Source: Fodinibius saliphilus
GTDB lineage: Bacteria > Bacteroidota > Rhodothermia > Balneolales > Balneolaceae
Reading direction: 5' to 3'
Assembly: GCF_005869845.1 (NCBI RefSeq)
Contig: NZ_VAWF01000003.1
Span: 124,001 to 188,000 of the forward strand
DNA: 64,000 nt
The notes beneath the pieces are model-generated. The model worked only from the letters and a program-made list of their open reading frames with translations. It was not told the origin of the DNA and searched no databases. A program made the translations under genes and the position numbers. Positions 1-64,000 of this stretch are shown here, one piece after another (within the stretch, counting starts at the first letter, position 1; each line of letters opens with the position of its first letter).

Positions 1-884
1 CTGGAAGAAACACTGTCGAATTTATCAGCATACTTACGAGGGGTGGTATCTGTTATGCGCTTAAACTGCCTGTTAAAATTAGAAACATTGTTAAAGCCGC
101 TTTCATAGCAAATTTGAGAAATGTTGAGATCGGTGTTCCGCAATAACTTACAAGCTTGGGCAATGCGCACTTCATTCAAAAATTGCGTAAATGTTTTGCG
201 CGTTCTCTTTTTAAAAAAGCGACAGAAAGAGGTTTTGCTATAATTGGCAACTTCGGCAATAGTCTCTAGCTTAATATCCTCTTTATAATGATTCAGGATA
301 TAGTTTATAATATTATTAATGCGTTCACTTTCCTTATCATCAGGAGGATGCGTACTGCTTTGTTGTGCTAAATAGGCATATTTCTCAGTTTGGGATAAGT
401 CATGTAGAATAGATAGCGTTTCTAAAAATCGATCAAAGCCGGAGATATTGAGAAGGGCTTGCATACGATTGCCAATTTTTTGTGCTACTTCAGAAGAGAA
501 AGCAAGGCCCCGGTTTGCACGTTTTATCAACTTTTTAATAATGGCTGTTTCGGAAATGTCAAAGAACCCTTTTCCCAATGAGGTTTTGTGAAAAAAGATG
601 GAGACAGATCGCGAAAGCTGTTGACAGTCATCTTGGAAATATTTGTTATCGCTTTTGAGGATATGACTCTGGTTGGATCCGAATAGGAAAAGGTTGCCCG
701 GTTTAAAGGTCGTGATCGAATCGCCAATAAAGAGGTCGCCGGTACCTTCAAGAATATACACTAACTGCAGCTCGGGATGATGGTGCAGCTGATCATAAAA
801 ATGAGGTTGGTTGTCGTATTGTACTACTATACCTTCCTCGTCAATTTTTGGGATCTGAAAATAGATCGAGTTACTTGATGCCAT
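1..884 (-). CDS. AraC family transcriptional regulator (C-terminus cut by window edge)
   Basis: I read one open frame from ATG at 884 down to base 1 (294 codons, no stop), so the gene continues outside the window. The N-terminal ~110 residues form a cupin-like sensor region (a run of histidines, LHHHPELQ, then GTGDLFIGD and KPGNLFLFGSNQSH). The C-terminal ~100 residues are a double helix-turn-helix DNA-binding domain: KLETIAEVANYSKTSFCRFF, then ISQICYESGFNNVSNFNRQF and the TPRKY signature typical of AraC/XylS regulators. Family knowledge suggests a ligand-responsive activator, often of sugar or carbohydrate genes. The ligand and targets cannot be inferred, because the likely neighbouring operon lies to the left of the window. 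Confidence 0.9.
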   Translation of the reverse strand, partial: MASSNSIYFQIPKIDEEGIVVQYDNQPHFYDQLHHHPELQLVYILEGTGDLFIGDSITTFKPGNLFLFGSNQSHILKSDNKYFQDDCQQLSRSVSIFFHKTSLGKGFFDISETAIIKKLIKRANRGLAFSSEVAQKIGNRMQALLNISGFDRFLETLSILHDLSQTEKYAYLAQQSSTHPPDDKESERINNIINYILNHYKEDIKLETIAEVANYSKTSFCRFFKKRTRKTFTQFLNEVRIAQACKLLRNTDLNISQICYESGFNNVSNFNRQFKRITDTTPRKYADKFDSVSS

Positions 885-980
885 AGTACAATATTATCCA
901 AAATAGAGACAAGATTCGATTTTCATAATAATATTAAACGGATATCGGAAGGATTAAAAAATTAATATCAACTTCCGTAG

Positions 981-1748
981 TTAGGCGATAGGTCGCACGT
1001 TATCATCTTCTACGCCTGCCCACTCCAGGTATTGTTCTCGAACTTCCTCTATATGCTCTTCCAGGTTCTCGAGAGTCCAATCAGAGGTGTCGATCGCATC
1101 GTGAATATGGGCCGTAAGTTCTCCTGATTTGGTGATAAGGGTACCACCTCTGCTTAATTGTCGGTTACCCTCGAAATAGATAGGTACGACGGGGTAATCC
1201 AAGTCCATAGCCATACGAAAAGGGCCCTTTTTAAAAGGACCGATAATACCCGGATGTTTTCGTGAGCCTTCGGGCGCCATCATAATAGAAAGTTCATCGC
1301 GATGGATACGCTGGTGTGTTTTCTTAAGTGTTTCTATTGCTTTGTCTGACTTTTCACGTTTGATAAAAATCTGCCCGGTTAAACGGCCGAGAATGAGGAA
1401 GATGGGATTGTACTGGAACTCCCACTTGGCAACAAAACGAATTTTAGGTAATCCTAGTGCCAGAAGTGTTAGAACATCCAGCGTAGAACTGTGATTGATG
1501 ATAAAGATCGCCGGGCTGGTTAGCTCATCGGTATGGTATTTTACATTAAACCGAATGCCACTGGCCCAAAACGCAGGGCGTACCATAATGGGGGCAATAT
1601 ATTCAACAACTAAATTGGATGCTTTCCCAAAACTTATGAGCAATAGAAAAAGAATGACAGGGGTAAAAATCAAAAAGGTGAAAAAAAATATGATGATCGT
1701 AAGAATGCTACGTACATACTCCCAAAAGCCAAAATCAGTTTTTTTCAT
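981..1748 (-). CDS. plsC: 1-acyl-sn-glycerol-3-phosphate acyltransferase (PlsC-like)
   Basis: 255 aa. It would add the second acyl chain to lysophosphatidic acid in phospholipid synthesis at the inner membrane. An N-terminal hydrophobic helix (about residues 12-38) precedes the acyltransferase signatures: the HX4D motif in NHSSTLD (about residue 86), a conserved FIKRE block, and EGSRKHPG, the glycerolphosphate-binding motif. Length matches the family (240-260 aa). ATG start; a divergent antiporter gene starts 137 bp away. The exact acyl acceptor is not determined by the sequence, and other PlsC-domain enzymes (for example ornithine-lipid acyltransferases) share these motifs. Confidence 0.88.
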   Translation of the reverse strand: MKKTDFGFWEYVRSILTIIIFFFTFLIFTPVILFLLLISFGKASNLVVEYIAPIMVRPAFWASGIRFNVKYHTDELTSPAIFIINHSSTLDVLTLLALGLPKIRFVAKWEFQYNPIFLILGRLTGQIFIKREKSDKAIETLKKTHQRIHRDELSIMMAPEGSRKHPGIIGPFKKGPFRMAMDLDYPVVPIYFEGNRQLSRGGTLITKSGELTAHIHDAIDTSDWTLENLEEHIEEVREQYLEWAGVEDDNVRPIA

Positions 1749-1884
1749 AAGAGCGTTTGATCTAAGATCTAATGTCCGCGTAAATATAGCAAAATGATTA
1801 TGGAATGATAGGATAACTCCTATTTGATTTGATGCTCTGTTTTAAGCAGGTTAGAGTGACATTTTTAATAACAAAAAATACAGT

Positions 1885-3435
1885 ATGGCTGAATCTAAAG
1901 GGTATTCGTTATCGAATATTTCGCAAGGAAATTGGATCAACTTAAGCATCATCCTGGTAGTATTGGTTTTAGGGCTGGTTTTCGCTGGTGAGCTTCCTAA
2001 AGAAGGGGGGCACTTTGGATTTTGGTCGGTGTTGCCCCCACTGGTAGCAATTGTATTGGCCTTTTGGACCAAAGAAGTGATCAGTTCATTATTTGTAGGT
2101 ATTGCTCTCGGGGGATTTATATCCGGTAATATCAATATTATTGATGCTTACCTGATTCCCTCTATCGGTACAGAAGATTTTGCGCTGATATTGCTTGTTT
2201 ATTTGTGGTCGCTAGGTGGCCTTATTGGAATTTGGACGCGTACCGGTGGTGCCGAACGTTTTGCAGCCTGGGCCAGTGATAAGATTGTAAGGGGCCGAAA
2301 GAGTGCCAAATTCTTTACCTGGATGATGGGACTGGTCTTTCATCAAGGCGGTACCATTAGTACAGTGCTTACTGGAGCAACTGTGCGCCCCATAGCGGAT
2401 GAGCATGACGTATCACACGAAGAGCTTTCTTATATGGTTGACTCTACCGCCTCTCCGGCAGCAACAGTGATCCCGTTCAATGTATGGCCTATCTATATTG
2501 CCGGTTTGGTTGTGGGAACAATTCCCCTTTTTGAGACAACTCAGGACGGGGTGGCCTTCTTTTTCCAGGCATTACCATTTAACTTTTATGCGATTATCGC
2601 TTTAATCATGACGTTCTTTTTTGCCTGGGAGCTACTGCCTTGGGTGCCCGGAAAGAAGATGAGAAAAGCGATTGACCGTGTTCAAAAGGAGGGCAAGCTA
2701 GATCGCGATGATGCTTCACCGATGTCGGCATCAGAACTGACAGAAATGAATATACCTGAGGGGTATAGTTCTGGGTTGGTTGATTTCTTTGGCCCTATCG
2801 GGACCTTGCTGGGCGTAGCTATTATTCCTTATGTGACGACCTTTTATTTTATGGGAAATACAGAAGATCCGACCTTGCTTATTGCTGAAGCATTTGTGCT
2901 GGCGGTATTAACTGGAATGTTTATCGCTCTTGCCAAAGGGATGGAGCTTAAAGAAGTAATGGATGGGTTTGTTGATGGATGTAAAGGGGTAACCATTGGT
3001 GCTATCATTTTGGCACTGGCCGTAACGCTCAAAGGAGTAGCTGAGTCAGTGGGTACTGCAGAATATGTTGTTGAGCTCGTGGGAGGTTCAATAATGCCAG
3101 CTTTTCTGCCGGCTATATTAATGGGCCTTTGTATGATTATCGCTTTTGCTGCAGGAACGTCATGGGGTACGTACGCGGTAGTATTTCCGGTGGCGATGCC
3201 GTTAGCATGGGCCGTGATGCCGGACGAGTTTTTTATTACGCTCTGTTTTGGCGCTGTAGTTGGTGGTAGTGTGTTTGGTGATCAGTGTTCGCCTATCTCC
3301 GATACAACCATCCTTTCATCACTGGCTACCGGTTGTGACTTGATGGATCATGTGTATACACAGATACCACTGGCACTTACGGCAGCAGGGTTAGGAGCTG
3401 TTTTTTATACTTTAATAGTGATGACTATGCTATAA
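1885..3435 (+). CDS. nhaC: Na+/H+ antiporter, NhaC family
   Basis: 516 aa, with roughly twelve hydrophobic segments from residue 19 onward. The glycine-rich cores (WSLGGLIGIWTRTGGAERF near residue 110; GAVVGGSVFGDQCSPISD near 475) and the SPAATVIPFNVWP segment are typical of the NhaC/Na_H_antiporter family (PF03553). It should exchange internal Na+ (or another substrate) for H+ at the inner membrane, which fits a marine or saline habitat. It stands alone, reads away from plsC, and is closed by a strong bidirectional hairpin at 3490-3531. Some relatives are malate/lactate or amino-acid antiporters, so the substrate is inferred from family only. Confidence 0.88.
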   Translation: MAESKGYSLSNISQGNWINLSIILVVLVLGLVFAGELPKEGGHFGFWSVLPPLVAIVLAFWTKEVISSLFVGIALGGFISGNINIIDAYLIPSIGTEDFALILLVYLWSLGGLIGIWTRTGGAERFAAWASDKIVRGRKSAKFFTWMMGLVFHQGGTISTVLTGATVRPIADEHDVSHEELSYMVDSTASPAATVIPFNVWPIYIAGLVVGTIPLFETTQDGVAFFFQALPFNFYAIIALIMTFFFAWELLPWVPGKKMRKAIDRVQKEGKLDRDDASPMSASELTEMNIPEGYSSGLVDFFGPIGTLLGVAIIPYVTTFYFMGNTEDPTLLIAEAFVLAVLTGMFIALAKGMELKEVMDGFVDGCKGVTIGAIILALAVTLKGVAESVGTAEYVVELVGGSIMPAFLPAILMGLCMIIAFAAGTSWGTYAVVFPVAMPLAWAVMPDEFFITLCFGAVVGGSVFGDQCSPISDTTILSSLATGCDLMDHVYTQIPLALTAAGLGAVFYTLIVMTML

Positions 3436-3489
3436 ATTACAGGTAGGAGAGGGAAGTTCTTTTGAATGCTGTTAATTTAAGATTCAGAT

Positions 3490-3531
3490 ATAAAAGCCGG
3501 TAAACCCACATGGGATTTACCGGCTTTTATA
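3490..3531. terminator. Bidirectional intrinsic terminator between nhaC and the ftsH-side small gene
   Basis: Long hairpin: the arm ATAAAAGCCGGTAAA..CCCA pairs with TGGG.ATTTACCGGCTTTTAT, with one bulged base and a tiny loop. It has A/T-rich flanks on both sides, so it can end transcription of nhaC (+) and of the convergent ftsH-side operon (-). Confidence 0.8.
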
Positions 3532-3539
3532 ATTTGTTA

Positions 3540-3713
3540 TCAATCACCCTGTGGAATAATGGCAGAGATATGTTCAAAGTTGAGGTACACTTCTTCTAAC
3601 TCATTACCATCTTTATCCTTGATCTCGACCTTGTCGAGAACATCATTAGGGGTAATTGATTCAGCTTCTATCGTTTCTGTAACGCCACTTTCGAAAATGA
3701 TTTTGTATTCCAT
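3540..3713 (-). CDS. Small hypothetical protein downstream of ftsH
   Basis: 57 aa, from ATG at 3713 to TGA at 3540. It is acidic, soluble, and has no cysteines or membrane segment. It begins MEYKIIFESGVTETIE and contains LDKVEIKDKDGNELEEVYL, which looks like a small all-beta fold. It starts 32 bp after the ftsH stop on the same strand and ends just before the shared terminator, so it is probably cotranscribed with ftsH. The regular codon pattern, operon position and terminator placement support a real gene; I do not recognise the family and assign no function. Confidence 0.65.
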   Translation of the reverse strand: MEYKIIFESGVTETIEAESITPNDVLDKVEIKDKDGNELEEVYLNFEHISAIIPQGD

Positions 3714-3745
3714 TTTACGAAAATTTAGATGCGAATTAGAAACTA

Positions 3746-5770
3746 TTATTCTTTAGAGCTATTCTCCTTTTCTTCAGTATGTTCTTCTTTAGAGTCCTCG
3801 CTTTCGCTGGCTTCGGTCTCTTCGTTAGTTTGCTCTTCATCTTCGCCGGCTTGCTTTTTATCCTTATCTAAGCTGCCATTGAGCCATTCCATAACTTCTT
3901 TACCGGGCACCTCTTCACGATCAATAAGTTCATCAGCCAGTCGGTCAAGGATTTCTCTGTTTTCTGTAATTGCTTCGATAGCACGATCGTAAGCCTCTAC
4001 GAGAATACGTTGAACTTCTTGGTCCACTTTTTGAGCAGTACTTTCACTATACTCTTTGGGATTACCCATCTGTTCACCGAGGAAAACCTGTTCGCGCTGG
4101 CTCCCGAAGGCAATGTTGTTAAACTCTTCACTCATTCCCCAGTCAAGAACCATTTTGCGGGCCAATTGGCGAATCTGTTTGAGGTCATTTTCTGCACCAC
4201 TGGTAGCGGTATCAAAAATGAGGTTTTCGGCAGCACGCCCCCCCATCATAACAGCCATGCGATCAAGCATATATTTCTTTTCGTACAGGAGTTTCTCTTT
4301 TTCTGGCAGTTGCATGGTAACGCCCATTGCCTTACCACGTGGTATTACGGTAACTTTATGGATCGGATCGGCATTAGGCAGTACGGCAGCAACAATAGCA
4401 TGTCCTGCTTCGTGGTATGCTAATAGCTTCTTCTCATGGTCAGAAAGTCTGATTCCTTCGCGCTTGAGACCCATCATAACTTTATCACGGGCCTGATCGA
4501 TATCTTGTTGCTCAACTGCTTTGCGTTTGTGACGGGCAGCAATAAGGGCAGCCTCATTCAGTAAGTTCTGGAGATCAGCACCACTAAACCCGGGTGTTGA
4601 TCGGGCAATTTCTTCGAGATTAACTTCATCAGAAAGTTTCTTGTTTTCTGCGTGGATCTCCAGAATCTGTTCACGATGTTCTTGTGTGGGCAAGTGTACA
4701 GTAATTTGGCGATCAAAACGCCCGGGGCGTAGCAGTGCCTTATCAAGAATATCGGGACGGTTAGTAGCGCCCATTACTACAACGCCTGCATTAGGTTCAA
4801 AACCATCAAGCTCAGAAAGCAATTGGTTAAGCGTTTGTTCACGTTCGTCATGTCCACCGCCCAGTCCGGCACCACGCTTACGACCGATAGAGTCAATTTC
4901 ATCAATAAAGATGATAGCCGGAGATTTTTCCTTAGCCTTTTCAAACATATCACGCACTCGCTTGGCTCCAACACCAACAAACATCTCCATAAAATCAGAG
5001 CCGGTGATGGTGTAGTATGGTACGCCTGCTTCTCCTGCTACAGCACGAGCCAGTAATGTTTTACCGGTACCAGGAGGACCCACCATGAGTACTCCTTTTG
5101 GAATTTCGCCACCGAGAGAATCAAATTTATCGGGATTCTTTAAAAAGCTGATAATTTCTTGTAGCTCCGTTTTGGCCCCTTTTAGTCCGGCAACGTCGTC
5201 AAAGGTGGTGTTTACTTTTTCTGCATCTTGTAGTTTGGCTTTACTCTCACCAATCTGAAACATGTTTTGACCCTGCATTTTCATCTGTCGGAAAAATTGC
5301 AGGCCAATAAGAACTAAAAAAGCAAGAGGTATACCCCACAGCAGAACGGTCCACCAGTTGAAATCACTTTTGGGAAGTGTTTGAACTTGCACTCCATGCT
5401 CTTCGAGCATCGTTAGAAGCTTTTCATCACCAAATGAGGGCAAGTAGGTTATAAAGCTGTTATAGCGAGTAGTGTCATTTTCGGAAGCTTTGAGGGCCGT
5501 ACGCTGTTTAAGTTTCCCCTCAACTTGTTCACCTCGAATAGTGACCTTTCGAACATTGTTATCTTGGATCTGTGTTCGAAATTCACTGTAATCAATGATG
5601 GGAGGACCTCCTAGAAAGCCGCCACTTTGGGAGCTGAAGAGCCAAAATCCGAGGAGGGCAGCTATAACGATCCAATAAAAAGTATACTGGTGTTTTCCGC
5701 CGGGACCTTGAATTCCCTTGTTCTTTTTAGAGTCTTTGTTCTTCTTCTGTTGGTTCTTTTTCTCAGACAT
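3746..5770 (-). CDS. ftsH: ATP-dependent zinc metalloprotease FtsH
   Basis: 674 aa membrane-anchored AAA+ protease that degrades misfolded membrane proteins and short-lived regulators. Order of parts: a lysine-rich cytosolic start, TM1 (about 30-46), a periplasmic FtsH-extracellular domain (about 55-135), TM2 (about 140-160), Walker A GPPGTGKT (231-238), Walker B IIFIDEID (about 286-293), the second region of homology ending LLRPGRFDR, and zinc site HEAGH (453-457). The C-terminal ~45 residues are an acidic Glu/Ser tail. Length is normal. The leader has an inverted repeat, CCGATAAC/GTTATCGG (5791-5798, 5829-5836), of unknown role. A tRNA-Lys gene lies upstream on the same strand, separated by a terminator. 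Confidence 0.97.
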
Positions 5771-5871
5771 AAAGTGTATTTAAATGAGATCCGATAACGT
5801 TGGATAAATTCATAACAAGTTAACGAAAGTTATCGGGCAAGACATTCCATTAACAATAAATAAATTATAGC

Positions 5872-5907
5872 AAAAAAGCCTCTGAGGCTATCAACCAGCA
5901 GAGGCTT
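5872..5907 (-). terminator. Intrinsic terminator of tRNA-Lys
   Basis: On the minus strand AAGCCTCTG (5907-5899) pairs with CAGAGGCTT (5884-5876) and is followed by a run of T. It lies between tRNA-Lys and ftsH, so ftsH needs its own promoter. Confidence 0.8.
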
Positions 5908-5932
5908 AAGAGAGAGATTCTTTACATAATTG

Positions 5933-6005
5933 TGAGTCGGGAGGGGATCGAACCCACGACCCACGCCTTAAAAGGGCGTTGCTCTACCATCTGAGCTACC
6001 GACTC
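5933..6005 (-). tRNA. tRNA-Lys (anticodon TTT)
   Basis: 73-nt cloverleaf. The acceptor stem GAGTCGG/CCGACTC has discriminator A. The D arm is GCTC...GAGC. The anticodon stem ACGCC/GGCGT encloses loop CTTTTAA, giving anticodon TTT. The T loop is TTCGATC. The T stem GTGGG/CCCTC contains one T-T mismatch (positions 50-64). The 3' CCA is not encoded (the next bases are CA), so it must be added after transcription. Confidence 0.95.
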
Positions 6006-6025
6006 TTGGGTTAAAAACGAGAGTC

Positions 6026-6057
6026 CAAATATACAGGTTTCATGCAGTTAATTTCAA
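6026..6057 (-). promoter_or_regulatory. Bacteroidota-type promoter of tRNA-Lys
   Basis: On the minus strand TTG (6057-6055) is followed after 21 nt by TATATTTG (6033-6026), matching the Bacteroidota -33 TTTG / -7 TAnnTTTG pattern. The -7 box ends 20 nt before the mature tRNA start. Confidence 0.6.
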
Positions 6058-6179
6058 GAAAAAAATAACAAAATTTTATTATCCCTTTACTAGGCTCTTA
6101 ACACAGGATAAGCAAGTTAGTTTGATCAAAAAAATTAATACCTTATGAGGCATTGAGTTAATAATTTAAAATCGGAATC

Positions 6180-7133
6180 TTGCAAGAAGAGAAAGTAAAC
6201 GACGTTTTTATCTATCCCATCTGTATTCCTACTCCTTTTGCAGTGGGAGATGTGTTTTGCTATTTAATTAAAGATGAAAAAAATGTATTGGTTGATACCG
6301 GTCATTATTCCCCGGATGCTCTGACCATCATAGAAAAAAAGTTGGGAGAATATGACATTACTGTGCGTGATCTTGATGAAATCTGGTTAACCCACGGTCA
6401 TCCCGATCATTATGGACAAGCATCTTTCTTGGCTGAGCGGTCAGGGGCGGTGATATACGGGCATTCTAAAGAGCGTCAAAATTTTGCAACCAACAATAAC
6501 AGCGAACTGTTTAAGGCATTTTTTGAGCGCCATAATATCCCATCTATGCTTACGGTAAAAATGATTGAGCAATTGGAGTGGCTAAAACAGTATCAACAAC
6601 CCATTGAGCCAGAATGGGTTGGCGCCGGTGATAAATTGAGTAGTGGTACTTTGGAGGCGACGGTTCAGCTGACCCCCGGCCATGCTCCAGGGCATGTAAC
6701 ATTTGTATTGGGTGAGAACCTTTTTTTAAGTGGGGATCTTCTTTTGGAACATATCAGTACGAATGCTCTTATCAATTTTGATGCCGAAAGCGGCGAAAGA
6801 AACAAAAGCTTGCTGCAGTATCGCGAATCCTTGCAGTGGATGCGAGAGCAGCAGGGAGTGGTGTTGCCGGGGCATGGCAAAAAGATTAACGATATTAAGA
6901 AAGTAGCAGATCATCACCTTTCGGAACATCAGGAGCGATATCAAGAAATAATAGAACTGATTGATAAACAGCCGATGAACTTGATGGAGCTTTCTCATAC
7001 AATGTTTCCCAAACCGATAGAAGAAGGAGCTATTTTCTTAGTATTGTCAGAAATATTAGGATATTTAGATTGGGGTGTTGAGGAAAAGCGAATTGCACTG
7101 GAACCTGATAAAATGGAGTATCACAAGATTTGA
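6180..7133 (+). CDS. MBL-fold metallo-hydrolase
   Basis: 317 aa soluble metallo-beta-lactamase-fold hydrolase. The metal-binding motif THGHPDH is at residues 71-77, followed by GHAPGHV (about 167), LSGDLLLEH (about 188) and LPGHGKKI (about 234), giving the usual set of His/Asp ligands for two metals. A C-terminal ~80-residue helical region (winged-helix-like) follows, as in the glyoxalase II/lactamase B2 group. The start is TTG at 6180; no in-frame ATG occurs before the fold begins, so TTG is the best choice. Substrate unknown; a thioesterase or general hydrolase role is likely. It precedes the HIT-aroQ pair. Confidence 0.85.
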   Translation: MQEEKVNDVFIYPICIPTPFAVGDVFCYLIKDEKNVLVDTGHYSPDALTIIEKKLGEYDITVRDLDEIWLTHGHPDHYGQASFLAERSGAVIYGHSKERQNFATNNNSELFKAFFERHNIPSMLTVKMIEQLEWLKQYQQPIEPEWVGAGDKLSSGTLEATVQLTPGHAPGHVTFVLGENLFLSGDLLLEHISTNALINFDAESGERNKSLLQYRESLQWMREQQGVVLPGHGKKINDIKKVADHHLSEHQERYQEIIELIDKQPMNLMELSHTMFPKPIEEGAIFLVLSEILGYLDWGVEEKRIALEPDKMEYHKI

Positions 7134-7227
7134 GCATTCAGAATTAGGAATTGCGAATTTAGAATTTGATAATTGAATGAGCTATAACAACATTTCGATA
7201 AACAGTAATCCATAACGATAAAACAAT

Positions 7228-7626
7228 ATGGCTACAATATTCACCAAAATTATTGAGGGCGATATTCCATGTCATAAAGTGGCAGAAACAGAAGAGCATA
7301 TAGCTTTTCTGGATATCAATCCTATTGCAGAAGGGCATACGTTGGTGGTTCCTAAAAAGGAGGTTGATTACTTTTTTGATCTGCCGGATACTCTGATGCA
7401 ACAAACAATGGATGTTTCCAAAACGATTGCCAAAGGCATTGACGATGCGTTAAATCCCCTGCGGACAGGAGTTATTGTGCAAGGGCTGGAAGTGCCGCAT
7501 GCGCATGTCCATTTGGTGCCGCTTTATAAAGAGACCCAAGTGATGGCGTTGGGGCATAACGTTAATGTAGAAGAAGACCGGATGCTCGAAATAAAAAAAC
7601 AAATTGCAGCGAGAGTAGATTTATGA
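7228..7626 (+). CDS. HIT (histidine triad) family protein
   Basis: 132 aa, the usual size of an Hint-type nucleotide hydrolase. The catalytic triad motif HAHVHLVP is at residues 91-98 (H91, H93, H95). The N-terminal TIFTKIIEGDIPCHKV is the classic HIT opening. It likely hydrolyses purine nucleoside phosphoramidates or adenylated intermediates in the cytosol. Its stop overlaps the aroQ start by 4 bp (ATGA), so the two genes are translationally coupled; a biochemical link is not obvious. Confidence 0.92.
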   Translation: MATIFTKIIEGDIPCHKVAETEEHIAFLDINPIAEGHTLVVPKKEVDYFFDLPDTLMQQTMDVSKTIAKGIDDALNPLRTGVIVQGLEVPHAHVHLVPLYKETQVMALGHNVNVEEDRMLEIKKQIAARVDL

Positions 7627-8057
7627 AGTTATCGATTCTAAATGGTCCCAACCTGAATATGCTGGGTAAGCGCGATCCTGAACAATATGGTAAAGAGACG
7701 CTTAAAGATATTGAGCAGCTTCTTATTGATCGTTTCGCCGATCATGAAATGGTTTTCTTTCAGAGTAATTTGGAAGGACAACTTGTTGAGGTTATCCAGT
7801 CCTTGGTAGAGTCTGATGTGGATGGGCTTATCGTCAACTTTGGAGGCTATTCGCATACTTCGGTAGCAATTCGCGATGCCCTGGCTCTACTCGAAATTCC
7901 TATTGTAGAAGTACATCTGTCAAATATCCATGCCCGTGAAGAATTTCGGGAAAAGACGCTTACCGGTTCCGTAGCTAATGGTATCATTACCGGCTTAGGC
8001 AAACAAAGTTATGTGCTGGGCGTACATGCTGTTGAACAATTAATACGAGATGCCTGA
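7623..8057 (+). CDS. aroQ: Type II 3-dehydroquinate dehydratase
   Basis: 144 aa, normal for the dodecameric type II enzyme that converts 3-dehydroquinate to 3-dehydroshikimate in aromatic amino acid synthesis. LNGPNLNMLGKRDPEQYG carries the catalytic Tyr and the lid Arg. VNFGGYSHTSVAIRDAL corresponds to the substrate-binding NPGAYTHTSVA motif, with Gly-Gly-Tyr in place of Gly-Ala-Tyr and Phe for Pro. VEVHLSNIHAREEFR supplies the catalytic His. The start overlaps the HIT gene stop by 4 bp. No other shikimate gene is nearby. Confidence 0.95.
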   Translation: MKLSILNGPNLNMLGKRDPEQYGKETLKDIEQLLIDRFADHEMVFFQSNLEGQLVEVIQSLVESDVDGLIVNFGGYSHTSVAIRDALALLEIPIVEVHLSNIHAREEFREKTLTGSVANGIITGLGKQSYVLGVHAVEQLIRDA

Positions 8058-8109
8058 TGGATTATTACCAACCTGTATATCGTTTTTAAAGCTGCCAAAC
8101 TAATCCCAA

Positions 8110-9603
8110 TTGAAGAAACTTAAAGAATTATTTTCAGATAGTCTGGTCTATGGCATTAGTAATGTGCTGGCGCGATTTATCGGTTATCTGTTGGTTCCAC
8201 TGCATACGGGGGCTTTTCTACCCTCGCAATATGGGGTTGTGAGCCTGGTATATGCTGGTCTCGCCTTCCTGAATGTTGTTTTTACCTTTGGTATGGAATC
8301 GGGCTACTTGCGATATGCCAAAGACCGTGATAAGGCCAAAGATATCTTTACCACCCTGCAGATGGGATTGGGGGCCCTTTCCACGCTGTTAGTAATATTA
8401 TTGATGTTACTGGCACCGCTTATTATGCCAACGATGAACCTGGTTGAAACAGGGCATGAGAATCTCTTTTGGCTGATGCTCGGTATCCTTTGGTTCGATA
8501 CGATGGTGCTGGTTCCCTTTGCTGAGTTGCGTCTTGATCGACGCAAATGGCTCTTTGCCCTCTTAAAAACTGGCAATATCGTGGTTAATGTGGGGCTTCA
8601 GTTTTACCTGATTTTGGAACTCAACTGGGGTATCGATTCTGTTTTCTTTGCCAGCTTTCTGGCATCAGCAATAACAGCTCTGGTGATTTGGATGGTCACA
8701 GCCGATATGTTTTTTGGTCGTTGGGATACGCCCATATTACGGAAAGCCCTGGAATTTGGGATCCCCTTTATTCCGGCTGGCCTCGGATTTGTTATTAATG
8801 AAATGCTCGATCGCTTTTTCTTGGGTAACTATATGTCGCAGGAGACAGTAACCCAGCTATATGGGCCCGAATTGGTACCCGACGATATTGTAGGAATATA
8901 TAGTGCCTGTTATAAACTTTCGGTCTTTATGTTGTTGCTGGTGCAGATGTTTCGCATGGCTTGGCAGCCCTTCTTTTTACGTAATGCTGATGACCCGGAA
9001 GCCCCGGGATTATTCAAAGACGTTTTTCGCTACTACAATGCCATAGCAGGTATCTGTTTCTTGATTGTAGCTCTTTTTGCCGAATATATTGTTCAGATAA
9101 AAGTACCGTTAATGGATGCATATATTGTTGGCAAGCAGTATTGGGCCGGACTCAGTATTGTGCCGGTCCTGTTGGGAGCCTACTGGTTTCATGGTTGGTA
9201 TATGAATTTTACAGCAGGAATCTTCATTAAAGAAAAAACAAAAATACTGCCCGTTATTACCTTGGTTGGGGCAGGGATTACAATTTTGGCTAACCTCTTC
9301 TTAATCCCGGTTTATGGCATGATGGGGTCTGCTACTGCCACGCTCATTAGCTATGGTGTTATGGCGATGTTCTTATACTACAAAAGTACACAGGTATATC
9401 CGGTTAACTATCAGATTATTCGTACATCTTTAATGATGGGTATTGCTGCAGCCGCAATTTATTTTCTGCCGATGGCAACAGAATGGTTCCAATCGGAATG
9501 GACAGGTCGCTTTATGATGTTATCATTAGGCAGTGCAGGAATACTTTTGTTATCGATTCCATGTTCAATCAGCACACGCTTATGGTTTTTGCATAATAGA
9601 TAA
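8110..9603 (+). CDS. Polysaccharide/oligosaccharide flippase (Wzx/MATE-like)
   Basis: 497 aa integral membrane protein with about 12-14 hydrophobic segments. It opens KKLKELFSDSLVYGISNVLARFIGYLL-type (residues 2-28), characteristic of the polysaccharide biosynthesis/MurJ-Wzx superfamily. It would flip lipid-linked sugar intermediates across the inner membrane. The start is TTG at 8110 (TTG AAG AAA), which gives the expected N-terminus. There are no glycosyltransferases nearby, so the carried glycan is unknown. An 18-bp perfect palindrome follows at 9639-9656, before the next gene. Confidence 0.82.
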   Translation: MKKLKELFSDSLVYGISNVLARFIGYLLVPLHTGAFLPSQYGVVSLVYAGLAFLNVVFTFGMESGYLRYAKDRDKAKDIFTTLQMGLGALSTLLVILLMLLAPLIMPTMNLVETGHENLFWLMLGILWFDTMVLVPFAELRLDRRKWLFALLKTGNIVVNVGLQFYLILELNWGIDSVFFASFLASAITALVIWMVTADMFFGRWDTPILRKALEFGIPFIPAGLGFVINEMLDRFFLGNYMSQETVTQLYGPELVPDDIVGIYSACYKLSVFMLLLVQMFRMAWQPFFLRNADDPEAPGLFKDVFRYYNAIAGICFLIVALFAEYIVQIKVPLMDAYIVGKQYWAGLSIVPVLLGAYWFHGWYMNFTAGIFIKEKTKILPVITLVGAGITILANLFLIPVYGMMGSATATLISYGVMAMFLYYKSTQVYPVNYQIIRTSLMMGIAAAAIYFLPMATEWFQSEWTGRFMMLSLGSAGILLLSIPCSISTRLWFLHNR

Positions 9604-9638
9604 TTATTTTTTGGATCGCCATCCTGCTACTGACCAAA

Positions 9639-9656
9639 AATTATTTCGAAATAATT
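9639..9656. promoter_or_regulatory. Perfect palindrome upstream of the NYN-domain gene
   Basis: AATTATTTCGAAATAATT is fully self-complementary over 18 bp and ends 25 bp before the next start codon. It has no loop and no T-run, so it looks more like a dimeric repressor site than a terminator. The regulator is unknown. Confidence 0.4.
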
Positions 9657-9681
9657 AAGGAATTATTAAGGGGTTATTATT

Positions 9682-10491
9682 ATGGAAGGTAAAGTGGGTA
9701 TTTATGTAGATGCGGTAAATGTAACAATGAATGGAGGCTTTGGGCTTCGATACGATATTCTACGGAAGTTTGCTTGTCGTGACGGTTCTATTCCTGCCCG
9801 AATGAATGTATATCTTGCCTATGATGAAGATCGGGCAGAAGAGGATGAATCGTATCGTAATAAAACAGCTCGTTTTAGCGAAGTACTTCGTGATTTTGAG
9901 TATAAAGTGATTGAGAGACCCGTTCAGTATTACGAGGATGAAGAGACCGAAGAGGTTATCACCCAATCTACTGTAGATATGGATATGGCAGTAGATATGT
10001 TGATGCAGGCCGATCATCTTGATAAGCTTATTTTACTTACCAACAATGCCAGCTATGAGAGCGTAGTGAATGCTGTACAGGATAAAGGCTTACGTGTTGA
10101 GGTTATTGGATTTGATGATATGGCTGAAGACCTTAAAAAAGCTGCCGATATGTATATCTCGGGTTATCTCATCCCGGGGTTGCTTCCCATTGAATCACCA
10201 TATGCATGGGGCAAAACAGGTTCACGCGTACGGGGCGTATGTTATGACTTTTCACATAACGACGGTTACGGCTTCCTTCGATTCCTCGTGAAGATGAATG
10301 AAAACTTGTGGATTACTGACTCCCGCTTTGACGAGTCTCCTTATAACACGGTATTTGCTCATATCTCACAGTTCGAAGAAAACTTCGATACCAGTTTTCT
10401 GCCGAGTCGTGACCTCATTTTTGAATTTGACCTGGTCGAAAATGATAAGGGGTTGGTAGCCGAAGATATTGTCTTAGTGTCGGCCCCCTAA
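9682..10491 (+). CDS. NYN (LabA/DUF88-like) domain protein with C-terminal cold-shock-like domain
   Basis: 269 aa soluble protein. Residues 1-165 form a PIN-like NYN domain: GIYVDAVNV (D10, N13), STVDMDMAVDMLM (D99, D101), then LLTNNASYESVV and VEVIGFDDMAEDLKKAADMYI. NYN domains are metal-dependent RNases, but the usual SGDSDF aspartates are replaced by TNNASY (about 120-125), so catalysis may be altered or lost. Residues 183-267 resemble a cold-shock/OB fold: GYGFLRF (195-201), VFAHISQF (224-231), then FEFDLVENDKGLVAEDIVL. AAGGGG lies 7-12 bp before the ATG as a good ribosome binding site. It probably binds RNA; the target is unknown. Confidence 0.78.
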   Translation: MEGKVGIYVDAVNVTMNGGFGLRYDILRKFACRDGSIPARMNVYLAYDEDRAEEDESYRNKTARFSEVLRDFEYKVIERPVQYYEDEETEEVITQSTVDMDMAVDMLMQADHLDKLILLTNNASYESVVNAVQDKGLRVEVIGFDDMAEDLKKAADMYISGYLIPGLLPIESPYAWGKTGSRVRGVCYDFSHNDGYGFLRFLVKMNENLWITDSRFDESPYNTVFAHISQFEENFDTSFLPSRDLIFEFDLVENDKGLVAEDIVLVSAP

Positions 10492-10635
10492 TTGTCGGCC
10501 GGGAGCTTCATTTTCTTGACCATAAGGGAGCTCTTGTTTCATAAGTTATAGATTGTAAAACAGGTCAATAGAGCTTTTTTGTTAGGCTGGATTATCCGGA
10601 CTTTATTGTGGGTTAGTATATTTCTAAGCAATATT

Positions 10636-10658
10636 AAAATAGTATTTAAGACTATTTT
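10636..10658. promoter_or_regulatory. AT-rich inverted repeat before fhs
   Basis: AAAATAGT and ACTATTTT form a perfect 8-bp inverted repeat around a 7-nt spacer, 88 bp upstream of the fhs ATG. It could be an operator, or a weak hairpin ending the NYN-gene transcript; no clear T-run follows. Confidence 0.3.
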
Positions 10659-10745
10659 ATCTTAAATTAAGGGCTGTGCCTCTAGCCTTTGCCGGAGGTA
10701 GAGGTAGATGAGTTTTTTAAAAATGATATAAAAAGAATAATCACT

Positions 10746-12422
10746 ATGGAAAGTATAAAGATTGCGCAACAGGCCCCGCTAAATCACATGCGCCAGTTTA
10801 TGGCGGAATTGGAATTGGATGAAGAAAACTTTGAATTCTATGGCAAATATACCGGTAAAATACGGTTAAACGTCATGGAAAAATTTAAAAATCGCCCGGA
10901 TGGCAAACTGATTTTGGTTACAGCCATGACTCCGACTCCGGCCGGTGAAGGAAAAACGCTGACATCGATAGGATTAGGGCAGGGATTACAAAAAATTGGT
11001 AAAAAATCACTTATCACGTTGCGAGAGCCCTCACTGGGACCGGTATTCGGAATCAAAGGAGGAGCCGCCGGTGGTGGGTATTCTCAGGTTATCCCCATGG
11101 AACGTATTAACCTTCATTTTAATGGAGATATCCATGCCCTTTCGACAGCCCACAACCTCTTGGCTGCGATGGTTGACAACCACATTTATAAAGGTAACGA
11201 GTTAGATATTGATGTTACTAATGAATTATGGGATCGCGCGATGGATATGAATGATAGAGCGCTACGCAATACGGTAGTAGGCCTGGGGGGAAGAGTGAAT
11301 GGCATCCCTCGAGAATGCAGTTTTTTAATAACTGCAGCATCAGAGATTATGGCTATATTGGCTCTTGCCACTTCCAGAACTGATTTAAAAGAACGACTCG
11401 GTGATATTGTGGTTGGGTATAAACGTTCCGGTCAGGCGGTAAGAGCCCGTGATCTGGGAGCCCATAAAGCTATGGCCATGGTATTAAATGAGGCGATCAT
11501 GCCTAATTTGGTACAGACATTAGAGCATGTACCTACGCTTATTCATGCGGGGCCTTTTGCCAATATTGCCCATGGCACTAGTAGTATCATAGCCAATAAG
11601 ATTGGTTTAAAGCTGGCCGATTACGTAGTGACAGAAGCCGGTTTTGGAGCTGATTTAGGAGCCGAGAAATTTTTTGACATCGTATGCCGATCTTCTGACA
11701 TCTGGCCTTCGGCCGTTGTACTTGTTGCTACCTGTCGTGCTATTAAGTATCACGGCGGTTTATCTGTAGATGAGGCTCAAAATGGATATAAAGACCCCAA
11801 GATTTTTGAAAAGGGTTTGGAAAATCTCAGAGCCCATATTAAGAATATGAAAAAGTTTGATGTGCCACTCGTAGTTGCCGTCAACAGATTTGAAGGAGAC
11901 CGACAGGAAGATATCGATAAAATTATTGAAACCTGTGAGGAGTTGGGGGTAAAATGTGCTTCACATGATGGTTTTGCAAAAGGAGGAGAAGGTGTCACAG
12001 AACTCGCCCATATAACAGCGGCTCTTGCTGATGGTAATCCCACCCCTTCAAAAGTAACGCTTTATGATCTGGAAGAGCCTGTAGAAGAGAAAGTGCAAAA
12101 AGTGGCTACAGAAATATATGGTGCTGATGACATCTATTTCGAAAAGAAAGCACTCAAAAACTTAGCTCGGTTTAAAGAGCTGGGTTATGGAGATCTTCCC
12201 ATTTGTATTGCCAAAACCCAGTCATCCCTTTCCGATAATCCTAAATTGAAGGGGGCACCAAAGGATTTCACCTTAACTGTTACGGATGTGCAGTTATCGG
12301 CCGGTGCAAGGTTCTTGGTGATTATCTGTGGAAATATGATGCTGATGCCGGGACTACCCAAACGGCCGGCCGCCATGGATATGGATGTAAATGAGGACGG
12401 GGTGATTACCGGTTTGTTTTAG
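10746..12422 (+). CDS. fhs: Formate--tetrahydrofolate ligase
   Basis: 558 aa. It uses ATP to join formate to tetrahydrofolate, giving 10-formyl-THF for purine and formyl-Met synthesis. The P-loop TPTPAGEGKT is at residues 62-71. LREPSLGPVFGIKGGAAGGGYSQ-type substrate loops and TEAGFGADLGAEKF are diagnostic of the family. I place the start at ATG 10746, because an upstream TTG frame (10689) adds 19 residues not expected in the family and has no ribosome binding site. Length is then typical (555-560). It stands alone and ends at a strong hairpin shared with mdh. Confidence 0.96.
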   Translation: MESIKIAQQAPLNHMRQFMAELELDEENFEFYGKYTGKIRLNVMEKFKNRPDGKLILVTAMTPTPAGEGKTLTSIGLGQGLQKIGKKSLITLREPSLGPVFGIKGGAAGGGYSQVIPMERINLHFNGDIHALSTAHNLLAAMVDNHIYKGNELDIDVTNELWDRAMDMNDRALRNTVVGLGGRVNGIPRECSFLITAASEIMAILALATSRTDLKERLGDIVVGYKRSGQAVRARDLGAHKAMAMVLNEAIMPNLVQTLEHVPTLIHAGPFANIAHGTSSIIANKIGLKLADYVVTEAGFGADLGAEKFFDIVCRSSDIWPSAVVLVATCRAIKYHGGLSVDEAQNGYKDPKIFEKGLENLRAHIKNMKKFDVPLVVAVNRFEGDRQEDIDKIIETCEELGVKCASHDGFAKGGEGVTELAHITAALADGNPTPSKVTLYDLEEPVEEKVQKVATEIYGADDIYFEKKALKNLARFKELGYGDLPICIAKTQSSLSDNPKLKGAPKDFTLTVTDVQLSAGARFLVIICGNMMLMPGLPKRPAAMDMDVNEDGVITGLF

Positions 12423-12461
12423 TTGGGAGTCAAAATAGATCCCGAAATAGACTAAAAGAAG

Positions 12462-12495
12462 AAAAGGACTCCGCTATGGTCTGCGGAGTCCTTTT
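12462..12495. terminator. Bidirectional terminator between fhs and mdh
   Basis: AAAAGGACTCCGC (12462-12474) and GCGGAGTCCTTTT (12483-12495) form a perfect 13-bp stem with an 8-nt loop and A/T tails on both sides. It serves two convergent genes. Confidence 0.85.
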
Positions 12496-12543
12496 CTCTT
12501 AAATGCAAGTAGTGAGGGCCTTATGTCCTCAATTTATTGCGAT

Positions 12544-13500
12544 TTATTTATCCATCAGCAGACGGAACTCTTTAAGTACAGAGTGAACATGGTCGGCTGA
12601 CTCATCTAAAAGTTCTTGTTCTTCATCGTTTAAGTCAACTTCTATTATTTCTTTAATTCCGCCCTCTCCAAGCTTAACCGGAACTCCGAGAAACAGGTCT
12701 TCTTGGCCATACTCGCCGTTTAAGTGGGCTGCGCATGGGAAAACACGATCTTGATCGAGCACAATGGCTTCTACCATTTGTGCGGCAGCAGCACCGGGAG
12801 CGTACCATGCAGAGGTTCCCATTAGGTTGACGAGTTCACCTCCGCCACCTTTGGTACGTTCTACAATTTCTTCAAGCTTTTCATCGTCAATGAACTGCTT
12901 GATAGGCATTCCGCAAACAGTGGTAAAGCGAGGCAAAGGTACCATCGTATCGCCATGGCCACCGAGCAGCAACGCCTGAATATCTTTCGGGGAGACGTTG
13001 ATCTCTTCTGCTAAGAAAGAACGGTAGCGTGCCGTATCAAGAATACCGGCCATTCCCATTACTCTGCTAGAGTCGAAACCACTGGTTTCGAGTGCAACCT
13101 GTGCCATCACATCAAGCGGGTTGGAAACAATAATCAATATTGTATTGGGAGAATGCTCAACAAGATTGCTAACAACATCCTGTACGATATTCGCATTGGT
13201 TTCAAGCAGATCGTCTCGACTCATTCCCGGTCTTCGAGGAACACCAGCCGTAATGACACAAACATCAGAACCGGCAGTATCTTCATAATCAACGGTCCCG
13301 GTCAGTTTGGTATCAAATTTATGGATAGGTGATGATTCCCACTGGTCAAGTGCTCGACCTTTAGAGGGATAAATCTTTTCACCATTATGTTCCTGCACAA
13401 TATCAACCATAACAACTTCTTTGGCGAAATCGCGCTGTGCAACTGACAAGGATACGGTAGAGCCGACATTACCTCCGGCACCGACTACTGTTACTTTCAT
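12544..13500 (-). CDS. mdh: Malate dehydrogenase (LDH-like MDH)
   Basis: 318 aa. It reversibly oxidises malate to oxaloacetate with NAD in the TCA cycle. The Rossmann motif VGAGGNVGS is at residues 6-14, with an acidic Asp (MVDIV) selecting NAD. AGVPRRPGMSRDDLL is the mobile loop, with Arg pairs typical of MDH rather than LDH. IVSNPLDVM and the catalytic His in GGHGDTMVPL follow. Length matches the tetrameric LDH-like MDH group. A -7 promoter-like box (TATCTTTG) lies 35 bp upstream. It converges on fhs. Confidence 0.97.
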   Translation of the reverse strand: MKVTVVGAGGNVGSTVSLSVAQRDFAKEVVMVDIVQEHNGEKIYPSKGRALDQWESSPIHKFDTKLTGTVDYEDTAGSDVCVITAGVPRRPGMSRDDLLETNANIVQDVVSNLVEHSPNTILIIVSNPLDVMAQVALETSGFDSSRVMGMAGILDTARYRSFLAEEINVSPKDIQALLLGGHGDTMVPLPRFTTVCGMPIKQFIDDEKLEEIVERTKGGGGELVNLMGTSAWYAPGAAAAQMVEAIVLDQDRVFPCAAHLNGEYGQEDLFLGVPVKLGEGGIKEIIEVDLNDEEQELLDESADHVHSVLKEFRLLMDK

Positions 13501-13811
13501 GATACTAATAGTTTTAGGGATTAAAAATTCACCTCAAAGATAAGGCGATTATTGTTGAATATCAGCCGCGAGAGTTAAATAAGTGTGGGATCTTTGCGTG
13601 TTGAAATGCATAGTGGTAAAGTTCGATGTTTTTGGTGATGAGCTTTATTACTGTTCTTACTTATTCCGGTCAATTATACTTTAGAATATCTCTGGGATAA
13701 AGAAACTAGAAGTTCGAAACTGGAAGTTAGATAAGGGAAGTTGGTTTTTAAATGATTTGCCAAGTAAGAATATGGAATTAATTATTTTAGCAGTGATGAA
13801 ATTTTTAACCC
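13501..13811. other. Intergenic region between nadK end and mdh start
   Basis: 311 bp without a credible gene on either strand. It holds the mdh leader and promoter-like box near its left end (13535-13542). The rest is AT-rich sequence including two imperfect copies of a word like CTAGAAGTTCGAAACTGGAAG near 13708-13730. I see no clear terminator after nadK. Confidence 0.5.
13535..13542 (-). promoter_or_regulatory. Probable -7 element of the mdh promoter
   Basis: TATCTTTG on the minus strand exactly fits the Bacteroidota -7 consensus TAnnTTTG and lies 35 bp before the mdh ATG. No TTG was found at the expected -33 distance, so support is partial. Confidence 0.4.
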
Positions 13812-14687
13812 CTAATCTCTATTCCGTGAATCCATACCCCACATGAGTTTATGGCGGAGGGTATCAAAATAGCTTTGTTCCGGCAGTTCAATTAGGTTAA
13901 TGGTAAAGTTGGACCGGCGAATAGCTACCTCGAAAGGATAGGAATCAATCTCTTTGATGCGCCCATCATACGAAAAAAGTACTTCATGATCTTGTTCGTT
14001 GACTCGTATTTTCAACGATTTGTTGGATGGTAGTACCAAGGGACGAGTGGTGAGCGTATGTGGGTTGATGGGGTTGAGTACCATCACATCTGTATTAGGC
14101 ATAACAATAGGTCCGTTAGAAGAGAGGTTATAAGCCGTAGACCCGGTGGGGGATGCAACTATTAACCCATCAGCCCAATAATCATTGATGAACATGTCAT
14201 CATACTCAGCATGGACTTTTACCATCGAGGTTGAGTCCTTTTTAGAAAACAAAAACTCATTAAGCGCATGATAAATAGTTCCTTCTTGGTCTTCGGCTTC
14301 TAGTAGGTAACGTTTATCTATTCGATATTTTCCGTCTAGCAAGGAGTGCAGGGCTTTGGGCAACTGCTCTTTTTGCGTATATGCCATAAACCCCAGACGT
14401 CCGCTATTAACACCTAAAATTGGTTTTGGAATGTTTTTCATCAACCTTGCGGTATATAGCATTGTGCCGTCACCACCAATGGCAATAATAATATCAGCTT
14501 GATCAATAGCTTGCTGCTCGTTTTCTACTACAATAGCTGAGGGGTGCTCGTCTCCATTATATAGTTCTTGCAATTCTTCACAGAAAATGACGTCTACCGC
14601 CTTATGGTCATCCGCCCAGTTGAGCAGTTCAATAAACGGCTTTTTGACAGAATATTTTTGAGGGTTTGCAATTACGGCAAATTTCAT
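13812..14687 (-). CDS. nadK: NAD kinase
   Basis: 291 aa from ATG at 14687 (a GTG four codons upstream would overlap the previous gene's stop). It phosphorylates NAD to NADP with ATP. The motif GGDGTM (about residues 71-76 in this frame) is the signature Asp-containing loop. NSGRLGFMA, the substrate-binding SPTGSTAYNLSSNGPIVMP block and the NPINPHTLTTRPLVLP segment are all family-typical. It is the last gene of the ddl-SBP-nadK group on the minus strand and is probably translationally coupled to the binding-protein gene in front of it. Confidence 0.95.
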   Translation of the reverse strand: MKFAVIANPQKYSVKKPFIELLNWADDHKAVDVIFCEELQELYNGDEHPSAIVVENEQQAIDQADIIIAIGGDGTMLYTARLMKNIPKPILGVNSGRLGFMAYTQKEQLPKALHSLLDGKYRIDKRYLLEAEDQEGTIYHALNEFLFSKKDSTSMVKVHAEYDDMFINDYWADGLIVASPTGSTAYNLSSNGPIVMPNTDVMVLNPINPHTLTTRPLVLPSNKSLKIRVNEQDHEVLFSYDGRIKEIDSYPFEVAIRRSNFTINLIELPEQSYFDTLRHKLMWGMDSRNRD

Positions 14688-14695
14688 ATTTTCAA

Positions 14696-16186
14696 TCACA
14701 TATTTTCTGCAGCAGGCAGTGTTACATTCCGAAGGTTAAACCACCAAGGATACTGATTGAAATGGAGTTGTTCAATTTCATTACGCACTAATGCCAGTTG
14801 ATCTATGGAAAATTGAAATATTGGTTCATAGTTGCTCCACTGGCTGTCTGGTATAAGTGGATAGCTCTTGGTAAGGAATAGTCCGGTTTTACGGCTTGGA
14901 GCTCGGTGTTGAATCATCTTTAGGGATCCGTTTTCTTTGCTAAGGGCTTCCGATAAGCTGCCCAGATACGTACGTATAAAAGGATCATCAGAATACATAG
15001 CGTAGATTGGGGGTAACTGAGATGGCGAAGTGGTTTTTGGCCTTGTGGTATCTACAACAGTTGAAGTGATATATTCATCCGGAAGAGAACGGAAAAAACT
15101 GATTGAATCAGAGGAGGAAATACGCCTGACTTTAGCAGCTTCGTCTTTAGAAATAGTACTGTGAGCATTCCATCGGAGCGTATAGGTCGTGGCTCCCCCT
15201 TTATATAGGTTATACAGGTTGGTATAAGAACTTTGTAAGGTGTTGTCGGAATTTAAGAGACTATTAATCAACTGTGGTCCCAATTGAGGGATCAGATGCA
15301 GATTTCCAGTACTCATCGATTTAAAAAGATCCTGCTCATTAGAATGGCTAGTAATATCTACCCTATTAAGTTTTATACTGTTAGCATCATAATAATCATT
15401 AAACTTAGAGAAAATGTATGTTGAGTCAGAAGGTTGTTTCGAAAAATTAAAGGGACCTGTACCAACAGGAGAGAAGTCCTTGAGTTCTTCGCCTACTGCT
15501 TCTTCGGGATAGATAACGGCATAAGGAGTAGCTAGTTTTTTTAAAAACTGAGGATCCTTCTGTTCTAGTTTAAAAACGATGGTTTCTTGATTTGGGACGG
15601 AGATCCCGGAAATGTCATTAATGTTGCGTTTTTCGGGGTTGTATACCATGCGTTGTTCTTGGAAGTACGGTTCAAACCCTCGAATATTCATAAAAAGCTG
15701 TGCAGCCCGGGGAGGTACCTCTGCTTTGGCCATTCGGTTAAAGTTATATTTAACATCATGGGCTGTAAGTCGGCGTCCTGTACCGGTGCTGAAAACCTCA
15801 CTGTCTTGGTAAAATATGTCGGGTCTTAATTTGAAGGTATAACGAAGAGAATCGTCACTTACAGTCCAGCTTTCAGCAATGCCAGAAGCTACGTCGCCAT
15901 TGGTATTGAGACGAACAAGGCCTTCGTATACTAACTGTGTAGCCTGCATTGAGACCGTATTGTCGGCAAAAAGAGGATCTAAAGAATAGATTTTTTGATC
16001 ATCTCCAATGACAAGTTTGCGAAATCCAGCTTCATTTTCATTGGCACCCTCTGTACCGGTGGTGTCTGTAGCAATTGCTGTTGGACTGTCATTTACAATT
16101 ACCGTTTCAGTTTGCTTACATCCTATTATGATGAAAAGAGCTAAAAAAACAACGAACAGTTTATTGCGCAGAATTAATGATTTCAT
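14696..16186 (-). CDS. ABC transporter substrate-binding lipoprotein, peptide/nickel (SBP_bac_5) family
   Basis: 496 aa from ATG at 16186, preceded by AGGTG; an upstream GTG at 16195 is possible. The N-terminus has a lipobox ending IIGC (C23), so it should be lipid-anchored in the periplasm. Diagnostic features of the family 5 solute-binding fold: YSLDPLFADN near residue 60, LVYEGLVRLN, ASGIAESWTVSDDSLRYTF and GTGPFNFSK. It would bind oligopeptides or a similar ligand. No permease or ATPase accompanies it; it sits between ddl and nadK, an odd setting. A role in recycling wall peptides is imaginable but unsupported beyond position. Confidence 0.85.
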   Translation of the reverse strand: MKSLILRNKLFVVFLALFIIIGCKQTETVIVNDSPTAIATDTTGTEGANENEAGFRKLVIGDDQKIYSLDPLFADNTVSMQATQLVYEGLVRLNTNGDVASGIAESWTVSDDSLRYTFKLRPDIFYQDSEVFSTGTGRRLTAHDVKYNFNRMAKAEVPPRAAQLFMNIRGFEPYFQEQRMVYNPEKRNINDISGISVPNQETIVFKLEQKDPQFLKKLATPYAVIYPEEAVGEELKDFSPVGTGPFNFSKQPSDSTYIFSKFNDYYDANSIKLNRVDITSHSNEQDLFKSMSTGNLHLIPQLGPQLINSLLNSDNTLQSSYTNLYNLYKGGATTYTLRWNAHSTISKDEAAKVRRISSSDSISFFRSLPDEYITSTVVDTTRPKTTSPSQLPPIYAMYSDDPFIRTYLGSLSEALSKENGSLKMIQHRAPSRKTGLFLTKSYPLIPDSQWSNYEPIFQFSIDQLALVRNEIEQLHFNQYPWWFNLRNVTLPAAENM

Positions 16187-16224
16187 ATGAGGCACCTTTT
16201 TGTTTGTAATAGTTTTGCCGGCAC

Positions 16225-17415
16225 TTAATTTTTTGAACCTTTTAATCCTTTGATACCTTTGATCGCTTTTTCATCAAGCAAGTTGGTATCATAGGACCGA
16301 ATACGCCCTATTTTTTTCTGATGACGATCTTGTGCAATTTCGATTAAATTTAGCATTAATTCTTTCATATTCATTCCACTTTCTTCCCACAGGTAATAAG
16401 AAAATGAGCCCGGGATGGTATTTATTTCGTTAAAATAGATCTCTTCTGTGTCTTCATTGATCAGGAAATCGAGTCTAGCCACACCACTGGCCCGAAAAAC
16501 TCTAAAGATCTGCTTGGAAAGAGATTGGATCTCTTCGGTCATTGTATCAGAGATATCAGCGGGAATTACCCGATCGGCAGAAGCCATCCCTTTTTGCCCC
16601 CCTTCAGTTTGATATTTGTCTTCAAAAGAGAGTGTTTCTTCTTGCCCCAGTGGACGTTCACAGACGCTGGTTTGTAGCTCCTCGGTGGTGCCAAGTACAG
16701 AGCAGTTGATCTCCATGAGAGGTGTCACTGCTTTCTCTACCATCAGATTATTATCGTACCGAAAGGCCATTTCTATGGCTTTGATAAGGGCTTGTTCGTC
16801 TTCCGCTTTTGTCACACCGATGCTGCTCCCCAGGGTAGTGGGTTTTACGATTACGGGATATCCCAGTTGCTTGGCATAATGCAGCACGGTTTGTTGATCG
16901 TTCTCCCACTCTTTTTCAAATAAATCAAATTCGTCAACAACGGGTAGGTTATGAGCACGACATAGCTCTTTCGCTTTAACTTTGTCCATGCCAATGCTAG
17001 AGGCAAAAACACCGCTGCCGGCATAGGGAATGTTATATGTTTCGCAGGTGCCCTGGAACGATCCGTTTTCCCCTTCAGAGCCATGAAAGGCCGGTATTAC
17101 AGCGTGGATTGGATACTCCTCGGGACTACCGAAGAAGCTCTTTTTTTCAGTTTCCAGAAGAATAGCTTTCCCAAGCTCATTATGAGAAAAAGTGCAATCA
17201 GTAGCCTGTTTACGGAGCTGGTCAAGATCCTGATAATTTTCGAGCTCCAACAGGGGTGTCCCTGTTAACCAGCGCCCCGATTTGGTAATATATAAAGGGA
17301 TGAGATTAAACCTACTCTCTTTTAGGGATGCAATAACCTGCATGGCAGAGAGCACCGATACTTCATGTTCGGGTGAGACACCGCCAAAGGCTACGACAAT
17401 ATTTTTTGAACTCAT
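16225..17415 (-). CDS. ddl: D-alanine--D-alanine ligase
   Basis: 396 aa. It makes the D-Ala-D-Ala dipeptide for peptidoglycan. The N-terminal VAFGGVSPEHEVSVLSA is the Ddl opening. PYAGSGVFASSIGMDK, the ATP-grasp elements VIVKPTTLGSSIGV and RLDFLINEDTEEIYFNEINTIPGS (with Mg ligands Glu and Asn) follow. It is longer than E. coli DdlB (306 aa) and in the range of long Ddl forms (350-400 aa), with an insert before the ATP-grasp domain and a ~30-residue lysine-rich tail (KGIKGLKGSKN). It is the first gene of the ddl-SBP-nadK group. Confidence 0.95.
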   Translation of the reverse strand: MSSKNIVVAFGGVSPEHEVSVLSAMQVIASLKESRFNLIPLYITKSGRWLTGTPLLELENYQDLDQLRKQATDCTFSHNELGKAILLETEKKSFFGSPEEYPIHAVIPAFHGSEGENGSFQGTCETYNIPYAGSGVFASSIGMDKVKAKELCRAHNLPVVDEFDLFEKEWENDQQTVLHYAKQLGYPVIVKPTTLGSSIGVTKAEDEQALIKAIEMAFRYDNNLMVEKAVTPLMEINCSVLGTTEELQTSVCERPLGQEETLSFEDKYQTEGGQKGMASADRVIPADISDTMTEEIQSLSKQIFRVFRASGVARLDFLINEDTEEIYFNEINTIPGSFSYYLWEESGMNMKELMLNLIEIAQDRHQKKIGRIRSYDTNLLDEKAIKGIKGLKGSKN

Positions 17416-17710
17416 AAAACAGTCTGAAATTTATGGTTACCAATCGCTTTAATGATAATAAAAGATCACCTCAGATGTGATAATGAAAGTGGACTATTTA
17501 TTGAAGGAATAATGCGTGACTCATGATGATTGAAAGTTGTAAACGTTAATAATTAGTTGGCCATTATATTCTAACCATTAAGGCACTGAGGTCATGTATT
17601 TACTTAACCATCGAATTGATAACTGCTTATTGATAGGTACTTTGTCGGGCTTTACATGAGTTTTTCCTACTTGTTTTGAGATAGGTAGAATACTAGAAAA
17701 AATAAACGGC

Positions 17711-17735
17711 AGATCCTGAAACAAGTTCAGGATCT
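17711..17735. repeat. Short palindromic repeat unit
   Basis: AGATCCTGAA-acaag-TTCAGGATCT is a perfect 10-bp inverted repeat with a 5-nt loop. The same core (AGATCCTGAA ... TTCAGGAT) occurs in the right half of the element at 61812-61902, so it is probably a partial copy of a dispersed family. Confidence 0.55.
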
Positions 17736-17764
17736 CGGTACAAAAGGGATATCGAATAAAGCTA

Positions 17765-17796
17765 ATAAAAAAGGCACGAGCCTGGGACCCGTGCCT
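17765..17796 (-). terminator. Intrinsic terminator of recQ
   Basis: On the minus strand AGGCACG (17796-17790) pairs with CGTGCCT (17778-17772), followed by six T residues, 31 bp after the recQ stop. Confidence 0.82.
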
Positions 17797-17826
17797 ATGG
17801 AAACTCCAAAATGTAATTAGCAGATA

Positions 17827-20001
17827 CTACTTTTGTTGGGCCATATAATAGAGTTGTATAACTCGAAGCTCATCATACCCTACTGTTTTGTCGAGCTTGT
17901 TATAAATAGGACGCAGCATATGTGGAGCTATTTCATCAAAGACTTCCAGTACCTTATTCCTTTTGCGGGTTGAAAGTGATGAAGCTTTGACGATGCCCTC
18001 GGGACGTAACTCATTACCATCTTCTAAATATGTTTTAAGATGTTTAATAATAGTCACGTTTTTAACCCCATACTGCTCAGCAAGGTGTTCAACTGATTTA
18101 CCCTCATTAAATGATTCGCCAATTCGTTGGTACTTCTCCTTCTTAGAAAGCTCTTCTTTCTTTTCTTTTAGTACCTTTTCTTGTTCCTCGATCTCATTTT
18201 CTGCACAGTATTTGCGAATGATCTTGAGGAAATCCATTCCATATTTTTTCTTCTTGACCGTTCCCACTCCATAAATTGGAATAAGATTATCGGTAGACTG
18301 GGGGAAGTAATAGGCCATCTCCATGAGCGTAGTATCCGGGAAAATGGCATAGGGTGGAACAGCTTGTTCGTCGGCCAGCTCTTTTCGCTTATCACGAAGT
18401 TGCTCAAAGAGATCTTTTTCATAATTCTTTTCAACTTCAGAAGATGTGCGATCCATTGCTTGATCACCCACAACAGTATCTGAGCGGTCGAGAGCACCAA
18501 ATACATTCTCTTTACCGTCGAGTACAGCACGAGCCTGATCGGTTAGTGATAGGGGACCGTGACTTTCATCTTGTTCCAGATATCCTTGGTGAACGAGCAT
18601 GCGTCCCAGTAAGATCCATTGTTCTTTGGCCCACTCATTACCAATATTGTAGGTAGGGAGTTCAGCATGGCCATTTTCAAGTACCTTGTCTTTAGTAGAT
18701 CCACGTAGGATATCGGCAATATAGTAGGCATCATATTGTTCGCCGGTGCGTACTGCGCAAGACAGAAATTTCTGTGCGTGTACTGTTAAATCTTCTACCT
18801 CGGCATCAATAGAGAGACAATTGTCGCACATGCCGCAGTTGTCGTTTTCATAGGTTTCGCCAAAGTATCCCATTAACGGAATACGCCTGCATTCATCCGT
18901 CTCCATGAACTTCAGCATATCTTTAAGGTGTTTCTCGGCGACTTTTTTCTCCGTACCTTCTTTTTGATTGATGAAGTATTGGATTTTTTGTTTATCGGAT
19001 CGGCTGTATAGCACCAGGCAGTCGGCACGTAGGCCATCTCGGCCGGCACGTCCAATTTGCTGGTAATACGACTCGATGTTTTTGGGCAGATCATAATGCA
19101 TAACAAACCGCACGTTGGGCTTGTCAATACCCATTCCAAATGCGATAGTCGCAACAATAATCTGAATATCATCGCGAATAAACATCTCTTGGTTTCGGTT
19201 TCGAAGCTTCTTCGAAAGTCCCGCATGATACGGCTTTACCGAGTGGCCTTCTTTCTTGAGCTCAACATAGAGTTCTTCTACCTGTTTTCGAGAAAAACAG
19301 TAGATAATCCCCGATTGCTTTTTCCGGGTATAGAGGAAATCCAGAGTTTGTTCCAGCGGATCTTCTTTATCGGCAACTTTAAGAAAAAGATTCTTCCTGT
19401 CGAAACTTGCTAGGAAGGTTTCGGAATCATCGAGCTTTAAAATGTCTTCAATGTCTTCCCGTACGCGAGGGGTTGCCGTAGCAGTAAGGGCCAAGCAGGT
19501 TGCATCGGGGAAATCTTTTCGAATTTCTGTAAGTTCACGATAATCGGGACGGAAATCGTGTCCCCACTCCGAAATACAATGTGCTTCATCAATGGTAAAG
19601 AGGTCGACATCTTGGGTTGCAAGGAGCTTTCTGGTTTTATCCATCATCAGTGTTTCGGGAGCCAGATACAACATCTTTATTTCTCCGTTTCGTACCCGAT
19701 CAACGTTTCTCTGATATTCGTCAGGGCTCAAAGTACTGTTAAGGAAGATGGCAGGGATATCATACTGTTGTAGCTGTTCTACCTGGTCTTTCATTAACGA
19801 GATGAGTGGAGAGACAACGATGGTTAGCCCATCAAAAAGGAGGGCAGGTATCTGGTAGCAAAGAGATTTTCCGCCTCCTGTAGGCATGATGACTAATGCA
19901 TCATCCTTATCTAGAACCTGTGAGATAACTTCTTCTTGCAGGGGCCGAAAATCTTCATATCCAAAAACGTTGTTTAATTTGTTACGTGCTTCTTTAATCA
20001 T
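17827..20001 (-). CDS. recQ: ATP-dependent DNA helicase RecQ
   Basis: 724 aa 3'-5' helicase for recombination and replication-fork repair. Walker A TGGGKS is at residues 41-46, DEAH at 138-141 followed by the aromatic-rich loop CISEWGHDFRPDY, and motif VI is QQIGRAGRDGL. The zinc-binding cysteines lie in CGMCDNCL and the upstream C-R-R-I segment, then comes the winged-helix RQC region. An HRDC domain spans roughly 520-600 (FEQLRDKRKELADEQAVPPY). The C-terminal ~90 residues add a helix-turn-helix module (LAEQYGVKNVTIIKHLKTYL), as in many Bacteroidota RecQ proteins, making it longer than E. coli RecQ (609 aa). Confidence 0.97.
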   Translation of the reverse strand: MIKEARNKLNNVFGYEDFRPLQEEVISQVLDKDDALVIMPTGGGKSLCYQIPALLFDGLTIVVSPLISLMKDQVEQLQQYDIPAIFLNSTLSPDEYQRNVDRVRNGEIKMLYLAPETLMMDKTRKLLATQDVDLFTIDEAHCISEWGHDFRPDYRELTEIRKDFPDATCLALTATATPRVREDIEDILKLDDSETFLASFDRKNLFLKVADKEDPLEQTLDFLYTRKKQSGIIYCFSRKQVEELYVELKKEGHSVKPYHAGLSKKLRNRNQEMFIRDDIQIIVATIAFGMGIDKPNVRFVMHYDLPKNIESYYQQIGRAGRDGLRADCLVLYSRSDKQKIQYFINQKEGTEKKVAEKHLKDMLKFMETDECRRIPLMGYFGETYENDNCGMCDNCLSIDAEVEDLTVHAQKFLSCAVRTGEQYDAYYIADILRGSTKDKVLENGHAELPTYNIGNEWAKEQWILLGRMLVHQGYLEQDESHGPLSLTDQARAVLDGKENVFGALDRSDTVVGDQAMDRTSSEVEKNYEKDLFEQLRDKRKELADEQAVPPYAIFPDTTLMEMAYYFPQSTDNLIPIYGVGTVKKKKYGMDFLKIIRKYCAENEIEEQEKVLKEKKEELSKKEKYQRIGESFNEGKSVEHLAEQYGVKNVTIIKHLKTYLEDGNELRPEGIVKASSLSTRKRNKVLEVFDEIAPHMLRPIYNKLDKTVGYDELRVIQLYYMAQQK

Positions 20002-20133
20002 TGACTAGGTACAATAGTTTGAGATGTAGAACGGTTACCGAATTATTTTTTATTTAGACAATATAGTATACAATAAAAATGGCGAGTTAATTCGCTGTGA
20101 CCGCAAAATTCAGTTTTCAAAATTCCATTAAAT

Positions 20134-20170
20134 AAAAAGCTGGTTCCGTTACCAGTGGTAACAGAACCAG
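20134..20170 (-). terminator. Intrinsic terminator of carAB
   Basis: On the minus strand CTGGTTCTGTTACC (20170-20157) pairs with GGTAACGGAACCAG (20153-20140) across a 3-nt loop, with one mismatch, and is followed by CTTTTTATTT. It begins 9 bp after the carB stop. Confidence 0.85.
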
Positions 20171-20178
20171 TAAAGATG

Positions 20179-23016
20179 TTATTTGCTAAGATATAGGTTT
20201 TTGAATTCGAACGGCTTTTTAAAGTGTTCGTCATTGAAATCTTCCATAAAGTAGATCGTTTCACCGGTAGATTTCATTTCAGGGCCTAACTCTTTTTTCA
20301 CTTCGGGGAATTTGTCAAAGGGGAATACAGGTTCTTTGATAGCCCATTTTTCAAGAGATGATGTTAACTCTTGATCGTCAAAATCTTTGAGTTTAGCTCC
20401 CATCATTACTTTTACGGCTATTTTAGCTTCCGGACGACCTGTTGCTTTAGCAAGAAACGGAATGGTTCGTGTAGAACGAGGATTTGCTTCAAGTACATAG
20501 ACTTTATCCCCCTTGATTGCATATTGGACATTCAGAAAACCTTGAATCTCCATATTGGCAGCAATTTTTTCGTGGTATTCCCGAATTTTATCCAGTGCTG
20601 TGTCACTAAGTGAATAGGTTGGAATTACGGCTGTAGAGTCTCCAGAGTGGACACCCGCAGGCTCAATATGCTGCATGATTCCCGCGATATGAAGCTCGTC
20701 GCCATCATATACGGCATCAACATCAACTTCTACTGCATCTTCCAGGAATTTATCGATTAGGAAGGCATTTTCGGGATGGGTTTTAAGGACCCGTTCGGTA
20801 TAAAATTCAAGCTCATCTTCTTTAACGGCAATCCGCATTCCCTGTCCGCCAAGAACATAGCTTGGGCGAATCAGGACGGGGTAGCCAATCCGGTTTGCGA
20901 TCTCAAGTGCTCCATCTACATCTTCCGCCGTTCCATAGGAAGGGAAAGGGATATCGAGCTTTTTGAGAAACTCGGAAAAGGACCCACGATCCTCGGCAAA
21001 ATTGATCATTTCAAAATCGGTGCCGAAAATTTTAATTCCTTCTTCAACAAAACGTTTACCGAGCTTCAGCGCTGTTTGTCCACCCACCTGCAGGATAACG
21101 CCTTCAGGCTGTTCATGTTCATAGATATCCATAACACGTTCCCAGAATACAGGCTCAAAGTAGAGTTTATCGGCCGTGTCGAAGTCGGTGGAAACGGTTT
21201 CGGGATTACAGTTCACCATGATGGCTTCGTAGCCCATTTCCTGGGCTGCTTTAACAGCATGTACACAAGAGTAATCAAATTCGATACCCTGGCCAATACG
21301 GTTTGGACCGCTGCCCAGAATCATCACTTTTTTACGGTCGGTGACATTACTCTCATTTTCTCCATCATAGGCGGAGTAGAAATAAGGGGTCTCTGCAGGA
21401 AATTCTGCGGCACAGGTATCTACAACCTTAAATGAGGGTTTGAGGTCAAACTCTTTACGTTTTGCACGCACCGCATTTTCAGTAACCTTTTCATCGCCTT
21501 GGCTTAGCAGCCAGGCAATCTGTTCGTCTCCGAAACCGGCCTGCTTAAGCTCAAAGAGATCTTCTTTGGTAATGTTATCAAGTGTTTGGCCTTCGGTTCT
21601 GTTTTCGAGCGAGACCATATATCGAATCTGCTGCAAGAACCAGGGATCCACTTTTGTAATATCTGCAATTTCTTCTACCGAAGCGCCCAGTTTAAAGGCA
21701 TTTCGGATATTTAACATGCGATCCCAGTATGGTTTTTTGAGCCGGTCTCGAACTTCTTTGCGGTCGAGCTCATTATAGCCGTCAGCACCCAATCCGGAGC
21801 GTCCAATCTCCAGCGATTGATACGCTTTATTGAGGGCCTCGGGGAAGTTACGCCCGATAGACATCACTTCACCTACTGCTTTCATCTGGGTTGTAAGCTC
21901 TTCATCAACGTTGGGGAACTTCTCAAAGTTAAATCGTGGAGCCTTTACAATGACATAGTCGATTGAAGGTTCGAAGCAAGCGGAAGTATTTCCGGTAATA
22001 GGATTATCGAGCTCGTCGAGATTGTATCCTACTGCCAGCTTGGTAGCAATTTTGGCAATCGGGTACCCTGTTGCCTTAGATGCAAGGGCTGAGGATCGAC
22101 TCACCCGCGGGTTAATCTCAATAGCCACAAAACGATCGCTTCCCGGTTCTACTGCAAACTGCACGTTACACCCCCCTGCAAAGGTACCAATCGAACGCAT
22201 CATCTTAATGGCAGCATCACGAAGCATCTGGAACTGTTTGTCAGTTAACGTCTGTGATGGGGCTACCGTCACAGAGTCGCCGGTGTGTACTCCCATTGGG
22301 TCGACATTTTCGACGGTACAGATAATAACAACATTGTCGTTGGGGTCGCGAAGCAGTTCAAGCTCGTACTCTTTCCATCCAAATATAGATTCTTCGATAA
22401 GTACCCGGTGAACAGGGCTCATCTCCAGGCCGCGCATTACTTTGCGCTCAAACTCATCTTCCGACCATACGATACCGCCCCCGGCACCGCCCATGGTAAA
22501 GGAAGGACGAATCACGATAGGCAGTCCGCCAAGTTCTTCGGTAATCTCTTTAGCTTCAAGTAAAGATTCGGCAGCACGACTGCGACACTGGGGGATGTCG
22601 ATCTCCTCCATCAGGTCGCGAAACTCCTGGCGATCTTCGGTGATATCTACGGCGTCAATGTCGACCCCGATAATTTTAATATCACGTTCACTCCAGTAGT
22701 TTTCGTGTTGTAAATCTCTTGTAAGGTTAAGACCGGTTTGGCCACCCATAGTAGGCAGTACAGCATCCGGTTTTTCTTTCTCAACAATCTCTTTGATAGA
22801 TTCAATGGTAAGAGGCTTTAGATAGATCTCATCTGCCATCATAGGATCCGTCATAATGGTAGCAGGATTTGAGTTGATAAGAACAACCTCGTATCCATCA
22901 TCCATAAGTGATTTGCACGCCTGTGATCCTGAGTAGTCAAATTCACAAGCTTGTCCAATTATGATGGGGCCGGAGCCAATAATAAGAATTTTTTCTATGT
23001 CGTCGCGTCGTGGCAT
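20179..23016 (-). CDS. carB: Carbamoyl-phosphate synthase large subunit, lacking the allosteric domain
   Basis: 945 aa from ATG at 23016 (a longer frame to 23109 adds 31 residues that do not belong to the family). It makes carbamoyl phosphate for pyrimidines and arginine, taking ammonia from CarA. Two homologous ATP-grasp halves are visible: GSGPIIIGQACEFDYSGSQA near residue 13 and GSGPNRIGQGIEFDYSCVHA near 545. The first half has SFTMGGAGGGI and EINPRVSRSSALASKATG; the second has SYVLGGQGMRI and EANPRSTRTIPFLAKATG. It ends about 30 residues after GPEMKSTGE, so the ~130-residue MGS-like domain that binds UMP and ornithine in E. coli CarB (1073 aa) is absent. Confidence 0.97.
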   Translation of the reverse strand: MPRRDDIEKILIIGSGPIIIGQACEFDYSGSQACKSLMDDGYEVVLINSNPATIMTDPMMADEIYLKPLTIESIKEIVEKEKPDAVLPTMGGQTGLNLTRDLQHENYWSERDIKIIGVDIDAVDITEDRQEFRDLMEEIDIPQCRSRAAESLLEAKEITEELGGLPIVIRPSFTMGGAGGGIVWSEDEFERKVMRGLEMSPVHRVLIEESIFGWKEYELELLRDPNDNVVIICTVENVDPMGVHTGDSVTVAPSQTLTDKQFQMLRDAAIKMMRSIGTFAGGCNVQFAVEPGSDRFVAIEINPRVSRSSALASKATGYPIAKIATKLAVGYNLDELDNPITGNTSACFEPSIDYVIVKAPRFNFEKFPNVDEELTTQMKAVGEVMSIGRNFPEALNKAYQSLEIGRSGLGADGYNELDRKEVRDRLKKPYWDRMLNIRNAFKLGASVEEIADITKVDPWFLQQIRYMVSLENRTEGQTLDNITKEDLFELKQAGFGDEQIAWLLSQGDEKVTENAVRAKRKEFDLKPSFKVVDTCAAEFPAETPYFYSAYDGENESNVTDRKKVMILGSGPNRIGQGIEFDYSCVHAVKAAQEMGYEAIMVNCNPETVSTDFDTADKLYFEPVFWERVMDIYEHEQPEGVILQVGGQTALKLGKRFVEEGIKIFGTDFEMINFAEDRGSFSEFLKKLDIPFPSYGTAEDVDGALEIANRIGYPVLIRPSYVLGGQGMRIAVKEDELEFYTERVLKTHPENAFLIDKFLEDAVEVDVDAVYDGDELHIAGIMQHIEPAGVHSGDSTAVIPTYSLSDTALDKIREYHEKIAANMEIQGFLNVQYAIKGDKVYVLEANPRSTRTIPFLAKATGRPEAKIAVKVMMGAKLKDFDDQELTSSLEKWAIKEPVFPFDKFPEVKKELGPEMKSTGETIYFMEDFNDEHFKKPFEFKNLYLSK

Positions 23017-23124
23017 TCTGTGTAGTGTTGAGTTTTTTAGAAAGTTTATTCTGGATATAATCAGCTGATATGCCAAAACAGTACAATAGAAAGCTGCTTT
23101 AGCTATCATTCAGGTGCTTAAACG

Positions 23125-24243
23125 TCAGACTGGTTCTTGCTTTCCTTCTTTAATCATGTCAATGAACTGGTCAAAGAGATAACGCGAGTCGTGCGGACCA
23201 GGTGAGGCTTCTGGGTGGTATTGTACCGACATACCCGGGAAGTTTTTAAAACGCAACCCTTCGATGGTATCATCATTAAGGTTTACATGAGTGACTTCCA
23301 CCTTGTCTTCATCGAGGTCATCTTCATCTACCGCAAAGCCATGATTTTGTGTAGTAATTTCTACAAGTCCGGTTTCTTTATTCTTTACCGGGTGGTTAGC
23401 TCCACGGTGACCTACAAACATCTTTTTTGTGGCAATACCTTCGGAGAGAGCCATTAGTTGGTGCCCCAGGCAGATCCCAAATAATGGTTTACCTGTACTT
23501 TTAGCGTAGTTTACTATGTCTAAGGCATATGCGCTTGTTGCATCGGGATCTCCGGGACCATTGCTAAAGAAGAATCCATCGGGATTCCATTGTTTAAGCT
23601 CGTCTATATAATCACCTTTAGCAGGAAATACGCGCAGTGTACAACCACGGTCCACAAAGTTATCGATTATACTCTGTTTAATACCATAGTCGAAAGCGGC
23701 AACTTTGAACGGTCCGTCGCTGTGTACTGTGCCCGGTTCTTGGCGGGTTACTTTAGTAGCTAGTTCGAGGCCAACCATATCATCCCAATTTTGTGCTTTC
23801 TCAACGAGTTTATCTTCATCGAGTTCAGTGGAGGAGATAACGGCGTTCATCACGCCTTTAGAACGGATATGGCGTACCAACTTTCGGGTGTCTATGCCGC
23901 TGATACCTACTACTTCGTTGCGTTCTAAGTACTCTTGTAGGTTGCCATCGGCCTGTGGGTTACTATGTTCCCAGGAAAATGAACGGACAATAAGTCCTGA
24001 GATCATGACTTTTCTGGCTTCATCGTCGCGACTCATCGTGCCGTAATTTCCGATGTGTGGGTAGGTCATCATCATGAGCTGACCATAATAACTGGGATCG
24101 GTGAAAATTTCTTGGTAGCCCACCATACTGGTATTGAAGCAAAGTTCGCCGCCAGTGGTACCTTTTTGGCCAATGGCAAAACCGTGTTCAACGGTTCCAT
24201 CAGATAGGGCAATGATAGCTTTATCTCTGGGATACTGAGACAT
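23125..24243 (-). CDS. carA: Carbamoyl-phosphate synthase small (glutaminase) subunit
   Basis: 372 aa. It hydrolyses glutamine and channels ammonia to CarB. The N-terminal domain has ELCFNTSMVGYQEIFTDPSY. The C-terminal class I glutamine amidotransferase has nucleophile C258 in GICLGHQL and the His-Glu pair H343/E345 in QYHPEASPGP. It is upstream of carB in the same direction with 108 bp between them, so the two form an operon. It is preceded by an unusually long leader (from about 24488) with a short ORF and a terminator-like hairpin, suggesting attenuation. Confidence 0.97.
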   Translation of the reverse strand: MSQYPRDKAIIALSDGTVEHGFAIGQKGTTGGELCFNTSMVGYQEIFTDPSYYGQLMMMTYPHIGNYGTMSRDDEARKVMISGLIVRSFSWEHSNPQADGNLQEYLERNEVVGISGIDTRKLVRHIRSKGVMNAVISSTELDEDKLVEKAQNWDDMVGLELATKVTRQEPGTVHSDGPFKVAAFDYGIKQSIIDNFVDRGCTLRVFPAKGDYIDELKQWNPDGFFFSNGPGDPDATSAYALDIVNYAKSTGKPLFGICLGHQLMALSEGIATKKMFVGHRGANHPVKNKETGLVEITTQNHGFAVDEDDLDEDKVEVTHVNLNDDTIEGLRFKNFPGMSVQYHPEASPGPHDSRYLFDQFIDMIKEGKQEPV

Positions 24244-24276
24244 ATCGAGAGGGGTCGTGTTTTGAGAGGTTAAAAT

Positions 24277-24372
24277 TCAGATATAAAAAAAATCCGACAA
24301 CGAATGCGAAGCCGGACTTAAAAAAAGGGAATGGAATGCGCGGTATCTGGAGCCAGCCAGATATGTGTTCAT
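24277..24372 (-). CDS. Putative 31-aa leader peptide of carAB
   Basis: ATG at 24372 to TGA at 24277. It begins MNTYLAGSRYR and ends SLSDFFYI. It lies wholly inside the carA leader, runs through a U-rich stretch and then the whole terminator-like hairpin, and stops 33 bp before the carA ATG. This is the arrangement of E. coli pyrL in front of pyrBI, where translation of the leader prevents hairpin formation. No clear Shine-Dalgarno sequence is present, and the reading frame alone could arise by chance; the support is its placement. Confidence 0.4.
   Translation of the reverse strand: MNTYLAGSRYRAFHSLFLSPASHSLSDFFYI
24285..24326 (-). promoter_or_regulatory. Attenuator-like hairpin in the carAB leader
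   Basis: On the minus strand a run of seven T (24326-24320) is followed by TCCGGC (24316-24311), a 12-nt loop, GTCGGA (24298-24293) and then eight T (24292-24285). The stem has one G-T pair and can extend outward by a few A-T/G-T pairs. It lies about 42 bp before the carA start codon and downstream of the candidate promoter, so it would end transcription unless disrupted. Confidence 0.55.
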
Positions 24373-24494
24373 ATTTTTTGAGGCAGTGTCTTCTGCCGTA
24401 CGTATTTGTAGATCCTTCGTTAAAGATCAAATGAATTTAATTTGGTGTGCGTCATTTTTTGTGCGTGCCGGCCCTTTTCCAGCGCAAAACTGTA

Positions 24495-24525
24495 CAAAGA
24501 TACGAATCCGATTATTTTTTTTCAA
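24495..24525 (-). promoter_or_regulatory. Bacteroidota-type promoter of carAB
   Basis: TTG (24525-24523), a 20-nt spacer, then TATCTTTG (24502-24495) fits the -33/-7 consensus closely. Transcription would start near 24488, giving a leader of about 245 nt. Two further small hairpins in that leader (GGCAG/CTGCC near 24380-24400, ATCTGG/CCAGAT near 24345-24363) could be alternative structures. Confidence 0.6.
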
Positions 24526-24548
24526 CGATAATTTATCTTTTTGTATTT

Positions 24549-24752
24549 CTACTGAGATTGATGGCTTTGAATAATGAAATCTTTGTTCCATTTGTCATAC
24601 GAAACTGACAGATTGTTGGGTTTGCAGCAGATTTGGCAATCTTCAATATACTTTTGAGTCTTGCCTTGAGATGGGTCAATAATGGTATGATTAACCTCTC
24701 CACAATAAGCACAATGGAATGTCGAGTTTTGTGATTCTTCAGGTTGTCTCAT
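24549..24752 (-). CDS. CPXCG-motif cysteine-rich small protein
   Basis: 67 aa from ATG at 24752; a longer in-frame start at 24830 adds 26 residues that are not conserved in the family. Cysteines C14 and C17 (CAYCG) and C39, C42, C43 (DCQICCKP), with DPSQG and YIEDCQ between, match the small CPXCG-motif family (PF14255), probably a zinc ribbon. The usual Pro of CPXCG is Ala here. Function unknown. It is upstream of the carAB promoter on the same strand and is probably a separate transcript. Confidence 0.78.
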   Translation of the reverse strand: MRQPEESQNSTFHCAYCGEVNHTIIDPSQGKTQKYIEDCQICCKPNNLSVSYDKWNKDFIIQSHQSQ

Positions 24753-24927
24753 GTTATGAGAGTTGAGTATTAGGTTTTTTGATTTAAGAGTAGTTAGGTC
24801 CTTAGGTATTGAACTCACTCTACATGACATAACAAATTATGACTTGAAAAAATCCAACCTGCCCATGTTTTTTATAGTTTTAAACTTGCGGAATGGATAA
24901 ACTGCAATAATTGAAAGAAAAAACTGA

Positions 24928-25275
24928 CTACCTTTTTGTTTTATGCCAGGTCTCAGAAAAGTAATACCCGGTTAAGGTGGTAAGTGCTCCTGCTAATCCT
25001 CCTATTGCAACAGTACCGATAATAGCTAGCCATGGTTGAGGTAGACTAAAGATGTTAGCTATTCGTTCAGCTAGTATTCCGTTGCCATTGATATGGGCAA
25101 TCAGTGATTGTAAAAGCCAAAGTCCGCCAATTCCCAGGAATCCATAACCAAAAGAGTGTCGGCCTGATTTGCCAAGCAAGGCGCCCAGTACCAGGCCCGA
25201 TATAGCCAGTGACCACCAAGGGAAAACAAGACTTAATAACCAAGCCGTCAGGGCAAGAAAGAAAGCTAAAAGCAT
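24928..25275 (-). CDS. Small integral membrane protein, function unknown
   Basis: 115 aa. About four hydrophobic segments are visible (roughly 2-16, 20-36, 44-62 and 80-104), with Gly-rich turns such as GALLGKSGRHSFGYGFLG and a basic C-terminal tail HKTKR. It starts 4 bp after the penicillin-acylase gene stop on the same strand, so the two genes are probably translated from one message and may work together at the membrane. I do not recognise the family. Confidence 0.7.
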   Translation of the reverse strand: MLLAFFLALTAWLLSLVFPWWSLAISGLVLGALLGKSGRHSFGYGFLGIGGLWLLQSLIAHINGNGILAERIANIFSLPQPWLAIIGTVAIGGLAGALTTLTGYYFSETWHKTKR

Positions 25276-25279
25276 AGTA

Positions 25280-27709
25280 TTAATTTAAAGTGATGGTATA
25301 GTGGAGAGAGTCAGACGCAGGGGGGCGTTGCTGCATAAACCAAAGTGGGAATAGTTCTCCGTTTTGCCACTCATCAACCATATTGTCATAATATTTTGAA
25401 CCGGGATTACCGGACTGCCCGCCTGGATAAATGCCCCACCCTTTTATTTTAGGCCCTAATTGCACAACCATACGCCAAGAAGGGCCGTGGCTGCCACGTA
25501 TGGCATTTACCGATTCTCCACCACCGTCGGTGAATACATTCTCGCGGCCCAGGCCGGGTAAGCGACCGACATGTTCAATATCAGTATTGTTGACATACCC
25601 CCATTGCCAATTATCACCCATATCGCCGTATCTGTTTTGAAGACCTGATATTGCTTGGTTAAAAGCTTGATTGATTAACTCCTTGAGCGTTTCTTTTTCC
25701 GGTGTATTCCTGTTGTCATACCATTGGCTGCTTGGGTTATTGAGTATAAATGTTGCCAGTTGGTCTCGGTTGGGCCATTCCAGTGGGATATCTGCTGTTG
25801 AGTATTCGTCATACCAAATTGCTTCGTAGAGTTCATCCCACCACGAGTCAAAAATAGACGGTGCAATGAGTTTTCCTTTATTATAGTAACGCCAGTTTGC
25901 CAATTTCTCTTCAGCTTTTTTGTGAAGCTGGGATGAGGTATCGGTATTTAAATGTTGTAATAGCGTTGGCAATATGTTCTTGGCATGATAGCTAAAAACA
26001 TCCATCTGCAGCTGCTGCATATCTTTAGGTGTGATGTTGTCCATCGCTGCAAGTTGTTCATTTATTCGCCGCCCGCGTTCGTAAGGGGCAAAATTATCAT
26101 CTAGGTAATACGGATAGGTGGAATCAGTGGGTTTCTGGTTAGCGGAGCTTATGAAACCACGGTCAGGGTTTTTGATATAGGGTATTTGTTCAAATGGGAT
26201 CCAACCTTGCCAGTCGTATTTGGGGTTAGAGCCATCACCAATAAAGCGCCCTTGTTCATCCCACTTAAGCGGATATTTCCCTGTAACAGTTAGTGCGATG
26301 TTGGTACTGTCGGCAAAAATCCAGTTTTGGGCCGGACTTTCATAATGTTGTAGAGCTTTTCGATAGTCGCTGTAATTTTCGGCTTTATTGACATTAAGGA
26401 AGTAGCGAAGTTCATTAGATTTTTTATGAGCAACCCATCGCATCGCATGATATTTAGGGATATTGGAACGCATGGCTTCCTGATCAGAAGTTTGTACCAC
26501 CGGGCCATGATGAGTATAAACCACTGTATCTGTAACGGTTGGCTGGCCTTTTACCTTAATTTGTTCAATTCGTTTACTCGTAAAACGCCATTTGCCATTA
26601 TATTTGTATTCGCTAAAGGTTGAATCGCGAAAAGTAATTTCGTACCAATCCCACACATCTGCACTTACGTTGGTCGTGCCCCAGGCTACATTTTCATTAA
26701 AGCCAATGATGACTGATGGAGCCCCCGGAAGTGAGACTCCCATTACATTTTGGTCTGGTCCGTTAAGCTGTAAGCTATACCAAATAGAGGGCAGAGTCAT
26801 ATTAAGATGTGGATCATTGGCTAAAATCGGATAGCCTTTTGCTGTTTTAGATCCACTAACAGCCCAGTTATTACTGCCGTTTTGAGGGTCCGGTTGAAAG
26901 GGCATTACTGTATCAACAATGGAAGGAGTAAAACTATCTTCAGGCTTCTGAGGAGCCTGTGATGTAAAATCCCATTTTTTGCTTTTAGGGATAATAGGAT
27001 CAGTTAACGGGTGTTCTAAATCGAGGACTTGCTTTATGAAGTCATTGCCGAAGACGGCCCGTGTATTACTCATTCGTAGGTCACCATTGCTGCCTGCCAG
27101 AGTATAGGTCATGTTCTTAAGCAGTAGAGCGGTTTTGAGAGGTGTCCACTTTTCGGGAGCGTAATCAAGAAACTTGTATTCCAGCGGGTATTCACTTGGT
27201 TGAAGCTGGTCAATCCAGGCATTGACGCCCGCAGCATAAGCTTTCACGGCTTCGGCGGTATGTTCATCATTCATGAGTTCATCAAGAGCTTGTTCAGCAG
27301 CAAATCCCATACCAATATGACGTTGGTAGCGGTCATATTGAAGGGTTCGTGGACCCAATATTTCTGAAAGGCGACCGGCAGCAGCATGTGTTTGTAACTC
27401 CATCTGCCAAAGCCGGTCACGAGCTGTTATATATCCCTGTGCAAAATAAAGATCATGACTAGAGGAGGCGAAAATGTGAGGAATCTGGTGTTGGTCAAAA
27501 GCAACGGTAACAGAATCAGAGAGTGCATTATTATGAATTGAGATCTGTTGGTTTGCCCGTATAGTATTTTGGGTATTGGCCCAAAATCCTGATTGGGGAT
27601 TCCAAAACTTTCCAAGCGGTGGGGCCGGTCCCAGCGGCACTGAAAGAAGCCAAAAAAAGAATGCAGTTACAATACTGGAGATACCAAGTTTTAGCCCTGC
27701 TCTTTTCAT
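25280..27709 (-). CDS. Penicillin acylase family protein (peptidase S45, Ntn-hydrolase)
   Basis: 809 aa. An N-terminal signal anchor (about residues 8-30) exports it to the periplasm. The family matures by self-cleavage before a serine. Here QNGSNNWAVSGSKT places that Ser at residue 279, giving an alpha chain of about 250 residues and a beta chain of about 530. HIFASSSHDLYFAQGY and RLWQMELQTHAAAGRLSE are the conserved alpha-chain blocks; NDPHLNMTLPSIWY follows the nucleophile. Natural substrates in this group include acyl-homoserine lactones and other N-acyl amides, so the substrate cannot be told from sequence. It is followed at 4 bp by a small membrane protein gene. Confidence 0.93.
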   Translation of the reverse strand: MKRAGLKLGISSIVTAFFFWLLSVPLGPAPPLGKFWNPQSGFWANTQNTIRANQQISIHNNALSDSVTVAFDQHQIPHIFASSSHDLYFAQGYITARDRLWQMELQTHAAAGRLSEILGPRTLQYDRYQRHIGMGFAAEQALDELMNDEHTAEAVKAYAAGVNAWIDQLQPSEYPLEYKFLDYAPEKWTPLKTALLLKNMTYTLAGSNGDLRMSNTRAVFGNDFIKQVLDLEHPLTDPIIPKSKKWDFTSQAPQKPEDSFTPSIVDTVMPFQPDPQNGSNNWAVSGSKTAKGYPILANDPHLNMTLPSIWYSLQLNGPDQNVMGVSLPGAPSVIIGFNENVAWGTTNVSADVWDWYEITFRDSTFSEYKYNGKWRFTSKRIEQIKVKGQPTVTDTVVYTHHGPVVQTSDQEAMRSNIPKYHAMRWVAHKKSNELRYFLNVNKAENYSDYRKALQHYESPAQNWIFADSTNIALTVTGKYPLKWDEQGRFIGDGSNPKYDWQGWIPFEQIPYIKNPDRGFISSANQKPTDSTYPYYLDDNFAPYERGRRINEQLAAMDNITPKDMQQLQMDVFSYHAKNILPTLLQHLNTDTSSQLHKKAEEKLANWRYYNKGKLIAPSIFDSWWDELYEAIWYDEYSTADIPLEWPNRDQLATFILNNPSSQWYDNRNTPEKETLKELINQAFNQAISGLQNRYGDMGDNWQWGYVNNTDIEHVGRLPGLGRENVFTDGGGESVNAIRGSHGPSWRMVVQLGPKIKGWGIYPGGQSGNPGSKYYDNMVDEWQNGELFPLWFMQQRPPASDSLHYTITLN

Positions 27710-27771
27710 ATAATAAACTCCGTTTTTTAAGAGGTTAATATGGCTCAGTATTGGTGATATGTAAGCTCATG

Positions 27772-28725
27772 CTACCAAAGAAGCATTTTCATGCAAAATA
27801 CACTACCGCCACTTTTAAGGAATTCATAGGTACTAACCTCGTGTACAGAAAATCCATTATCACGAAGGTTTTTATTTACGTCGGTACAACCCTGCTGGAT
27901 TATTACATTTCGTCCATCGGGGCATGAAGCATTACAGGCGAAAAGTTCTTCGGCTTCATATTTAGAAGCTCTTATTACAGTGTCGAACATCATGTCGATC
28001 ATTTTCAGCCCTTCATCTGTAAATGCTTCCGGGTAGATTAAGGCAGTATTATTATCAAGTACGCACAGGCAGGTATCGAGATGGTAAAACGATTCATCTG
28101 TCAATTCAAGAGCCAGTACAGGGATATCAAATTGTTCAGATATAGTATCGTAAGCATCTAATGAAGAACGGTAACCGTATCCGCCCCAAAGCATTCGTTT
28201 GCCGGTATGCCAGATCGCATCACCGCATCCTTCAAAGTCGCTAATTTCATTTTCATCAAAAAAATAAATTTCGTAACCATGCTGGCGGTACCATTGTTCT
28301 ATATAGGGTACTTCATTTTTACGTTCATCAGCATGCATAATACTCATAAATACGTGGCGTTTACCACTTTCATCGATATAGGGCAGGCTCTGATTTGCAC
28401 AAAAAACCATATCCGGTAGGCCTTCTTGGTCTTCAATAATATGCATATTCATACCTATTTGTTCAAAGAGAGAGCGAACAAGTCCCCATTCGTTATGTGC
28501 TTCAATTTTGTCTACTTTGCCTACTTGGTCTGCCATATGGGGGTTGATGACGTAATCTACTGAGAAATGAAGGGGACGTACCATAAGTACATCTGTCGGC
28601 AATGGCATGTCTGAAATATCTTCAATAGAAAAATTGAGTTGGTCTGCTGAGGTAATGACTTGGCCCATAGGTAAATCAATTATTTCGGGTGAAGTGAGTT
28701 TAGATCTCTTTTGTTTTTTGGGCAT
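27772..28725 (-). CDS. Dimethylargininase / arginine deiminase-related amidinotransferase-fold hydrolase
   Basis: 317 aa soluble enzyme of the guanidino-modifying superfamily. MVRPLHFSVDYVINPHM near residue 45, FEGCGDAIWH (about 162-171), FYHLDTCLCVLD (about 213-224) with the catalytic His, and a C-terminal nucleophile C311 in GGSVFC. Relatives hydrolyse N,N-dimethylarginine or arginine to citrulline; some are annotated as ornithine-producing enzymes. It stands alone on the minus strand next to the penicillin-acylase gene. The exact substrate is uncertain. Confidence 0.85.
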   Translation of the reverse strand: MPKKQKRSKLTSPEIIDLPMGQVITSADQLNFSIEDISDMPLPTDVLMVRPLHFSVDYVINPHMADQVGKVDKIEAHNEWGLVRSLFEQIGMNMHIIEDQEGLPDMVFCANQSLPYIDESGKRHVFMSIMHADERKNEVPYIEQWYRQHGYEIYFFDENEISDFEGCGDAIWHTGKRMLWGGYGYRSSLDAYDTISEQFDIPVLALELTDESFYHLDTCLCVLDNNTALIYPEAFTDEGLKMIDMMFDTVIRASKYEAEELFACNASCPDGRNVIIQQGCTDVNKNLRDNGFSVHEVSTYEFLKSGGSVFCMKMLLW

Positions 28726-28891
28726 GAAAGATAATCATTTGTAGCAAAGAATAAACTTTTGGATAAATATCTCACAGATTCTAATGTGCCTTTATTTTAA
28801 AGGGGGATGTTTAATTTTGAACTGTATATAATAACTTAAATAGTGTTCGTTTTTACCTATTATTAGGTGCCGTTATTAGAGTGCCAATTGA

Positions 28892-28899
28892 TATCTTTG
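28892..28899 (+). promoter_or_regulatory. Possible -7 promoter element of the DUF58 gene
   Basis: TATCTTTG matches TAnnTTTG and ends 8 bp before the ATG, so transcription would begin at or near the start codon (a leaderless message). There is no good TTG at the -33 position, so this is tentative. Confidence 0.3.
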
Positions 28900-28906
28900 A
28901 GATATT

Positions 28907-29827
28907 ATGCTATTAGATCACGAATTGTTGTCGCAATTAGCTCCACTTGAGTTGAGGGCCCGTAAAATCGTAGAGGGATTTATCTCGGGGCTGCATAAAA
29001 GTCCTCACCATGGATTTAGTGTGGAGTTTGCAGAACACCGTCCTTACAATCCGGGTGATGAGATTAAACATATCGATTGGAAGGTTTTTGCCAAGACGGA
29101 ACGGCTATTTGTTAAGAAGTACGAAGAAGAAACAAACCTGCGGTGCTATGTACTTTTAGATACAAGTGGGTCTATGTTTTATAAGTACTTTAGCCCTTGG
29201 ACTAAGTTGCGGTATGCTATTCATTTTGCTTCCTCTCTTATGTACTTGATGAATCGGCAGCGTGATGCTTGCGGCTTGATTACCTTTAGTGAAGATATAG
29301 AAAGTTTCATACCGGCAAAGTCCTCATATTCACATCTGCGAATGCTTTTTTCAGAGTTTGAGAACCTGTTGGAAAAGGAAGAGGAGGGGAGCGAAGAGCA
29401 TCGTAAGACAGCAACAGCTCAGGTTATCCATGAGGTGGCCGAACGACTAAATCATCGAAGTCTGGTGGTGGTTTTAACTGATCTATTTGAAAATGTGGAT
29501 AAACATGACCAGCTCATTTCCTCTCTTAAACATTTACGGCATCGAAAACATGAAGTGTTGCTATTCAACGTGCTTGAGCAAAAGAGCGAACGTGAACTTG
29601 CTTTTTCAGATCGTCGGTTGATGATGCAAGATATGGAGACCGGTGCGCAGATGGAAGTAAAGCCTGATCAGATTAGAAAGGAGTACAAAAAAAAGATTGA
29701 AGAATTAACTCATCGTTTTAAAATGGCGTGCAGTGAATTTCAGATCGATTTTGACCAGTTGGATACACAACGTGAATTTGATATGGCACTGCTCTCTTAT
29801 CTGAATAAAAGGAAGCGGCTGGGGTAA
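28907..29827 (+). CDS. DUF58 domain-containing protein (vWA-like)
   Basis: 306 aa cytosolic protein. The conserved DUF58 block GFSVEFAEHRPYNPGDEIKHIDWKVFA-type is at about residues 37-63. A von Willebrand A-like domain follows, with the MIDAS start LLDTSGSM (about 85-92). Usually such genes sit beside a MoxR-type AAA ATPase and membrane-bound vWA proteins, forming a chaperone-like complex; none is present here, so it acts alone or with distant partners. Length matches short DUF58 proteins. It converges on the SDR gene. Confidence 0.9.
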   Translation: MLLDHELLSQLAPLELRARKIVEGFISGLHKSPHHGFSVEFAEHRPYNPGDEIKHIDWKVFAKTERLFVKKYEEETNLRCYVLLDTSGSMFYKYFSPWTKLRYAIHFASSLMYLMNRQRDACGLITFSEDIESFIPAKSSYSHLRMLFSEFENLLEKEEEGSEEHRKTATAQVIHEVAERLNHRSLVVVLTDLFENVDKHDQLISSLKHLRHRKHEVLLFNVLEQKSERELAFSDRRLMMQDMETGAQMEVKPDQIRKEYKKKIEELTHRFKMACSEFQIDFDQLDTQREFDMALLSYLNKRKRLG

Positions 29828-29919
29828 GAATAGGCAGTTTCTTGATGTACTTTGTGCTTGCTAGAAGGATTCGGGACCCTCTAAAACAAGCTATATTAAG
29901 TGCCCATGAGCATTTAGCG

Positions 29920-30714
29920 CTAAGTGACCTCCATTTTACGCAGTATTTTATTGAAGAAACTAGGGACTATGCGTTTAAGATAGATGCCCCAAATCTCTTT
30001 ACCGCCGATATAGATCTCCTCTTTTTTAGCTATAATTTCAGGAAGTAGTTTTTGTGCAAATTTGGTAGGAGTCATGCCATGTTGCTGTCCTTTTCCCATC
30101 TGGTTATGTTTGCTTCCATCTCCCTCTAGAGCATTTTTTGTCACATCAGTTTTTACATAGCCCGGACAGACAAGAGAAACGTGGATGTTCTCTTTATGCA
30201 CCTCCTGTCGCAGACTGTCAAAATATCCGTGGAGGGCATGTTTAGAAGCCGCATAACTTGATCGTAGTCGGGTGCCGAACTTACCCATGACACTGCTGGT
30301 AACAATAATATGACCTGTCTGGCGATCCATCATTGAAGGTAGAATGGCTTTGGTGAGGGCTACAGAACCAAAAAAGTTAATCTCCATCACCTTTCTAGTG
30401 ACATCCATATCGGTGTTAACAACTTTTGACCGTTGACTAATACCACCATTATTAAAAAGGTAATCGATATGACCAAAGGCATCGAGTGCCTCTTGGGCTT
30501 TGGCCGAGAGTGATTTTGCTTTGGCCAAATCTATGGGCAATATATAAATATCCGAAGTATCGCCCCGACAGTTGTCTTTAACTTTTTGGAGTACATTTTC
30601 TCGACGCGAAGATAGAATAAGCTTTGCTCCCTCGCTATGGAGAGCATAAGCCAGTGCTTCACCAATTCCCGATGAGGCCCCGGTAATCCATGCTACTTTG
30701 TTTTCAAAAGACAT
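29920..30714 (-). CDS. SDR family oxidoreductase
   Basis: 264 aa classical short-chain dehydrogenase/reductase. The NAD(P)-binding GASSGIGEAL is at about residues 11-20, SSRR after beta-2 suggests NADP, LFNNGGIS corresponds to NNAG, and the catalytic set is Ser (TSSVMG), Tyr and Lys (SYAASKHAL, about 154-162). The sequence after the active site (FDSLRQEVHKENIHVSLVCPGYVKTDVTKNAL) resembles DHRS7-type reductases. A basic C-terminus follows. The substrate is unknown; possibly a lipid or retinol-like carbonyl. Confidence 0.88.
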   Translation of the reverse strand: MSFENKVAWITGASSGIGEALAYALHSEGAKLILSSRRENVLQKVKDNCRGDTSDIYILPIDLAKAKSLSAKAQEALDAFGHIDYLFNNGGISQRSKVVNTDMDVTRKVMEINFFGSVALTKAILPSMMDRQTGHIIVTSSVMGKFGTRLRSSYAASKHALHGYFDSLRQEVHKENIHVSLVCPGYVKTDVTKNALEGDGSKHNQMGKGQQHGMTPTKFAQKLLPEIIAKKEEIYIGGKEIWGIYLKRIVPSFFNKILRKMEVT

Positions 30715-30889
30715 TTTGCTGTATGCAACTATAATTTTGTGTTCTACTTAAAATGCTGAATCAATGTCAGCATGACAAGGGCTTATTAAGTTCTGTTCAG
30801 ATACTGAATAAAGTTTCATATTTTATTGTGCCAACGATTTAAATAGAACTCCTGTTTTGATCTCATTCTTCTAAGAAAAAATTATTATT

Positions 30890-31591
30890 GTGAAACCCAA
30901 GCACAGCATACTATTAGTTGAGGACGAAGAGGAATCGGCCGAAATGTTAGCCAATTTCCTTGAGATGAATGATTATGAAGTATTAGTAGCGCATGAAGGA
31001 AATAGAGCGTTAGAACTTATCGAAGAACATGCCGGTGAAATCCATTTGGCCATTCTTGATATCATGGTTCCCAATGTTGACGGCAAAGAAATTTGCAGGC
31101 ATATTCGGAAGCATCCGGTATTGAATGATATACCAGTTATTTTTCTGACGGCAAAGGACGAAGAGCAGGATGAAATTGAGGGTTTAGAGCTGGGCGCGGA
31201 CGATTATATTCCTAAGCCGGCAAGCTTAAATTTGGTAAAAGCACATGTTGAATCGCTACTTCGTCGCCAAAATCCACAAAAAGCGAACTGGTTACAGTAC
31301 GGAGATACATACCTGGATACCGATGCAAAGGAGTTGTATGTGGATGATGAGAAAATTGAACTTACTTCTACAGAGTACACGCTCATTGAACTTTTTTATA
31401 AAAATCCCAAGCGGGTATATACCCGTCAAGAGATTTTGGAGCATATAACTGAAGAGGATCGGTATGTTTTTGACCGAACTGTTGATGTGCATGTAAAAAA
31501 TTTACGCCTCAAAATGGGAGAGGCCGGTGAGGTAATTAAAACCTACCGCGGTATTGGTTATGGGTTAAATCGTGAAATTGTAAAAGTGTGA
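30890..31591 (+). CDS. Response regulator transcription factor, OmpR/PhoB family
   Basis: 233 aa from a GTG start. The receiver domain has the acidic pair (VEDEEES), phospho-acceptor D57 in LAILDIMVP, Thr in FLTAKD and the conserved Lys in YIPKPA. The C-terminal winged helix (about 135-230) has ELTSTEYTLIELF, RVYTRQEILEHI and VDVHVKNLRLKMG, typical of the PhoB type. The partner histidine kinase follows 122 bp later. The stimulus and targets are unknown; the pair sits directly upstream of the heme cluster, so hem genes are one possible target. Confidence 0.94.
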   Translation: MKPKHSILLVEDEEESAEMLANFLEMNDYEVLVAHEGNRALELIEEHAGEIHLAILDIMVPNVDGKEICRHIRKHPVLNDIPVIFLTAKDEEQDEIEGLELGADDYIPKPASLNLVKAHVESLLRRQNPQKANWLQYGDTYLDTDAKELYVDDEKIELTSTEYTLIELFYKNPKRVYTRQEILEHITEEDRYVFDRTVDVHVKNLRLKMGEAGEVIKTYRGIGYGLNREIVKV

Positions 31592-31713
31592 CATTGCTTT
31601 TGGAAGACTGTTGTTACAGGAGGTTTAATGCTGCTTTATTGTTTTTTCTTGATTAATAAGGCATCCAACAACGAAACCTCCGTTTAGATAATTAATAAAT
31701 TTATGAAACTGCG

Positions 31714-33111
31714 ATGAGTATACGTTCGAAACTGGCGTGGACTTTTATTTTACTTTTGATTTTTGGGATTACCTCTATCAGTAGTTATTCCATTGTTTTT
31801 ATACGCGACTATCTGCTGGAAGAGGGGCGCGAGGAGATGGAGCAGGATACACGTTGGCTCGCGATTACAGTAGCAAATTTAGCCGATGGTGAAAATCTTG
31901 ATAAACGCCTTGCTTCGGCAGCTAAAACATCAGGCTATAAGTTGGCAGTATATGACTCAGCAGGTATGCTGCTTGAAGCTTATAGCAACAATGATTCTAC
32001 TTTTGCTCCTAATCAGCGGCTAACAGCAGGTATATTGGAAAGCCTTGAGGCCCGCAAAGATCTTCCCCTGTTGCCTGTAGATGAGCAGTCTGAGACTTTA
32101 ACAAGCTATATAGCTATTCCTTCTTCGAATAGTTCTGCCCATTACCTGTTGGCCAGCCAGTTGAAAGATCAAATATATGCGCCTATTAAAACTATTCGAT
32201 GGATTATTTACTACGGAATGTTTATCTCCATTGGGTTGGTGGTAATGGTAAGCCTCTGGATATCACGCTATTTGACGAAACCGATAACTCAGATTAAAAA
32301 CGCTGCACAGGATATTGCTGATGGTAATGTAGACCGACAGATCGATATTAAAAGGAGCGATGAGTTTGGGACACTGGCTGATGCATTAAACCAGATGGCC
32401 TCAAAATTGCGAGCCGATACCTTGCAGATTAAGCAGTTTGCTGAAAAACAGCGCCAGTTTTTTGCAGATATTACACATGAGATTCGAAACCCGCTGCATA
32501 CTATTTCAGGGGCACTCGAGATGTTGCAGCTTCCGAACCTGGATCCCGGAAAAGAAGAAAAATATATTCGGTCTGCCCGGCGACAAACGGATCGTATTTC
32601 TCATCTTTTTAAGCATTTAAAGACCCTGCAGCGCTACGATTCGGATGAGTATTTCGTAGAGAAACAGGAGTTTGATCTGAGCCCTATCACTAAGCATATG
32701 GAGGAGTTGTACGGTGATCGTGCAAAAAAGAAAGGAATTAATCTAGTGCTCGATCAGCATTCGTGTACAGTTATTGGTGACCCACCGAAAATTGAACAGG
32801 TAATTGATAATTTAGTCACTAATGCCCTGAAATATACTAATGAAGGAACGGTACGAGTGCAGTATGATTCTGATGGAGAAGAGGTTGACATAAGTATTGA
32901 AGATGATGGTATCGGAATCTCAGAGGAACATATTAACCGTTTGTTTGATCGATTTTACAGAACAGATAAAGCGCGTTCTCGCGATAAGGGAGGAACGGGA
33001 CTTGGGTTGGCGGTGGTGAAAAGTATTATTGATGGGCATGGAGCTGAAATTAAGGTTGAAAGTGAGGTTGGTGAGGGAACACGGTTTTCATTCACTCTCC
33101 CCAAAGGATAG
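31714..33111 (+). CDS. Sensor histidine kinase (HAMP-HisKA-HATPase)
   Basis: 465 aa. TM1 (about 8-30), a ~130-residue periplasmic sensor region, TM2 (about 163-183), HAMP (184-236), then HisKA with phospho-acceptor H255 in DITHEIRNPLHT, and an HATPase domain with the N box NLVTNALKYT, G1 DDGIGIS and G2 GGTGLGLAVVKSII. Architecture and length are standard. It is paired with the OmpR-type regulator upstream. The periplasmic domain has no motif I recognise, so the signal is unknown. Confidence 0.94.
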   Translation: MSIRSKLAWTFILLLIFGITSISSYSIVFIRDYLLEEGREEMEQDTRWLAITVANLADGENLDKRLASAAKTSGYKLAVYDSAGMLLEAYSNNDSTFAPNQRLTAGILESLEARKDLPLLPVDEQSETLTSYIAIPSSNSSAHYLLASQLKDQIYAPIKTIRWIIYYGMFISIGLVVMVSLWISRYLTKPITQIKNAAQDIADGNVDRQIDIKRSDEFGTLADALNQMASKLRADTLQIKQFAEKQRQFFADITHEIRNPLHTISGALEMLQLPNLDPGKEEKYIRSARRQTDRISHLFKHLKTLQRYDSDEYFVEKQEFDLSPITKHMEELYGDRAKKKGINLVLDQHSCTVIGDPPKIEQVIDNLVTNALKYTNEGTVRVQYDSDGEEVDISIEDDGIGISEEHINRLFDRFYRTDKARSRDKGGTGLGLAVVKSIIDGHGAEIKVESEVGEGTRFSFTLPKG

Positions 33112-33341
33112 ATTGTGAGAGAGTATACGGTGGAAATGTATTTCTGAAGTAGGGCTTTAAGGCACTTCTATTGGGGATGTGAAGGTTTTTTGGATAGATT
33201 CGTTCTAAATAAAATATGACTCCCTTTCTTCAAATTCCCTTCATAAAGATTGGGTTTATTTACCCTGATGAACAGGAGACTAGTTTAGCGTTTAAAGAAA
33301 TTGATAACAGGCATTCGATGCCAGAGTAAAAAAGAGTTGAA

Positions 33342-34463
33342 ATGTCGACAGACGAAAAACGTATTGGTGTGGTATTAATGAATTTGGGCGGTCCAACGGC
33401 CGACTATGCCGTTCGCCCATTTCTGAATAATCTTTTCAGTGATGAAGATATTATAAAATTGGGAGGGGGGAAGTTTCAGGACCTCTTTGCCCAGATAATT
33501 TCTAAATTTCGAGCGCCCAGTGTTCAGGAAGATTATGAAGAGATTAACGGTTGTCCTAAAGGCTGTATGGGTAACAAGCATTGCCTGAATCGTAAAAACA
33601 GTATTAAGTCTACCTGTTGTTCACCAATTAATAGTCTTACCGAAAAACAGCGCCGGGCTTTGGAGAAGCATTTGAAGAAGGTTATTCCAGATCATACGGT
33701 CAAGGTGTATACCTGTATGCGTTATTGGCTTCCTTTTGCTGATACGACCATGGACGATATGGAAGAAGATGGCATTACGCATGCCGTCATGGTTCCGCTT
33801 TATCCTCAGTTTTCATGGACCACGACTGGAAGTAGTTATCGTGATTGGGAAACCAAACGTGATGAGAAGTTTGGCCATGATACACCCTGGAAAGAGTTTC
33901 ATGTCAAAAACTATCACCTTGACGAAAGTTACTTGTCGGCCATGAATGACCGTATCGACGAGGCTTTAGCAGAAATGGATGAAGAGACTCGCAATAAAAC
34001 GCATTTTATTTTTAGTGCTCACGGTACTCCATTACTTGAAGTGCGAAGTGGTGATCCTTATACAAATGAGATCAACCAGACGATGGAAGCGATTATGGAA
34101 ATGCGAGGATATGATTACGATTACTGGTTAGGATACCAGTCTAAAGTAGGGCCCCAAAAGTGGACACAGCCTAATACCGCCGAATTGGTTGAGCGTCATA
34201 TCGAATATGGTATTAAGAACTTTTTGATGATCCCTATTGCCTTTGTGACTGATCATATTGAAACCCTGTACGAATTGGGTGTTGAGCTGGTTGAAGATCT
34301 TGAAGAAGAAGGCTATGAGTTTGAAAATCTGAAGGTTATGCCGGGTATAAATGATCATCCTCAATACATTGAAGCCTTAGGCACTCAAGTACTGGATAAG
34401 TTGGATCATACATTGAGTACAAAAGAACTGGAATCAGAATCAAAAAAAGTTTCTGCAGAATAG
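33342..34463 (+). CDS. hemH: Ferrochelatase with cysteine-rich insertion
   Basis: 373 aa. It inserts Fe2+ into protoporphyrin IX, the last step of heme synthesis. GVVLMNLGGPTADYAVRPFL is the ferrochelatase opening. The catalytic His is H227 in IFSAHGTP, and the metal/acid residues lie in FVTDHIETLYE (about 301-311). Unusually, the loop after YEEIN (about 66-70) is expanded with five cysteines (C71, C75, C81, C92, C93; C-X3-C-X5-C-X10-C-C) before rejoining SPINSLTEKQ, where ordinary enzymes have GGGSPL. This could hold an Fe-S cluster or bind iron. It is the first gene of the heme run, directly abutting hemA (no gap). Confidence 0.95.
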   Translation: MSTDEKRIGVVLMNLGGPTADYAVRPFLNNLFSDEDIIKLGGGKFQDLFAQIISKFRAPSVQEDYEEINGCPKGCMGNKHCLNRKNSIKSTCCSPINSLTEKQRRALEKHLKKVIPDHTVKVYTCMRYWLPFADTTMDDMEEDGITHAVMVPLYPQFSWTTTGSSYRDWETKRDEKFGHDTPWKEFHVKNYHLDESYLSAMNDRIDEALAEMDEETRNKTHFIFSAHGTPLLEVRSGDPYTNEINQTMEAIMEMRGYDYDYWLGYQSKVGPQKWTQPNTAELVERHIEYGIKNFLMIPIAFVTDHIETLYELGVELVEDLEEEGYEFENLKVMPGINDHPQYIEALGTQVLDKLDHTLSTKELESESKKVSAE

Positions 34464-35729
34464 ATGTCAGCTGAAGCCCCCAAAATATCAGATTTTTGTG
34501 CAGTGGGTGTAAATCACTGGGAGGCGAGTATCGATGTACGTGAGCGTTTTAGTTTAAGCGATGCACGGAAGAAGGACCTTATTGATGGCGCCCAGCGTGA
34601 AGGGATAGAGAGCTTGTTTGTGGTTTCAACTTGTAACCGCACCGAGATTTTTGCCCAGAATGTCTCTTTACAAGAGCTTATTCGCTTGTTGGTTACCTAT
34701 TCAGATGGTACACTCGAAGAGTTCCATAATTACGGCTTTGAGAAAGAAGGTCGACAAGCCGTTGAGCATCTTTTCCAAGTTACGGTAGGGCTCGATTCTC
34801 AGATTCTTGGTGATGTACAGGTAGTAAACCAGGTAAAGGAAGGCTATGAGTTTGCCGGTGAGTTAGATGCAGTTGGAGGAGAGCTCCATCGTTTGATGCA
34901 GCATGTATTTCGGGCACACAAGCGCTCGCGCAACGAAACTTCACTGGGCGAAGGAGCAGCGACAACGGCCTATGCAGCAGTGAAATTTGCTATAGAAACG
35001 TTCGACAACCTTAAGGATAAAAATATTCTATTGGTAGGCACGGGCAAGATCGGAAAGGTGACCTGCAAGAACCTGATTAACCTGGGAGCTAAGAAATTAA
35101 CTCTTATAAATCGTACGCGTGATCGTGCTGAGTTTGTGGCCGACAAGTTTGATTTAAAGGTGGCCGATATGGAAGAGTTGCCCCAAGAGATTGCCGAAGC
35201 TGACTTGGTTATTGTAGCAACAGGCGCTCAAGAGCCCGTGCTGACGCTTGATGATATGAAACCGTCAGTGATGGCCCCAAGCTTTAAGGTGATGGTAGAC
35301 CTGTCGGTACCTCGAAATATAGATCCGCAGATAGGCGAGCTTAAATTTGTTGATTTAGCGAATATGGACTTTTTGACGGATGTTACCGATGAGGCCTATC
35401 GGCGACGTGAGGAGAATATTCCGCTTGTTAAAAAGATTATTGACGATGAATTAACGGATTACAAAAACTGGCTCAGTAAGCAGAAAATTGTGCCAACTAT
35501 TAAAGCACTGACGAATAAGTTTGATACTATACGGGAAGATGAGTTCGACTTCTTCAAAAATAAAATATCTGATACCGATAAGGACAAAGTTGAGAACTTG
35601 ACCCGTCGAATTGTTAATAAGATTGCCGCTTACTCAATAGAGCACTTACGTGATCATCACGAGTCTGAACAGGTTACAAAAGTAGTTAATGATATGTTTA
35701 AGCTCGAAACGAAAGCAAGTAATGAGTAA
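34464..35729 (+). CDS. hemA: Glutamyl-tRNA reductase
   Basis: 421 aa. It reduces glutamyl-tRNA(Glu) to glutamate-1-semialdehyde with NADPH, the committed step of the C5 heme pathway. The nucleophile is C57 in VVSTCNRTE. GLDSQILGDVQVVNQVKEGYEF is the catalytic/specificity block, and VGTGKIGKVTCKNL the NADPH-binding site (about 192). VDLSVPRNIDP and the C-terminal helical dimerisation domain follow. The start immediately follows the hemH stop, and its end overlaps hemC by 8 bp. A length of 415-430 is normal. Confidence 0.97.
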   Translation: MSAEAPKISDFCAVGVNHWEASIDVRERFSLSDARKKDLIDGAQREGIESLFVVSTCNRTEIFAQNVSLQELIRLLVTYSDGTLEEFHNYGFEKEGRQAVEHLFQVTVGLDSQILGDVQVVNQVKEGYEFAGELDAVGGELHRLMQHVFRAHKRSRNETSLGEGAATTAYAAVKFAIETFDNLKDKNILLVGTGKIGKVTCKNLINLGAKKLTLINRTRDRAEFVADKFDLKVADMEELPQEIAEADLVIVATGAQEPVLTLDDMKPSVMAPSFKVMVDLSVPRNIDPQIGELKFVDLANMDFLTDVTDEAYRRREENIPLVKKIIDDELTDYKNWLSKQKIVPTIKALTNKFDTIREDEFDFFKNKISDTDKDKVENLTRRIVNKIAAYSIEHLRDHHESEQVTKVVNDMFKLETKASNE

Positions 35730-36648
35730 GCAGAACGTTATTCATATTGGTACTCGAGATAGCCAACTGGCTACTTGGCAGGCAAAACAAGTGGCTAAAA
35801 AGCTACAGGAGCTTGGTCATGATACTGAACTTATCTTTGTGAAGTCGGAGGGTGATATTGATCTGAAAACTCCACTTACCGAGATGGGAGGCAAGGGTGT
35901 ATTTACCAAAGCCTTGGATGATGCTCAGCTTAATGACGAGATCGATATAGCAGTTCACTCTTTTAAGGATTTGCCCACCGAAAATCCGCTTCCCCTTAAA
36001 GTAGCAGCAATTATGGAGCGGGCCGATCCCCGGGACTCTTTAGTTGCGCCTGATGGCATAGGTTTTCTTGAAGATCCGGACTATGAAGCTACGATAGCTA
36101 CCAGCAGTAATCGGCGGCGCGCACAATGGTTACACCGTTATCCAAACCATAACATTGTGAATATCCGCGGAAACGTGAATACCCGACTGGAGAAGGTGGA
36201 AAAGAATGATTGGGATGCCGCAATTTTTGCTGCAGCTGGGTTGGAGCGTATTGATTTGGGACATCATATCAGTGAATATTTGGATTGGATGGTTTCAGCT
36301 GCGGCCCAGGGCGCAATGGCCGTCATGATACGTGAAGGGGATTCAAAGATGGAAGAGATTATTTCTCAGTTGAACCATGACGAAACCGCCCTGTGTACGA
36401 TGATAGAGCGCGACTTTCTACACGACATGGAAGCGGGCTGCAGTGCCCCGGTAGGAGCGTATGCTTTTATTGATGATAGTAAAGTGTACTTTAAAGCAAT
36501 TGCCCTCACCTTGGATGGACGCGAATCTTATGACTATGAAGAGGTTGTATCTGTAGGCGAAGCTGGGGGATTAGGCCACTCTGCTGCTCAAGCCCTACTG
36601 GGCGAAGGAGCTATCAAAGTTATTGAACAGATGAAATCAGAAAAATAA
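35722..36648 (+). CDS. hemC: Hydroxymethylbilane synthase (porphobilinogen deaminase)
   Basis: 308 aa from ATG at 35722, overlapping the hemA stop by 8 bp; a longer frame from 35689 is unlikely. It polymerises four porphobilinogens into hydroxymethylbilane. IGTRDSQLATWQA is the N-terminal signature, GGKGVFTKALDDAQL (57-71) and AVHSFKDLPTE (78-88) are active-site blocks, and C240 in MEAGCSAPVGAYA anchors the dipyrromethane cofactor. It is the third gene of the heme run. Confidence 0.97.
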   Translation: MSKQNVIHIGTRDSQLATWQAKQVAKKLQELGHDTELIFVKSEGDIDLKTPLTEMGGKGVFTKALDDAQLNDEIDIAVHSFKDLPTENPLPLKVAAIMERADPRDSLVAPDGIGFLEDPDYEATIATSSNRRRAQWLHRYPNHNIVNIRGNVNTRLEKVEKNDWDAAIFAAAGLERIDLGHHISEYLDWMVSAAAQGAMAVMIREGDSKMEEIISQLNHDETALCTMIERDFLHDMEAGCSAPVGAYAFIDDSKVYFKAIALTLDGRESYDYEEVVSVGEAGGLGHSAAQALLGEGAIKVIEQMKSEK

Positions 36649-36719
36649 TTGAACATGGGTAACGCAGATAACACAGCATAGCCTGTGAGAATCAGCTTAA
36701 ACCGCGAAATCAGTGTTCC

Positions 36720-37460
36720 ATGCGACAAAACAAGCAAAATATTTTAGTTACACGTCCTTTATCTGCTCGGCAATTTGAATATGCCCGTATTTTAGGTCTT
36801 GAACCTATTGTTGAGCCTGCCCTGGAGTTTAACTTTCCTGAATACTGGGATGGGGTACTGAAAGTTATTACAGAATATCACAAATCAGACTGGATATTTA
36901 CGAGTACTAATGGCGTTAAAGCTCTTGAGGAGCTGATGAAGTCGGGCCTGCAGGTTCGTCCCGAGGTCCAGATTTTTGCAGTTGGTTCTAAAACACAGGA
37001 AGCCCTACAGGACCTGGGGTTGGATGCCCAAATCCCGCGAACCGAAGATAGCAAGCATTTAGCTGAGCTAATTATTGAGGAAGGGAAAATTAATTCAGTT
37101 ATCTATTTTCACGGTAATTTAAGCCGCGGCGAGATGGTAAGTCGATTAGAGGATGACGGTATAGAAGTAATAGAATTGGAGGTATATAAAACCATCATTA
37201 ATCCGGTTGAAATGCCGCATGTGCCTGTGAAGGGAATTCTGTTTTATAGTCCCAGCGCAGTTGAAGGGTTTAAGCGCGGACATGGTTTTGAGGGTGAGTT
37301 GCCAACCCTTTTCGCTATTGGGCCTACTACGGCTAAAGCATTAAAAGAAGAGTCGGGACAGGAAGTCCAGATCGCTAAGCGACCTGATACGGAGGTACTC
37401 CTGCGTACAGTCTCTAATTATATTTTCAGGGATGAAAATAAAGAAGAGCATAAAAAGTAA
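36720..37460 (+). CDS. hemD: Uroporphyrinogen-III synthase
   Basis: 246 aa. It cyclises hydroxymethylbilane with inversion of ring D. The family is poorly conserved in sequence, but the typical elements are present: ILVTRPLSARQFEYARILG at the start, DWIFTSTNGVKAL (about 60), AVGSKTQEALQDLG, VIYFHGNLSRGEMVSRLEDDG, and FYSPSAVEGFKRG. Position between hemC and hemE supports it. It ends in a Lys/Glu-rich tail (ENKEEHKK). A second, divergent HemD-like protein is encoded at 56741-57487. Confidence 0.92.
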   Translation: MRQNKQNILVTRPLSARQFEYARILGLEPIVEPALEFNFPEYWDGVLKVITEYHKSDWIFTSTNGVKALEELMKSGLQVRPEVQIFAVGSKTQEALQDLGLDAQIPRTEDSKHLAELIIEEGKINSVIYFHGNLSRGEMVSRLEDDGIEVIELEVYKTIINPVEMPHVPVKGILFYSPSAVEGFKRGHGFEGELPTLFAIGPTTAKALKEESGQEVQIAKRPDTEVLLRTVSNYIFRDENKEEHKK

Positions 37461-37535
37461 ATAGACACCAAACATAAAATTTAGAACGTTTGACGGGAGT
37501 TGTACTCCCGATATTATCAGCAAATATTATTACTT

Positions 37536-38582
37536 ATGAGTAACGATTTTCCAGAGTTGAAGAATGATCTTTTTTTACGCGCACTGCGTGGCGAAGAAGT
37601 TGAACGACCACCGGTATGGATGATGCGCCAAGCGGGCCGGTATTTACCGCAATACATGAAACTGCGTAAGAAATACACTTTTTTTGAACGTGTTGAAACA
37701 CCGGAATTGGCTTGCGAAATAACCATCCAGCCTATTGAAGAGCTAGAGCCCGATGCCGCTATTATTTTCTCGGATATCTTAACGGTACCACAAGCACTGG
37801 GTATTGATGTCGATTTGGTAAAAGGTAAGGGGCCGGTCATGGAAAACCCTATTGAAAATGTGGATGATGCTTTTGCTATACTTGCAGAAGATGTGCCAGA
37901 GAAATTGAGTCATGTGATGGATGCCATAACATTAACACGCAAAGAGCTTAATGGACGAGTACCGCTTATCGGTTTCGCAGGGGCACCGTGGACACTCTTT
38001 TGTTATATGGTACAAGGCGAAGGATCTAAAAACTTTGCCAAGGCAAAAGCTTTCATGTATCAGCACCCCGATGCAGCACGGCATGTAATGAAAGAGCTTA
38101 CTAAAGCAACTATTGATTATCTGCAAGCACAGATTGATGCCGGTGCACAGGCTGTGCAGCTGTTTGATTCATGGTCCGGCTTGCTAAGCCCTGAGGATTT
38201 TAATGAATGGGCCATGCCGTATTTGATGGAAATTTGTGATGCTATTGATGAAGTGCCGGTAATCTTATTTGCCAAAGGCAGCTGGTATGCACTGGAGCGA
38301 TTGAGTTTCAAAAGTAATGCAGCGGCCCTAGGCGTTGACTGGACGATCACTCCAGAATATGCTCGTGAAAAAACAAGAGGTGATATCGTGCTGCAGGGAA
38401 ATTTTGATCCCTCCAAACTAATGATGCCTATTGAAAATATTGAACGACAAACCAAGCGCATGATAGATCGTTTTGGTTCCCAGAAATATGTAGCTAACCT
38501 TGGCCACGGTATTCTGCCGAATATCCCGGTTGACCATGCCCGTGCTTTTGTAGATACGGTTAAAGAATACTCAACTAGCTAG
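37536..38582 (+). CDS. hemE: Uroporphyrinogen decarboxylase
   Basis: 348 aa from ATG at 37536 (an upstream TTG adds 12 residues). It removes four acetate carboxyls to give coproporphyrinogen III. PPVWMMRQAGRYLPQY is the signature with the substrate-binding Arg residues. IIFSDILTVPQALG carries the catalytic Asp, GFAGAPWTLFCYMVQG and QLFDSWSGLLSP follow, and NLGHGILPNIPVDH the C-terminal His. A length of 340-355 is normal. It stands between hemD and hemF in the same direction, with short gaps. Confidence 0.97.
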   Translation: MSNDFPELKNDLFLRALRGEEVERPPVWMMRQAGRYLPQYMKLRKKYTFFERVETPELACEITIQPIEELEPDAAIIFSDILTVPQALGIDVDLVKGKGPVMENPIENVDDAFAILAEDVPEKLSHVMDAITLTRKELNGRVPLIGFAGAPWTLFCYMVQGEGSKNFAKAKAFMYQHPDAARHVMKELTKATIDYLQAQIDAGAQAVQLFDSWSGLLSPEDFNEWAMPYLMEICDAIDEVPVILFAKGSWYALERLSFKSNAAALGVDWTITPEYAREKTRGDIVLQGNFDPSKLMMPIENIERQTKRMIDRFGSQKYVANLGHGILPNIPVDHARAFVDTVKEYSTS

Positions 38583-38639
38583 TACGCTGATAACACATAT
38601 AGTGGTCAGTTGAATATTTGTTCTAATAATTAAAATTGA

Positions 38640-39596
38640 ATGAGTAAAGAAAGTATTAAAGATCGGTTTGAGGCCTATATCCGGAACTTGCAGGATGAGA
38701 TTTGTGACCGCTTTGAACTAATAGATAATAAGGCTCGCTTTCGACATGATGATTGGGAGCGTGATGGCGGGGGCGGGGGACATACCCGCGTTATTGAAGG
38801 GGGAGATGTCTTTGAGAAAGGAGGCGTCAATATTTCTAGCGTGTATGGCGAGCTCCCTGAGCTGATTCGTAAACGTTTTGAGGTTGATCAAGGTTGGTTT
38901 TGGGCCGGCGGTTTATCACTGGTTATTCATCCCCGTAACCCCATGGTACCGACCGTACATGCCAACTACCGTTATTTTGAGCTTTATGATGATGAGTCGA
39001 TGATTGACGTGCGTGATTGCTGGTTTGGTGGGGGAGCAGACTTAACGCCTTATTACTTATGGGATGAAGATGCTGTTCATTTTCACCAAGTGCTAAAGGC
39101 TGCGTGTGATAAACATGGCAAGGATCTGTATCCCAACTTTAAAAAAGAATGTGACGAATACTTTTATAATAGTCATCGCTCGGAAGGGCGGGGTATTGGT
39201 GGCCTGTTTTTTGATTACTTGCGTCCTACAGACAAGCGATCTGCAGAAGACTGGTTTGATTTTACAACCGAGGTCGGCAATGCGTTTATTGACAGCTATG
39301 CTCCTATTATAGAGCGCCGCAAAGATGAGGTCTATGATGATCAGCAGCGTTATTTTCAAGAGGTACGGCGCGGTCGTTATGTAGAGTTTAATTTGATCCA
39401 CGATCGTGGTACCTTATTTGGTCTTAAAACTAACGGCCGAACTGAGTCGATCTTGATGAGTTTACCGCCACGCGTTCGTTGGGATTATGATTTTGAGATT
39501 GAAGAAAATAGCCGAGAAGCCTATTTAATTGAGCGGCTCCAAAACCCTATTAACTGGATTGAATATGGTAAAGAAGAAGGAATGCTGCATAACTAG
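38640..39596 (+). CDS. hemF: Oxygen-dependent coproporphyrinogen III oxidase
   Basis: 318 aa. It uses O2 to decarboxylate coproporphyrinogen III to protoporphyrinogen IX. GGGGHTRVIEGGDVFEKGGVN (broken here by no gap) corresponds to the family's N-terminal motif at about residues 44-64, with HPRNPMVPTVHANYRYFE and WWFGGGADLTPYY-type (CWFGGGADLTPYYLW) catalytic regions. RGTLFGLKTNGRTESILMSLPP near the end is the family hallmark. Its presence means the pathway runs by the oxygen-dependent, protoporphyrin route; no hemN is in the window. Confidence 0.97.
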   Translation: MSKESIKDRFEAYIRNLQDEICDRFELIDNKARFRHDDWERDGGGGGHTRVIEGGDVFEKGGVNISSVYGELPELIRKRFEVDQGWFWAGGLSLVIHPRNPMVPTVHANYRYFELYDDESMIDVRDCWFGGGADLTPYYLWDEDAVHFHQVLKAACDKHGKDLYPNFKKECDEYFYNSHRSEGRGIGGLFFDYLRPTDKRSAEDWFDFTTEVGNAFIDSYAPIIERRKDEVYDDQQRYFQEVRRGRYVEFNLIHDRGTLFGLKTNGRTESILMSLPPRVRWDYDFEIEENSREAYLIERLQNPINWIEYGKEEGMLHN

Positions 39597-39741
39597 GCTG
39601 AGAACAACAGGTACTTAGACCAGTTAAAAACTGTACGAGTGAGACGTTCGCGTTATGTATGTTAGAACTAAGAAGGAATTTTGAATTAAAAATCGAGAAC
39701 GAAATGGCGTATTGCGATACGTCCCAACAGCTTACATTGAT

Positions 39742-40740
39742 ATGACACACGGACAATTTCCCTACATACGAGGACGTCGCCTGCGGACATCAGCAGCAAT
39801 TCGTGATATGGTAGCTGAGCATAATCTTAAACCCGCCGATTTCATTGCACCGGTATTTGTTATGGAAGGAGAGGACGAAAAAATAGAAATCCCTTCCATG
39901 CCAGACTACTATCGGTATACACTGGATCTTCTGCTTGAAGAAGTTGAAGAGCTGCAAGAAGTTGGAATTCGATCGCTGGTAATATTTGCAAAAGTTCCTG
40001 ATGAAAAGAAAGATAATAAGGGAACTGAGGCTTTGAATCCTGAAGGATTAATGCAGAGGGCCGTTCGCAAAATAAAAGCGGAATTTCCGGATATGTTGGT
40101 GATGACCGATATTGCCATGGATCCTTACTCTAGCTACGGGCATGACGGTATTGTTGAAGGTGGCGAGATTCTTAATGATGAGTCTGTAGAAGTATTGAAG
40201 CAGATGGCGGTTAGCCACGCCGAAGCTGGGGCCGATATGGTAGCACCATCTGATATGATGGATGGACGTATTGGGGCTATGCGTGAAAAATTGGATGAAG
40301 CAGGCTTTAAGCATACCGGAATTATGGCCTACAGTGCCAAATATGCTTCAAGCTATTACGGGCCGTTCCGCGACGCTTTGGACTCTGCGCCCGGTTTTGG
40401 TGATAAGAAAACCTACCAGATGGATCCTGCAAACGTGCAAGAGGCGATAAAGGAGGCACAGCTTGATGAGCAGGAAGGAGCCGATATTGTAATGGTTAAG
40501 CCGGGGTTACCTTATATGGATGTAATCAGAGCCGTTAAAGAAAACGTCTCAATACCGGTTTCTGTTTATAATGTATCCGGTGAGTATGCGATGTTAAAGG
40601 CGGCGGCTGAGAAAGGCTGGCTTGATGAAGAAGAGGTTATGATGGAAACACTTGTCGGATTTAAGCGAGCCGGTGCCGATCTTATTGCAACCTATTTTGC
40701 AAAAGAAGCATCGAAATTGATTAATGCAGAAAATGAGTAA
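39742..40740 (+). CDS. hemB: Delta-aminolevulinic acid dehydratase (porphobilinogen synthase)
   Basis: 332 aa from ATG at 39742; a TTG-initiated frame from 39712 adds 10 unlikely residues. It condenses two 5-aminolevulinate molecules to porphobilinogen. The Schiff-base lysines are K200 (MAYSAKYASSYYGPFRDA) and K253 (MVKPGLPYMD). At the usual metal site the sequence is DIAMDPYSSYGHDG (123-136), without the three cysteines of zinc enzymes, so this is the Mg-type enzyme. Gene order (after hemF, before hemL) does not follow pathway order. Confidence 0.97.
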   Translation: MTHGQFPYIRGRRLRTSAAIRDMVAEHNLKPADFIAPVFVMEGEDEKIEIPSMPDYYRYTLDLLLEEVEELQEVGIRSLVIFAKVPDEKKDNKGTEALNPEGLMQRAVRKIKAEFPDMLVMTDIAMDPYSSYGHDGIVEGGEILNDESVEVLKQMAVSHAEAGADMVAPSDMMDGRIGAMREKLDEAGFKHTGIMAYSAKYASSYYGPFRDALDSAPGFGDKKTYQMDPANVQEAIKEAQLDEQEGADIVMVKPGLPYMDVIRAVKENVSIPVSVYNVSGEYAMLKAAAEKGWLDEEEVMMETLVGFKRAGADLIATYFAKEASKLINAENE

Positions 40741-40809
40741 TAGAAGGATGGGTGAGAATTTGATATCCCTTATGCCTACTGTCTAATTATTAAAATATTA
40801 TTTATTGCT

Positions 40810-42105
40810 ATGATTGAAACGAGTGAAAAATTATTTGAGCAAGCACAAAAATCTATTCCCGGTGGTGTGAATTCACCGGCGCGCGCCTTTAACTCTGTTG
40901 GAGGGGCGCCTGTGTTCTTTGATAAAGCTGAAGGGTCAATTCTTACTGATGTCGATGGAAATGAGTATATAGACTATGTAGGCTCTTGGGGACCAATGAT
41001 TTTGGGCCATTCTTATGAGCCGGTTGTTGAAGCTGTGCAGAAGACGGCAGCAAAATCCACTTCTTTTGGGGCGCCTACCAATATTGAAATAAAGATTGCC
41101 GAGCTTGTTAAGAAGATGGTTCCAAACGTTGATATGATCAGAATGGTAAATTCTGGTACCGAAGCGTGTATGAGTGCCATTCGTGTAGCTCGTGGATATA
41201 CTGATCGTGATAAAGTGATAAAGTTTGAGGGAAACTATCACGGGCATGCCGATTCTTTCCTGATAAACGCGGGTAGCGGAGCGCTGACATTGGGCCAACC
41301 CAGTAGTCCGGGGGTAACTGAGGGAACTGCAAAAGATACGCTTACAGCAAATTTTAACGATCTTCATTCTGTGAAGAAAATCCTCAGTGAAAATGAAGGA
41401 GAAGTGGCAGCACTGGTAGTGGAACCGGTGGCCGGTAATATGGGGTGTATCCCACCTAAAAAAGGATTTTTGGATGGGCTGCGAGAACTTTGCGATGCCC
41501 ATGAAGTAGTACTTATTTTTGATGAAGTGATGACTGGATTCCGTGTTGCACAAGGGGGCGCCCAGCAACGTTATGGCGTAGAGGCTGATTTGGTTACCTA
41601 TGGCAAAATTATTGGTGCAGGATTACCGGTTGGTGCATTTGGCGGTCGCCAAGAGATTATGGATGTTGTTTCGCCGGTTGGCCCTGTTTATCAGGCCGGA
41701 ACATTGTCGGGTAATCCACTGGCAATGGCGGCTGGATATGCGCTTCTCTCAGAGTTACATGAAAATCCACGTCATTACGACGAACTTGAGGAAAAAACGA
41801 CCTATCTTTTTACAGGACTCAAAGAAGTATTCCAAAATCATAATGTTCCTGTTTCTATTAACCGTGTGGGATCAATGATGAGTGTGTTCTTTACTGAACA
41901 AGAGGTGGTAGATTTTGAAACTGCTAATACCACGGACCAGGAACTGTTTAAGAAGTATTTTCATGGAATGCTTCAAAATGGGGTTTACTTGCCACCTTCT
42001 CCATTTGAGGCCCTCTTTCTTGCTAATTCGTTAACCGAAGAGTTGCTAGATAAAACAATTGAAGTAGCGGATAAATCTATCCAGCAAGCATTGGCCGAGG
42101 TTTAA
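40810..42105 (+). CDS. hemL: Glutamate-1-semialdehyde 2,1-aminomutase
   Basis: 431 aa PLP enzyme that converts glutamate-1-semialdehyde to 5-aminolevulinate. [17 protein letters not shown] is the N-terminal signature, [16 protein letters not shown] (about 114-129) binds the PLP phosphate, FDEVMTGFR has the PLP-binding Asp, and K266 in [17 protein letters not shown] is the Schiff-base lysine. Length is normal (425-435). It ends the heme run and is followed after 6 bp by a DUF6787 gene, probably in the same transcript. Confidence 0.97.
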
Positions 42106-42111
42106 TTCATA

Positions 42112-42435
42112 ATGAGGGTATTAATGGGTGAATTGATTGAGAAAATGAAAAAGCGGTGGGGGGTGGAGACCTTGGGAGGGGTGCTTCTCATCCTATTCAT
42201 TTTTTCTATTACCGGGATGACAGCGCTTTATGTTAGAAAGTTTGTTTTTGGGTGGCTGGGTTTTGATGCGGAGACTCCTCTCTGGATAGAATTGATAGCA
42301 TGGGTTTTGGTAGTGTTCCCATCGTATCAAATTCTGTTTTTGATCTACGGCTTTTTATTGGGCCAATTTGAATTCGTATGGAACTTCGAGAAGAAGAGTC
42401 TCCATCGTATAAAAAACCTTTTTGTGCGCGACTAG
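42112..42435 (+). CDS. Small membrane protein, DUF6787-like
   Basis: 107 aa. An N-terminal KMKKRWGVETLGGVLLILFIF segment leads into TM1 (about 17-35); a second helix (about 58-82, IELIAWVLVVFPSYQILFLIY) and the tail GQFEFVWNFEKKSLHRI follow. This matches the small DUF6787 family of two-helix proteins common in Bacteroidota. A second ATG four codons in (MGELIEK) is an equally good start. It begins 6 bp after hemL, so it is likely cotranscribed with the heme genes; function unknown. Confidence 0.8.
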   Translation: MRVLMGELIEKMKKRWGVETLGGVLLILFIFSITGMTALYVRKFVFGWLGFDAETPLWIELIAWVLVVFPSYQILFLIYGFLLGQFEFVWNFEKKSLHRIKNLFVRD

Positions 42436-42438
42436 TTA

Positions 42439-42801
42439 TTAGTTATCCATCTTTTCCAACTTCTTCTGCTTCTTTCGCGAAAGACCTTCTACAACTAAAT
42501 TGTATGAATCCTTTATCCACTCCTTGATAATTTCATCATCAAGCTCTCCTTGTGGATTAACAGTATTCCAATGTTTCTTATCCATGTGATATCCCGGCTC
42601 TACATCTTTATATAAGTCGCGGAGCATAGCTGCTTTAATGGGGTCACATTTGAGATTGATGCCATCGAAATCATCGACATCAGTAATAGCAAAAATTTTA
42701 TCCATGACTTTAAAAGCCAAGGTGGATTCATCATCAAAAGGAAAGCCTTCGGATACGCCATTAAATGATAGGCAAAATTCTCTGAAGTCTTCTATATTCA
42801 T
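42439..42801 (-). CDS. MmcQ/YjbR family DNA-binding-fold protein
   Basis: 120 aa. Typical YjbR features are visible: FREFCLSFNGVSEGFPFDD at the start, FKVMDKIFAIT, INLKCDP, then PGYHMDKKHWNTV and IKEWIKDSYNLV. The CyaY-like fold of this family is suspected to bind DNA, but no role is established. It ends in a lysine-rich tail (RKKQKKLEK). It converges on the DUF6787 gene with 3 bp between stops. Confidence 0.88.
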   Translation of the reverse strand: MNIEDFREFCLSFNGVSEGFPFDDESTLAFKVMDKIFAITDVDDFDGINLKCDPIKAAMLRDLYKDVEPGYHMDKKHWNTVNPQGELDDEIIKEWIKDSYNLVVEGLSRKKQKKLEKMDN

Positions 42802-43160
42802 GGAAACTGTATATTTGTGAAGAGTTAGCTACTGCTTATATAACGTAGCAGTGTGATTTATAATTTCAGAAGGGGCTAAGTTCGATATGGTATTGCCCTG
42901 CCGTCTGTCAGCTTTTTATGTGCCTCGATTACACACAAATGTAGTTTTGTGCTTGTAGAAAGTCACAAAGTTGGCTTTAAGCACAGTAAAACTACCTTTT
43001 ATAATTAGTGTTAAGTTATAATAATCAATGGGAACTGCAAGTTTATTTTTTGAGAAGACCTATAAGGGATTTTTCCCGCCTAATTAATATAGTGAAGTTG
43101 GGGAGTAGGGTTGCTAATAATCAATGGCTACGTTTACCGCAATACATCTCTAAAGAGAAA
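42802..43160. other. Intergenic region with inverted repeats
   Basis: 359 bp without a credible gene. It contains a small ACTGCT/AGCAGT hairpin (42831-42852) and a larger imperfect hairpin, TAGTTTT-GTGCTT (42942-42954) with AAGCAC-agt-AAAACTA (42979-42994), followed on the plus strand by CCTTTTATAATT. No tRNA or known RNA family was recognised. Confidence 0.45.
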
Positions 43161-43535
43161 TTAAAATCCTTTCCAGATAGCCAGTGCCAGTAATACCCAT
43201 GCAGCAATAAAACAGATGCCACCTATTGGTGTGATGGCTCCGAGCCAGCGAATTCCACTGATGGAAAGTGTGTAGAGGCTTCCTGAAAAGATGAAGATTC
43301 CTGTTATCATGAGCCAACCAGACCAGGAAAGCAGACTCGAACTTGGCAGATATTTAGCTGTAAGTCCAATAGCAAGAAGGCCAAGGGCATGATAGAAATG
43401 GTATTGTACTCCTGTTTCAAAAATATCAAGCATTTCTTGTGTTAACGAATTTTTGAGGCCATGAGCACCGAAAGCTCCAAGGGTTACAGCCAGTACCATA
43501 GCGATACTGCCTACCGTTAAAAAAATCTTTGCCAT
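43161..43535 (-). CDS. DUF423 family membrane protein (YgdD-like)
   Basis: 124 aa with four hydrophobic helices. ALGAFGAHGLK (about 19-29), GVQYHFYHALGLLAIG (about 42-57) and LGAITPIGGICFIAAWVLLAL near the C-terminus are the conserved DUF423 elements. It is an inner-membrane protein of unknown function, normal in length. It stands alone, upstream of the intergenic region with inverted repeats. Confidence 0.92.
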   Translation of the reverse strand: MAKIFLTVGSIAMVLAVTLGAFGAHGLKNSLTQEMLDIFETGVQYHFYHALGLLAIGLTAKYLPSSSLLSWSGWLMITGIFIFSGSLYTLSISGIRWLGAITPIGGICFIAAWVLLALAIWKGF

Positions 43536-43620
43536 AGGTTTTTATCTTAAAGGTGTACAGGTTGTTTTACTTTTGAGTAAACAAAATGTACCGAGGCTAG
43601 ATGAAGTAAATATAAATAGT

Positions 43621-43663
43621 AAAAAAAATATCACCTCTCCGCCTATAATTGGAGAAGTGATAT
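43621..43663 (-). terminator. Intrinsic terminator of the CDGSH protein gene
   Basis: On the minus strand ATATCACTTCTCC (43663-43651) pairs with GGAGAGGTGATAT (43640-43628) with one mismatch, then eight T follow. It starts 14 bp after the stop of the iron-sulfur protein gene. Confidence 0.85.
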
Positions 43664-43677
43664 CAATTGAAAATGGA

Positions 43678-44325
43678 CTATCCTTCAAAGCCTATATCTT
43701 TATGGGTGCCATCACAAAATGGCTTACTCTCGGATTCTCCGCATCGGCAAAGAGCCACATTTTTAGAGCTATTCACGGACTGAGTAGCAATAGAATGAAT
43801 ACGATAGGTGCCGTCAAGCAGGATGGGGCCATCATCCATCAATTTTAGTGTTAGTTTTTTCTTGGATGGATCGCCACTGTCAGTGGGTTGAAGTTTAGAC
43901 TCTTTAAAAGAGGCCGGAGCTTTAAAATCAATATCTTGATGTGAGTTATCACAGAGTGGCTTATTTTTAGATTTGCCACAGCGACAAACAGCTACTCGGG
44001 TATCTTCAAGAAGAGTCTCACCTTCAGAATTTTGAATTTCTATATCACCGCGCATATATAGTGGGCCATCTGGTACAATGGTTATGGTATTTTCGCGAGG
44101 GGGTTTTTCCTCTTTGTCTTGATATTGTAACGCCCCCGTTGGGCAGCGATGAACAATTTCTTTAATATCATCAGCCGAGGCTTTCTCTGGTTGAATCCAA
44201 GGCTTGTTATCGGGATTAAAAACAGAGGGCATTCCTTTTACACACTCTGCCGTATGGAGACATCGCTTACTGTCAAATTCTATTGTAATGTCATCAGATT
44301 CGTAGGTATGTATCTTTTTATCCAT
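43678..44325 (-). CDS. Iron-sulfur protein: Fer4_19-like domain fused to two CDGSH domains
   Basis: 215 aa cytosolic protein with three predicted Fe-S sites. Residues 10-70 resemble the divergent 4Fe-4S mono-cluster domain (CLHTAECVKGMPSVF with C22 and C28, and HRCPTGAL with C61). Then come two CDGSH [2Fe-2S] modules with the C-X-C...C...H ligand pattern: C114, C116, C125, H129 (CRCGKSKNKPLCDNSH) and C193, C195, C204, H208 (CRCGESESKPFCDGTH). In this family the ligands normally hold a redox-active 2Fe-2S cluster. It has its own terminator. Function is probably electron or cluster transfer; partner unknown. Confidence 0.88.
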   Translation of the reverse strand: MDKKIHTYESDDITIEFDSKRCLHTAECVKGMPSVFNPDNKPWIQPEKASADDIKEIVHRCPTGALQYQDKEEKPPRENTITIVPDGPLYMRGDIEIQNSEGETLLEDTRVAVCRCGKSKNKPLCDNSHQDIDFKAPASFKESKLQPTDSGDPSKKKLTLKLMDDGPILLDGTYRIHSIATQSVNSSKNVALCRCGESESKPFCDGTHKDIGFEG

Positions 44326-44422
44326 AATTTATACTCTGTTTTTTATAGTAAAATATACGATTTATACGGATCATCAAGTCTTGGCTATAATAATAGCAAG
44401 CCCAAGTCATTATTGATAATAA

Positions 44423-45238
44423 TTAAAAATCCATTGGATTTGGATGCTTGAATTCGTATCCCAAAAGCTCTGTAACTTTTTTGTTTGATACTACTTTATG
44501 ATTTTCGGTGTCATCATCTTCAAAAGTGGGCGGTTCCAGATCCATAGCCCGGGCGGCAGCAGGGTAATACATATTTTTTGGTGGATGTCCGTCAGAAACC
44601 CCATTGTATATCTCACCTCTAACATCTTCATCGATAATACGGTCAATAATACCGATACAGTCATCGCGATGAATAAGGTTCACAGGGGCCTCTCCACCGG
44701 ATACATTTTTACGCCCTGCCAAAAAGTTTGCAGGATTTCGATCGTAGCCATACAGTCCACCAAAACGGATGATGGTGGTGTCAAAAGAATCTTGCTTCAT
44801 TAATAACTTTTCGGCCTTGAGTAAGGCATTGCCTGAGGGACGTTTGGCATTTCCTTCTTCTGTTTCCTCTTCGGTAACAATGCCCGGATTAGGCGGGTAT
44901 ACCGATGTTGAGCTAATAAAGATGAGTCGATTAATAGGGGAGTTTTCAAGCTGTTTGATGACCGATTTAATCTGTTGGAGATGGTGTTCCACAATGTTAT
45001 CTCTTCCCCGGCCCGGAGGAATATTTAGGATGAGTAGATCGGAATCCCAGAAATCAGTGCAATCTTCACAGTTGAGGGTTGGGTTCAGAGTCAATAAGAA
45101 GGGAATGATTTTCTTCCCTTTAAGTAGTTCGATTTTTTCTTCAGAAGTTGTGGATCCTTTTATAAGATGATCCTTATCACGAAGTTTTTCTGCTAAGGGA
45201 AGACCTAGCCATCCACAACCTAAAATGCTGATCGTCAT
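44423..45238 (-). CDS. NAD(P)-binding SDR-type epimerase-like protein (YeeZ-like)
   Basis: 271 aa. The N-terminal Rossmann motif ILGCGWLGLPLAEKL (about 4-18), LLILNIPPGRG, FISSTSVYP (about 107) and FGGLYG/NLIHRDDCIGII indicate an extended SDR fold like E. coli YeeZ. The usual active-site Tyr-X3-Lys is degenerate (SGNALLKAEKLL), so enzymatic activity is uncertain. It stands alone between the CDGSH gene and a divergent lipoprotein gene. Confidence 0.82.
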   Translation of the reverse strand: MTISILGCGWLGLPLAEKLRDKDHLIKGSTTSEEKIELLKGKKIIPFLLTLNPTLNCEDCTDFWDSDLLILNIPPGRGRDNIVEHHLQQIKSVIKQLENSPINRLIFISSTSVYPPNPGIVTEEETEEGNAKRPSGNALLKAEKLLMKQDSFDTTIIRFGGLYGYDRNPANFLAGRKNVSGGEAPVNLIHRDDCIGIIDRIIDEDVRGEIYNGVSDGHPPKNMYYPAAARAMDLEPPTFEDDDTENHKVVSNKKVTELLGYEFKHPNPMDF

Positions 45239-45391
45239 AGTTAATTAATCATATTAAAAATGAAGTTTAATATCTAAAAAGTGTTATCCAATATCATTTG
45301 TTGGTAGTCGGAACACTATCGTATTGTGATAGTATTTAGAACCATAATAGTTACTCCTAACGAAAATGAAGTAATTTACATTTCTATTATT

Positions 45392-45832
45392 ATGAAACGT
45401 ATTATAATATTGATTTCTGCTATTTTAATAGCGTTTGTATTTATGGGTTGTTCCGAAAAGTCAGAAAAGGAAATGAGCCAGGTGAAAGAAGAAGCCCAAG
45501 AAGTTATTAAATCGGCTCAGAAAGATCTCAAAAATAGCAAAACGGGGTTTGTTAATAATGTAGAAGAGCAGATGACAAAGCTGGAAAGTAATATGGAAGA
45601 GTTAAAAAGTAAGATCAACAATGAATCCGGTAATGCCAAGAGTGAACTCCAAAAGAAGTGGGAAGATCTTAAGAAAGAGAAGAAAAGCCTGGAAAACGAT
45701 CTGGAAGAGCTAAGAGCCCGTTCCAAGAAAAATTGGCAAGAGCTTAAGGATGGAGTAAACGATCAGCTTGATAGCCTAAAAGATTCATCTAGTAATTTAA
45801 AGAAAGAGGTGGGAGGTAACTCCGACTCCTAA
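45392..45832 (+). CDS. Coiled-coil lipoprotein
   Basis: 146 aa from ATG at 45392 (a longer frame from 45326 lacks a signal at its start). Residues 1-20 form a lipoprotein signal ending FMGC (C20). The mature part is almost entirely charged coiled coil (repeated Lys/Glu heptads such as KKEKKSLENDLEELRARS), rich in K, E and S and without cysteines. It should be anchored to a membrane facing the periplasm. The upstream region carries ACTATC-gtattgt-GATAGT (45315-45333), a possible operator. I do not recognise a specific family; stress-related or envelope spacer roles are conceivable. Confidence 0.75.
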   Translation: MKRIIILISAILIAFVFMGCSEKSEKEMSQVKEEAQEVIKSAQKDLKNSKTGFVNNVEEQMTKLESNMEELKSKINNESGNAKSELQKKWEDLKKEKKSLENDLEELRARSKKNWQELKDGVNDQLDSLKDSSSNLKKEVGGNSDS

Positions 45833-45923
45833 GCTGAATTTTAAGTAGCATACTAAGCGTTACCTACAAAATGGTACTGGTGTTTTTTAAATGTAGTACT
45901 TAAATGTTTCCTTCCTTTAAAAT

Positions 45924-45955
45924 TAAAAAGGCTCTCGATTAGAAATCGAGAGCCT
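45924..45955 (-). terminator. Intrinsic terminator of pruA
   Basis: AGGCTCTCGAT (45929-45939) and ATCGAGAGCCT (45945-45955) form a perfect 11-bp stem with a 5-nt loop. On the minus strand a T-run follows (TTTTTAATTTT), fitting pruA. It may also stop the convergent lipoprotein transcript. Confidence 0.85.
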
Positions 45956-45983
45956 AAATAATAAATGCGAAGTCTGTTCGACT

Positions 45984-47615
45984 TTACTCTTCACCCATGA
46001 AAGGGTAGGTCCAGTCTTTAGGTGGTTCCTGGGTCTCTTTTAGAGAACGGATTGAGATCCAGCGCATCAGATTGGCAGCACTTCCGGCTTTATCGTTGGT
46101 TCCGGATTTTCGTGCACCACCAAAGGGCTGTTGGTTAACAACGGCTGCTGTGGGCTTGTCGTTAATATAGAAGTTACCAGCAGCTTGTCGCAGACGATCC
46201 GCCATCTTGTTGAGAGCATAACGGTCTTGAGAGAAGATAGCCCCGGTCAGCGCATAAGGGGAAGTGTTATCACAGAGTTCGAGTGTTTCATCAAACTTAT
46301 CATCTTCATATACATAAGCCGTTAGTACAGGCCCAAAGATCTCTTCTTCCATGGTTTTGAAGTGAGGGTCTTCAGCAAGCACAAAAGTTGGCTCAATAAA
46401 GAAGCCTTCAGAGTCATCATAGTTACCGCCGAGCAGAACATCAGCGTCATCAGCATCATGTGCATAGTCGATATATTCGGTGATGCTGTCGAAAGCTTTT
46501 TGGTCGATAACAGCGGTCATAAAGTTTCTAAAGTCTTCTGCTTCGCCCATCTTTATTTTTTCCACTTCAGCAGTGAATTTTTCATGGAATTCATTCCAAA
46601 TGGATTCTGGGATATACATGCGAGAAGCAGCAGAGCATTTCTGTCCCTGATACTCATAAGCGGCACGCAGAGCGGCAACAACCAGTGCATCGACATCAGC
46701 TTCGTTGTGGGCAAAGATAAAGTCTTTACCGCCGGTTTCCCCTACAATGCGTGGGTAGGTATTATATTTTTCAATTTTTTCGGCGATGCTTTTCCACAGG
46801 TGTTGGAAGGTTCCGGTAGAGCCGGTGAAGTGGAGCCCGGAGAGATGTTCACTTTCAAGAACAGGGTCACCGATATCCGCACCGTTTCCGGGCAAGAAGT
46901 TAACAACACCATCGGGGAGTCCTGCTTCTTGAAGAAGCTTCATGATAAAGTAATTGGAATAGACCGATGAAGTTGCCGGTTTCCAAAGAGCTACATTACC
47001 ACAAATGGCGGGTGCCGTTGGAAGATTGCCGGCAATAGAGGTAAAGTTGAAGGGGGTAACGGCAAAAACAAATCCTTCAAGCGGACGATACTCCGAGCGA
47101 TTCCACATACCCTCAGGAGAATCCGGTTGGCCCTGATAGATCTCTGTAAGGTAATAGGCATTAAAACGGAAGAAGTCTGCAAGTTCTGCTACTGCATCAA
47201 TTTCAGACTGGTAGGCCGTTTTGGATTGTGCCAACATGGTAGAAGCGTTGATCTTGTATCTCCAAGAGCCGGAAAGAAGATCTGCGGCTTTCTTAAATAT
47301 GGCTACACGATCTTGCCAGTCCATTTTAGCCCATTCTTCACGGGCTTCCATAGCAGCGTCAATGGCCATCTGTACTTCTTTTTCACCACAAAGATGTGTT
47401 TCTCCCAATTTGTGATCATGGTTATGGGGGATAACAAGATCAGCAGTGCGTCCTGTTTTTACTTCTTTGCCGCCAATAATAGCAGGTATCTCTATCTGCT
47501 GTGCTTTTTGTCGTTCTATTTCTTTTTTAAGTTTTTCCCGTTCAGGAGTACCCGGAGCATAGGAATAAACCGGTTCGTTTTCCGGTTCCCGAATTTCAAA
47601 AAATGCATTAGCCAT
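45984..47615 (-). CDS. pruA: L-glutamate gamma-semialdehyde dehydrogenase (P5C dehydrogenase)
   Basis: 543 aa. It oxidises glutamate-5-semialdehyde (from proline or ornithine) to glutamate with NAD. The ALDH elements are present: FAVTPFNFTSIAGNL (about 184-198), LHFTGSTGTF (about 261-270), the general base E293 in VGETGGKDF and nucleophile C327 in YQGQKCSAASR, then EEIFGPVLTAYVYED. The length of 540-545 and IEIPAIIGGKEVKTG near the start are typical of the single-function P5CDH type. No proline dehydrogenase is in the window. Confidence 0.95.
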   Translation of the reverse strand: MANAFFEIREPENEPVYSYAPGTPEREKLKKEIERQKAQQIEIPAIIGGKEVKTGRTADLVIPHNHDHKLGETHLCGEKEVQMAIDAAMEAREEWAKMDWQDRVAIFKKAADLLSGSWRYKINASTMLAQSKTAYQSEIDAVAELADFFRFNAYYLTEIYQGQPDSPEGMWNRSEYRPLEGFVFAVTPFNFTSIAGNLPTAPAICGNVALWKPATSSVYSNYFIMKLLQEAGLPDGVVNFLPGNGADIGDPVLESEHLSGLHFTGSTGTFQHLWKSIAEKIEKYNTYPRIVGETGGKDFIFAHNEADVDALVVAALRAAYEYQGQKCSAASRMYIPESIWNEFHEKFTAEVEKIKMGEAEDFRNFMTAVIDQKAFDSITEYIDYAHDADDADVLLGGNYDDSEGFFIEPTFVLAEDPHFKTMEEEIFGPVLTAYVYEDDKFDETLELCDNTSPYALTGAIFSQDRYALNKMADRLRQAAGNFYINDKPTAAVVNQQPFGGARKSGTNDKAGSAANLMRWISIRSLKETQEPPKDWTYPFMGEE

Positions 47616-47718
47616 AATACTGTCTTACTTTGTTTTCAGATTTTCTTTGCTACAAAAAATAGTTCCTTGATTTCGTCTATGAAGGTACTAAAATTTTAGC
47701 AGAATTGGCGAAGGGAGC

Positions 47719-49089
47719 TTAGCCCTTTTTATTATGATCTCTTAAGAATGAGGATACCTTTTCTGCGGTTTCCATTCCTGATGATATACAATCGGGTACT
47801 GATACCCCATTGCGAAAGTTCCCATCGAGGAAGAGCCCCGGTTGTTGCTGCTCTATTTTTTGCATCTGGGAAATGAAGTGATCATAGCCAACCTCGTATT
47901 GGGGAATAGCGTTATTCCAAAATTTATGATGGCAAAACACGGGGTCTCCTGCTACTCCCAGTAGTTCACTCAGTTCGTTTGTTACTATTGAACGTAATTT
48001 TTGTTCAGGTTTTGAGGCCAAATCTGGGTTTCGAGCTCCTCCAATAAAACAGGTGATAAGATGATGCCCTTCAGGAGCACGCCCTTTAAAAAGGGTGGAA
48101 GAGAATAAACATCCCAGCAGTTTGTACTTTTCTTTTTCGGGGATGAGCATGCCGAATCCATCTAATGGATGACTAACCTGCTCTTTTTTATAACCCAAGG
48201 CTAATACGCTAAGAGGGGCATAGGGGAGGTCTGCCAGTTCATCAAAAAGGGGATTGTTAAAAATGTTGGATGCGGTATAGACAGGCACGGTGGATACTAA
48301 ACAATGGTGCCGATTCCTGATCGTATCTCCTTCTACTTTTGCTTCAATTGTCCATCCGTTGTTATTATTTGTTGCCGAGGTGATGGTGGCTGAAGTATTA
48401 ACCCCTTCGGGAAGAGTATTCGCCAGCGCTTGGGGGAGTACCTGGTTCCCCTCATCAAAAGAAAGCAGCGCTTTTCGCGGAGTATTATTGGAGCGTCCTT
48501 TTTTAAACAAGCCCTTAAGCAGACTTCCATGTTCTTGTTCCATCGCCCAGAGTTTCGAGAAGGTATGTTTAATAGAAAGCTGTTTGGGATCGCCGGCAAA
48601 GATACCCGAAACAAAAGGATTCACCCCATAATCAAGGGGTTGTTTTCCGAGGCGACGCTCAATAAAGTTAGCAATACTTTCATCCTGTTTTTGAGAAGCG
48701 CCAACAAAGGGCTCTTTCAGTAATCGCAGTTTTGCGCCTGTAGAAAATAGCGGCGTAGATAGAAAGCTCCCCAGCGAATGGGGCAGAGCCACGGGTTTTT
48801 TTTCTTTGACAATAAAACGTTTTTTTGCTGCGGTATTTGCTTCCCGAATATTGTCATTTAAATCTAACTTCTCCAACAGATCCCACAGTTCTTGTGAGCG
48901 TACCATTAAAGTATTTGGACCTTCCTCAATGAGCCAGCCGTTACGACGGTTCGATTGAATCGCACCGCCTACTTCGTCACGTTTATCATAAACCGTGACC
49001 GATACATTTTGTTGGGCGAGGGCATGGGCAATGGTCAACCCTGAAATACCTGCTCCTAGTATGCCAACTGATGATTTTTTATTAGTCAT
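47719..49089 (-). CDS. hemG: Protoporphyrinogen oxidase (HemY-type, FAD)
   Basis: 456 aa FAD flavoprotein that oxidises protoporphyrinogen IX to protoporphyrin IX, feeding ferrochelatase. The dinucleotide-binding motif VGILGAGISGLTIAHALA opens the protein. The diagnostic EEGPNTLMV (about 55), VNPFVSGIFAGDPKQLS and C-terminal GLFLDGNFRNGVSVPDCISSG (FAD-binding) follow. Length fits the oxygen-dependent HemY/PPOX group. It lies 5.3 kb from the heme run, on the opposite strand, and shares a 138-bp intergenic region and palindrome with the iron-binding protein cluster. Confidence 0.93.
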   Translation of the reverse strand: MTNKKSSVGILGAGISGLTIAHALAQQNVSVTVYDKRDEVGGAIQSNRRNGWLIEEGPNTLMVRSQELWDLLEKLDLNDNIREANTAAKKRFIVKEKKPVALPHSLGSFLSTPLFSTGAKLRLLKEPFVGASQKQDESIANFIERRLGKQPLDYGVNPFVSGIFAGDPKQLSIKHTFSKLWAMEQEHGSLLKGLFKKGRSNNTPRKALLSFDEGNQVLPQALANTLPEGVNTSATITSATNNNNGWTIEAKVEGDTIRNRHHCLVSTVPVYTASNIFNNPLFDELADLPYAPLSVLALGYKKEQVSHPLDGFGMLIPEKEKYKLLGCLFSSTLFKGRAPEGHHLITCFIGGARNPDLASKPEQKLRSIVTNELSELLGVAGDPVFCHHKFWNNAIPQYEVGYDHFISQMQKIEQQQPGLFLDGNFRNGVSVPDCISSGMETAEKVSSFLRDHNKKG

Positions 49090-49117
49090 TGTATGAGAAT
49101 TTCAATACCTTCCGTCT

Positions 49118-49142
49118 CTTAATTAGAATTGATCTAATTAAG
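49118..49142. promoter_or_regulatory. 25-bp palindromic operator candidate between hemG and the iron/flavin cluster
   Basis: CTTAATTAGA-ATTGA-TCTAATTAAG is a perfect 10-bp inverted repeat with a 5-bp spacer. It lies 28 bp before the hemG start codon on one side and 85 bp before the iron-binding lipoprotein gene on the other. TTAG/CTAA half-sites recall DtxR/IdeR-type iron boxes, but the match is general and the regulator is not known. Lack of a T-run argues against a terminator. Confidence 0.5.
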
Positions 49143-49227
49143 TATAGTGTTTTCTAGGCTCGATAATCACAGACCTGAGAATACGCTTTTAATATAAACG
49201 AAAAGTGAAGACTTCGGATCAATTATT

Positions 49228-50283
49228 ATGAAGTATCTACTAAAAGTATTTGTTGCGGTACTGACGTTTTTTTTAATCAGCTCTTGTAGTCAATCATCTT
49301 CTGATCAGCTGGTAGTCTACTCCGGACGGAGTCAGGCACTAGTGAAGAAACTGGTTTCTGACTTTAAAGAACAGACCGGTATCGATATCCAGGTGAGGTA
49401 TGGTAATGATGCTGAGCTGTTGGCTGTTTTGAATGAGGAGGGCGAACAGAGTCCTGCTGATGTATATTGGGCAAATACGACCGGAGCCCTTGCACAGGCA
49501 AACGAACAGGGGATGTTAACAACACTGCCTGATTCGTTAACCAAAAAGCCGGATGCGTATCAATCTGCCAGCGGGAAATGGGTGCCGGTAACGGCTCGAT
49601 TTCGAGTCTTGGCATACAATCCTGAAACCATAAATCCCGAAGATCTGCCAAGTTCAGTTCTTGATTTGCCGAAAATGGATAAGTTTGAGGGTCGTATTGG
49701 ATGGACCCCCACTTATTCCAGTTTCTACGATTTTATTACTGCGCTTCGATTAACGGAAGATAACGAAACGGCCAAAAAATGGCTTCTCAATATGCAGCTA
49801 CTTGACCCCAAAGCTTATAGCTCTAACACCCCGATGGTGCAGGCTATTATGGCTGGTGAGATCGACCTTGGGCTTACCAATCACTATTACGTGATCCAGA
49901 CAAAGCATGGTGGTAAAGAAGGATATTTTGAGGACCATGAGCATTATGGGGAAAAAGGACCTAATCCTGATGCGAATATTGAAACCTATCATTTTGATAA
50001 TGGTGATATTGGAAACCTGGCATTGGTAACAGGAGTGTCACAGCTAAAAACTGCTGATAATCCAGAGTTAGCTCAAAAGTTTATGAGCTTCCTGTTGTCA
50101 AAGAAGGCTCAGGAATATGCAGCACAATCGGTGAATGAATACCCGGTAACAGAAAAAGCGAAACTTCCTGACTATATGCTGGAGTCAAAAGAGGCTTTGA
50201 AATTGAGCCCTAATTACGATTATGAGCAGCTAAAACAATTGGAAGGTACGCTTAACCTACTTAGAGAAGCAGGAATTATTTAA
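49228..50283 (+). CDS. Fe(3+)-binding periplasmic lipoprotein (FbpA/AfuA-like)
   Basis: 351 aa. The lipobox ends ISSC (C20), so it is membrane-anchored in the periplasm. VVYSGRSQALVKKLVSDFKEQTGI is the classic start of the ferric-binding FbpA fold, followed by DVYWANTTGAL, ARFRVLAYNPETI, GWTPTYSSFYDFITALR and GEIDLGLTNHYYV (the YY pair, near residue 218, is the iron-coordinating tyrosine site). It should bind ferric iron. FbpA proteins normally sit with permease (FbpB) and ATPase (FbpC) genes; neither follows here. Instead a porin and a flavin module follow. Confidence 0.9.
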   Translation: MKYLLKVFVAVLTFFLISSCSQSSSDQLVVYSGRSQALVKKLVSDFKEQTGIDIQVRYGNDAELLAVLNEEGEQSPADVYWANTTGALAQANEQGMLTTLPDSLTKKPDAYQSASGKWVPVTARFRVLAYNPETINPEDLPSSVLDLPKMDKFEGRIGWTPTYSSFYDFITALRLTEDNETAKKWLLNMQLLDPKAYSSNTPMVQAIMAGEIDLGLTNHYYVIQTKHGGKEGYFEDHEHYGEKGPNPDANIETYHFDNGDIGNLALVTGVSQLKTADNPELAQKFMSFLLSKKAQEYAAQSVNEYPVTEKAKLPDYMLESKEALKLSPNYDYEQLKQLEGTLNLLREAGII

Positions 50284-50343
50284 AAGTTTATTCTATAGAT
50301 CAGCCAACAATAACCCTTAATTAAGAACACAAAGAATAGAAAT

Positions 50344-51462
50344 ATGCGCTTTTTTAAAAAAATTAGTTTATCTATTGCTCTTATAGTGGCGTTTTCTGCG
50401 GCAGCATCTGCCCAACAGGGAGCTACTATTGGAGGGTATGGAGAACTCCATTATAACGATGTAACTTATAAAGCAAACGGTGATCAAGGGCCGGGTGAAT
50501 TCGATTTTCATCGTTTTATCTTGTACGCAGGATACGATTTTAATGATTGGATTAAATTCCGTTCAGAGTTAGAAATAGAACATACCTATGTAAAAGATGG
50601 TCAGGGCGAAGTTGCTCTTGAGCAAGCTTATATCGATTTGGCTTTTAAAAAGAGTTTTGGTGCCCGGGGTGGTATTATGCTTGTTCCTATGGGGATTGTA
50701 AATCCTGTTCATGAACCCCCAACATTTAATGGTGTTGAACGTCCTAATGTAGAGAAGTATATCATTCCATCTACATGGAGAGAAGCAGGTGCAGGAGTTT
50801 ACGGTAAAACCGAATCTGGATTGAGTTATAAGCTTTATCTGATGGCTGGTTTGAAAACGGAAGGGATTACGGGAAGCAGTGGTATCCGTGATGCTCGCCA
50901 AAAGGCTTTTGAATCTTCTACTGATAACTGGGCTGTAACGGGGCGTTTAGACTATCGTCCGAATTTAAACCTTACTTTTGGTGCTTCTTATTTCTTCTCC
51001 CATTTATCCTCAAACTATAAGTATGGTTCAGCTATGGAAGGCGCTGCAATTCATATGATTGATGGTCATGCAATTTACAATAACGGGGGTTTTGAAGCCC
51101 GTGGTTTGTTTGTATACAGTTCTACTTCTAATGCTGAAGATATCAATAACACCTTAGGGAATAATATAGGTGATTCTCAGTATGGAGGATACCTTGAGCT
51201 TTCTTATGATCTTTTGCGTCTAAGAGATGAAGTTACAGACCAGCAGTTGAACCTTTTCAGCCGTGCTGAAGTATATGATACTCAGGCATCAACGGTTAAC
51301 GTTTTTGATAATCCTGAAAACGAACGATACGAATATACTTTTGGCTTGACCTATAAGCCGGTATCTCAAGTTGCTGTTAAAGCTGATTATCAACTGTTAA
51401 CCACACAAGGTGGTTTCAATGATAAGCACCAATTAAATATTGGTATAGGATATAACTTCTAA
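50344..51462 (+). CDS. Outer-membrane beta-barrel porin
   Basis: 372 aa. A signal peptide with cleavage near ASA-QQ (about residues 22-24), then IGGYGELHYNDVTY, FHRFILYAGYDFNDWIKFRSELEIEH and repeated alternating strands (about 14-16), ending in an aromatic residue (YNF), as barrels do. It resembles carbohydrate- or phosphate-porin-like proteins of Bacteroidota (opening GGYGELHYN). It lies 60 bp after the iron-binding lipoprotein gene and is followed by a terminator-like hairpin, so its expression can exceed that of the downstream genes. Substrate unknown; iron or a chelate is plausible from context. Confidence 0.85.
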   Translation: MRFFKKISLSIALIVAFSAAASAQQGATIGGYGELHYNDVTYKANGDQGPGEFDFHRFILYAGYDFNDWIKFRSELEIEHTYVKDGQGEVALEQAYIDLAFKKSFGARGGIMLVPMGIVNPVHEPPTFNGVERPNVEKYIIPSTWREAGAGVYGKTESGLSYKLYLMAGLKTEGITGSSGIRDARQKAFESSTDNWAVTGRLDYRPNLNLTFGASYFFSHLSSNYKYGSAMEGAAIHMIDGHAIYNNGGFEARGLFVYSSTSNAEDINNTLGNNIGDSQYGGYLELSYDLLRLRDEVTDQQLNLFSRAEVYDTQASTVNVFDNPENERYEYTFGLTYKPVSQVAVKADYQLLTTQGGFNDKHQLNIGIGYNF

Positions 51463-51480
51463 GCAGTTATTACCATTTTC

Positions 51481-51512
51481 AAGGGAGAAGTCTACGGATT
51501 TCTCCCTTTTTA
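51481..51512 (+). terminator. Intercistronic terminator/attenuator after the porin gene
   Basis: AAGGGAGAA (51481-51489) pairs with TTCTCCCTT (51500-51508) around a 10-nt loop, followed by a short T-run. It lies 14 bp before the ATG of the FMN-binding gene, so it would make the downstream three genes less expressed than the porin, rather than separating operons fully. Confidence 0.65.
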
Positions 51513-51525
51513 TATTTCTGATGAT

Positions 51526-52092
51526 ATGAACAAAACAGTTATTTCGACATTTATTGCGTCTATTGCCTTGTTAGTTTTGGCTAATAACGTCATGGGGCAG
51601 GTGCATCCTGATGAACTAAATGAAACACTTATTTCAAATTCGGTAAACGAAGTTTGGGGAGTGAAAGAAAAAACTCAGTGGGCAAAAATTGAAGTTTCCG
51701 ATAGTACGGCTCAACTAATTGAAGGTAAGTTGCGTGCAAAATCGGAAGTTCCGGATACAGTATATATAGGTACGATTAGTACAGGCAAAGGTATACAATA
51801 TGTTTTGCCGGATATTGCTCCAAGCCGTTCAGAAGAGTTTACTTACCTTCTATATTTTGATGCTTCAAAAAAGATCACCGGTATTGATGTATTGGATTAC
51901 CGGGAAAATTATGGATATGAAATTGATTACTCTTATTTTCGGAACCAGTTTAAAGGAAAGTCGAAAGCTAAGCAGGTGAGGTTTAGGAGAGGTATACAGA
52001 ATATAAGTGGTGCTACGATATCAGTTCGTTCTATAACCAACTCTGTTCATGATCTCTTATTAATTATTAACCAGATATCATTACCCGAATGA
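51526..52092 (+). CDS. Exported FMN-binding domain protein
   Basis: 188 aa. An N-terminal signal/anchor (about 6-24, FIASIALLVLANNVMGQ) sends it to the periplasm. The C-terminal FMN_bind region carries SGATISV, the [S/T]GA[S/T] flavinylation motif, at S161-T164, so FMN is expected to be attached covalently to T164 by ApbE, whose gene follows two genes later. VYIGTISTGKGIQYVLPDIAPSR and ITGIDVLDYRENYGYEI precede the motif. Its stop overlaps the next start by 4 bp (ATGA). It should be a one-electron/two-electron carrier outside the cytosol. Confidence 0.85.
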   Translation: MNKTVISTFIASIALLVLANNVMGQVHPDELNETLISNSVNEVWGVKEKTQWAKIEVSDSTAQLIEGKLRAKSEVPDTVYIGTISTGKGIQYVLPDIAPSRSEEFTYLLYFDASKKITGIDVLDYRENYGYEIDYSYFRNQFKGKSKAKQVRFRRGIQNISGATISVRSITNSVHDLLLIINQISLPE

Positions 52093-52592
52093 AATCATTA
52101 CCAGCACTGAGAACATGGCCAAAATCATTTAAAAAACTGGTTTTTACCTTTGTGTTGATCTCATTTATTGGGGTGGTCGTGGGCGGTATTATGATTGAAG
52201 TTACCACGCACTTAACTCCTCAGGGAGTAGTAGAGCAGTATAAAGGAATTAGTAAAAGTAAAATTGAGGCTTCTCAGGAATTGAAATTTCCCAAGCCCGT
52301 GAAAGAGATGCTCATAACAACACATAATCATATTTTGGGGTTGTCTTCTCTATTTTTTATTACTGGATTTTTGTATTTAGCCACGGGTAAAGATTCTTGG
52401 CTACAGCTTTCTATTGCGGTGGAACCCCTTATTTCACTCTTTGTAACTTTTGGTGGATTGTGGGTGATGCGATACCTGTGGTCACCGTTTGTTTATGTAG
52501 TAATAATTAGCGGGGCTTTGATGGTGGGCACCTACGCTTGGATGAGTTTTATCGTTATGAAAGAATCATTATCAAAACAAAATAAGGGTTAA
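52089..52592 (+). CDS. Four-helix membrane protein of the flavin/iron cluster
   Basis: 167 aa. Four hydrophobic helices: about 17-37, 80-99, 105-127 and 134-157. A periplasmic-side loop of about 40 residues between TM1 and TM2 holds KISKSKIEASQELKFPKP, and TTHNH (H79 and H81) sits at the TM2 edge. The gene overlaps the FMN-binding gene by 4 bp and ends 1 bp before apbE, so all three are strongly coupled. I infer that it passes electrons from the quinone pool or a cytosolic donor to the flavoprotein. It has no recognised heme-ligand pair across helices, and I do not recognise the family. Confidence 0.7.
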   Translation: MKSLPALRTWPKSFKKLVFTFVLISFIGVVVGGIMIEVTTHLTPQGVVEQYKGISKSKIEASQELKFPKPVKEMLITTHNHILGLSSLFFITGFLYLATGKDSWLQLSIAVEPLISLFVTFGGLWVMRYLWSPFVYVVIISGALMVGTYAWMSFIVMKESLSKQNKG

Positions 52593-52593
52593 T

Positions 52594-53568
52594 ATGAGTG
52601 TTGACCGTAAACAGTTCTTGCAGTTAGCTATTACCGGTGGGTTCGGGACTCTTTTGGGTGGTTCAGTCATTCCAAAGAGATGGAGGGAGGGTGGTATCTC
52701 GCTGACTCCTGTGAGCCGACAAAGCGTTGTGATGGGATCGTTAATATCATTTCAGGTAGTAGCAGAAACCAAGAAGGCGGGCTTCAAGGCTATTCGACGG
52801 GCTGAGAAGATATTTCGTGATCTTGAAAAAACGTTCTCAATGTATGATGAGAAAAGTGAGATGGCAATGCTTGCTCGCAAAGCCGGAACAAAACCGGTGC
52901 CCGTTTCTAATGAGTCGATAGAACTTTTGCGTTTTGCTAAAGCGGTTTACCAACAGGGTGCTAATTATTTTGACGTTACCGTTGAGCCTGCAATGAAGCG
53001 TTGGGGATTTCGCGATAATCCCGGGAGAATTATTTCTCAACCCACAGATAAAGAATTAAGAACCCTCGAACGTATTATAGGGTCAGATAAGATTATCATT
53101 GAGAATGATAACATATTGCTTGCCGAGCAGGGTATGGCTATCGATACCGGAGGTATTGCCGGAGGGTATGCCCTTGACAAAGCGATCTCTGCAATGAAGG
53201 AATGCGATATTTCTGCTGCCTTTATTAATTTCAGTGGAGATATTCATTGCTTTGGCAAACCTATGAAGGGCCAAAAATGGCCGGTCTATCTCGTAGATCC
53301 CCAAACACAACAACCGCTGGCAGAGCCGGTGGAACTTTCTAATGAAGCATTAAGCACCAGTGGAGCTTATCAAAAACGTCGCCATGATGGAAATGAACAT
53401 TCGTGGGGACACCTGTTATTTCCTACACAGGCAAAACCCGTAGAACCGGTGGGATCAGTTACGGCCATTCACTCTTCGGCTATGCATGCGGATGCGTGGT
53501 CAACGGCAGCGTATGTTGGTGCTGAACCTCCTTCTGAAGTTCGCACTTTAGTATTGGATGGAAGTTAA
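52594..53568 (+). CDS. apbE: FAD:protein FMN transferase (ApbE)
   Basis: 324 aa. It attaches FMN from FAD to a Ser/Thr of a periplasmic FMN_bind domain. An N-terminal signal-like stretch (RKQFLQLAITGGFGTLLGG) is followed by VVMGSLISFQV, FSMYDEKSEM, FDVTVEPAMKRWGF, the FAD-binding GMAIDTGGIAGGYALDKA (about 178-195), INFSGDIHCFG, and NEALSTSGAYQKR. Near the end HADAWSTAAYVGA has the Mg-binding Asp and Thr. It ends a few residues after that segment, shorter than many ApbE proteins. Next to its probable substrate gene, this identifies a flavinylation module. Confidence 0.93.
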   Translation: MSVDRKQFLQLAITGGFGTLLGGSVIPKRWREGGISLTPVSRQSVVMGSLISFQVVAETKKAGFKAIRRAEKIFRDLEKTFSMYDEKSEMAMLARKAGTKPVPVSNESIELLRFAKAVYQQGANYFDVTVEPAMKRWGFRDNPGRIISQPTDKELRTLERIIGSDKIIIENDNILLAEQGMAIDTGGIAGGYALDKAISAMKECDISAAFINFSGDIHCFGKPMKGQKWPVYLVDPQTQQPLAEPVELSNEALSTSGAYQKRRHDGNEHSWGHLLFPTQAKPVEPVGSVTAIHSSAMHADAWSTAAYVGAEPPSEVRTLVLDGS

Positions 53569-53573
53569 TCTCT

Positions 53574-55082
53574 TTATTGCGAATTTTCGCGATATGAAAA
53601 GACATTCATTAGCTGGTTGAGTACACCATTACCAACCACCGACATCTTATCTTGGTTACCGAGCGATAAGAATCGAAGGAGTTTACGCAGTTCTACCAGC
53701 AGGTAAGGAGGGTTTGTTACTAAAGTATCACTGGAGATAATATGATCCCAGTCTAAATCTTTCTCAAAGCTAATACCATTATCTTCCATTGCTTCTTTAA
53801 CTACGTAGGCGATGAGCCCATAACCAATGGTGGTGGGATGAATGCCGTCGAGACTAAAGATGCCGCCTTTATACACTTTGCCGTTATCTTCGTCAATTCG
53901 AATATAATCGGTACTTAATTTGGGATTATCCTCATCTTCTACCAAGTGCTTGGTCATCTCGTGACGTTTCATAGCCTGTCGGAACCCTTCGGGATAGGGG
54001 ATGCGGTTGGGTCCTCCTAGACGTCTGCGTGCAATTCCACTTACATAGCGATTCAGGGGAGCTGTGATCCATCCATATTCGCGGGCCACTTCTTTGATGA
54101 TGGTATTGTATTCATCAACATGCTGGTCAAGCTTAATTGCTTGATCTTTGGTTAAATGAGGATGGGTGTCAGGATGAAAGTCATCATCCCAAACCCAGAA
54201 ACGGGTGTAGTAATCGAAGTAGCCGGTATGTTCTTTGCGTGATTTATCAGAGTTAATCCCTCGTGTAACAGGGGGTATGGTGACATATGGGATGGTTTGC
54301 GTGATAATTCGCTCTGCTCCCACTTGGCTTACTTGTTCTGCCAGTTTTCTAAACTCCTGTTCAAAATGTTCAGGTCTGTAAACAGTGTAACTACGCTCGG
54401 TAGGGAACTTTTGAAGGTCTTCTTCCTCAGAAAGAACGTATTTTAGGTCTGAAACCGCTCCGATGACGTTGTTGTGTCCCATACTTACAATAAGGTTTTC
54501 GATACCTCCGTGCTCTTGTAAGTAACGAATATTGTCCAGTAGCGTATAATCTCTATACGCTTCATTATAGGAGGGATTCAACACCAACCGAGCGGTAACA
54601 TACATCGCATGGTCAGGCAGCATGTCGAAAACTGAATATGTTTCAGGTTGGGTTTCAATATGTTCTTTACTGTTTCGTTCAGTAACCATCCAGGCATCAT
54701 TCATGGCAAAACCCCAAACCGACTGATTGTGGTAGGGAATGTCACGTTCTCGTTTCAAAGGTTTTATTTTGCCCTCCCAATATCGTTTAACACGGCGCAG
54801 TGTTTGGTACAGGTGGGAGATGGCGGGCAGGTATTCATTCCACTCTAAGGATTCCCCAAATTCATCGGCTAAGCCACGCGTTAGTACTTCAAGATTCAGG
54901 GGAATGCCGGCTTGCGCGGTAAACAGCGGTTGGTCGAAATCAGGGGTAGGTTCCCAGCATTGTCGCAGAAAATTGGTATAGCTAAGATCCGTGCGGTATA
55001 TGCCGCCATTTTGAAACCCCTGGCTGACGCTGTCTCCTAATACTACAAGTTTATGTTTAGGTGATGACTTTTTTTTACTCAC
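53574..55082 (-). CDS. SGNH/GDSL hydrolase family protein
   Basis: About 502 aa from GTG at 55082 (a TTG at 55091 is also possible). The nucleophile Ser lies in VVLGDSVSQGFQNGG near the N-terminus (block I), VSMGHNNVIGA is block III (Gly-X-Asn), and DGIHPTTIGYGL holds the catalytic Asp-His. No signal peptide is obvious, so it is probably cytosolic, and at about 500 aa it is longer than simple esterases. The middle region contains many charged and aromatic residues without a domain I recognise. It converges on apbE with only a few bases between the stops. Confidence 0.85.
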   Translation of the reverse strand: MSKKKSSPKHKLVVLGDSVSQGFQNGGIYRTDLSYTNFLRQCWEPTPDFDQPLFTAQAGIPLNLEVLTRGLADEFGESLEWNEYLPAISHLYQTLRRVKRYWEGKIKPLKRERDIPYHNQSVWGFAMNDAWMVTERNSKEHIETQPETYSVFDMLPDHAMYVTARLVLNPSYNEAYRDYTLLDNIRYLQEHGGIENLIVSMGHNNVIGAVSDLKYVLSEEEDLQKFPTERSYTVYRPEHFEQEFRKLAEQVSQVGAERIITQTIPYVTIPPVTRGINSDKSRKEHTGYFDYYTRFWVWDDDFHPDTHPHLTKDQAIKLDQHVDEYNTIIKEVAREYGWITAPLNRYVSGIARRRLGGPNRIPYPEGFRQAMKRHEMTKHLVEDEDNPKLSTDYIRIDEDNGKVYKGGIFSLDGIHPTTIGYGLIAYVVKEAMEDNGISFEKDLDWDHIISSDTLVTNPPYLLVELRKLLRFLSLGNQDKMSVVGNGVLNQLMNVFSYRENSQ

Positions 55083-55183
55083 GGTACGCAAAAGGGGTTA
55101 ATCGCAGATTCAAAATTCAGATTAAACTTCCTGTGAATATGTCGTATCTTAAAGCGCATTTTAAATAAGAATGTAGCAAAAGG

Positions 55184-55555
55184 ATGAACAAAAAAGAAAA
55201 TAACCGATTAGCAGAGTTTCGCAAAGCACGAGAAGCGGCTAATGATAAGATATTAGATCTCGACAATCTTGGCATTAAGCGTTTCTTTAATCTAGACAAT
55301 AATACATACAAAGAGGGGGCGCTATCTGTAGAAACGAAGGAGTTACTGGGATTGGTAGCCTCAACAGTATTGCGATGTAACGACTGTATCGATTACCATT
55401 TGGAGCAATGTGCAAAAGCAGGCTCTACCAAAGAGGAGCTTGTAGAAGCATTAAATGTGGCTTTGGTGGTAGGGGGTAGTATTGTTATTCCCCATTTACG
55501 TCACGCTGTGGAAACGTTGGAAATCCTGGAAGAAGAGGAAATCTTAGACTCCTAA
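55184..55555 (+). CDS. Carboxymuconolactone decarboxylase / AhpD-like protein
   Basis: 123 aa. The AhpD-fold signature is present: KELLGLVASTVLRCNDCIDYHLEQCAKAG (about residues 47-75), with the CXXC pair (CNDC) and the following His that act in peroxide-linked disulfide chemistry in this fold, then GSTKEELVEALNVALVVGGSIVIPHLRHA. Size is typical. It is followed after 12 bp by an Omp85-like gene on the same strand. Its precise substrate is unknown. Confidence 0.9.
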   Translation: MNKKENNRLAEFRKAREAANDKILDLDNLGIKRFFNLDNNTYKEGALSVETKELLGLVASTVLRCNDCIDYHLEQCAKAGSTKEELVEALNVALVVGGSIVIPHLRHAVETLEILEEEEILDS

Positions 55556-55567
55556 AATACGCTTATC

Positions 55568-56710
55568 GTGAAACAACGTCTTATACTTACCATTGTTTTA
55601 ATTAATCTTTTCTGTGGTTCTGCCAGTGCCCAACTATTGGGAGGGGGGGTAGGGGCAGACTCCATATCCACGGCATTGGTCCCGGCTTTTGGGTACAGTT
55701 CTAATGAAGGATTTGTTGGGGGGGCAATATTTAATCGATATAACTACAAAGGGGGAATTGCTCCTTTTAAAAACTATCTGAAATCATCTGCGATAGTTTC
55801 AACTAAGGGTTTTGTAGAAGCGGAGATGAAATACGAACAGAACCGGAGTTTTAATCGTGATATCCGTACCTCTGTAGAAGGCTATTTCTATCGCTATACA
55901 ACAGATCTCTTTTTTGGTGTAGGAAATAATACCACTTTTTCAGAAAGCCAATGGAATAATAATTATTACTTTTTTCGTTCAATAAGTTTTGGCGCACAAT
56001 ATAAATTGCGGAAGCCCCTTTTCCGTGATAGGCATAGTCAGTTTGATCTGCAGGGTGGGCTAAGTACCCAATATTATATCCCTTATGAAAGGCAGCAGCA
56101 GTCGTCTTTTTTCCAGTTAAGCCCCAATGGACAGGAAGGAGGATGGATTAACAATTTGAATGCGGGGTTTGTCTGGGAGAACAGAGATAGTGAGTTTGAT
56201 CCAACCAAAGGAAATAGAGCAGAGTTGGAAGTTCGTTTTGCCCCCAATTTGATCAGTAAATATGCATTCACAACCGTTCGATTAGAACTTCGGCAATATT
56301 TCCAGCTTTTTAATTGGATAACGTTTGCAAATAAATTAGAAGCACGTCATGCAGCAGGTGATACTCCCTTTTGGGAACTTTCGACCCTTGGGGATGCCTA
56401 CACTCTTCGGGGCTATCCTTTGAACAGGTTTAAAGGCAATAGCTCGATAGCTTACACACTTGAACTCAGAACTTGGCTTTTCGAATTTCCAGAGCTGTAT
56501 AACCTGAAGTTCGGGGGGCAGTTGTTTACAGATACTGGTCGGGTTTTTACCACTCCGGATGATGTAAAGGACCTGTTTCGTGGTTATAAACAAACAATTG
56601 GTTTTGGGGGAGCGATGTCTATTTTTACTCCCGACTTTATTCTACGAGGAGATGTCGGTTTTTCCGAAGATGTGACGCGTATTTATGTTGGCGTAGGATA
56701 CCTTTTTTAG
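55568..56710 (+). CDS. Omp85 (BamA/TamA)-type outer-membrane barrel protein without POTRA domains
   Basis: 380 aa from GTG at 55568. A signal peptide (about 1-22, ending ASA-Q) is followed almost at once by barrel strands. YTLRGYPLNRFKG (about 285-297) is the conserved RGY motif of the Omp85 L6 loop, and the protein ends YVGVGYLF with a C-terminal Phe. BamA-like proteins have several N-terminal POTRA domains; there is no room for them here. Such POTRA-less members are common in Bacteroidota and may act as small transport or lipid channels. Confidence 0.88.
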   Translation: MKQRLILTIVLINLFCGSASAQLLGGGVGADSISTALVPAFGYSSNEGFVGGAIFNRYNYKGGIAPFKNYLKSSAIVSTKGFVEAEMKYEQNRSFNRDIRTSVEGYFYRYTTDLFFGVGNNTTFSESQWNNNYYFFRSISFGAQYKLRKPLFRDRHSQFDLQGGLSTQYYIPYERQQQSSFFQLSPNGQEGGWINNLNAGFVWENRDSEFDPTKGNRAELEVRFAPNLISKYAFTTVRLELRQYFQLFNWITFANKLEARHAAGDTPFWELSTLGDAYTLRGYPLNRFKGNSSIAYTLELRTWLFEFPELYNLKFGGQLFTDTGRVFTTPDDVKDLFRGYKQTIGFGGAMSIFTPDFILRGDVGFSEDVTRIYVGVGYLF

Positions 56711-56740
56711 AATTACTAACTAGAAATTTATTTAGCCATT

Positions 56741-57487
56741 ATGAGTCGTTCAGTATTATTAACTGCAGCCAAAGAAGATACCGAAACTTTTCAGTCTGAA
56801 CTGAGAGATGAAACCGTTTCAGTTTTGCATTATCCCCTGGAGCGTTATGAGCTGGTAGAAGATGATCAGGATGTGCGTGATACGTTCAAGCTTTTAGATG
56901 AGTTTGAGAATATTGTGCACGGTAGTAAACGTAACGCCATGTTTTTTGTGGAAGCCGTTGAGAAGTATGATAAAATGGATGCGGTACGCAACCAGTTGAA
57001 TTTGGCATTAAATCAGCACACGGCTGACTATTTGGAAGAAGCAGGTATACCGGCGGTGCATCCCCATTCTGATGGCAAGGCGATAGACTTGCTGGAGTTT
57101 ATGCTGCGTATTAAGCATATTGGTAGTACGCTATATCCATGCGGAGATAAAACCTCGGAAAGTATGCCTGGGCTTTTAAGGGAGTTAGATGTGCCCGTCG
57201 AGGAATTGGTTCTCTTTACCCTGGAAGGCCCTGAAGAGTTAAAATTACAGGAGTACCGCAAAGATATTGCTGCCCATGATCCTGCATTTATTATTTTCCA
57301 TTCACGTCGATCGGTAAATCGATTGCTGGCGGCATTCCCTAACCTAAATTATAGCGAAGCCCACATTACTACGGGAGATCAAGCGGTTACCGAGAAGTTG
57401 GAAGGGGAGGGTATTGAGGTAGATAGCCAGGCCGAAGGAAGTTGGAGTTCTATTCGTAAAATAATTAAGGAAGAGCTGGAAGGGTGA
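56741..57487 (+). CDS. Uroporphyrinogen-III synthase-like protein (second HemD-like copy)
   Basis: 248 aa. The fold pattern matches HemD: an N-terminal half, then LYPCGDKTSESMPGLLREL (about 130-148, the phosphate/ring-binding loop region), VEELVLFTLEGPEEL, AFIIFHSRRSVNRLLAAFP and ITTGDQAVTEKLEGEGIEV. It lacks close similarity in the read to the hemD at 36720 and is not in the heme run. It could be a paralog with a changed role, for example in siroheme or other tetrapyrrole metabolism. The position, directly after the Omp85 gene (30 bp), does not clarify the function. Confidence 0.72.
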   Translation: MSRSVLLTAAKEDTETFQSELRDETVSVLHYPLERYELVEDDQDVRDTFKLLDEFENIVHGSKRNAMFFVEAVEKYDKMDAVRNQLNLALNQHTADYLEEAGIPAVHPHSDGKAIDLLEFMLRIKHIGSTLYPCGDKTSESMPGLLRELDVPVEELVLFTLEGPEELKLQEYRKDIAAHDPAFIIFHSRRSVNRLLAAFPNLNYSEAHITTGDQAVTEKLEGEGIEVDSQAEGSWSSIRKIIKEELEG

Positions 57488-57609
57488 GTTTTGGATGCTA
57501 GAATCTGTAAAGTGGAGTCATCTATTAACGGTTGTCAGTCCCCCGTCATCGGTACAGTTTCGTGATCAGCTACGTAACACTTAGAACTTAATCACTTCGC
57601 ACTCCAACA

Positions 57610-60012
57610 CTAAAAGTGCACTACCGTACAACCTGCACCCCCTTGCTGAATGGGAGCAATTTCATAGCTAGAAACCTCTTTTCGCTTGTTCAAATACTCA
57701 TGGACAAGATTCTTAAGAATGCCTTCACCCTTGCCATGCACAATTTGTACTTCATTACGTCCGGCAGCAAGCGCATTATCGATATAGTGTTCCACTTCTT
57801 TCATCGCCTCACGGCCGCGCATGCCTCGAATGCTAAGCTGGGGCTTTACCATTTTGTATCGACTGCCTTCTTCAAAGTTGACCTTCACTTTCTGCTTTTT
57901 TTTCTTCTTTTTCGAAGCGTCCTCAACCTTGACCAACTTCTTATATTTCGTTTTAACGCGCAATCCGCCCGCTGATATAACTGCTTTATTACCATTGATC
58001 TCTTTAAGTTCTCCAGTCGTGTTAGCATCTTTGAGCCGAACCAAATCGCCCACTTGCGGTTTTTCTTTAGCATCCTGGTAGCGCTCTTCCTGCTCTTCTT
58101 CCAGTTGCTGCAGTTCTGAATCAATCTGTTTGCGATGTTCTTCAACCTCTTTACGGGCTTCCTTAATTGTTTCATCATCTTTGTGCCCCTTTTCAACTAT
58201 ACGCTCTACAGCCTCTTCAATCTTTTTATTGGCTGAATCCATGATATTTTTAGCTTCCTTAAGGGCCTTTTCACGGATTTTCTGCTTCTCTTTCTCAATA
58301 GCCGTGCGCTTCTCTTTGTAGCGATGCCGCTCTTTTTCAGTGTTTGCTTTTAGTTTGTCATACTTCTTTTTGAGCTCCTCTGCCTCTTGGCTCTTTGTTT
58401 CCAACTCTGAGATAAGGGTCTCCATATCTCCTTTAGCTTCTCCCAGGAGCGTTCGGGCATTGCTCAGAAGTTCTTCTTGTAGCTCCATCCGTTCTGCAAT
58501 TTCAAAAGCATAGCTGCTGCCGGGAATTCCTTTCTTAAACCGATAGGTGGGCGATAATGTATCTTGGTCAAACTCCATTGACCCATTGACAGCATAGTCA
58601 CGTTCATGAGCAAATACTTTGAGTGAGCCGTGGTGAGTAGTAACTAGTATTTTAGCTTTGCGCTCCATCAGGATTTCAATAAAAGCCTGAAACAGAGCGC
58701 CCCCTTCCTCGGGATCAGTTCCCGCTGCGGCCTCATCAATGAGAACCAAGCTATTTTCATTAGCTTCTGCCAATGTATGTTTCATCCACTCCAGGCGTGA
58801 AGAAAAAGTACTCAAATCATTTTCAATAGATTGGTCGTCGCCCATATCTACAAAAATACTGTCGAATATAGGGATTTCAGAGCTGTCACGGGCGGGGATT
58901 GCAAAACCCGCCTGTATCATCATAGAACAGAGACTAAGAGTTTTAAGAGCTACCGATTTTCCACCCGCATTGGGACCGGTAATAACGAGGCACCGTTCTT
59001 CCTCTTCAAGTTCCATATCCAGCGGCACTACCTTTTCTTGTTTGTTTTCCGGAAGTCCGCGGTTTTTAAGCAGCAACAGGGGATTGTATGCTTCTTTTAT
59101 ATAAAGATGAGAGGTTTCGGAAATAACTGGCGTAAAACCGTCCATATCGATACTGAGTTCTGCCTTAGCACGTATAATATCGAGAGTGGTAAGGCAGTCC
59201 ATGTTTTGTCGAATTTTATCACTTCGTTTTCGGATTTCACTAGTCAGTTCCCGTAAAATCCGTTCAATCTCCTGTTTCTCTTCCGACTCAAGCTGACGAA
59301 TCTCATTATTGATATTTAACGCTTCTACCGGTTCTAGGTACACCGTTTGGCCCGAAGAAGATACATCGTGGACAAATCCTTTAACCTTTCGTTTATACTC
59401 AACCTGTACCGGTACCACCATGCGTCCATTGCGGATGGTAGGGCCCTCATCAGAAGCCATACCCTTTTTCGATAGGCGTCCCATTACCCGGTTGATTGTG
59501 GTACGCAGATCATTCTTTCGGTTATTAATTCTTTTGCGAATAGAGCGAAGTTTAGGACTGGCATCATCACGGAGTTCCCCATTCTCTGTGAGTACCTCTT
59601 GTAACGTTTCTTCCAAATTTTTCAAGGGGATCAGTGCAATAGAAACTTCTTTGAGAGCCGGGTAGTGTTCTTCGCGCTCTTCGATATAGGTTTTAATACG
59701 GCGAGCCGTAATGCTGAGCTCTAATATCTTAACAAAAGCCTGAAGTGGAATAATACTATTTTGGGGTCGGGCTTTGTCCAGAAACTGTTGGACATCATGT
59801 AGGTTATTGAGGGGAAAGGACGAATCATTGAGAAGCAGGTCCATCATTTCAGCGGTCTGCTCCAGCCGTCGTTCAATAACCTGTCGGTCAGAAAAGGGCT
59901 GCATCATCGCTATCTGCTCTTTTGCCATCTTCGATCGGGCTTTGTCTTGCGTTGCCGATCGTACTGAATTAAAGCCAACTTTCTCACTCAGACGTTCTGG
60001 AAATAGGTGCAT
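57610..60012 (-). CDS. mutS2: MutS2 (endonuclease/ribosome-rescue ATPase)
   Basis: 800 aa from ATG at 60012. A MutS-type core ATPase with Walker A TGPNAGGKS (345-353), DMGDDQSIENDLSTFSSRLE and Walker B LVLIDEAAAGTDPEEG, then a long charged coiled-coil (about 520-640), and the C-terminal Smr domain (SIRGMRGREAMKEVEHYI, then VHGKGEGILKNLV), which has nuclease activity. It lacks the mismatch-recognition domain of MutS1. In other bacteria MutS2 blocks homologous recombination or acts on collided ribosomes. It is divergent from phzF. Confidence 0.96.
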   Translation of the reverse strand: MHLFPERLSEKVGFNSVRSATQDKARSKMAKEQIAMMQPFSDRQVIERRLEQTAEMMDLLLNDSSFPLNNLHDVQQFLDKARPQNSIIPLQAFVKILELSITARRIKTYIEEREEHYPALKEVSIALIPLKNLEETLQEVLTENGELRDDASPKLRSIRKRINNRKNDLRTTINRVMGRLSKKGMASDEGPTIRNGRMVVPVQVEYKRKVKGFVHDVSSSGQTVYLEPVEALNINNEIRQLESEEKQEIERILRELTSEIRKRSDKIRQNMDCLTTLDIIRAKAELSIDMDGFTPVISETSHLYIKEAYNPLLLLKNRGLPENKQEKVVPLDMELEEEERCLVITGPNAGGKSVALKTLSLCSMMIQAGFAIPARDSSEIPIFDSIFVDMGDDQSIENDLSTFSSRLEWMKHTLAEANENSLVLIDEAAAGTDPEEGGALFQAFIEILMERKAKILVTTHHGSLKVFAHERDYAVNGSMEFDQDTLSPTYRFKKGIPGSSYAFEIAERMELQEELLSNARTLLGEAKGDMETLISELETKSQEAEELKKKYDKLKANTEKERHRYKEKRTAIEKEKQKIREKALKEAKNIMDSANKKIEEAVERIVEKGHKDDETIKEARKEVEEHRKQIDSELQQLEEEQEERYQDAKEKPQVGDLVRLKDANTTGELKEINGNKAVISAGGLRVKTKYKKLVKVEDASKKKKKKQKVKVNFEEGSRYKMVKPQLSIRGMRGREAMKEVEHYIDNALAAGRNEVQIVHGKGEGILKNLVHEYLNKRKEVSSYEIAPIQQGGAGCTVVHF

Positions 60013-60191
60013 ATACAAATAAACTTCAGGCTATCCTGTTATCAAAAAAATGATCAGGATATAGATACTGGGGTTAAAAAGAATTCAATTGTCCTAAATA
60101 TAAGCTTCTTTCAACGGAAATGATGAATTTGAAAAGAGGAAAATAATTGTTAATTGAAGAGCAACAATTGAATCATAAAATAAGAGTATAT

Positions 60192-60971
60192 ATGCGATTG
60201 GATATCTACCAGGTAGATGCTTTTGCGAAAGAACTTTTTGAAGGAAATCCTGCAGCCGTTTGCCCTTTGGAAGAATGGTTGCCTGATGAGCAAATGCAAC
60301 AAATTGCGATGGAGAATAATCTCTCCGAAACCGCTTTTTTTGTACAAACGGATAACGGGTTTCATCTGCGATGGTTTACCCCGACAACAGAAGTAGACCT
60401 ATGTGGACATGCGACCTTGGCAACAGCACATGTTATTTTTGAGCATCTCAACTATCCGGAAAATGAAATACATTTTAATTCTCGCAGCGGAGAACTAATC
60501 GTAAAAAAAGAGCAGGGACGACTGAAAATGAACTTTCCTGCTGCTAAGGTTAAAGAAGCCCAACTCCCCGATTTTTTGGAAAAAGCGATAGGAGTATCAT
60601 GTCAGGAACTGTACCGTGATACCGATTTGCTATACGTAGTAGAAAGTGAGCAGCAGGTCCGTGACCTCAATCCTGACATTCGTTTGCTGGCCAAAGCCGA
60701 TGTGCGCGGCGTCATTGTGACAGCGCTGGGAAATGAAGTCGATTTTGTCTCTCGGTTTTTTGCTCCCAATGCCGGTGTCGATGAAGATCCCGTAACCGGT
60801 TCTGCCCACACAATGCTAATACCCTATTGGAGTGAGAAACTGGGTAAAAAAGAATTGATCGCCCGGCAAATATCTCAACGAGGAGGCACAGTTTATTGTA
60901 CATACTTAGGCGAACGTGTACAATTAGCTGGTGAAGCATGCACCTTTTTAGAGGGAAAAGTTCAGCTATGA
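60192..60971 (+). CDS. PhzF family isomerase/epimerase-like protein
   Basis: 259 aa from ATG at 60192; a longer frame from 60147 lacks the family start. DAFAKELFEGNPAAVCPLEEWLPDEQMQQIA and NLSETAFF are the PhzF opening with the catalytic Glu region. FTPTTEVDLCGHATLATAHV (about 60-79) and the second-half VDEDPVTGSAHTMLIPYW match the diaminopimelate-epimerase-like fold. PhzF relatives act on isochorismate derivatives or similar small molecules; no phenazine genes are present, so the substrate is unknown. Its stop overlaps the next gene by 4 bp. Confidence 0.9.
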   Translation: MRLDIYQVDAFAKELFEGNPAAVCPLEEWLPDEQMQQIAMENNLSETAFFVQTDNGFHLRWFTPTTEVDLCGHATLATAHVIFEHLNYPENEIHFNSRSGELIVKKEQGRLKMNFPAAKVKEAQLPDFLEKAIGVSCQELYRDTDLLYVVESEQQVRDLNPDIRLLAKADVRGVIVTALGNEVDFVSRFFAPNAGVDEDPVTGSAHTMLIPYWSEKLGKKELIARQISQRGGTVYCTYLGERVQLAGEACTFLEGKVQL

Positions 60972-61780
60972 TAGAGATCGCCATACTATTGATTTTAGGT
61001 ATTATCGCAGGTATTGTTGCCGGACTATTTGGTCTGGGCGGTGGCGTATTATTTACCCCCATCCTCTTCTTTGTCTTGAGTGATGCCGGTATTGAAAACC
61101 CCGTAGTGTTAACTATTGGCAGTTCTCTGTTTTGTACTTTTATTGCTGCAGCAGGCAGCTCGGTCCGGCAGTTTCAGCAAAAGAATTTTTTCTGGAAAGA
61201 TGGGCTCAAAGTTGGGTTGATGGGGGCGGCAGGTGTTTATCTCGGAAAGCTTGTAATTACTTCACCATACTATAGTAAACAGGAGTTTGTCATCTTCTTT
61301 AGCCTGCTGTTGTTCTATGTTGCTTATATGTTTTATCGCAGAGGAAATAACAAGTCTAAAATAATTAAATCCAACAATAATGAGATAGCTATTTCACAAT
61401 CTCTTGTAACAGGGGGATTAGGGGGATTTGTGGCAGCCTTAGCCGGTATCGGCGGCGGTGGTGTAATGGTGCCCCTTCTCAACCTGCTCTATAAAAAGCA
61501 CTTTTCCCGTGCCGTCAGCATCTCGTCACTCGCTATTGTAATGATCTCACTGTCGGGATGGGTACAGCTTGGTTTGGCAGGTAAAGGTATTGAAACATTA
61601 ACTGCGTTCCATTGGGGGTACGTAGATTTTGGTGCAGCATTGCCGCTGGCCATAGGGGGGCTGTTCGGGGGTTTTGTGGGGGCTCTCTTTAACTTGAAAG
61701 TAGATCGACGCTACCTGCAGTTGGCTTTTGCAGTTCTGGCCGTGGGGATGGCTATCAAGTTAATTGCAGAAGTTTTTTAG
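60968..61780 (+). CDS. Sulfite exporter TauE/SafE family protein
   Basis: 270 aa from ATG at 60968. Eight-helix-type membrane protein: GIVAGLFGLGGGVLFTPIL (about 15-33) and GGFVAALAGIGGGGVMVPLLNLL (about 145-167) are the duplicated Gly-rich signatures of the family. It would export a small organosulfur or other anion across the inner membrane. Translational overlap with phzF (ATGA) suggests a joint pathway; one guess is export of a PhzF product or related toxic compound. Function is inferred only. Confidence 0.9.
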   Translation: MIEIAILLILGIIAGIVAGLFGLGGGVLFTPILFFVLSDAGIENPVVLTIGSSLFCTFIAAAGSSVRQFQQKNFFWKDGLKVGLMGAAGVYLGKLVITSPYYSKQEFVIFFSLLLFYVAYMFYRRGNNKSKIIKSNNNEIAISQSLVTGGLGGFVAALAGIGGGGVMVPLLNLLYKKHFSRAVSISSLAIVMISLSGWVQLGLAGKGIETLTAFHWGYVDFGAALPLAIGGLFGGFVGALFNLKVDRRYLQLAFAVLAVGMAIKLIAEVF

Positions 61781-61811
61781 CTTAAGAAGGCTTTGCAAAA
61801 CTATCTCCATA

Positions 61812-61902
61812 TTGTCATTCTGTCCGCCGTCAGGCGTATGAGAATCTCCTATTCATTTTTTGGCGTTTAAACCAAGATCCTGAACTGGATTCAGGATGAC
61901 AA
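61812..61902. repeat. 91-bp interspersed element with inverted termini
   Basis: TTGTCATTCTG (61812-61822) and CAGGATGACAA (61892-61902) are inverted copies with one mismatch, bounding a non-coding segment that contains GAATCTCCT-like and AGATCCTGAA/TTCAGGAT core words. It looks like the REP-like elements scattered in many Bacteroidota genomes. A partial related unit lies at 17711-17735. Confidence 0.6.
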
Positions 61903-61922
61903 GCTAGGTTTTGTAAAGCGCT

Positions 61923-62244
61923 CTAAAAGATTTTCCACCACGCTTTTTCTGTGATATCGAAGTCGTATGATTCGCTTTTTTCTTTCAGGATCGTTTTTAA
62001 GTTTTTAAACTCGTCGGCCGCTAGATAGGACAGTCGAAAGCGTTCTTTGGTTCCACTCTCATAAGTAAGGCGAAGACTGAATTTTGTGAGGGTAATATTA
62101 TCCAGCTTATTCCAATAAGTGTCAGCACTTCATCAAGGATTAGTTTATGGAGTTCAATGGCCAGTAAACCATACTACCAATGAATAGCATTCCTTTGGCG
62201 AAGAGCATGCTCCTGGTATCGGTATCTGTTTCGTAGGTGGCCAT
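61923..62244 (-). pseudogene. Remnant of a broken gene of unknown family
   Basis: On the minus strand an ATG at 62244 opens MATYETDTDTRSMLFAKG.. (34 codons) that stops at 62140. A second frame, offset from it, then reads SADTYWNKLDNITLTKFSLR and continues to a stop at 61923 with KAWWKIF at the end. The two halves look like the start and end of one small protein split by a frame-breaking deletion. The C-terminal part (FRLSYLAADEFKNLKTIL) recalls small bacterial PH-like domain proteins, but this is only an impression. Confidence 0.45.
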
Positions 62245-62259
62245 GTCCAAAAGAAATGG

Positions 62260-62304
62260 GATTAAAAAAATAGCTCACCCCCGTTTAAAAGCATGAGCTA
62301 TTTT
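62260..62304 (-). terminator. Intrinsic terminator of the S9 peptidase gene
   Basis: On the minus strand AAAATAGCTCA (62304-62294) pairs with TGAGCTATTTT (62277-62267) over a 16-nt loop and is followed by further T residues, 26 bp after the stop. Confidence 0.78.
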
Positions 62305-62329
62305 AAAAGAATAATTTAGGGATAAATAT

Positions 62330-64000
62330 CTACTTGGCTCCGTTGTCTTTCATGGCCGGGCGTTGCAAGTATGGCAAGCCATCAGTAATCCACTCAGGAG
62401 CTTCTTTACCTAAGAGATAATGCTCATGCCATTGGAAAGCACGGTTGGCATAGTCGATCTGGTTTTCTTCGCGAGCCAGCCCGTGGTTTTCTCCTTCATA
62501 TACCAGCATTACAAAGGGGTTTTGCATACGGCGCATCGTGTTGTACAGTTCAACACCTTGATTAAAGTCCACAGCACCATCTTGGGTTCCAAATTCTACC
62601 AAGAGTGGAGTACTTACCCCCTCCATTTGGAAGATAGGAGAGTTTTCTACAAAGTTATCCCAATCTTTCCACCATGGATCAGGAAAACGACCCTGACTAA
62701 CTTCAAATATATTAGCATCGGGCGTACCGGAATTCCAATACACCGAATTATACATGCTGATCATATTGGTAAGAGGGGCCCCTGCAACAGCTGAATTAAA
62801 CAAGTTTGTTTGCGTTATGATAAAAGTTGTTTGATACGCTCCCCATGAGTGACCGGTTAATCCAATTTGGTCTTTGTTAACCATTCCGGTATCAATCATT
62901 TTTTCTACTGCCGGTACTACGCTTTCAACTGCGGATATTCCGGGATTACTTAATTCGTAGGTGATATCCGGTTGGAAAACGAAATATCCTTCCGAAGAAA
63001 AGCGCCTAAAGTTATACGGATTTCTCTTCGTAGGAATGCTATACTGATGGGTTGTCTGTGATCGCTCTTCATAAATATAAGTGATCATCGGGTATTTTTT
63101 GTCAGGATCATAGTTGGCAGGGTAGAGAAGCCGGCCCTCTAACTGCTCACCGTTTGCATTGGTAAAAGTGACAACCTCATCATCAGCCCAGTAATAGTTA
63201 TCTTGTTGGGGATTGGTGTATGTCAAGGCTACCGGGTCAGCAAAGTCGTAGTCAACATGGAAGAAATCAGGAGAATCGGTAGCCGATTGTACCTGGTATA
63301 TATAATGTTCGGTAGAATCTGCTTTAGTAAGGCGGTTATACATTTTAGGTTCATAAACCAGGGTATGTGTTTGTCCGGCTTTACTAGTACGAGCATAGCC
63401 CCGATCTTTACTTTCATCTCCATACATAGAGAAATAGATGGTTTCGTCTTTGGCAATGCCTTTATTGTCGTAGTCGAATCGTACTTGTCGATAGCGAATT
63501 TTATCTTGAGTGCCTGACGTCAGCTTTTCTGTCTTACTTCCATCAGCCCAAATTTTGTATGCGTCATACTGGTCATAGACAATGAACCATCTGTCATCTT
63601 CGGCCCACTCTCCTCTGCCGAAAGGACGTCGGTTTTTACGCCCGTTAACATTAGTGAAGTTTTGAAAGCGGGTATTAATATTTTTGGTCAGATTTATATG
63701 TTTTCCTTTTTCAATATTGTAGACCCACCAGTTTTGATCTTTAAAATATTGTAGATATTTACCATCAGGTGAGTTTCTTATATATTCGTGCTTTTCAAGG
63801 ATTTTCTTGGATTCACCTGATGTTACATCAACCAGATATACATCTTTCCATTCCTCTTCAAAAGTGGGCTCATAGGGTTTAGGGTTATATCCCACCGCAT
63901 ATTGTTGGTTCCCGGTAAGGAATGTTTCTTCAAGCATTTCATTACCAATTTGCACAAAGGTGTTTTCATCTAAATGCCAGGCAGCAAGGTGATTCTCTTG
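62330..64000 (-). CDS. S9 family prolyl oligopeptidase-type peptidase (N-terminus cut by window edge)
   Basis: 556 codons are visible; the frame is open to base 64000, so the N-terminal part lies outside and the GTG at 63955 is not a true start. The visible first half (about 250 residues) belongs to the beta-propeller-like domain (repeated D-rich strands, WAEDDRWFIVYDQYDAYKIW). The alpha/beta-hydrolase half has the nucleophile Ser in GLTGHSWGAYQT, Asp in EFGTQDGAVDF and His in YEGENHGLA. In relatives it removes or cleaves oligopeptides after Pro or other residues, often exported. A terminator follows. Confidence 0.92.
   Translation of the reverse strand, partial: QENHLAAWHLDENTFVQIGNEMLEETFLTGNQQYAVGYNPKPYEPTFEEEWKDVYLVDVTSGESKKILEKHEYIRNSPDGKYLQYFKDQNWWVYNIEKGKHINLTKNINTRFQNFTNVNGRKNRRPFGRGEWAEDDRWFIVYDQYDAYKIWADGSKTEKLTSGTQDKIRYRQVRFDYDNKGIAKDETIYFSMYGDESKDRGYARTSKAGQTHTLVYEPKMYNRLTKADSTEHYIYQVQSATDSPDFFHVDYDFADPVALTYTNPQQDNYYWADDEVVTFTNANGEQLEGRLLYPANYDPDKKYPMITYIYEERSQTTHQYSIPTKRNPYNFRRFSSEGYFVFQPDITYELSNPGISAVESVVPAVEKMIDTGMVNKDQIGLTGHSWGAYQTTFIITQTNLFNSAVAGAPLTNMISMYNSVYWNSGTPDANIFEVSQGRFPDPWWKDWDNFVENSPIFQMEGVSTPLLVEFGTQDGAVDFNQGVELYNTMRRMQNPFVMLVYEGENHGLAREENQIDYANRAFQWHEHYLLGKEAPEWITDGLPYLQRPAMKDNGAK

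Follow-up and report, generated by a model that had tools for sequence, protein, structure and literature searches.

A porin, FMN_bind and four-helix membrane protein module, mostly behind predicted Fur boxes, and its place beside a split FbpABC importer in Fodinibius saliphilus

A 64,000-nucleotide stretch of the Fodinibius saliphilus genome (the window) carries a block of five genes which, on sequence comparison, consists of two parts that would be joined at one Fur-type control site: fbpA, predicted to encode the ferric-binding lipoprotein of an ordinary FbpABC importer for ferric iron, with the genes for its permease and ATPase placed apart from it in this genus, and a redox module which is a predicted copy of a Bacteroidota-wide unit of porin, FMN_bind protein, four-helix membrane protein (4TM) and ApbE, mostly preceded by a Fur box. 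As this unit recurs across the Bacteroidota mostly behind a Fur site, it probably works as a redox system for iron acquisition, and we consider, with moderate confidence, that it most likely serves as an iron-starvation redox module of the cell envelope, probably reducing ferric chelates admitted by the porin.

The gene block and its control region

The coordinates and strand of all five open reading frames were verified as first described: fbpA (49228-50283, SBP_bac_8), the outer-membrane porin gene (50344-51462, OMP_b-brl/BBP2), the FMN_bind gene (51526-52092), the gene for the unnamed four-helix inner-membrane protein (52089-52592) and apbE, encoding an FAD:protein FMN transferase (52594-53568), all on the + strand. 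The last three overlap or nearly abut, as had been noted, with an FMN_bind/4TM overlap of 4 bp and a 4TM-apbE gap of 1 bp. Divergent from the block, on the - strand, is hemG for protoporphyrinogen oxidase (47719-49089; curated-level TIGR00562, 330.8 bits against a cut-off of 97.85), which adjoins fbpA in 13 of 13 genus/G021 loci. The sequence-only reading had taken hemG to link the block with heme, and what is left of that link is common intergenic DNA with the same box, and nothing beyond it.

This intergenic DNA holds a palindrome, CTTAATTAGA-ATTGA-TCTAATTAAG, of the type ATTTAGA-N5-TCTAAAT, which we predict to be a Fur box (49118-49142, with a 19-bp core at 49121-49139). It is the sole exact copy in the genome. 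All 13 hemG-fbpA intergenic regions contain the palindrome; in G021 and G011 its two arms have changed jointly, and the G006 copy is imperfect. The palindrome shares its type with the Riemerella Fur box ATTTAGAATTATTCTAAAT, to which Fur binding was shown by EMSA (PMC5609570), and the box 5' of the porin gene in G021 is identical to that Riemerella box; the same box also lies 5' of fbpB, both here and in relatives, and 5' of two TonB receptor genes. We would expect the palindrome to bind Fur in this organism. Such a box is evidence of regulation by iron and does not tell which reaction is carried out. Genome-wide, a scan tolerating as many as 3 mismatches hardly exceeded its control (9 matches versus 7), and a tighter pattern gave 10 versus 3, some of these matches being inside coding DNA.

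Of the five module carriers in the genus and G021, among them Fodinibius sediminis DSM 21194 (G001), four have no separate box for the porin, and there the module would depend on the fbpA promoter for its transcription. Between the porin and FMN_bind genes there is a terminator-like hairpin (51481-51508, + strand; AAGGGAGAA...TTCTCCCTT, then T-rich DNA), matched by a terminator scan that was not by itself above shuffled expectation, and a similar hairpin is found at the same place in all five carriers. Both the lack of a porin box and the conserved hairpin speak against our main reading of the module.

FbpA and the distant fbpBC genes

FbpA had been regarded as an orphan by the sequence-only reading, which itself named an fbpBC pair elsewhere as a sign to the contrary, and such a pair was found in this genome. 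The absence of an ABC permease and ATPase holds near fbpA, where neither gene was found, but not for the genome, in which one fused two-domain permease FbpB (549 aa) and the ATPase FbpC are both encoded on the same contig at a distance of about 150 kb (G000:C3:22044-24739, equal to L018:6045-8740). The best PDB match of both is 9j4r, an 'Iron ABC transporter' (chains A and B; E=5e-139 for FbpB and 4e-96 for FbpC), while the best PDB relative of the window FbpA, which is single copy in the genome, is Thermus FbpA (3wae/4elo, E~4e-91 by phmmer). In the alignment with the latter, TPTYSS and NHYY are kept (Tyr163, Tyr220 and Tyr221), and the paired ligand-type tyrosines of the FbpA class are present.

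Adjacency of fbpA and fbpBC is typical, and function does not require it. The two are unlinked in 12/12 genus genomes and in G021, and fbpA-fbpB-fbpC are contiguous in the opened loci from the order's other families (L096-L100). Of two other ABC systems considered as partners of FbpA, L019 and L020, the former was examined and rejected, since its permeases adjoin a binding protein of their own and are not of the FbpB type. Compared with the known importer (Thermus FbpA, PDB 9j4r FbpBC), Fodinibius has full-length relatives of FbpA, FbpB and FbpC with clear best matches and differs in its split operon, with fbpA next to hemG and fbpBC, in this genome, some 150 kb off. The reading of the window is accordingly corrected to a predicted FbpABC that is split but complete, in which FbpA and FbpBC would bind and transport Fe(III).

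The module across genomes

Distant loci were obtained by searching 395 genomes with a 4TM profile, and 34 loci from 9 families were counted; an earlier contig scan with a close 4TM alignment returned two Fodinibius loci only, its patterns being too specific. Conservation of the four-helix protein with FMN_bind, on which the first description depended, was borne out by the presence of the pair at all 34 distant loci in all 9 families, with a porin ortholog before FMN_bind at 31 and ApbE at 12, and no further gene family stood beside the module in more than three families. FbpA did not prove to be a member of the conserved system, as none of the 34 loci, which exclude the genus and a single close relative, has it together with flavin genes. 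The 4TM family is present in about 10% of sampled phylum genomes, and tblastn gave no match on plasmids.

A box pattern was built from the Fodinibius fbpA, fbpB and receptor loci and then applied to the 34 distant module loci. In 28 of them, from 6 of the 9 families, the 200 bp upstream of the module held a box (dinucleotide shuffles gave 0.23 loci expected and a maximum of 2), and the density was 38 boxes in 7.9 kb upstream versus 4 in 519 kb elsewhere, with none upstream of the module for a reversed-half-site control. No box was found before the first module gene in three of the nine families (4 loci).

The flavinylation motif reported for the FMN_bind protein (PF04205, E=7e-10) is present as S161-G-A-T164, the T164 codon being 52015-52017, and G162-A163-T164 and S166 are invariant in the family. 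The ApbE domain (PF02424, E=2e-55) and the [S/T]GA[S/T] acceptor in PF04205 thus occur together, each gene being the only one of its kind in the genome, and we infer that T164 is flavinylated in this protein. The FMN_bind profile matches RnfG (9eri_G, E=1.6e-11), and RnfG/NqrC are alike in having this domain with a covalent-FMN threonine motif, but Rnf/Nqr subunits are absent beside the module, and the genome has a single FMN_bind gene. Members of the porin family match Porin_O_P too; a PDB profile search with the porin yielded nothing useful.

The window 4TM protein has no match in Pfam or NCBIfam, and no credible Pfam match was found among 31 family members, none of which matched NapH, MsrQ, PepSY, DsbD, NqrB/RnfD or DUF4405 at E<=0.01. 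A PDB profile search gave no credible match, and an AlphaFold model from three sequences was poor (pLDDT 51), so that a remote similarity of fold to these families may still exist. Its invariant residues are G53, H79, H81, F89 and P113, and whereas known membrane cytochromes have bis-His pairs across helices, the H79-x-H81 histidines sit on one helix. The 4TM protein belongs to an unannotated family that is a candidate new electron-transfer partner, and the electron path may run through it.

Possible function and relation to known systems

Upon iron starvation Fur would leave the box, the porin would admit small ferric chelates to the periplasm, ApbE would attach FMN to T164, and 4TM would hand electrons from the membrane (from quinol or a bound cofactor) to the flavin, which would reduce chelated Fe(III) and free the iron; ferric iron is thus the acceptor that we propose. 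Iron could then enter Fodinibius as Fe(III) via FbpA/FbpBC or as Fe(II) via an Nramp-type transporter. Delivery of Fe(II) to a ferrous transporter, as previously suggested, is unsupported as the normal route because a search for FeoB (PF07664) gave no match in this genome or in 10 of the 11 others of the genus (it was found in G008 and G021); Nramp-family genes are present, and therefore an Fe(II) route is possible.

The suggestion that the module carries out flavin-based redox chemistry outside the cytosol and has a link to iron was upheld by the boxes at the distant loci and by iron neighbours in several lineages, namely Fur and FeoB (L152), Fur (L175), and DUF6607 and HmuY with a TonB receptor (L165), although iron genes are lacking beside the module at most distant loci. 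In other Fodinibius the slot after fbpA holds a TonB receptor with HTTM, imelysin and DUF4856, a TonB receptor alone, or a TonB receptor with PepSY_TM, this TonB-receptor and PepSY cassette being that of G008. No literature was found on DUF6607 or on the imelysin/DUF4856/HTTM cassette. An iron-free flavin chain, induced through Fur and replacing heme or Fe-S carriers of the envelope, with an acceptor other than iron, would fit the Fur box equally well, and iron-poor settings may, as Meheust et al. suggested, favour carriers that are flavinylated (PMC8238504); predicted periplasmic MsrB genes, named by eye without a profile, also adjoin the module at four loci of one family. We think this iron-sparing role unlikely, as the porin, being dedicated and strongly conserved, suggests a substrate from outside the cell, and the FeoB, HmuY/TonB-receptor and FbpA neighbours, together with the PepSY/TonB cassette swap, point to acquisition.

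Insertion of the module after fbpA by chance, for a different periplasmic redox job, would agree with a position that varies by lineage among mostly unrelated neighbours, but the Fur box accompanies the module at 28/34 loci and the slot otherwise holds iron-type cassettes, which makes this very unlikely. The original proposal, in which the flavin protein receives Fe(III) from an orphan FbpA and a separate ferrous transporter carries off the Fe(II), draws on the adjacency of fbpA and the module in four genus genomes and G021, with short fbpA-porin gaps in four of these five. We regard it as the most improbable of these explanations, given that fbpBC exists and fbpA and fbpB both have the box, that G004, a close relative with 91% identity in FbpA, is without the module, that FbpA is missing from the 34 distant module loci and that FeoB was not found in the genome.

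Flavinylated proteins have been tied to iron assimilation through co-location with ferrous transporters and PepSY/MsrQ reductases. Since a predicted Fur site precedes most occurrences of the porin module, the iron link is directly testable in any culturable carrier. It is a more tentative suggestion, which we hold to be somewhat improbable as a whole, that 4TM (with its invariant one-helix H-x-H) represents a new class of membrane proteins serving a covalent-flavin protein as partner in electron transfer and also forms, with the dedicated porin, a reductive route for ferric chelates that is under Fur control and does not depend on TonB, in Bacteroidota, Balneolota and relatives. No description of porin, FMN_bind and 4TM as a unit was met in the literature searched, and the module may already be listed in the supplementary tables of PMC8238504 or of PMC9331221, a source on the 19-kb iron-responsive region of F. 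psychrophilum. Meheust et al. 2021 described assimilatory iron reductase clusters associated with flavinylation, with PepSY-, MsrQ- and DsbD-like proteins and P19/FTR1; these are alike in ApbE, FMN_bind with the SGAT motif and the iron link (PMC8238504), but 4TM matches none of their listed membrane classes, nor DUF4405, by Pfam, and here a porin belongs to the unit and the Fur box is seen across the phylum. The HiuABC/FoxB systems are Fur-regulated ferri-siderophore reductase cassettes that combine outer-membrane entry with an inner-membrane reductase (PMC13001220), and would resemble the module in this combination under predicted Fur control, a PepSY/TonB cassette filling the same slot in G008; they have a TonB receptor and a heme PepSY protein where the module has a porin and a predicted covalent flavin.

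The FbpABC transporter and the five-gene block

The five forward-strand ORFs lie where the sequence-only reading had placed them, and encode an SBP lipoprotein (fbpA, 49228-50283), followed by a porin-type barrel (50344-51462), an FMN_bind protein (51526-52092), a four-helix membrane protein which gave zero matches in Pfam and NCBIfam searches (4TM, 52089-52592) and ApbE (52594-53568), with hemG (47719-49089, reverse strand) divergent from the block as described there. The host genus is Fodinibius (Balneolota). FMN_bind and ApbE each have one copy only in the genome of the window (G000), and so this ApbE very probably serves the FMN_bind protein of the block. Further downstream, an outer-membrane assembly-type barrel and a HemD-like ORF (55568-57487) were named by eye from sequence.

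The closest solved relative of the lipoprotein is Thermus FbpA (E~4e-91), and the TPTYSS and NHYY motifs (Tyr163, Tyr220, Tyr221) are kept. FbpA is single copy in G000 and had been taken for an orphan, which proved incorrect: an ABC permease search of G000 found a 549-aa FbpB with FbpC directly behind it (C3:22044-24739), about 150 kb upstream of fbpA and with no binding protein adjoining, and for both proteins PDB 9j4r, “Iron ABC transporter”, was a match far above all others. FbpA relatives were found in 47 of 59 relatives, as were FbpB relatives; fbpA and fbpB are unlinked in all 12 genus genomes and in G021, a close relative outside the genus, and are contiguous as fbpA-fbpB-fbpC in opened loci from other families of the order (L096-L100), with a preceding FeoB in L097 and in L099 (by sequence). 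Read plainly, this is an ordinary FbpABC with an operon that was split in this lineage. The translated FbpB matches of G021 (C1:331372-332949) and of another relative (G008, C11:46277-47908) each contain one internal TGA, which may be a true break, start misplacement or an artefact.

Conservation of the module and the slot after fbpA

A 4TM profile matched in 38 of the 395 genomes of the phylum sample, and 34 loci carrying 4TM, from 9 families outside the genus and G021, were fetched and annotated. The expected conservation of the four-helix protein with FMN_bind was borne out in 34/34 loci, with a porin beside 4TM in 31 and ApbE in 12; the proposed co-occurrence of five families was not, as FbpA (like FbpB) was in none of the 34, and no further gene family recurred in more than 3 families. 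Invariant residues are G53, H79, H81, F89 and P113 in 4TM, and G162-A163-T164 and S166 in FMN_bind, whose profile also matched RnfG. Among 31 4TM members, none had a Pfam match to a membrane partner family already known to go with flavinylation.

Adjacency of hemG and fbpA is kept in all 13 loci from the genus and G021, and the contents between fbpA and a GDSL gene differ among them. This slot holds the module (porin-FMN_bind-4TM-ApbE) in G000, G007, G001, G010 and G021; DUF4856-imelysin-HTTM-TonB receptor in G002 (Pfam run) and five other genomes (appearance and gene order); a TonB receptor in G003; and a TonB receptor plus a PepSY_TM protein in G008, PepSY_TM proteins including the FoxB/HiuB ferri-siderophore reductases (PMC13001220). 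G004 is without the module despite an FbpA 91% identical. The imelysin cassette (TonB receptor, HTTM/VKGC-like protein, imelysin and DUF4856 after fbpA) lies at L084:8417-14645, with equivalents in L083 and L087-L090, and predicted Fur boxes precede DUF4856 in several; a literature search found no paper treating imelysin jointly with DUF4856 or HTTM.

A predicted Fur box

The hemG-fbpA gap carries a CTTAATTAGA-N5-TCTAATTAAG palindrome (49118-49142), found in 13/13 loci, imperfect in G006 and with both arms altered together in G021 and G011. A wider form, ATTTAGA-N5-TCTAAAT, is found before fbpB in relatives and in G000, where 28 nt separate it from the conserved region of FbpB; it also precedes TonB receptors of G000 and swap-slot cassettes. 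This form was tested on the 34 distant loci, none of which had been used in deriving it, and in 28 it lay in the 200 bp preceding the first gene, compared to 4 boxes in their remaining 519 kb (one preceding the Fur-FeoB operon of L152) and a mean of 0.23 loci (maximum 2) for shuffled upstream sequences. A Fisher test on these counts takes related loci as independent and its p-value is not reliable; counted by family, the box is present in 6/9. The Fur box of Riemerella anatipestifer (Bacteroidota) is ATTTAGAATTATTCTAAAT, and promoters that contain it are bound by purified Fur (PMC5609570); an identical box stands before the porin in G021. This suggests that Fur would bind the predicted box in Fodinibius. 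The module's own upstream gap is without a box in 4 of the 5 carriers, leaving it reliant on the fbpA promoter, and a conserved hairpin before FMN_bind (51481-51508) may reduce its expression or break up the unit.

A probable role in iron acquisition, and neighbours in other lineages

The best supported reading is an envelope redox module under Fur control that helps acquire iron: the porin would admit small ferric chelates, FMN on T164 would reduce them and 4TM would supply the electrons. The main rival, an iron-sparing electron carrier, would be under the same Fur control. Among the module loci, Fur and FeoB lie upstream in L152 and a Fur gene in L175. Fe(II) uptake by another transporter had been proposed; as the normal route this is not supported, since FeoB was not found in G000 (one short profile, 54 positions; assembly 98.7% complete). 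Nramp-family genes are present there, which makes FbpABC or Nramp the most likely destination of the iron.

At L165:7374-13789 a ferritin-like ORF (named by eye) adjoins 4TM, followed by FMN_bind and by DUF6607 in place of the porin, with HmuY and a TonB receptor beyond a gap that has one box; this is possibly a heme or iron locus with DUF6607 standing in for the porin. The hfp heme locus of Flavobacterium psychrophilum is within a 19-kb region of iron-responsive transcripts, which includes predicted transmembrane electron-transfer proteins (PMC9331221). In L176 (5839-9746) and L177, where no Fur box was found, a divergent 4TM (H-F-H) and FMN_bind are accompanied by heme-type proteins and another kind of barrel; here the FMN_bind-4TM pair may have another role, in respiration. 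Secreted MsrB-like ORFs (by eye) lie 3-4 genes upstream of 4TM in four loci of one family (L148, L149, L150, L155), and in L171-L174 the order is ApbE-porin-FMN_bind-4TM, behind which come a gene for a copper chaperone of the PCuAC type (by Pfam, run on L171) and an ABC system of the phosphate type.
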